Virus record (IMG/VR): IMGVR_UViG_3300025132_000377
Coordinates: 1-21,035 of that record
Length of the DNA stretch: 21,035 bases
Direction: 5' to 3' (one strand)
Origin: a virus
Shown: positions 1 through 21,035 of the stretch, piece after piece
How the letters are laid out: every line of letters starts with the position of its first letter
How positions within the stretch are numbered: position 1 is the stretch's first letter
Translations under genes and position numbers: made by a program
The notes under the pieces: model-generated
What the model saw: only the letters and a program-made list of their open reading frames with translations
Database searches by the model: none
What the model was told of the DNA's origin: nothing

Positions 1-1
1 T

Positions 2-136
2 AATCCTACAAGAAAAGGATTGAGAATAAATAAGGATGAATTAAATACCCTTAACAAAGCAATAAGAAAAATATTAGGTGATGAAAATGGAAACAATAAA
101 CAGTATGAAGAAAAGAGTGAAGAACAAATTAGATGA
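2..136 (+). CDS. C-terminal end of an unknown protein (5' end outside window)
   Basis: A reading frame is open from the window edge to a TGA at 134-136 and encodes about 44 residues. The peptide is charged and lysine-rich, with a plausible helical stretch (NKDELNTLNKAIRKILGDE). It ends inside the next gene, overlapping it by about 50 bases, which is longer than the usual 1 to 14 base overlaps here. That makes the call uncertain: it may be the tail of a real upstream gene in the same operon or a chance open frame. No function can be assigned from this fragment. Confidence 0.4.
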   Translation, partial: NPTRKGLRINKDELNTLNKAIRKILGDENGNNKQYEEKSEEQIR

Positions 137-323
137 TGGAGTACACGTTTCTCCAGAAGTATATGAATTATTAACAGAAGCAAGTAATTGGTGGAGTAAT
201 GAATTAGTCAAACAGACTATTCTTAACTTTCAAAGAAGTAAAAGAAATAGAGTTAGTAAAGAAGATGTGCATGAAGCAATGTATTATGAAATGCTGCGAA
301 TGCGTATTGTATGGAGGGGTTAA
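87..323 (+). CDS. Archaeal histone-fold protein (viral histone 1)
   Basis: A 78-residue protein whose residues about 7 to 70 fit the archaeal histone fold. From memory of HMfB, its helix 2 and helix 3 segment aligns without gaps from VSPEVYELL (HMfB VSDDARITL) to RNRVSKEDVHEAM (HMfB RKTIKAEDIELAV), keeping the basic loop before helix 3 and the ED pair at its start. A short helix 1 (SMKKRVKNKL) precedes it. Such proteins form dimers that wrap or bridge DNA. The ATG at 87 is preferred because AGGTGA (76-81) lies 5 bases upstream, the spacing seen at other starts; a GTG at 78 and an ATG at 81 are alternatives. The ligase gene follows after 2 bases. Whether it packages viral DNA or alters host chromatin is not shown by the sequence. 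Confidence 0.68.
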   Translation: METINSMKKRVKNKLDDGVHVSPEVYELLTEASNWWSNELVKQTILNFQRSKRNRVSKEDVHEAMYYEMLRMRIVWRG

Positions 324-325
324 TT

Positions 326-1858
326 ATGACCCTCGCACAATTTGCTAGAATGTGTGAATCGTTTGAGCATAGTAAACCAACAGAAAAGGCTAGAATAATA
401 TCAGAGTCATTAAGTGCGTTTACCAACCCTGCTCAAGTAATATATGTATTATCAGTTGAATATAATACCAATAACATTGGTAGTAGTAGAGCAATTGAAT
501 GGGTAGCAGAATCCATAGAGATATTCAAAGAAGAAGTAGAGATGTATGTTAATACATGGGGTGATTTAGGTGAAGCAATTTATGAACTTGATGAAGGAAA
601 TGAGAAAGATTCGGACATCACAATGACTCAATTTATTGCACTTTTGGAACGCGACTGTTCCTCTATTAACAGTACCTCTTTTACCTTAATAAAAGAAGCA
701 CTTAATAAAATGAGTGCAAGAGAAAAGAAATGGTTTGTGAGGTATTGGTTATCTAAACCTAGAAATGGTTGTAAAGGTAATGTACCCTTAGTAGCCATGT
801 CTAATTATTTTAGTATATCATTAGCAGATATTAAGAAGTATTGTCACTATAATAAAAGACATATAGTATGTAATGATTTATCGAATGGTGTCACACCAGA
901 ATGTAAATTAACACATGGTAATTTCGTATCTCCTATGTTGGCTAAATCATATACAGGAGTGTTACCAACTCAATATTATATTGATGTAAAGTATGACGGT
1001 AATAGATACCAGATACATAAGAAAGGTGAGTCAGTTATTATCTTTAACCGTAAAGGTAAGGTTGTAACAGAACAGTTTCCAGATGTTATGAAAGAAGTAT
1101 TAGATTTACAAGTAGATGATTTCATAATTGATACTGAAATCTATCCTGTTAATACAGATGGAACACCTGCTGAACATAAGGTGTTAGGTAAAAGAGTGCA
1201 TTCAAAAGATAAGGCTAAAGCAGTAGAAGAATGTGCTGTTAAAATGGTAGCGTTTGATTTATTATCATGGAATGGTAGAGTATATCTAGATGATTCGCTA
1301 AGGACTAGACTATATCATTTAGGTGATTTATTACCCGATGAATATATCGCTAAGTCATTTCCTGAATGCACAATACAGTCAGCATATAACCAAGCAATAT
1401 CATTAGGTTTTGAAGGAATAATGGTTAAGGATATGAATATGTCATATGAGCCTAGCAAAAGAAGTAAAGGTTGGTTAAAACATAAACCACCTAGATTTAA
1501 TTATGATGTAGTGATTACATCTGGTTCTTATGGAGAAGGTAAAAGAAATAATGTATTCGGTACATTTGGTATTTCTGTTAAAGACGGTGCAGACTATGTT
1601 ACTGTCGGTAAGGTAGGTACAGGATTTAGTGATGCTGATTTGCTTTGGTTGACTAACGAACTAAGAAAGAACATAGACAGATTTGATGCTAATGAATATT
1701 CTTTCTTACCTAGAGTAGTATTAGAAGTAACTTGTGATTTAGTAACAAATGATGCTAACGGAAATATAGGATTAAGATTTCCACGCTGTATTAGAGTTAG
1801 ACACGATAAGTATGCTTATGACGTAGATACACTATCAAAGTTAAAAGGTGATATGTAA
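326..1858 (+). CDS. lig: ATP-dependent DNA ligase
   Basis: A 510-residue protein with the full motif set of ATP-dependent DNA ligases. It seals nicks through a lysine-AMP intermediate. Residues about 100 to 175 resemble the N-terminal DNA-binding domain. Motif I is KYDGNR with K222 as the adenylated lysine; DTEIY at 269-273 is motif III; VAFDLLSWNG (308-317), EGIMVKD (363-369) and KGWLKHKP (381-388) are the later nucleotidyltransferase motifs; LRFPRCIRVRHDK near the C-terminus is the oligonucleotide-binding domain motif. The length fits archaeal enzymes. An in-frame ATG exists at 311, but GGAGGGG at 313-319 lies 6 bases before the ATG at 326, so 326 is chosen. The stop overlaps the next start as TAATG. 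It probably joins Okazaki fragments made by the polymerase and primase encoded downstream. Confidence 0.95.
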   Translation: MTLAQFARMCESFEHSKPTEKARIISESLSAFTNPAQVIYVLSVEYNTNNIGSSRAIEWVAESIEIFKEEVEMYVNTWGDLGEAIYELDEGNEKDSDITMTQFIALLERDCSSINSTSFTLIKEALNKMSAREKKWFVRYWLSKPRNGCKGNVPLVAMSNYFSISLADIKKYCHYNKRHIVCNDLSNGVTPECKLTHGNFVSPMLAKSYTGVLPTQYYIDVKYDGNRYQIHKKGESVIIFNRKGKVVTEQFPDVMKEVLDLQVDDFIIDTEIYPVNTDGTPAEHKVLGKRVHSKDKAKAVEECAVKMVAFDLLSWNGRVYLDDSLRTRLYHLGDLLPDEYIAKSFPECTIQSAYNQAISLGFEGIMVKDMNMSYEPSKRSKGWLKHKPPRFNYDVVITSGSYGEGKRNNVFGTFGISVKDGADYVTVGKVGTGFSDADLLWLTNELRKNIDRFDANEYSFLPRVVLEVTCDLVTNDANGNIGLRFPRCIRVRHDKYAYDVDTLSKLKGDM

Positions 1859-2331
1859 TGATTAAACCTAATACAATGACCCTTATTGGCGATACTCCTT
1901 ATAATTGTATAAAAATAGAAGATAATATGGCGTATTTGAAGAAGGTAGGTGAGGAAAGTAGGGGCAGGTTCAAGGTAATGAAGGTAGAATTAGTGCCATA
2001 TGTGGATGAGAATGGATTACTTGTAATACCTAAACCAAAACCTGCTTCAAGAAAAAGGATGACTAGGTTTCATTATATGCAGGTCATTAAGGATGAGGTT
2101 GGATTACCTTTATCCCATGACCTAGCATATTTTGTAGCAGAACAGTTGGACTCTATAATTAGAGACCTAGCAGCAAAGGCACAGCAAAATGCTGAGTATA
2201 GAAATGATAGTAGAATTACATCAGCACATTGGTATAATCTACAATTAGGTATGCACCAAGGCAATGGATATTGGCCGAGTCACATAGAACACGCTAAGGA
2301 CTATAAAGAATATCTAACCTACGACACATGA
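1858..2331 (+). CDS. Protein with C-terminal histone fold (viral histone 2)
   Basis: A 157-residue protein. Residues 1 to about 60 form a small, probably beta-rich domain (MTLIGDTPYNCIKI, AYLKKVGEE, FKVMKVELVPY) followed by a proline/lysine linker (KPKPASRKR). Residues about 68 to 131 align without gaps to the archaeal histone HMfB as remembered: MQVIKDEVG against GRIIKDAG in helix 1, LSHDLAYFVAEQL and IRDLAAKA against the start and middle (RDIASEA) of helix 2, and the I of SRIT against KTIK before helix 3. A tail of about 26 residues follows. The combination suggests a DNA- or RNA-binding histone variant with an added domain. The start is supported by AAGGTGAT 6 bases upstream and the TAATG overlap with the ligase. 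The role of the N-terminal domain is unknown. Confidence 0.58.
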   Translation: MIKPNTMTLIGDTPYNCIKIEDNMAYLKKVGEESRGRFKVMKVELVPYVDENGLLVIPKPKPASRKRMTRFHYMQVIKDEVGLPLSHDLAYFVAEQLDSIIRDLAAKAQQNAEYRNDSRITSAHWYNLQLGMHQGNGYWPSHIEHAKDYKEYLTYDT

Positions 2332-2349
2332 GAAGTCAAGTGATGTACA

Positions 2350-2682
2350 ATGTATAATAAAACAATTGACGAAGTAATAAACGAATACGGTGGAGTAGAC
2401 ATAATTACATTTATGTTTTACGCAGAACCGGGGCATAAAGACCTTATAATTCTCAAAGCGGGAATTGAAGATGTCTATGATGGAGTGTATTATATTAGCA
2501 TTTCAGAAATAAATGAAAAACAAGCAAAGGCATATAATGTACATAGAGGATGGAAATTAACATTCATGTTTACAGAAGATATTAAAGAAACTAATATGGC
2601 TAAGTGGTTAGAATCTGGTCTTAAAGAATTAAGAGTTAAGTATGATTTAATTGAAGTAAGGGAGATAGTTGGTAATGTTTAA
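2350..2682 (+). CDS. Unknown protein, 110 aa
   Basis: A 110-residue acidic, soluble protein that I do not recognise. It has alternating hydrophobic strands (VDIITFMFY, KDLIILKAGI, VYYISISEI, WKLTFMFTEDI) and a C-terminal amphipathic helix (KWLESGLKELRVKYDLIEV), suggesting a compact alpha/beta fold. No cysteine pair, signal peptide or membrane segment is present. It starts at an ATG 18 bases after the previous stop with a weak GTGATG ribosome binding site. Its last bases overlap the next gene, so it sits within the same transcription unit. Coding is supported by the closely packed context. Confidence 0.75.
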   Translation: MYNKTIDEVINEYGGVDIITFMFYAEPGHKDLIILKAGIEDVYDGVYYISISEINEKQAKAYNVHRGWKLTFMFTEDIKETNMAKWLESGLKELRVKYDLIEVREIVGNV

Positions 2683-3073
2683 TTCAGACCAACTAACAGG
2701 TATTCTAATTTCATTAGCCAAACCAGAAATCCATGTATCTAGGGCTGATAACACTAACATAGGGTATAGAGTTAGAGTTAGAGTAAACATGAGAGGTGAT
2801 TCATCATTTCTATTAGGGGTTCATAGAACCCTACAACAGAAAGGGATAGATGCTAAATATAAAAGTGAAGAACATAAGAGTAGACCAAGACCAATATTAA
2901 CAGTAGGTGGTTTATTAAATATATGGATGTTATGTGAGTTAATACCAGATAATATACCTGACGCTAAAAATTGTTGGAAGGACTTTAAAGAAGTAGTCAA
3001 TATTATGGATTCCGGTAAACACCATTCACTTGAGGGATTAGAAAGAATATTAGATATAAAAGGTGAATTGTAA
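2675..3073 (+). CDS. LAGLIDADG-like small protein, probably without nuclease activity
   Basis: A 132-residue protein with the layout of a single LAGLIDADG homing-endonuclease domain. An opening helix (LTGILISLAKPEIHV) is followed by strands (IGYRVRVRVNM), a helix (SSFLLGVHRTLQQKG), then YKSEEHKSRPRPILTVGG and a final helix bundle (WKDFKEVVNIM). In active enzymes the opening helix ends in an acidic residue that binds metal. Here that segment reads LTGILISLA and lacks it, so cleavage is unlikely and a DNA-binding role is possible. The ATG at 2675 is chosen over a TTG at 2669, though the spacing from GGGAG is rather long. The family assignment rests on pattern only. Confidence 0.5.
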   Translation: MFNSDQLTGILISLAKPEIHVSRADNTNIGYRVRVRVNMRGDSSFLLGVHRTLQQKGIDAKYKSEEHKSRPRPILTVGGLLNIWMLCELIPDNIPDAKNCWKDFKEVVNIMDSGKHHSLEGLERILDIKGEL

Positions 3074-3315
3074 TGTTCGCTCACCCTAATGAAGATGACG
3101 TAAGACAATTAGAAAATGTGACGTTTGATACACTAAAATCTGGATGTAAAGAATGTGGCTACAAGCACATTGTTTTTCAGACTTGCATTAGTGTAGAACA
3201 CGCATCAAAGGTATTCTTTCTTTTAGTAGAATGCCCTGAATGCAATACAGAATATAAAGATATAATGTTAATAACAAATGTAGATGATGATTATGATAGG
3301 AATGAATACGAATAG
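3073..3315 (+). CDS. Small zinc-ribbon protein
   Basis: An 80-residue protein with two CxxC knuckles, CKEC near residue 25 and CPEC near residue 54, separated by about 26 residues of alternating hydrophobic sequence (HIVFQTCISV, KVFFLLVEC). This is the layout of a zinc ribbon. The C-terminus is acidic (DVDDDYDRNEYE style). The ATG overlaps the previous stop as TAATG and AGGTGA lies 7 bases upstream. Zinc ribbons of this size in viruses often bind nucleic acid or polymerase subunits, but the partner cannot be read from the sequence. Confidence 0.75.
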   Translation: MFAHPNEDDVRQLENVTFDTLKSGCKECGYKHIVFQTCISVEHASKVFFLLVECPECNTEYKDIMLITNVDDDYDRNEYE

Positions 3316-4126
3316 ACCTATAATTATAGTAGGTAAAGAAGGAACAAATAAGAAAGAACAGGCTCTTGATATAATACCTGATGCTATCATTAGATATGCT
3401 GATGAGTATGATATTGATGAGATATTTAGTATACCTTTAGATAGAGGTATCTTAATAGAAGAAGTAAACTACAAACCAAATACTGATTTAATAGTAGATA
3501 CTATTCTTAAGTATAGGGGAACAATTGTATTAACTTCTGCAAACCAAAAAGATATACCTAATAAAATATTAAAACTGTGTAAGATTAAAAGAGCAGGTAA
3601 GTCCTTACTAAGAGAACAAATTAAATTAATTGCTGCTAATTCTGATGAGCCAGAAGAATATACTAAGAATGCTTTTGAGATGATGCACTCATTCTTAAAA
3701 AATAAAGATAGAGAAGATGTTAGATTAAAATTAACTTTAAACAAAACTCCTCCTGTGCAATTGTTAACTTGGTTATCAACTAATATACACCCTGCTAAAT
3801 TAGCATACCTTGATTCAAAGGTAAAATGGAAATGGTCTACTGATTATTTCTATGAGTTATTGGCTTACTCTCATAATGGTGTCTTAACTAAACCTGTTAA
3901 GATACCTAGTAAAAAAGCCTATAATCACGATGCTAGAATATGTACTAAGTTAGGTCTTAAAAGACACGAAGTATATATTCTAAATCAATTAAAACAAGAC
4001 CCTTCTTTTGTTGAATACATGAAGGGCAAATTGAACCATACTCAAAAAAGAATAGCGAAGATACCGGATAAGGTTCGTACTGATAAAGTAAAAGATAAGA
4101 CGGTAACATTAGATAGATGGATGTGA
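3302..4126 (+). CDS. Clamp-loader large-subunit-like protein with degenerate ATPase motifs
   Basis: A 274-residue protein directly before the RFC small-subunit gene. PIIIVGKEGTNKKEQ near the N-terminus looks like a decayed Walker A loop (N and K replace the usual G and S/T). GILIEEV resembles Walker B with EE instead of DE. TIVLTSANQKDIPNKILKLC resembles the sensor-1 region of RFC large subunits. The rest is helical, as in a clamp-loader collar, and the C-terminus TVTLDRWM resembles a PCNA-binding peptide, which archaeal RFC large subunits carry at that place. I infer a non-hydrolysing clamp-loader subunit, functionally comparable to phage T4 gp62. Several starts are possible (3284, 3287, 3293, 3302), none with a clear ribosome binding site; 3302 gives the shortest overlap. 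The assignment is uncertain. Confidence 0.5.
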   Translation: MNTNRPIIIVGKEGTNKKEQALDIIPDAIIRYADEYDIDEIFSIPLDRGILIEEVNYKPNTDLIVDTILKYRGTIVLTSANQKDIPNKILKLCKIKRAGKSLLREQIKLIAANSDEPEEYTKNAFEMMHSFLKNKDREDVRLKLTLNKTPPVQLLTWLSTNIHPAKLAYLDSKVKWKWSTDYFYELLAYSHNGVLTKPVKIPSKKAYNHDARICTKLGLKRHEVYILNQLKQDPSFVEYMKGKLNHTQKRIAKIPDKVRTDKVKDKTVTLDRWM

Positions 4127-4131
4127 ATTAA

Positions 4132-5079
4132 ATGTTATGGACAGAAAAATATAGACCACAAAAATTAGAAGAAATAATAGGACAAGATGTATTTGTTCAA
4201 GATGCAAAGACATGGAAAAATGGTATGCCTAATTTACTATTATACGGTGAAGCAGGTGTAGGTAAAACAGCAGCAGCAGGTGTTGTTGCTAATTTTATAT
4301 TAGGTGCAGAGAAACAAGGTAACTTCTTTGAAATCAATGCGTCTGATGATAGACGTTTAGAGGTTGTTAGAACAACGATTAAAGAAATATCATCGGCTAG
4401 AAAAATAGGTGATGTACCACATAAAGTAATTTTACTTGATGAAATGGATGGTATGACTCCAGATGCACAAAATGCCTTGAAAAGATTAATGGAAAGATAT
4501 AGTGATAATGTACGTTTTATTATTACTTGTAATCATAGACATAAAATAATATATCCACTTCAATCAAGATGTGCAAACTACGGGTTTACTAGATTGACAG
4601 ATACACAAATCCTCTACGGATTGCGTAGAATATTAGATAGAGAATATCCTAGTAAAGGAGATGGAATGGATTGGAAATATCCGGTGGATGAGTTAGAGTT
4701 GGAAGCCTTTATATCCTCTCTTAATGGTGATTTGCGTAGAGGGATTACCGAATTACAGGCATCTGTATCGAGCAATACCCCGTTAAATATACAAATAGAA
4801 AGAATGCTAGAACCATATGAAGAATTGATGGAACACATTCTAAATAAACAATACGAATTAGCACTCAAAAAAACACATGATATGATACATCTATCTTTAG
4901 ATATGAAAACTATATGCAATGGATTACATACAGTATTAGTAACAAACACAACTAAATCATACAATATAGAAACAGCGAAGAAGTTTAAGTATCTTAGAGT
5001 AATAGGTGAAGCAGAATGGAGAAGCAGCAATATGACACCAAAGGTATTAGCCTCTTGGATGATAGGACAGATGATGTAA
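4132..5079 (+). CDS. rfcS: Replication factor C small subunit (clamp loader ATPase)
   Basis: A 315-residue AAA+ ATPase that opens and loads the sliding clamp at primer ends. The N-terminus WTEKYRPQKLEEIIGQ is the RFC-box opening typical of RFC small subunits. Walker A is GEAGVGKT (39-46), Walker B is LLDEMD with D103 and E104, sensor 1 is N134 in IITCNHRHKI, and SRC at 145-147 carries the arginine finger. A helical C-terminal collar follows. The length matches archaeal RfcS (about 310 to 330 residues). The gene follows the large-subunit-like gene by 5 bases, the start being set by TGTGA in front of ATTAAATG. The sliding clamp it would load is encoded about 2.8 kb downstream. Confidence 0.95.
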   Translation: MLWTEKYRPQKLEEIIGQDVFVQDAKTWKNGMPNLLLYGEAGVGKTAAAGVVANFILGAEKQGNFFEINASDDRRLEVVRTTIKEISSARKIGDVPHKVILLDEMDGMTPDAQNALKRLMERYSDNVRFIITCNHRHKIIYPLQSRCANYGFTRLTDTQILYGLRRILDREYPSKGDGMDWKYPVDELELEAFISSLNGDLRRGITELQASVSSNTPLNIQIERMLEPYEELMEHILNKQYELALKKTHDMIHLSLDMKTICNGLHTVLVTNTTKSYNIETAKKFKYLRVIGEAEWRSSNMTPKVLASWMIGQMM

Positions 5080-5080
5080 A

Positions 5081-5338
5081 ATGATATTAGATTTAAATAA
5101 AGATGGTAAAATAGACCAAGAAGATTTTAAGAGAATTATATTTCGTTATGAATGGATAGTATTCTCTGGATTGATGTTGACTATAATACCAATGCTAAAT
5201 GTATTAGGTTATACTAATATAGACTCAGATTTTTTCTGGGCTTTAGCAGGGTTATGTTTAACAATTGAGGGAGTAATAGAGATGTATTACGAACAAAAGC
5301 ATTGGTCTACAATAAAGGAAAACGAGGAAGAAATATGA
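5081..5338 (+). CDS. EF-hand-like, two-helix membrane protein
   Basis: An 85-residue protein. Residues 4 to 15, DLNKDGKIDQED, match a 12-residue EF-hand calcium loop (D1, N3, D5, G6, I8, D12), and FKRI continues as a following helix. Two hydrophobic segments follow, about residues 27 to 45 (IVFSGLMLTIIPMLNVLG) and 51 to 68 (DFFWALAGLCLTIEGVIE), joined by a short polar turn, then a charged tail. It therefore probably sits in the membrane with a single calcium-loop-like cap. It starts 1 base after the clamp-loader stop and overlaps the next small gene by ATGA. Its place in a replication operon is odd. A holin-like or membrane-anchoring role is possible but not shown. Confidence 0.72.
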   Translation: MILDLNKDGKIDQEDFKRIIFRYEWIVFSGLMLTIIPMLNVLGYTNIDSDFFWALAGLCLTIEGVIEMYYEQKHWSTIKENEEEI

Positions 5339-5415
5339 AAGAAACATACACAGAAGAAAATAGCAGACAAACTACTCTTTTAGAATACGGTTTAATTGGG
5401 GTGAACACCGTTTGA
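5335..5415 (+). CDS. Micro-ORF, 26 aa, with a partial PCNA-binding-like motif
   Basis: A 26-residue peptide starting at an ATG that overlaps the previous stop (ATGA), with GAGGAAG a few bases upstream. The peptide contains QTTLLEYG, which meets the first positions of a PCNA-interacting peptide (Q, hydrophobic at 4, aromatic at 7) but lacks the second aromatic residue. The stop/start overlap and ribosome binding site favour translation. No family is recognised. Confidence 0.4.
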   Translation: MKETYTEENSRQTTLLEYGLIGVNTV

Positions 5416-5477
5416 CATGGGAAGAGTATTTTAAAAGATTAAAAAAATATAAAGAAAAAAAGAAAAAATGGAAGTAA
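5412..5477 (+). CDS. Micro-ORF, 21 aa, lysine-rich (TTG start)
   Basis: A 21-residue peptide (TWEEYFKRLKKYKEKKKKWK after the start) beginning at a TTG that overlaps the previous stop as TTGA, with GGGGTGA at 5398-5404 placed 7 bases upstream. It is strongly basic and could form one helix. It ends 4 bases before the next gene. The alternative is that this frame is the remainder of a longer gene joined to the previous micro-ORF before a frameshift. Confidence 0.3.
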   Translation: MTWEEYFKRLKKYKEKKKKWK

Positions 5478-5481
5478 TAAT

Positions 5482-6711
5482 ATGGAAGAAAAAGTAAATA
5501 TGGAAATAGCAAAGGCTGCACAAGTCTTGCAAATGGAAGTGTCTCAAGCAGAGGCAAAATATATGGAGATATGCGAAGCAAACAACCTTAATCCGGTTGA
5601 CGATTGGGCGATTGCATTGTCTCTATTTAGACAATGGTTTAGTGGAGCATACGCATACAAAGATGCACCTAAAGAAGAAAGAACAACTAGTAATTCTCTA
5701 GTTAAAGAAGCATATGGATATTTCATATCTATTGATGCTGCTAGAGATATGGCAGGTATGCAGAATGAAAGAATTAAGAATGAATATCTAAGAGATTCAG
5801 ATAACTCTTATTCTTTGGGTAAAGTTGCAGTAGCAACTGAAACACAAGAAGGTTTTGAAGTTAGTAGAATGTATAAAGGTGAAGAACAAACTAGAACAGT
5901 AGCCGAATTACCTGCTAATAATTTTGAAGTAGATGTTGGTGAATGGATTATACCACTTGATAGTATGGCACAATATTCATCTGGGCCTAATAGTAATTAT
6001 GGTAAACCTTTACCAAAAGAACAATTTAGAATGTCCGGTGTATTTATTGGTATGGTTGATGGTAATGATGGGATTTATTATTTCTCCTATAAAGGTGAAT
6101 CATGTAAATCATTTAACCCTCAAACATTCAAACCTGTACATATGAATGTTATACCAGATAGTAATAAGGCTGATAGAATATACGGATTTAAATCTGGTAC
6201 TTTAGAAAGTCTAACTTACAACGCTGACCTTGCTGACGATGATGATAGGAAGATGTTAGAAAGCAGTATAGAAGATATACAATCTCATTTAATGGAGAAA
6301 GTACCTTCTCATTATTGTTCTCTAGTAGACTTAGACAGGCATCATGCTGAATCACAAGGTAAGGCTTATGCAGAAAGATTTGTTGTAACAGACGGTTCTG
6401 TATCAAGTGTGAACATGACACCTAATTCTTATGGTACTAGAAGAATAACTGTTACTGACCTTAATGCTGACTTTGATTATGAAGGCGGTTCTTGGGCGGG
6501 AACAACTTGTTGGATTCCTAGTAACTTAGAAATTGATTATGGTATTGGTTCTAACATTGTTCTTGTAGGGCGTACCTCACAAGGTAAGTCTCAAGATGGT
6601 GGTGCGGGAGATATTACACTTAATGTAAGCGGTGTACTATGTGTCAATAATAGAGGCGTAGTTGCAGAACCTTACGAAGCAGTAGTTGAAGAAGATTTAG
6701 ATTGGTTCTAG
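5482..6711 (+). CDS. Probable single-stranded DNA-binding protein (OB-fold type)
   Basis: A 409-residue protein with no clear catalytic motif. The last part, about residues 315 to 395, is rich in beta strands with glycine turns (RRITVTDLNADF, TTCWIPSNLEIDYG, SNIVLVGRTSQ, DITLNVSGVLCVNN), which fits an OB fold. The C-terminus is acidic and ends in an aromatic residue (EAVVEEDLDWF), the hallmark of tails by which bacterial and phage single-stranded DNA-binding proteins recruit partners. The N-terminal 70 residues are helical and resemble a small protein-interaction domain. Its place between clamp loader and recombinase/clamp genes supports a role in coating ssDNA. The fold call is an inference; a structural protein is an alternative. 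The start at 5482 has GGAAG upstream; a second ATG lies at 5500. Confidence 0.5.
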   Translation: MEEKVNMEIAKAAQVLQMEVSQAEAKYMEICEANNLNPVDDWAIALSLFRQWFSGAYAYKDAPKEERTTSNSLVKEAYGYFISIDAARDMAGMQNERIKNEYLRDSDNSYSLGKVAVATETQEGFEVSRMYKGEEQTRTVAELPANNFEVDVGEWIIPLDSMAQYSSGPNSNYGKPLPKEQFRMSGVFIGMVDGNDGIYYFSYKGESCKSFNPQTFKPVHMNVIPDSNKADRIYGFKSGTLESLTYNADLADDDDRKMLESSIEDIQSHLMEKVPSHYCSLVDLDRHHAESQGKAYAERFVVTDGSVSSVNMTPNSYGTRRITVTDLNADFDYEGGSWAGTTCWIPSNLEIDYGIGSNIVLVGRTSQGKSQDGGAGDITLNVSGVLCVNNRGVVAEPYEAVVEEDLDWF

Positions 6712-6762
6712 GACTGATTTATCCTATCGGTAGTAGTGTCCGACAAAGAGGTGCAAAGCCTC
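6711..6762 (+). promoter_or_regulatory. Two tandem stem-loops in the leader of the next gene
   Basis: The short gap after the ssDNA-binding-like gene can fold into two hairpins. The first pairs GGAC (6711-6714) with GTCC (6738-6741) around a long loop. The second pairs GAGG (6748-6751) with CCTC (6759-6762) and can be closed by a U-A pair over a GCAA loop, a GNRA tetraloop, with one bulged G. Six A and AAGGAATGA follow, then the start at 6781. There is no T-tract, so it is not a simple terminator; an RNA element affecting translation or processing is possible. Confidence 0.3.
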
Positions 6763-6780
6763 AAAAAAGGAATGATTAAA

Positions 6781-7020
6781 ATGTATGATATAGAAAATGG
6801 ATATATACACGGTAAAAGTTTTATCGTGTCATTGAGAATTGTTGAGTTTGTTACTTGGCGATTAAATGAAGACACCGGAGAATATTGGGTAAAGTTACAT
6901 TTACCATCCGGTAAAGAAATAAGAATAAAAGTCTCAGTCTTTGAGTTACTAGAGATAGTAGAGCATTGGGCGCAAATGGGAATAAAATTAGAATTAGGTG
7001 AAGATAATGTGGAACAATGA
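6781..7020 (+). CDS. Unknown small protein, 79 aa
   Basis: A 79-residue protein with several beta strands (KSFIVSLRIVEFVTW, EYWVKLHLPSG, EIRIKVSVFELLEIV) and a C-terminal helix, suggesting a small beta-barrel or alpha/beta fold. It is not recognised. An in-frame GTG at 6736 would add 15 residues, but that would place the start inside the predicted hairpins, while AAGGAATGA lies properly before the ATG at 6781. The gene overlaps the following ATPase gene by 14 bases, indicating coupled translation. Its position suggests an accessory replication role, without direct evidence. Confidence 0.65.
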   Translation: MYDIENGYIHGKSFIVSLRIVEFVTWRLNEDTGEYWVKLHLPSGKEIRIKVSVFELLEIVEHWAQMGIKLELGEDNVEQ

Positions 7021-7840
7021 TAATAAAGGTGATGCTACATCACAAGAGAAAATAAATAAACAACAAGAAATTGATTTTGGAAGAGAGCAAGAAGAGTGGA
7101 ATAAGCAATATGCTAAAACTTTCTTGGCTAGAAAAGATAAGAAAAGTAGATTAGTTTTAGGTATTTGGGGTAAGCCTAAAACAGGTAAAACAGGATTGTC
7201 ATTAGACTTTGCTGATAGACCAATATATGTGTTAGATTGGGATAGAGGTGTTGAATCAACATGGAAAGAACACCATGACTCAACCGATAGAATACACATA
7301 CATTGCCCTATCTTTAGAGATAAAAGAAACGTAATAGATATTAATAAATCTGAGAAAGAATCATTAATGTTCATCAATTATGTAAGACAGAAAATTGCCG
7401 AAGGCGAAGAACCTGTTTTTGTATTCGATGGTGTTGATACTTACTTTTCATCATGTTTGTTAAAAGTTAATTCTGACCCTACTAAAGTTACTAAGGTAAT
7501 GCCTTGGCAATACGGTGAAAGAAATAAAACATTTCAGTTTATGATGGAAGCAGTATATTCTTTGAATTGTGATATTATTTACATAACACATGAGAAAGAA
7601 CAATACATAGATAATACCGTTGTAGGTTTCATACCTGCATGGCAAGATTGGGGCGGTAAACTAGAACAAGAAATTAGATGTTATAGTAAAGAATCTAAAG
7701 GCGAAATAAAATATTTTGCTAAGTTAATTGGTAGTAGAACTAAAGGTAATTTAGTAGGTACTATTTGGACTACAAGAGAAGGTAAACCCCCTAATGTGGT
7801 TTGGAATGGTATCTCCGAACTACGTGAGGGAGCAATATGA
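7007..7840 (+). CDS. RecA/RadA-like ATPase (Sak4-type recombination mediator)
   Basis: A 277-residue P-loop ATPase with Walker A GKPKTGKT at 55-62 (K61, T62) and Walker B PVFVFDGVD at 136-144 (D141). The beta strand and turn pattern around them, and IIYITHEKEQY further on, fit the RecA-fold Sak4/phage RadA-like proteins, which promote single-strand annealing or strand exchange with an SSB partner. The N-terminal 45 residues are charged and helical. A GTG at 6998 is in frame, but AGGTGA (6996-7001) sits 5 bases before the ATG at 7007. It overlaps the sliding-clamp gene by ATGA. A full RadA would be longer and carry a helix-hairpin-helix domain, so this is the short viral form. The exact subfamily is not certain. 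Confidence 0.75.
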   Translation: MWNNDNKGDATSQEKINKQQEIDFGREQEEWNKQYAKTFLARKDKKSRLVLGIWGKPKTGKTGLSLDFADRPIYVLDWDRGVESTWKEHHDSTDRIHIHCPIFRDKRNVIDINKSEKESLMFINYVRQKIAEGEEPVFVFDGVDTYFSSCLLKVNSDPTKVTKVMPWQYGERNKTFQFMMEAVYSLNCDIIYITHEKEQYIDNTVVGFIPAWQDWGGKLEQEIRCYSKESKGEIKYFAKLIGSRTKGNLVGTIWTTREGKPPNVVWNGISELREGAI

Positions 7841-8637
7841 AGAGTAGAATTAGTATAAATAGAAAGCAATTGATAGAATCATTAGACGCAGTTAGACTGA
7901 AAGGTAAGTATAAAAGCGCACATACCGCTAAATTAAGCAGTATAAGTAATGGAGTAACCGGAGTGATAAACGATGATGGTCTCTCTATTACTTTAGGAAA
8001 TGCAAGCGATACCTTAGCGGCTACTTGTTCAATACCTATAAGAGTATTAAATCCGTTAAATAGTACATCTCCAAAAATGTTTATTTTTGAAGTAGACATG
8101 GCTTTAAAATATCTTAAAACATTTAAAGAAGATATGATACATTTAGGAATAACAACTTCTAAAGTAACATTTTCTTCTGGTGGTAGACAGGCATCAGTAC
8201 CTTTGTTAGTAGAACATAATGGATTACCTGCCATTACAAAAGTAATGTCTATGGTTATACCTTTAGATGGTAGCCCACCAACATTCGGTAAGACTACATT
8301 TGAAACAATAATTCATTTAGAAGGAACTGTGTTAGCACAAGCAATCAAAGATTGTAATACGGTAGGAAATGCTACATACAAAATAGATTTCAGAAGTGCT
8401 AATTTCCCAGAACCTCCTAAACTAACATTGTCGTCTGTAAACTTCCAACAAACAGAAGAATATATTACAGAGATAGAGTTTATTTCTGCTAGTGGTGAAG
8501 ATGCAACATTAGAGTTTTCTGCACCATTAGATAAGTTTACTGATGGACAAATGACTTTGTATTTGAAAGACGATTGCCCCATACTACTATGTGGGGTAAA
8601 TAGAAAATTAATAGTAGCACCTTATATTAGAGGATGA
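7837..8637 (+). CDS. pcn: Sliding clamp (PCNA-like)
   Basis: A 266-residue protein with the length and strand pattern of PCNA: two similar domains, each beginning with a helix that lines the DNA channel (RKQLIESLDAVRL, and EGTVLAQAIKDCNTVG in the second half). Near the C-terminus MTLYLKDDCPILL, then RKLIVAPYI, matches the end of archaeal and eukaryotic PCNA (strand, D-x-P-hydrophobic, strand, AP-hydrophobic). The clamp encircles DNA and tethers polymerase, ligase and nucleases. It overlaps the ATPase gene by ATGA, with GTGAGGGAG as ribosome binding site, and its stop lies within the ribosome binding site of the polymerase gene. The polymerase C-terminal fragment ends in a good PCNA-binding motif, which supports this call. 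Confidence 0.82.
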   Translation: MKSRISINRKQLIESLDAVRLKGKYKSAHTAKLSSISNGVTGVINDDGLSITLGNASDTLAATCSIPIRVLNPLNSTSPKMFIFEVDMALKYLKTFKEDMIHLGITTSKVTFSSGGRQASVPLLVEHNGLPAITKVMSMVIPLDGSPPTFGKTTFETIIHLEGTVLAQAIKDCNTVGNATYKIDFRSANFPEPPKLTLSSVNFQQTEEYITEIEFISASGEDATLEFSAPLDKFTDGQMTLYLKDDCPILLCGVNRKLIVAPYIRG

Positions 8638-8641
8638 TTAA

Positions 8642-10321
8642 ATGATAATTAACACAATAGATGAACAGAATAAAATCTCACTTAGATGGAGAGATAATAA
8701 TAATAATAGAATAGAAAAGGATGTAATGTTTGATGATTTCAAACCTTACTTCTATATTTATAATAGTGATGAAGAAGTAACATCAATGAGAGTAAGTGAT
8801 TACAGAAATAGAAACAATAGTTTCAATGTATCGCTTTCTTACACTCAAGATGGTGCAGTAGCACTAGATGGTAGATTGTTAAAGAAAGTTACATGGAGTC
8901 CATCATTACCTGCTTATGCTAAAGACATTAGAAATAATTGGGAAAATACATTTGAAGCAGATGTGCCATATCATTACAGATATGCAGTTGATGAATTAAA
9001 TTATTTAACAGAGTATAAACTTAGGAAAATCTATTGGGATTTAGAATGGCAACAAGGTGGCACACACGATGCAGCAATAACTTGTATTTCTTACTATGAT
9101 AATTATCAAGGTATCTATAATGTATTATGGTGGACTCCATTAGAGGCAGTACGTGATGTTAAAGGACACACTAAACCTTTTGAAAATGAACATGATATGT
9201 TAGAATCTTTTGTGAGGATTATTGAATCACATGACCCAGATATGTTAATTGCATGGTTTGGTTCTAAGTTCGATTTACCTAAACTTATTGAACGTCTTAA
9301 TGTAAATGATATTGACCCTAGAAGATTATCTCCTAATGGTATAGTCAAGGGAGTTTATTTTGATGATAGAAGTAGTAGTATTAAATTATCTAAAGCAGTA
9401 TCAAACTATTCTCCAACAGGTCAACCTGTTAAGGGTAGATTAATTCTTAATTTAGATTTAGCATTTGAAAGACAATGGAATGATTCACAAAAAGGAACAC
9501 TACCTTCAATGGCATTAGATTATATTTCTGAAACAGTATTGGGTGAAAAGAAATTAGTTAGTGAAAGATTTCCTGATAAGAATGATTTCTTTTCAAAGGG
9601 TTGGTTACTTGATACTCAAAACTATTTAGATTATGCTAGAAAGGATGTAGAGTTAATAGTAAAAATAGATGAACAGAATTATACTTCTGAATCAATTTTA
9701 GCATTACAAAGATTATTGATTGCACCTTTCGATGGTTGCTTCTATGCTAGTAATATGGGTGGAATGTATTTCATGCGTAATGCTACATGGAAAGCCCCAA
9801 CGGGAGACAAGCATAGTGATAGAGTAGATTATGAAGGTGCTATGATATATGACCCACTAATAGAAAAAACACATGGTTTACATTTAGGTGTAGCAGCATT
9901 TGACTTTGCACAATTGTACCCTTCGATGATGATAGCAAGAAATATTTCTTGGGAAACGAAAAGTGTAGAGCCAACAGATTTCGCTGTTAACATATTAACA
10001 CCTAGAGATTTTAGCGAGGTAACTAGAAAGGATGTAAGATACTTCAAAACAGATACTCTAGGTTTATTACCTAAAGCAGTTTTAGAACTTAAAGCGTTGA
10101 GAGATGATTATAAGAAGAAGATGAGGACATCAAAAACTAAAGAAGAACAGGCTAAGTGGAACAGTAACCAATTAGCAGTAAAGCGACTCATGGCATCTTT
10201 CTACGGCATTACCGCGTATCAAGGATTTGGTTGGGCTGATGTGGATATAGCGGCTGCTATAACTGCTAGTGCTAGAGAAGCAATTAGAGAAGTAGCGTTT
10301 AAAGTGAGGGAATTAGAATAG
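8642..10321 (+). CDS. polB: Family B DNA polymerase, N-terminal part (exonuclease and polymerase motifs A and B)
   Basis: A 559-residue protein holding the N-terminal domain, the proofreading exonuclease and part of the palm and fingers. Exonuclease motifs are D133/E135 (YWDLEW), D211 (SKFDLP) and Y331/D335 (YARKD), so 3'-5' proofreading should work. Motif A is DFAQLYPSM with D421, and motif B is KRLMASFYG with K514. The protein stops at residue 559 in the helix that normally leads to motif C; the missing part is encoded from 10883. The stop is intact and the next gene's AGGTGA overlaps it, so this is an ordered gene end rather than a random break. Methanothermobacter and Nanoarchaeum also have PolB in two pieces. 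The start follows AGGATGATTAAATG. Confidence 0.92.
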   Translation: MIINTIDEQNKISLRWRDNNNNRIEKDVMFDDFKPYFYIYNSDEEVTSMRVSDYRNRNNSFNVSLSYTQDGAVALDGRLLKKVTWSPSLPAYAKDIRNNWENTFEADVPYHYRYAVDELNYLTEYKLRKIYWDLEWQQGGTHDAAITCISYYDNYQGIYNVLWWTPLEAVRDVKGHTKPFENEHDMLESFVRIIESHDPDMLIAWFGSKFDLPKLIERLNVNDIDPRRLSPNGIVKGVYFDDRSSSIKLSKAVSNYSPTGQPVKGRLILNLDLAFERQWNDSQKGTLPSMALDYISETVLGEKKLVSERFPDKNDFFSKGWLLDTQNYLDYARKDVELIVKIDEQNYTSESILALQRLLIAPFDGCFYASNMGGMYFMRNATWKAPTGDKHSDRVDYEGAMIYDPLIEKTHGLHLGVAAFDFAQLYPSMMIARNISWETKSVEPTDFAVNILTPRDFSEVTRKDVRYFKTDTLGLLPKAVLELKALRDDYKKKMRTSKTKEEQAKWNSNQLAVKRLMASFYGITAYQGFGWADVDIAAAITASAREAIREVAFKVRELE

Positions 10322-10330
10322 GTGATATTT

Positions 10331-10600
10331 ATGGCAGGTCATAATAAAAATATATATCGTATATTAGCAATACATGAGTTTGCTGATACCTTGAAAGAAG
10401 GCGAACAGTTTCATATTAAAGAATGTGTTAATTTTCTTAACACTAGAAAAGCAACAGGAACAAACAGACCTCACAAACAAACGCAAACTGATAGTAGACA
10501 ACTACCAATGTTATTAAGATATACAGGTATGTTTACAAGTCTTGGCTATGGAGAATGGGTATTTGACGGTGTGCCAATTAGTAGGGGGAATAAACAATGA
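10331..10600 (+). CDS. Small helix-rich protein between the polymerase halves, 89 aa
   Basis: An 89-residue protein that may be a winged-helix DNA-binding domain: helices at YRILAIHEFADTL, FHIKECVNFLNTRK and SRQLPMLLRYTGMF are followed by GYGEWVFDG, which could be the wing. It has no intein or homing-endonuclease motifs. AGGTGA (10320-10325) lies 5 bases before the ATG at 10331, so this start is preferred over a GTG at 10322. Its stop overlaps the next micro-ORF by ATGA. It sits between the two polymerase halves and could be a polymerase accessory or a regulator; neither is proven. Confidence 0.65.
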   Translation: MAGHNKNIYRILAIHEFADTLKEGEQFHIKECVNFLNTRKATGTNRPHKQTQTDSRQLPMLLRYTGMFTSLGYGEWVFDGVPISRGNKQ

Positions 10601-10674
10601 AAGAGAGTATAACATATAAGATATTATATTTTATCGGATATGTATCAACTAAAATAAAGGAGTGGAAGAAATGA
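10597..10674 (+). CDS. Micro-ORF, 25 aa
   Basis: A 25-residue peptide with a hydrophobic, tyrosine-rich centre (YKILYFIGYVST) and a basic end. It starts at an ATG overlapping the previous stop (ATGA), with AGGGGGAA upstream, and its own stop overlaps the next gene by ATGA. The double overlap argues for translation. Function unknown. Confidence 0.42.
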   Translation: MKESITYKILYFIGYVSTKIKEWKK

Positions 10675-10886
10675 ATATAAAGAAGTGGAGAGAAGATTTT
10701 CATTATGATATAGGCCATTCTGGATATATGGTATGGAGAGAACAATATATACCTGTTACCGTTGTTGGTAAAACGCATTATGAAAATGGTGCTAGAAAAG
10801 GTTCTGTTGTTGTAACTAAATGGAATCAAAAGAAGAAAGTAATTAAGTTATTTACTAAGAAAGAAGTAAAGGAGTTTTCAATATGA
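10671..10886 (+). CDS. Small basic protein between the polymerase halves, 71 aa
   Basis: A 71-residue lysine-rich protein with beta strands (GYMVWREQYIPVTVVGKTHY, GSVVVTKW, KKVIKLFTKKEV), perhaps a small beta-barrel of the SH3 or OB type that binds nucleic acid. AAAGGAGTG lies upstream of the ATG at 10671; an in-frame GTG at 10662 is less likely. It overlaps both neighbours by ATGA, and the following gene is the C-terminal polymerase fragment, so the two are probably translated together. No family is recognised. Confidence 0.6.
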   Translation: MNIKKWREDFHYDIGHSGYMVWREQYIPVTVVGKTHYENGARKGSVVVTKWNQKKKVIKLFTKKEVKEFSI

Positions 10887-11779
10887 AAGTAGTATACGGC
10901 CATACAGATTCTATCTATGTTAAAATGCCTATGGAAAGAGCAGAAGAAACTTTAGCATTATTAAATAATCATGTTAGAGGGAAGTTTCCTAATCTTCTAG
11001 GTTTAGAAACACATCCTGTTAATTTAGAGTTTGAAAAATACTATCATTCATTAGGTGTAGGTACTACTAAGAATAGAAATGCAGGGCTTATCTCTTGGAA
11101 AGATGGTAAGCAGTTATCAGAACTTGAGTTTGTTATGACAGGATTTACTGCTAAGAGATTAAGTATAACAAAATTAGCAAGAGAAACTCAGATGAGTGTT
11201 CTCAAAATGTGGGTTGGTGAATATACTGAACAACAAATAACTTCTATGTTAAAAGAAGCATATAATCTGGTTCTTAATGGTGGTATAGATAGAGACTATA
11301 TATCTAATAGAAGTAGATATAGAAGTGAAAGATTAACATATAAATGTAAACATTGTGATAAGAAATATTTATTGGAAGAAGCGTGTAAGTTACACAGCGA
11401 AGGTTATTGTTCTAAGTGTGGAAAAGATATAGATTTAGTTACATTAGAAGGAAAGAAGCCTAGTATTGGTTCTGGTATAGAAGGAGTTATTTGGAATAAC
11501 CAAACACAACAAAACGAAATAGACGATTCATATGTATCTATTAGAGTGGCAGATGACTTGAAAAGACCCACATATATTAATCCGGTAACGGGTGTGAGAA
11601 AGAGACCTACATATATTTCTGCAAACACTAAAGAAGAATTGTTGAAATATACTCCAGATTGGGCGCATTATGCGGAGTCAATTTTAAAGAAGGCAGAACC
11701 AATATACAAAGCAATGGGGTGGAATCTTGACCCAATTAAACGAGATAATAATCAAAAGTCATTAGACGATTGGTGGTGA
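10883..11779 (+). CDS. polB: Family B DNA polymerase, C-terminal part (motif C, thumb, PCNA-binding tail)
   Basis: A 298-residue protein that begins at motif C, YGHTDS (residues 5-10), and carries the rest of the palm and the thumb. It continues directly from the fragment ending at 10321, and joined they give about 857 residues. KNRNAGLISWKDG at 63-75 fits the palm segment after motif C. Five cysteines (155, 158, 168, 176, 179) in an insertion between palm and thumb form a zinc-ribbon-like module. The last eight residues, QKSLDDWW, match the PCNA-binding consensus. The first aspartate of the usual DTD is histidine here (H7); the second (D9) is kept. In other family B enzymes these acids serve metal-dependent catalysis, so activity may be altered. 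The start overlaps the previous stop by ATGA. Confidence 0.88.
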   Translation: MKVVYGHTDSIYVKMPMERAEETLALLNNHVRGKFPNLLGLETHPVNLEFEKYYHSLGVGTTKNRNAGLISWKDGKQLSELEFVMTGFTAKRLSITKLARETQMSVLKMWVGEYTEQQITSMLKEAYNLVLNGGIDRDYISNRSRYRSERLTYKCKHCDKKYLLEEACKLHSEGYCSKCGKDIDLVTLEGKKPSIGSGIEGVIWNNQTQQNEIDDSYVSIRVADDLKRPTYINPVTGVRKRPTYISANTKEELLKYTPDWAHYAESILKKAEPIYKAMGWNLDPIKRDNNQKSLDDWW

Positions 11780-11783
11780 GAAA

Positions 11784-11897
11784 TTGAAGAAAAGAATAAT
11801 TATAACAACATATAAAACATATAAAGGAATGCTAAACATATATGATAGAACGTCACTTATGATTAGTGCATATTTGAATAGGAGAAATATAAAATGA
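11784..11897 (+). CDS. Micro-ORF, 37 aa, basic (TTG start)
   Basis: A 37-residue basic peptide beginning KKRIIITTYKTYKGML after a TTG start at 11784, with GGTGA just upstream and an ATGA overlap with the nuclease gene at its end. It fills nearly the whole gap between two sure genes. It lacks cysteines or a clear membrane helix. Function unknown. Confidence 0.42.
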   Translation: MKKRIIITTYKTYKGMLNIYDRTSLMISAYLNRRNIK

Positions 11898-12784
11898 GAA
11901 TACAAGAAGCAGAAGGGTTCGATAAGAACTTTACATATCAATGGGATGTAGAGGATGATGTAACTATATTGAAGATAACTAAATCTTCTTTTGGTTCATT
12001 CCAATGGTGTCCTAAGAAATACGAGTTTAGTTACATAGACAGACTACCTCAAGATACATCCGAGGCTATGATTAAAGGTTCGGTAGTACATAATAGTAGG
12101 GAGGAGTTCTTTGATGTATTCGATATTAAGAAAGCAGAAACATTATCTAATGAAGAATTGATTACATATAATATGGGCTTACATCCTATTGATGACTATA
12201 CTGATTTATACAGAAACATATCAGTATTTGAAGCAGATAGATTTACTAAAGCAAAGGAAGCAGGTAAAATAGAAAGTTATTTACCTGTTGTGAATGAAGT
12301 AATGTTAGATGCAGAATTGTTTATTCCACATGATATTAATCCTAAAGTTATATTAGAGAGAGATTATACCGTACATTTACAAGGTATAATAGATAGAATG
12401 TTTTTAGACGATGGACAATACGTTCCTATTGAATTAAAGACAGGTTTGTGGAAAGATTACAAGAGGACAATGATGAGAAAAGAAATGGCTTTCTATAAAT
12501 TACTTGTTGATAATGCACCGGATGAAGCATTAGAGAAAGCAGGTCTTAGTAGAGATATAGACATAACACATTGGGGTTGGTATTACCCTGCATCTAATTA
12601 TGTAGAAACTGAGCCTGTTAAGAAAACAAGTATCAAAGCAGTAATTAGAGGCATAACACAATTGATTAAAGCCTATGAAGATAAGAATGCAGGTGGTGGT
12701 GATTTCCCTACTAAGTATTATTTCAAGACTTGTCAACATTGTAGTTTCATGCCTCTATGTGATGCAGCACAATCGGATTGGTGA
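11894..12784 (+). CDS. Cas4/RecB-like PD-(D/E)XK nuclease with iron-sulfur cysteines
   Basis: A 296-residue nuclease of the RecB/Cas4 group. The active-site pattern is visible: H66 in GSVVHN, D167 in LQGIIDRMF, E180 and K182 in YVPIELKTG, and the following helix KEMAFYKLL, in which the usual Q is E. Four cysteines, C39 (QWCPKKYEF) and C280, C283, C289 (CQHCSFMPLC), match the iron-sulfur cluster layout of Cas4, AddB and Dna2-type nucleases. Such enzymes resect or trim DNA ends or flaps. There is no CRISPR array or cas1 nearby, so it belongs to replication and recombination here. The start has AGGAGA upstream and overlaps the preceding micro-ORF by ATGA. Confidence 0.85.
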   Translation: MRIQEAEGFDKNFTYQWDVEDDVTILKITKSSFGSFQWCPKKYEFSYIDRLPQDTSEAMIKGSVVHNSREEFFDVFDIKKAETLSNEELITYNMGLHPIDDYTDLYRNISVFEADRFTKAKEAGKIESYLPVVNEVMLDAELFIPHDINPKVILERDYTVHLQGIIDRMFLDDGQYVPIELKTGLWKDYKRTMMRKEMAFYKLLVDNAPDEALEKAGLSRDIDITHWGWYYPASNYVETEPVKKTSIKAVIRGITQLIKAYEDKNAGGGDFPTKYYFKTCQHCSFMPLCDAAQSDW

Positions 12785-12788
12785 TTAA

Positions 12789-13145
12789 ATGACAGATAAA
12801 ATAAAAGAAATAGTTAAAGAAAAATTAAGTAAAAAACAATGGACTTTTGATGAGATAAGTAACATAGCAGATGTAGTTGAAGAATTATCTGATACTTGTT
12901 ATGATACACTAAAGGCTAAAGGAAAAGTAGACTTATTATGGGATGTAGAGATAGAAGATAACCTATCATTCGGTCAATTTTTCCAAGCATTAGTAAAGAA
13001 AACATTGAAATCAGAAATAGCAGTAATAGTAAAAGACGAATTAAAAGAAGCAGTAATACAATTTAAGGTGAATAAAAATGAAGTTTCCAAGACAAGTCTG
13101 GGCGGGCAGTCATTACAAAAACGCTCCTCAGATGAAAAGAAATAA
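12789..13145 (+). CDS. Unknown helical protein, 118 aa
   Basis: A 118-residue, mostly helical, lysine- and glutamate-rich protein (IKEIVKEKLSKKQW, FDEISNIADVVEELSDTCYDTL, FGQFFQALVKKTLKSEIAVIVKDELKEAVIQF). It has no recognisable motif. It starts after GGTGATTAA with good spacing. Its last 22 codons overlap the start of the primase gene in another frame if the primase begins at 13078, a longer overlap than elsewhere in the operon. Its position directly before the primase suggests, but does not prove, a primase or helicase accessory role. Confidence 0.65.
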   Translation: MTDKIKEIVKEKLSKKQWTFDEISNIADVVEELSDTCYDTLKAKGKVDLLWDVEIEDNLSFGQFFQALVKKTLKSEIAVIVKDELKEAVIQFKVNKNEVSKTSLGGQSLQKRSSDEKK

Positions 13146-14073
13146 AATGAATAGTAAAGAAGAGTTTGTTGATTGGGTTAATTTATTCAATGGCAAAATG
13201 AATTGTTATACGTCAGTATATGATTTTGAAAAGTATGCAGAAGATGATTCAGTAGATTCATCAGTAATATTAGATAGAGCATTCTTAGATTTTGATGCAC
13301 ACGGAGAACCATTAGAAAACGCTTACAAGGATGTATGTAATATAGCAAATATATTATTATCAGATGAAACGTATTTTAATATGTATTTTAGTGGGAAAGG
13401 TTTTCATATAATAGTGTACGGTGAGAGAGTATATGATATTAGAAGCATTCAAGCATATTTTACCGAATTGGTTCATGGTGCTAATACCCTTGATAGAAGT
13501 GGTGTTCAAGTTAAAAGACTACGCAGAATACCCAATACAGTTAATCTCAGCAGTAGTGGGCCATATTTCTGTATTCCTATATCATTTGAAGATTTAGCAG
13601 AAGGTTTAGATTACATTCTAAATAAAGCATTAACAGGTAATCATCAATCAATTAGATATGGTAGTAAATTAAAAGTGTGGCCTAAAGTTGCACCTATGAA
13701 TATGGTAGACATAGAAGTTAATGCACCAAAACCGCCCGGAGAATTACCTATACTTCCCTGTTTATATAATGCAATTATGGTTGAAAACCCTAGCCATCAT
13801 GCTAGAGTTTATCTAACTTTATGGTATAGAGATATACTTACAATGAGAGAAAGAAATATTCCATATGAAAGACAGCGTGAAGTAGTTGAGATAATAATGT
13901 CTGAGTTTAAAGCAATCTCTTCAAGAGAAGAAGTTTGGTTAGATTGGAATGAAGCAATTACTAGAAAGCACGTTTGGTTTGCAGTTAATGGTGGTTATCA
14001 TGCACCTAGTTGTAAAGAAAAATTAATTCCTCAAGGTCTTTGTGTTGGTAGATGTTGGAGGTATTGTGAATGA
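13078..14073 (+). CDS. Archaeal-type primase, fused PriS catalytic and PriL C-terminal domains
   Basis: A 331-residue primase. The first 200 residues are an archaeo-eukaryotic primase catalytic domain: DFD at 71-73 (FLDFDAHG), SGKGFH at 105-110 and RRIPNTVN at 149-156 are its three motifs. The C-terminal third resembles the iron-sulfur domain of PriL: LPC with C228, SHHARVYLTLWYRD, then PSC (C312), GLC (C322) and GRC or RYC (C326/C330), the four-cysteine order of PriL. Cellular archaea encode these as two genes, so this is a compact fusion. It would make RNA or DNA primers for PolB. TTAAGGTGA lies 6 bases before the ATG at 13078; an in-frame ATG at 13147 would remove the overlap with the previous gene but has a weaker site. 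Confidence 0.85.
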   Translation: MKFPRQVWAGSHYKNAPQMKRNKMNSKEEFVDWVNLFNGKMNCYTSVYDFEKYAEDDSVDSSVILDRAFLDFDAHGEPLENAYKDVCNIANILLSDETYFNMYFSGKGFHIIVYGERVYDIRSIQAYFTELVHGANTLDRSGVQVKRLRRIPNTVNLSSSGPYFCIPISFEDLAEGLDYILNKALTGNHQSIRYGSKLKVWPKVAPMNMVDIEVNAPKPPGELPILPCLYNAIMVENPSHHARVYLTLWYRDILTMRERNIPYERQREVVEIIMSEFKAISSREEVWLDWNEAITRKHVWFAVNGGYHAPSCKEKLIPQGLCVGRCWRYCE

Positions 14074-14216
14074 GTTGTGAACCATTAAAACATGATTGGG
14101 AAGTAATAGAAGTATCTAGTGATAATCCATATCATAGTAGACCGAATGAAAAAACAATTATAAAGTTTAGATGTAGAAAATGTCTTGCATCAATTACAGG
14201 AGAGATAGAAAAATGA
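14070..14216 (+). CDS. Zinc-finger micro-protein, 48 aa
   Basis: A 48-residue protein with C3, H8 and a CRKC pair at 35-38, a typical small viral zinc-ribbon layout (Cys, His-x-Trp, then CxxC near the end). GGAGG is 8 bases upstream, the start overlaps the primase stop by ATGA, and its stop overlaps the next start by ATGA. These features make it a convincing gene despite its length. A nucleic-acid-binding role is likely but the partner is unknown. Confidence 0.62.
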   Translation: MSCEPLKHDWEVIEVSSDNPYHSRPNEKTIIKFRCRKCLASITGEIEK

Positions 14217-14893
14217 ATAAGATAATAATAGATAGTAGAGAGAAGTCAAACTTGACTGAGTATGTTATATCAGAGGCTAGTTTAATAAATATATTAACTG
14301 AAAAACAATGGTTAGAGATAGGAGATTATGTATGTCAAGATGTATGTTTCGAAGCAAAATCCACTATTGATTTTCTACAATCTGTAATAAATAAAAGACT
14401 TTGGAATCAAGTAGATAATATGGATAGACACTATGAATATAGTATAGTAATAATTCATGGTTCTTTGTTTGAAGCAATGTCTTATCCTAAGTATGTGAAT
14501 ATGAAAATATCAGAACAGTTTCTAAAAAACAAGTTTTACGGTGCAATAGGTAGACTAACATTAGATACAGACTGCAAAGTATTTTGGGTAGAAAGCCCAA
14601 AGAAGGCGGCAAAATTAATTACAACTATATGTAAAATGCGGCCAATAGAAAGAAAAGTAATTCAGCCATCATTGCTTAAAAGAATAACAACAGATGATTT
14701 ACGATTAGATATGCTATGTACCATTAAAGGAGTTAGTAAATCTAAGGCTGAGAAAATAATTAAAAGATATGGTTCTATAATGGAACTCGGAGAAGCGAGT
14801 GAAACAGAACTATGCACCATAGATGGAATTGGTGCAACATTAGCAAAAAGAATAATAGACACATTGAATAGTGAAAATAGAGTGATAGTATGA
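14213..14893 (+). CDS. XPF/ERCC4-type structure-specific nuclease with helix-hairpin-helix domain
   Basis: A 226-residue nuclease. IIDSREKS (D7, R9, E10), GDYV (37-40) and FEAKS (E47, K49) form the ERCC4 active site; the usual ERK triad reads EAK. KRLWNQVDNM after it is the conserved helix of the fold. The C-terminal 60 residues hold two helix-hairpin-helix motifs (CTIKGVSKSKAEKII and CTIDGIGATLAKRII), the DNA-binding dimerisation module of XPF, Mus81 and archaeal Hef. It would cut branched or flap DNA during replication or recombination. It lacks the helicase domain of Hef. The ATG at 14213 overlaps the zinc-finger stop by ATGA; an upstream in-frame start at 14180 lies inside that gene and is rejected. 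Confidence 0.88.
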   Translation: MNKIIIDSREKSNLTEYVISEASLINILTEKQWLEIGDYVCQDVCFEAKSTIDFLQSVINKRLWNQVDNMDRHYEYSIVIIHGSLFEAMSYPKYVNMKISEQFLKNKFYGAIGRLTLDTDCKVFWVESPKKAAKLITTICKMRPIERKVIQPSLLKRITTDDLRLDMLCTIKGVSKSKAEKIIKRYGSIMELGEASETELCTIDGIGATLAKRIIDTLNSENRVIV

Positions 14894-16350
14894 ATTGGAT
14901 AGAAAAAGATTATAATGAATATGAAGATGAAATGTTTTACAGTTTTGTAGAACAGAATGAAATAGTAGAAAGCGACAAATTGACCTTACCTAGAATAGTA
15001 GAGAAGTGGACTCAAGATGCGATAGAGGCATCTAACTTTAATGAAGTACCTGCTTCCATTGCGTTCTTTTCAGTATTAGGTCAATTGTGTAAAGATATGA
15101 TAGCAATACCAAGTAACCTAAATGTTGATGATACCCGCATTCAGTTTCTTTGGATGCAAACATCAGGAACAGGTAAGTCAACTTTAACGAATTGGTTTCT
15201 ACCTGTATTGAAATTAACATGGGAAACAATTAACGAAAAGCATGGAACTGAGTTTAGTCTGTTTGATATAACAGATTATACAGATGCAGCATTAATAGGT
15301 TCTTATGAAAAGAGAAGAGAACAAGTAGAAGATGATGAAGGCAGAACAAGAACTGTTGAAGTAGATGTAAAAATAGACGGACAGTTAGAAGGAGAAGGAA
15401 TGGCAATTTGGGATGAGTTTGAGTATTCTGGTATATTTAAACAGACTCAACATAAAGAGAATGCTGTTGTATACCTTAATACTTTTATGAATACCTTATG
15501 GGGAGAAACATGGGAGATAAAGAAGAAACTTAAAGGTGGAGAAGTTTTAGTATGTAGATGTAAAAGGTCTGTGTATGCTACTACTTACATACCAAAAACA
15601 CTTACTTCTGTAATTACAGAAAAAGGTGTTCTTCAAAGAATCTTAATATTTATTTATGAAGTACCTCAAGAACAACAGAAACAAATGAGAAGGCAATTAA
15701 TTAAAGATTGGGGAACAGTAGGTAATAGACAATACGCTAGTATTGCATATGCTAAAAACTTCTTAACTCTATATGAAACCTTGAAAGAAAGATTCGATGA
15801 AGTAGAACAAAATCCAATGCAGGTTATGAGATTTAGTAAGGCTGCTAACGATGCACTAGAAAGAGAATGTGTTGTTATGGAAAAATATATTGAGAACAGT
15901 AGAGCCGAAGTGTTTGAATCAGTCGAAACATTCGTAAACAGAATGCTAAAACATATTCAGAAAATGGCTATCTTGTGTTCAGTAGCAGAAGCACCAAGCA
16001 TTACGGATAAGAGTAAAAGATTTGTAGTAACACAAAATAATGTAATTCAAGCATCTTCTATAATTAGGAAGTGCTATAAGTCTCTCGTATCTTGGCTTGA
16101 TGAGAGCCTACGAATAGAGAGGAAAGGACTTGAATCAAAAGCAAATATTGCAGTATTTAAGAAAGTATATCGTGAAACAGACAGTAAAGACGGTTGGGTA
16201 AACAAAAGCGTTTTATTGAGAAAGGTACGGCAAGAAACAGGAAGAGGACAGTCAACTATCTATAAGTGGTGGGCGAAAATTGAAGAATACTTTAATGAAC
16301 AAACAATAAACAGAACAGTATATATTAAACTAAAGGAGGACAATAAATGA
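14890..16350 (+). CDS. Helicase-like P-loop ATPase (DUF3987-like) with C-terminal winged helix
   Basis: A 486-residue ATPase and the best candidate for the replicative helicase. Residues 45 to 75 (NEVPASIAFFSVLGQLCKDM) followed by QTSGTGKST (K96) match the opening of DUF3987-type RecA-fold helicase-like proteins, and MAIWDEFEYSG holds Walker B with D175 and E176. A basic segment (RCKRSVYATTYIP, LQRILIFIYE) follows as a possible sensor/arginine region. The last 65 residues (WVNKSVLLRKVRQETGRGQSTIYKWW) form a winged helix that probably contacts DNA. It is not a standard MCM or DnaB, and the family call is moderate. It overlaps the nuclease gene by ATGA and lies downstream of the primase, which suits a primase-helicase partnership. 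Confidence 0.7.
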   Translation: MNWIEKDYNEYEDEMFYSFVEQNEIVESDKLTLPRIVEKWTQDAIEASNFNEVPASIAFFSVLGQLCKDMIAIPSNLNVDDTRIQFLWMQTSGTGKSTLTNWFLPVLKLTWETINEKHGTEFSLFDITDYTDAALIGSYEKRREQVEDDEGRTRTVEVDVKIDGQLEGEGMAIWDEFEYSGIFKQTQHKENAVVYLNTFMNTLWGETWEIKKKLKGGEVLVCRCKRSVYATTYIPKTLTSVITEKGVLQRILIFIYEVPQEQQKQMRRQLIKDWGTVGNRQYASIAYAKNFLTLYETLKERFDEVEQNPMQVMRFSKAANDALERECVVMEKYIENSRAEVFESVETFVNRMLKHIQKMAILCSVAEAPSITDKSKRFVVTQNNVIQASSIIRKCYKSLVSWLDESLRIERKGLESKANIAVFKKVYRETDSKDGWVNKSVLLRKVRQETGRGQSTIYKWWAKIEEYFNEQTINRTVYIKLKEDNK

Positions 16351-16583
16351 ATAAATGGGAACATAAGTTTCTAGTATTTGATGCGGTAAATGGGCCAAAA
16401 TCAGTAATAGATAACTTGAATACAGACGGACAAGAAGGTTGGGAATTAGCAACTATTATCTCTATCGGAGATGGTAGTCATATGATTGCATTTTTAAAGA
16501 GAGCATTAGAGATTAAAATGCCAGACCCAACAGAAAGCAAGAAAGCAGACATAGCAAGACTATGGGGCGGGGGTGACAATTAA
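16347..16583 (+). CDS. DUF4177-like small protein
   Basis: A 78-residue protein that opens WEHKFLVFDA and contains GQEGWELATIISIGDGSHMIAFLKRA, the pattern of DUF4177-type small proteins (strand, LN..G.EGWELV, strand, FLKR). These are widespread in viruses and prokaryotes but have no settled function. A short acidic tail ending WGGGDN follows. AAGGAGG lies upstream and the start overlaps the helicase stop by ATGA, so it is translated together with that gene. Confidence 0.72.
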   Translation: MNKWEHKFLVFDAVNGPKSVIDNLNTDGQEGWELATIISIGDGSHMIAFLKRALEIKMPDPTESKKADIARLWGGGDN

Positions 16584-16669
16584 TGTGGCCTTTTAGAAAG
16601 AAATCTCTTTTAGAGAAAAGATTTGGTGGTAAAAGACCTAGAAGTAGAAAGGGGCATGATGAAACATGA
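16583..16669 (+). CDS. Micro-ORF, 28 aa, strongly basic
   Basis: A 28-residue arginine- and lysine-rich peptide (FRKKSLLEKRFGGKRPRSRK). GGGGGTGA is placed 7 bases before the ATG, which shares one base with the previous stop (TAATG), and the stop overlaps the next start by ATGA. The charge suggests nucleic-acid binding. No family is recognised. Confidence 0.45.
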   Translation: MWPFRKKSLLEKRFGGKRPRSRKGHDET

Positions 16670-17262
16670 ATGATGTATTAGCCATAGATATAGAAACTAA
16701 GAATTATTCTTACGATATTGGGGGTTGGGGTAATACTCATATGTTTAAAGTATCAACTATTTGTACATGGGATGGAGATTCTGGCACAATTTATATTGAT
16801 AAAGCAGTAGATGACTTAAAGAAATCTAATGTTCAAATTAAGCCTATCTCTCAATTAAAGTTTGATTTAGACGACCACTTAGAAAAGGGTGGAATATTGT
16901 TAGGTCATAATATAGTAGGTTTTGATTTACCCGTACTTAGAGATGCTTTAGATATTTATTGTATTACTAAATATTTAAACAAAAAAGCATATATAGATAC
17001 AAGTGCTGATATATCAAAATCCGCAGGTGAAAGATATAGTCTTGAAAACTTATCAGTCCATACTTTAGGTGCTAGTAAACTAATGAATAGTGCCGATGCA
17101 CCTAAAATGTGGAAAGCAGAAAAATATTCAGAAGTAGCAGAATATTGTTTGAAAGATTGTGAATTGGTTTATAACCTCTGGAAGTATGGGATAGACAACT
17201 CAGTAGTGAAGGGATTCAATGTTACTGCTGAGGAAATGCAAGAAATAGAGGTGAATTGGTAA
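16666..17262 (+). CDS. DEDDy 3'-5' exonuclease (DnaQ-like fold)
   Basis: A 198-residue exonuclease with all four acidic positions: D8 and E10 in LAIDIETK, D87 in GHNIVGFDLPVL, and Y160/D164 in YCLKDCELV. The tyrosine marks the DEDDy class, as in PolB proofreading domains. SLENLSVHTLG is the usual substrate-loop region. The protein is a stand-alone exonuclease, separate from the intact exonuclease domain in PolB, and could trim 3' ends in recombination or repair, or act on RNA. It overlaps the basic micro-ORF by ATGA. The length is normal for a single-domain enzyme. Confidence 0.88.
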   Translation: MNDVLAIDIETKNYSYDIGGWGNTHMFKVSTICTWDGDSGTIYIDKAVDDLKKSNVQIKPISQLKFDLDDHLEKGGILLGHNIVGFDLPVLRDALDIYCITKYLNKKAYIDTSADISKSAGERYSLENLSVHTLGASKLMNSADAPKMWKAEKYSEVAEYCLKDCELVYNLWKYGIDNSVVKGFNVTAEEMQEIEVNW

Positions 17263-17430
17263 ATGAACACAATAGAAGGAATACTTTGGTTTATATTTAT
17301 AATAACAGTATGTCTGTTATTTTTCGCTGCTTTTAGTAGTGATAGGGTATCTAACCAAACCATAGAAGAATATATGGATAATTTAATGGCTGACGAAAAC
17401 CCTGATTGGGGTAAGAATCGTGGCACTTAG
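17263..17430 (+). CDS. Small single-helix membrane protein, 55 aa
   Basis: A 55-residue protein with one hydrophobic helix near the N-terminus (ILWFIFIITVCLLFFAAF, about residues 7 to 24) and an acidic soluble tail. It begins directly after the exonuclease stop, with GAGGTGA about 7 to 10 bases upstream, and its end overlaps the next small gene. It is probably an inner-membrane peptide; holin-like or regulatory roles are possible. The position at the end of the operon fits a late addition. Confidence 0.6.
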   Translation: MNTIEGILWFIFIITVCLLFFAAFSSDRVSNQTIEEYMDNLMADENPDWGKNRGT

Positions 17431-17581
17431 AGAAGTCTGTAAACAATGTGGAATTGAAACTATACCTAGAAGAATACTAGGTTTTTATGTTGGTTCTCCG
17501 CAGAAGGTTAAGATTTGGGAATGTAGAGAGTGTAACTCTTTATGGTCTGAAAAGGTCTTACCTTTAGCGGAGGCCAACTAA
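17420..17581 (+). CDS. Zinc-ribbon protein, 53 aa (GTG start)
   Basis: A 53-residue protein with two CxxC knuckles (CKQC at 7-10 and CREC at 35-38) spaced like a zinc ribbon or rubredoxin-like fold, with hydrophobic residues and tryptophans between. The GTG at 17420 follows GGGGTAAG by a few bases and overlaps the preceding gene by 11 bases. It is the last plus-strand gene; a T-tract begins right after its stop. Confidence 0.6.
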   Translation: MALREVCKQCGIETIPRRILGFYVGSPQKVKIWECRECNSLWSEKVLPLAEAN

Positions 17582-17588
17582 TTTTTTT
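17582..17588 (+). terminator. T-tract at the end of the plus-strand operon
   Basis: Seven T in a row follow directly after the last plus-strand stop codon. Archaeal transcription commonly ends at U-rich tracts without needing a hairpin, and the position at the boundary of converging gene blocks supports this. A weak TGCC/GGCA stem (17590-17593 with 17606-17609) follows. Confidence 0.5.
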
Positions 17589-17617
17589 ATGCCAAAATTG
17601 AAATCGGCAAAATCTAG

Positions 17618-17644
17618 CCTCAAAAATCGCTTATTTTTGCGAGG
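17618..17644. terminator. Stem-loop between converging operons, likely bidirectional terminator
   Basis: CCTC AAAAAT (17618-17627) pairs with ATTTTT and GAGG (17633-17638, 17641-17644) around the loop CGCTT, with a two-base bulge. Both strands carry T-runs within the stem. It lies between the last plus-strand gene and the last minus-strand gene, where a terminator for either direction is expected. Confidence 0.45.
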
Positions 17645-17689
17645 TTTATATGTCCTCAGTTTCCAGATGGATGTTGTTTAACACAACTT

Positions 17690-17770
17690 TTATTTCCATT
17701 CTTTAAATGATTCAGTCATAAATGCTTGCCACATTTTACAAGCACCATTATGGTGTGTTCTATCTTTCAT
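17690..17770 (-). CDS. Micro-ORF, 26 aa
   Basis: A 26-residue peptide (KDRTHHNGACKMWQAFMTE after the start) read from a CAT at 17768-17770. It has one of the best ribosome binding sites in the window, AAAGGAGGT on the minus strand (17778-17786 on plus), with 7 bases of spacing, and overlaps the preceding gene by ATGA. One cysteine and two histidines are present, but too few for a clear metal site. It is the last gene of the minus-strand block. Confidence 0.5.
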   Translation of the reverse strand: MKDRTHHNGACKMWQAFMTESFKEWK

Positions 17771-17910
17771 TGAATAAACCTCCTTTCATTTTTTAATACA
17801 TAAAAGAGGTGACAAACCTGCATACTAATAATAACAAAAAATGTATTAACGTAATACATAGACAATTCTATATCATACGGTTGAGATAGTATATGTTCTA
17901 ATGTTGCCAT
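17767..17910 (-). CDS. Small membrane protein, 47 aa
   Basis: A 47-residue peptide on the minus strand with a hydrophobic middle (YYVNTFFVIISMQVCHLFYVL) that could be a single membrane helix, and a basic C-terminus. GAGTGA stands about 7 bases before the start, and the stop overlaps the next micro-ORF by ATGA. An 8-base inverted repeat lies within it, so a regulatory rather than coding reading is a real alternative. Confidence 0.42.
   Translation of the reverse strand: MATLEHILSQPYDIELSMYYVNTFFVIISMQVCHLFYVLKNERRFIQ
17841..17859. repeat. 8-bp inverted repeat with a third copy nearby
   Basis: ATGTATTA (17841-17848) and its exact reverse complement TAATACAT (17852-17859) are separated by ACG. 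A further TAATACAT occurs at 17794-17801. This could be a binding site for a dimeric regulator or an RNA hairpin. Chance is possible in such AT-rich sequence. Confidence 0.4.
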
Positions 17911-17922
17911 GCCACTTTCACT

Positions 17923-17943
17923 CTAGTGTAGTTCTCACACTAG
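17923..17943 (-). promoter_or_regulatory. Perfect 7-bp stem-loop upstream of the 47-aa gene
   Basis: CTAGTGT (17923-17929) and ACACTAG (17937-17943) are exact reverse complements around a 7-base loop. It lies between the 101-aa gene and the ribosome binding site of the 47-aa gene on the minus strand. It may be an RNA processing, attenuation or operator site. It is followed in transcript direction by no long T-run, so it is not a standard terminator. Confidence 0.4.
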
Positions 17944-17968
17944 GTAGTTAATTTACATTGTGTTTTTT

Positions 17969-18274
17969 TCAGCAATCTACACCGTCAGTAAAACCATCTT
18001 TAGTTTTCAAATCTATGTAACATTGTTTAATTATGTTGTGTTGAGTTTTAGTAGCAGATTCATTCATCATAAACTTACCATTGAAACCACCAACAGGAAT
18101 TGCACCATCAGCATATGCTTCTGCATTCGCGTATATTTTTCCATTGTATTCAACAGGAAATATTTTATTTCCTTCACTATCTATTTCTTTGTAACATCTA
18201 GTATCAAATATTACACATATTGCATCCCTGCATAATATTCCAAAGTTTGTATTATAGTCAATTTCTAAAGCCAT
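17969..18274 (-). CDS. Unknown protein next to tail-fibre genes, 101 aa
   Basis: A 101-residue protein that I do not recognise. It holds four cysteines (two in the N-terminal third, two near the C-terminus), a central glycine- and aromatic-rich part (FPVEYNGKIYANAEAYADGAIPVGGFNG) and no membrane helix. GGATGAATTAA stands before the start on the minus strand, and the previous gene's stop lies within this segment. Because it follows the fibre and fibre-assembly-like genes, a role in the tail tip or fibre maturation is plausible but unproven. Confidence 0.65.
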   Translation of the reverse strand: MALEIDYNTNFGILCRDAICVIFDTRCYKEIDSEGNKIFPVEYNGKIYANAEAYADGAIPVGGFNGKFMMNESATKTQHNIIKQCYIDLKTKDGFTDGVDC

Positions 18275-18275
18275 C

Positions 18276-18485
18276 TTAATTCATCCATGTCGGTTTTGTT
18301 GGTATGTTGGCATAAGCCAATTGCGGTGTTGTGTAGTCCTGTGGTAGTGTTAATAAATCTTGTCTGTATTGTTCTAATTCTGTTTTTTGTGTTTCTGTTA
18401 GATTACTATATGGAATCGCCAATTGGTAAATATCCATTTCTTTTAGTAGTCCTTGTCTTATTCCTCTTAATTCATCCCATTCCAT
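18276..18485 (-). CDS. Tail-fibre-assembly-like small protein
   Basis: A 69-residue protein with the pattern of C-terminal tail-fibre assembly domains of phages: an opening WDELRGIRQGLLKEMDIYQLA, a middle LTETQKTELEQYRQDLLTLP, and an end IPTKPTW. The known family reads R..LL..TDW, Q..W..YRQ.LR..P, then P..P.W. Such proteins help fold or attach the fibre. It follows the fibre gene directly, with GAGGTGATTAA before the start, which supports the role. The call rests on a short motif only. Confidence 0.65.
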   Translation of the reverse strand: MEWDELRGIRQGLLKEMDIYQLAIPYSNLTETQKTELEQYRQDLLTLPQDYTTPQLAYANIPTKPTWMN

Positions 18486-18494
18486 TTAATCACC

Positions 18495-21035
18495 TCAGAA
18501 GTTGTAACTCACCCATAATATAACTTGTGAATTATTCAAATCTGTTGAGCCGCTTTGTCTTTTTACCATAACTATATCACCTGCGCTGAACGATAATTCT
18601 ACATCTGAACCTGTTTTTACTAATGTTGCGGCAGTACCACCATTACCCGAAGCGGGTTTTGTAAACTGTGCAGGGGTAAATGTAACATCCTTTATATCAC
18701 TACCACTTGAACCGTTATTCTTTCTAATTCTAATTACATTACTTGTGCTAGAACTAGCAACATCTCCTGTAAATATACAAGTCATGGCTTTTACTGTACC
18801 TGCAAATGGCATTGGATAAGAATTAGGATTAGCAGAAGAACTTTGAACTGTTGGAACTCGGAAATCAACCGCATTTGTATCTAATGCGGCTCTTTCAAAG
18901 AATAGTGGTGTTAATGCACCTAATACAACACCATCACTATTACCTTCAATCCAAGTAACACCACCATCACCGGAACTTATTGATAATTGGTCGTCTGCTG
19001 TTGCACTTGGTACATCAGCCTTTCCAATTACAACATTGTTATTTCCGGTAGTGATATTATCACCTGCTTCATGCCCAATCGCAATATTGTCATCTCCCGT
19101 AGTTACAGCGTATAGTGCCTTGTAACCAAATGCTTGATTATTATGCCCATCTGTTATTCCCCAACCTGCACTATGACCTATTGCATTATTATATGCCCCT
19201 GTTCCGGCTGTGTAAAGTGATTGTTCACCTACGCTAACATTTCTTATTCCATTATGAGCGTATTGCGACATTCTTCCTACTGCTGTATTATAAGAAGCAT
19301 CACCCGAATATAGAGCCTGTGAACCTACGGCAGTATTTCTTTTAGCAGTAGTTAATGCTGTTCCTGCTTGGTGTCCTATTACTACGTTATCATCACCTTC
19401 TGTTAAAGCGTCAAGTGTGTAATTTCCTATTGCTATGTTCTGTTCTCCACCATTAACAGAAGCACCGAGAGCATCATAACCTATTGCTATGTTATCTGAT
19501 TCGCCATTTGCGGCATCCATCGCTTGATAACCAATTGCTATGTTTCTTGCACCCGTTCCAAGATTATACCCTGTATCTTTTCCAATAAGTACATTTCCTG
19601 AACCCGAAGTTAAGTTATATCCGGCAGAAGAACCTATACCAACAGTATAATCTGCCGTAGTGTTAAACAATGCGTTTCTTCCAACTGCTACTACTTTTTC
19701 AGCATTCAAAGTATTACTATCAAAATAACTTCCAATAATTACTGAATACCCTTTATTGTTAGCCATTGCATGACCCGCATAAGCACCAACAGCCACACTA
19801 CCGTAATTGCTGTTAGTTAATAGAGCATCTTTTCCAATAGCGGTATTATCTTGACCGCCCGTTGCCCCGCTTAATGCTTGATGACCTAATGCAGTATTTC
19901 TATCACCCGAAGTTAATGCGTCTAATGCCCCTATTCCTACACCTGTGTTATGACTTGCACTATTTAATGTTCCATGAGATTGATGACCTATTAACAAAGA
20001 GCCTGTAAAATTAGTCCCTTCTGATTTAGCATCTGATAAACCATCTAAGTCAGAAGCACCACCAACAGCAGAACCTCCTACTGTTAATGAACCTGTAATA
20101 TTTACTACACCTGATGCAGATATAGTCATCCTTTCTGTTCCGGCAGTTGAGAATCCTAGTATATCTGTTCCACCTCTATACATTCCTGTATTTTCATCTA
20201 CCTCAAAAGTATATGTTGGATATGCAGCACTTCCGTTAGCCGAAGAAAGTAAAGTATTGTAAGATGTTCCGGCAAAATAAGCACTTCCAAACTTTTTACT
20301 TGCTGAACCTAAAGTGTAAGTATTATTGGTATCGGGAATAATATTAGCATCTACTTCATCTCCCCAAGAATCACCACCGCTAACAGTAGTCCATGAAACA
20401 GCAGCACTAGCACCACCGGAAGTTAATACTTGACCGGAACTTCCGGCAGCAGTTCCTCCAATTAATATTTCACCACTAGAACCAAATCTAAATCTTTCAG
20501 TTCCACCTGTTGAAAATCCTAAGTTATCAGCAGCAGGGAAATACATTCCTGTGTTTGTATCTCCTGTTGTAGAAAACGCTAAGTTTGATGCACTTCCGGC
20601 AGCAGACCTAATTCTAGATGCACTTGCTATAATTCCACCTGCATATAATGCTGCACTATTTGTACCCGCTTGACCTTGTACTGCAACTCTTCCATATTGG
20701 TCTATTTCAAATCTATTATTATCGGGGTCAGTATCATCGTGAACTTCAAACGCATTTCCTGTTCCTGTTTGAACAATCTTGAATAATGTTGTATCACTAG
20801 CATCTGTTAATTTTAATTGTTCTGAACCTGCCGTATCAGTCCAAGTTAAAGATGCTATACCATCTTCTGTTCCACCATTGTTATACAATAATTCAGTATC
20901 ACTACCACCAACACTACCACTAGAAGCAGCAGTTAATCTTCCTTGATTGTCAACAGTAATACTAGCGTTAGTATAAGAACCCGCAGTAACAGCAGTATTT
21001 GCTAATTGGTCTGCACCTATACCATCATCAGCAAC
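18495..21035 (-). CDS. Tail-fibre protein with YadA-like repeats (N-terminus outside window)
   Basis: At least 846 residues are in the window and the reading frame remains open to its right edge, so the start lies outside. Near that edge TAGSYTNASITVDNQGRLTAASSG and later GNAFEVHDDTDPDNNRFEIDQYG and RFRFGSSGEI are typical of long marine phage fibres. The centre has about 19 repeats of 16 to 18 residues of the form N-x-A-I-G-x-x-A, which recall the beta-roll head of trimeric YadA-like adhesins. The last 100 residues form a beta-rich tip (NVIRIRKNNGSSG, DVELSFSAGDIVMVKR, QVILWVSYNF). It probably trimerises and binds the host surface. The fibre-assembly-like gene follows 10 bases later. Confidence 0.85.
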   Translation of the reverse strand, partial: VADDGIGADQLANTAVTAGSYTNASITVDNQGRLTAASSGSVGGSDTELLYNNGGTEDGIASLTWTDTAGSEQLKLTDASDTTLFKIVQTGTGNAFEVHDDTDPDNNRFEIDQYGRVAVQGQAGTNSAALYAGGIIASASRIRSAAGSASNLAFSTTGDTNTGMYFPAADNLGFSTGGTERFRFGSSGEILIGGTAAGSSGQVLTSGGASAAVSWTTVSGGDSWGDEVDANIIPDTNNTYTLGSASKKFGSAYFAGTSYNTLLSSANGSAAYPTYTFEVDENTGMYRGGTDILGFSTAGTERMTISASGVVNITGSLTVGGSAVGGASDLDGLSDAKSEGTNFTGSLLIGHQSHGTLNSASHNTGVGIGALDALTSGDRNTALGHQALSGATGGQDNTAIGKDALLTNSNYGSVAVGAYAGHAMANNKGYSVIIGSYFDSNTLNAEKVVAVGRNALFNTTADYTVGIGSSAGYNLTSGSGNVLIGKDTGYNLGTGARNIAIGYQAMDAANGESDNIAIGYDALGASVNGGEQNIAIGNYTLDALTEGDDNVVIGHQAGTALTTAKRNTAVGSQALYSGDASYNTAVGRMSQYAHNGIRNVSVGEQSLYTAGTGAYNNAIGHSAGWGITDGHNNQAFGYKALYAVTTGDDNIAIGHEAGDNITTGNNNVVIGKADVPSATADDQLSISSGDGGVTWIEGNSDGVVLGALTPLFFERAALDTNAVDFRVPTVQSSSANPNSYPMPFAGTVKAMTCIFTGDVASSSTSNVIRIRKNNGSSGSDIKDVTFTPAQFTKPASGNGGTAATLVKTGSDVELSFSAGDIVMVKRQSGSTDLNNSQVILWVSYNF
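19010..19952 (-). repeat. Coding repeat array in the tail fibre (about 19 units)
   Basis: In the protein, units such as NTALGHQAL, NTAIGKDAL, NIAIGYQAM, NVVIGHQAG and NTAVGRMSQ recur every 16 to 18 residues. The DNA units, about 48 to 54 bases, are diverged, with the NxAIG core best kept. Such arrays can gain or lose units by recombination, altering fibre length. Confidence 0.8.

What the first reader, a model, noticed from the sequence alone, without database searches (positions are those of the whole stretch)
8642..11779. Family B polymerase split between motifs B and C by three small genes
The N-terminal part ends in the helix before motif C and the second part begins four residues before YGHTDS. 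Nothing seems missing on joining (559 plus 298 residues). Three small genes linked by ATGA overlaps occupy the 561-base gap, and both halves keep their own ribosome binding sites, so the split looks stable. PolB is also in two pieces in Methanothermobacter and Nanoarchaeum, and the motif C region is a known intein insertion site, so an ancient intein loss is one explanation.
Basis: partly seen in the sequence, partly recalled or inferred. Interest (0 to 1): 0.72.

Follow-up and report, generated by a model that had tools for sequence, protein, structure and literature searches.

The report
Archaeal-virus DNA polymerase in two genes
In a large group of marine archaeal viruses the replicative DNA polymerase is permanently made as two separate proteins, and the spot between the two genes has become a parking place for small, exchangeable genes; the split itself was already annotated in one such virus, but its fixity, its swappable cargo and an odd active-site residue that goes with it appear undescribed.

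Summary
PolB is encoded by two ORFs, 8642-10321 (559 aa: exonuclease, motifs A and B) and 10883-11779 (298 aa: motif C, thumb, zinc ribbon, PIP-like tail). Three small ORFs chained by ATGA overlaps lie between them. Aligned with intact halovirus PolBs, nothing essential is missing.

The split is neither an assembly error nor recent. Among 162 distinct viral junctions none is fused, and the break is always at the same place, just before motif C. An independent DNA-motif scan found 101 of 101 YGHTDS sites at the start of a separate ORF. Both halves are under strong purifying selection. A linker-joined AlphaFold model matches solved archaeal PolBs over its length.

The three small genes are not part of the enzyme and did not cause the split. 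The gap runs from -4 nt (a bare ATGA overlap) to 2.8 kb and holds about 65 small-gene families in changing combinations. The window's third gene is 97% identical in DNA to one in a relative whose polymerase halves are only 63-70% identical in protein. Intein loss is not supported.

The viruses look like magroviruses, and PolB-NTD/CTD is already labelled in Aoguangviridae. New variant of a known kind.

The parts
8642..10321 (+). PolB N half: N-terminal domain, 3'-5' exonuclease (YWDLE; FD at D211; D335), palm part 1 with motif A (D421, DFAQLYPS) and motif B (KRLMASFYG); ends in the helix before motif C
   Evidence: Pfam PF00136 E 1.8e-20 and PF03104 E 5.2e-08; motif alignment with haloviruses and T4; conserved motifs over 197 N halves
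10883..11779 (+). PolB C half: motif C (YGHTDS), palm part 2, thumb, zinc-ribbon-like insert, C-terminal PIP-like QKSLDDWW
   Evidence: Pfam PF00136 E 5.5e-08, profile 222-339; YGHTDS in 152 of 152 and PIP-like tail in 145 of 152 C halves
10331..10600 (+). Cargo gene 1 (89 aa), family unknown
   Evidence: Homolog between the PolB halves of L039 (62 of 80 residues identical); no Pfam match
10597..10674 (+). Cargo gene 2 (25 aa), small hydrophobic/basic peptide
   Evidence: ATGA overlaps on both sides; cluster 11, 7 members
10671..10886 (+). Cargo gene 3 (71 aa), family unknown; 97.2% DNA identity to the gene at the same position in L020, identity block bounded by the two ATGA junctions
10319..10330 (+). 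N-half stop TAG and overlapping AGGTGA ribosome-binding-like site for cargo gene 1
   Evidence: Sequence
10871..10886 (+). AAGGAG plus ATGA coupler at the start of PolB-C, carried on the end of cargo gene 3
   Evidence: Sequence
7837..8637 (+). Putative sliding clamp directly upstream of PolB-N
   Evidence: 6 of 27 orthologs match PHROG 947 processivity factor, best 2.8e-07; weak beta-clamp matches in PDB, best E 0.008; the window protein itself has no match

Best explanation
The virus makes its replicative family B DNA polymerase as two polypeptides that assemble into one enzyme: N (exonuclease, fingers, motifs A and B) and C (motif C, thumb, clamp-binding-like tail). The break lies in the palm, between the last helix before motif C and the motif C hairpin. 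It arose once or very early in this virus group and has been kept since. Because the former interior of the gene is now a gene border, small genes can be inserted, lost and exchanged there as ATGA-linked cassettes. They sit inside the operon and keep N and C translationally coupled, but they are not needed for the polymerase. Shown: fixed break, both halves conserved and under purifying selection, variable and mobile cargo, no intact copy seen. Inferred: physical assembly of N and C, translational coupling, a single origin.
For: 162 distinct junctions, 0 fused; C follows N on the same strand wherever more than 2.5 kb downstream is held. DNA-motif scan not conditioned on a start codon: 101 of 101 distinct YGHTDS sites lie at the start of a separate ORF, at most 42 open codons upstream. 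Alignment with intact halovirus PolBs shows no missing block. Median dN/dS 0.11 (N) and 0.08 (C). 25 contigs of 71-98 kb carry this PolB and no second one. Yeast Pol delta 3iay is covered by N (312-674) and C (692-822) in order. Linker-joined AlphaFold model, pLDDT 83.8, pTM 0.69, matches Tgo/KOD PolB, TM about 0.65 (by query) and 0.76 (by target). Cargo: gap -4 to 2,819 nt, median 511; about 65 families in 99 junctions; N-C border filled in 95 of 99, against 0 of 64 to 37 of 94 at the borders that normally abut. Cassette transfer: window gene 3 vs L020 97.2% DNA while N/C are 70/63% in protein; L060/L215 98% over 161 nt with flanks near 71% in DNA.
Against: No experiment shows that N and C bind or polymerise. 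The AlphaFold test used a read-through linker and an unpaired alignment, so it tests compatibility with the PolB fold, not affinity. All sequences are metagenomic. Most contigs are fragments.
Confidence: 0.88

Rival explanations
1. Ancient intein loss: an intein at the motif C (pol-c) site once joined the halves and was imprecisely lost, leaving two genes.
For: The pol-c site is near, and erratic intein excision is the published guess for the Methanobacteriales split (PMC4104785).
Against: The break is 7 codons upstream of YGD|TDS (PMC549080), not at it; no Hint or homing-nuclease domain among the 40 gap proteins scanned.
Confidence: 0.15
2. A homing endonuclease or other selfish gene inserted into polB, split it and was later replaced by cargo, as considered for gp43A/gp43B of Aeromonas T4-like phage 25.
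For: Precedent for split genes with active products in T4-like phages (PMC2988022); the junction accepts insertions readily.
Against: No endonuclease of a homing family in the gap genes scanned; the phage 25 split lies between motifs A and B, so it is a different event. One CRESS-type Rep domain (L099) is a lone case.
Confidence: 0.3
3. A simple frameshift or start/stop mutation created the bare ATGA overlap, and cargo entered later.
For: The cargo-free form (ATGA or TAATG) exists at five junctions and needs only a small change from an intact gene; C begins mostly M-K or M-R, which makes ATGA (or GTGA) automatically (154 of 162).
Against: The cargo-free state is scattered (4 changes on the N tree), so the bare forms may be later deletions rather than relics.
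Confidence: 0.45
4. Assembly or sequencing error, or a decaying pseudogene.
For: Metagenome origin of all sequences.
Against: 162 distinct junctions with the same break, low dN/dS in both halves.
Confidence: 0.01
5. The halves are joined in the cell by splicing, trans-splicing or frameshifting.
For: The bare ATGA forms are only one frame apart.
Against: No Rfam intron at gathering threshold in seven sources, no intein pieces, and gaps full of genes under selection (dN/dS about 0.16-0.25 in most families).
Confidence: 0.04

Closest known systems
Magrovirus PolB-NTD/CTD (Aoguangviridae, Poseidoniales virus YSH_150918)
   Same: ICTV profile labels PolB N- and C-terminal domains separately in the genome map of a virus with the same kind of replication gene set (PMC10768690)
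   Different: Sequence ON649702 is not held here, so break point and gap content could not be compared; the profile text does not discuss the split
Split PolB3 of Methanobacteriales (Methanothermobacter)
   Same: PolB in two genes (Kelman 1999, cited in PMC4104785)
   Different: Cellular PolB3; break position and gene distance not tested here
Nanoarchaeum equitans PolB
   Same: Two separate gene pieces, cut near motif C
   Different: Could be rejoined by a split intein at the pol-c site (PMC549080, PMC4104785); none here, and the break is 7 codons upstream
gp43A/gp43B of T4-like Aeromonas phage 25
   Same: Viral PolB in two genes with a gene between them; products co-purify and are active (PMC2988022)
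   Different: Break between motifs A and B; the gap holds a homing endonuclease; related phage 44RR has a different arrangement (PMC2988022)
Halovirus PolBs (Druskaviridae, Hafunaviridae)
   Same: Best annotated relatives of the N half among phage records; linked to magrovirus PolBs in PMC7544198 and PMC10768690
   Different: Intact gene of about 860-914 aa, YGDTDS

Membership tests
Family B DNA polymerase | Exo I/II and motifs A, B, C in order | tested here: met
   motif C departs in one residue (YGHTDS)
Family B DNA polymerase | PolB fold when joined | tested here: met
   with a read-through linker
Family B DNA polymerase | Polymerase and exonuclease activity of the N+C pair | not testable with these tools
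   Needs protein
Magrovirales | PolB, clamp, clamp loader, ligase, AEP primase in the virus | tested here: met
   RFC-like, ligase and PolB clear; clamp and PriS weak
Magrovirales | Chaperonin gene common | tested here: inconclusive
   9 of 25 large related contigs have one; the window is a 21-kb fragment without one
Magrovirales | HK97 capsid, phylogeny with named members, Poseidoniales host | not tested
   Neither of the two named magrovirus records tried is in the collections
Split-intein PolB (N. equitans type) | Intein halves at the pol-c site | tested here: not met
   PMC549080
T4-like split gp43 | Break between motifs A and B | tested here: not met
Methanobacteriales split PolB3 | PolB3 sequence and same break | not tested
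   No sequence fetched

The most novel reading that the evidence does not exclude
The split is kept because it is useful: a recombination-prone border inside the replicase lets these viruses swap C halves and load accessory genes (toxins, Rep domains, zinc ribbons, membrane peptides) into the replication operon. The universal Asp-to-His change in motif C (YGHTDS) is part of the same ancestral remodelling of the active site.
Probability: 0.2. Interest if true: 0.75.

Novelty: new variant of a known kind. Interest (0 to 1): 0.5.

Why it matters
Replicases are among the least tolerant genes to disruption. Here a whole group of marine viruses runs on a replicase cut through its palm, a few residues before a catalytic motif, and the cut serves as a cargo site. 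This gives natural, diverse N/C pairs for testing how a two-chain polymerase assembles, a clear case of modular exchange of very small genes in archaeal viruses, and a motif C with His in place of the first Asp (no paper in the held library contains the string YGHTDS).

Tried and rejected
AmoC search, to test a thaumarchaeal host: no match, but the search rang nowhere, so it is uninformative. First AlphaFold run on a 39-row alignment was poor (pLDDT 71.6, pTM 0.47) and was replaced by a 112-row run. An apparent 987-aa open frame in three contigs came from the tool reading through stops; normal stops are present. N-versus-C trees for the L116 case lacked the right rows, so that case rests on identity profiles. 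Genome-contig scan: one hit, a contig binned as Maricaulis. tblastn of C in phage records: none. L183's long gap is an artefact of a frameshifted N half. A first version of the cassette-transfer script failed and was rerun.

Full report
Observation. PolB-N ends ...FKVRELE* and PolB-C starts MKVVYGHTDS. Pfam and NCBIfam profiles run off the end of N and resume in C, the NCBIfam one with about ten positions between. The small ORFs are 10331-10600, 10597-10674 and 10671-10886; gene 1/gene 2, gene 2/gene 3 and gene 3/PolB-C overlap by ATGA.

Conservation of the split. Scans with the N half, the C half and alignments of each found several hundred relatives in IMG/VR, the best 80 per scan being kept. 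After removing duplicates there were 197 distinct N 3' ends, 162 with a C half; none was fused, and the 35 without C all had 2.5 kb or less downstream. Because one C-half pattern contained a start Met, I ran a DNA scan for YGHTDS-x-YV without that condition: 101 of 101 distinct sites lie at the start of a separate ORF, in most about 300 aa (some cut by a contig end), with at most 42 open codons before the motif. Halovirus PolBs are intact and align across the break without a missing block.

Both halves are real. Exo I and motifs A and B are conserved, motif C is YGHTDS in 152 of 152, and 145 of 152 C halves end in a Qxx[LIMVF]xx[FWY][FWY] tail, a PIP-box-like pattern, fitting the putative clamp gene next to PolB-N. 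Median dN/dS is 0.11 for N and 0.08 for C. Each of 25 contigs of 71-98 kb holds this PolB and no other.

Structure. L019 has both halves in one frame with a 168-nt gap, so reading its stops as residues gives a 911-aa chain with a 57-residue meaningless linker. With 112 aligned rows AlphaFold gave pLDDT 83.8 and pTM 0.69; the linker is disordered, while the helix before it and the motif C hairpin after it are modelled with fair to good confidence. Foldseek aligns the model over its length to Tgo, KOD and Pfu PolB, TM about 0.65 by query and 0.76 by target for the best. This shows the halves are compatible with one PolB fold; it is not a test of binding.

The gap. Gap length runs from -4 to 2,819 nt, median 511. 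In 99 junctions there are about 65 families of small ORFs in shifting order; two of those 'families' are fragments of a frameshifted N half in L183. The N tail doubles as a ribosome-binding region: 149 of 157 junctions with cargo have a Shine-Dalgarno-like word there, against 13% of 12-nt windows inside PolB-N (the tail codons are also conserved in protein, so this is suggestive only); in 108 the N stop forms ATGA (or GTGA), 100 of these opening an ORF of 24 aa or more, and in 29 TAATG; 103 have an upstream ORF overlapping the C start. Compared with other borders of the same operon, N-C has more than 60 nt inserted in 95 of 99, against 14 of 97 (clamp-N), 37 of 94 (C-Cas4-like), 29 of 76 (primase-ERCC4) and 0 of 64 (ERCC4-DUF3987); two borders upstream of Sak4 and one at the far end are always filled, at least in the window by further genes. 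Most cargo families show purifying selection, dN/dS 0.16-0.25, one exception on 4 pairs. Pfam names three above its cut-off: PemK toxin, Viral_Rep, DUF2061.

Mobility. Window gene 3 is 97.2% identical in DNA to that of L020; the block begins at one ATG and ends at the ATGA of PolB-C, while the preceding gene is about half identical and the polymerase halves are 70% and 63% identical in protein. Other pairs: L060/L215 98% over 161 nt and L170/L193 97% over 118 nt, with flanks near 70% in DNA. L116 is about 97-100% identical to L117 up to the C start and then switches to mostly 83-99% identity with L121: in protein, N 100% and C 74% to L117, N 76% and C 96% to L121. A chimeric assembly cannot be excluded for that single contig.

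Identity and prior knowledge. The gene set (ligase, clamp loader, PolB, Cas4-like nuclease, XPF/Hef-like nuclease, weak PriS) fits magroviruses, viruses of Poseidoniales; this was not proven by capsid phylogeny. The ICTV profile of Aoguangviridae names PolB-NTD/CTD in the legend of its genome map (PMC10768690), so the split was seen there; I found no text discussing it. Key magrovirus papers, including the founding one, are not in the library, so the rest of the novelty claim is limited to what could be read.

Origin. The intein idea is weak: wrong position and no remains. A small mutation giving the bare ATGA form, or an insertion now lost, are both open; the cargo-free state needs four changes on the N tree and so does not by itself mark the ancestor.

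Noticed in passing
L099:5410-5751: A CRESS-virus-type Viral_Rep (HUH) domain, 114 aa, lies between the PolB halves of one relative (PF02407, E 4.4e-17).
   Followed up: partly
L071:8044-8382 and one homolog in L179: PemK/MazF-like toxin gene in the same gap (PF02452, E 4e-16); no antitoxin recognised.
   Followed up: no
window:10895-10912 and 151 other C halves: Motif C reads YGHTDS in every member, His for the first Asp, while the haloviruses compared and T4 keep Asp there.
   Followed up: partly
L116: Apparent recombinant with the N half and clamp of one lineage and the C half and downstream genes of another.
   Followed up: partly
L004, L005, L007 N halves: Extra zinc-ribbon-like insert (CxxCxT...CxxC) before motif A.
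   Followed up: no
window:16666-17262: Stand-alone protein with weak similarity to PolB/epsilon exonuclease domains.
   Followed up: no
window:18495-20888, minus strand: Long repetitive protein similar to phage tail spike/virion proteins, opposite strand to the replication genes.
   Followed up: no
L220 (NZMJ01000151.1): Contig binned as a Maricaulis MAG carries this virus PolB; probably a misbinned virus.
   Followed up: no
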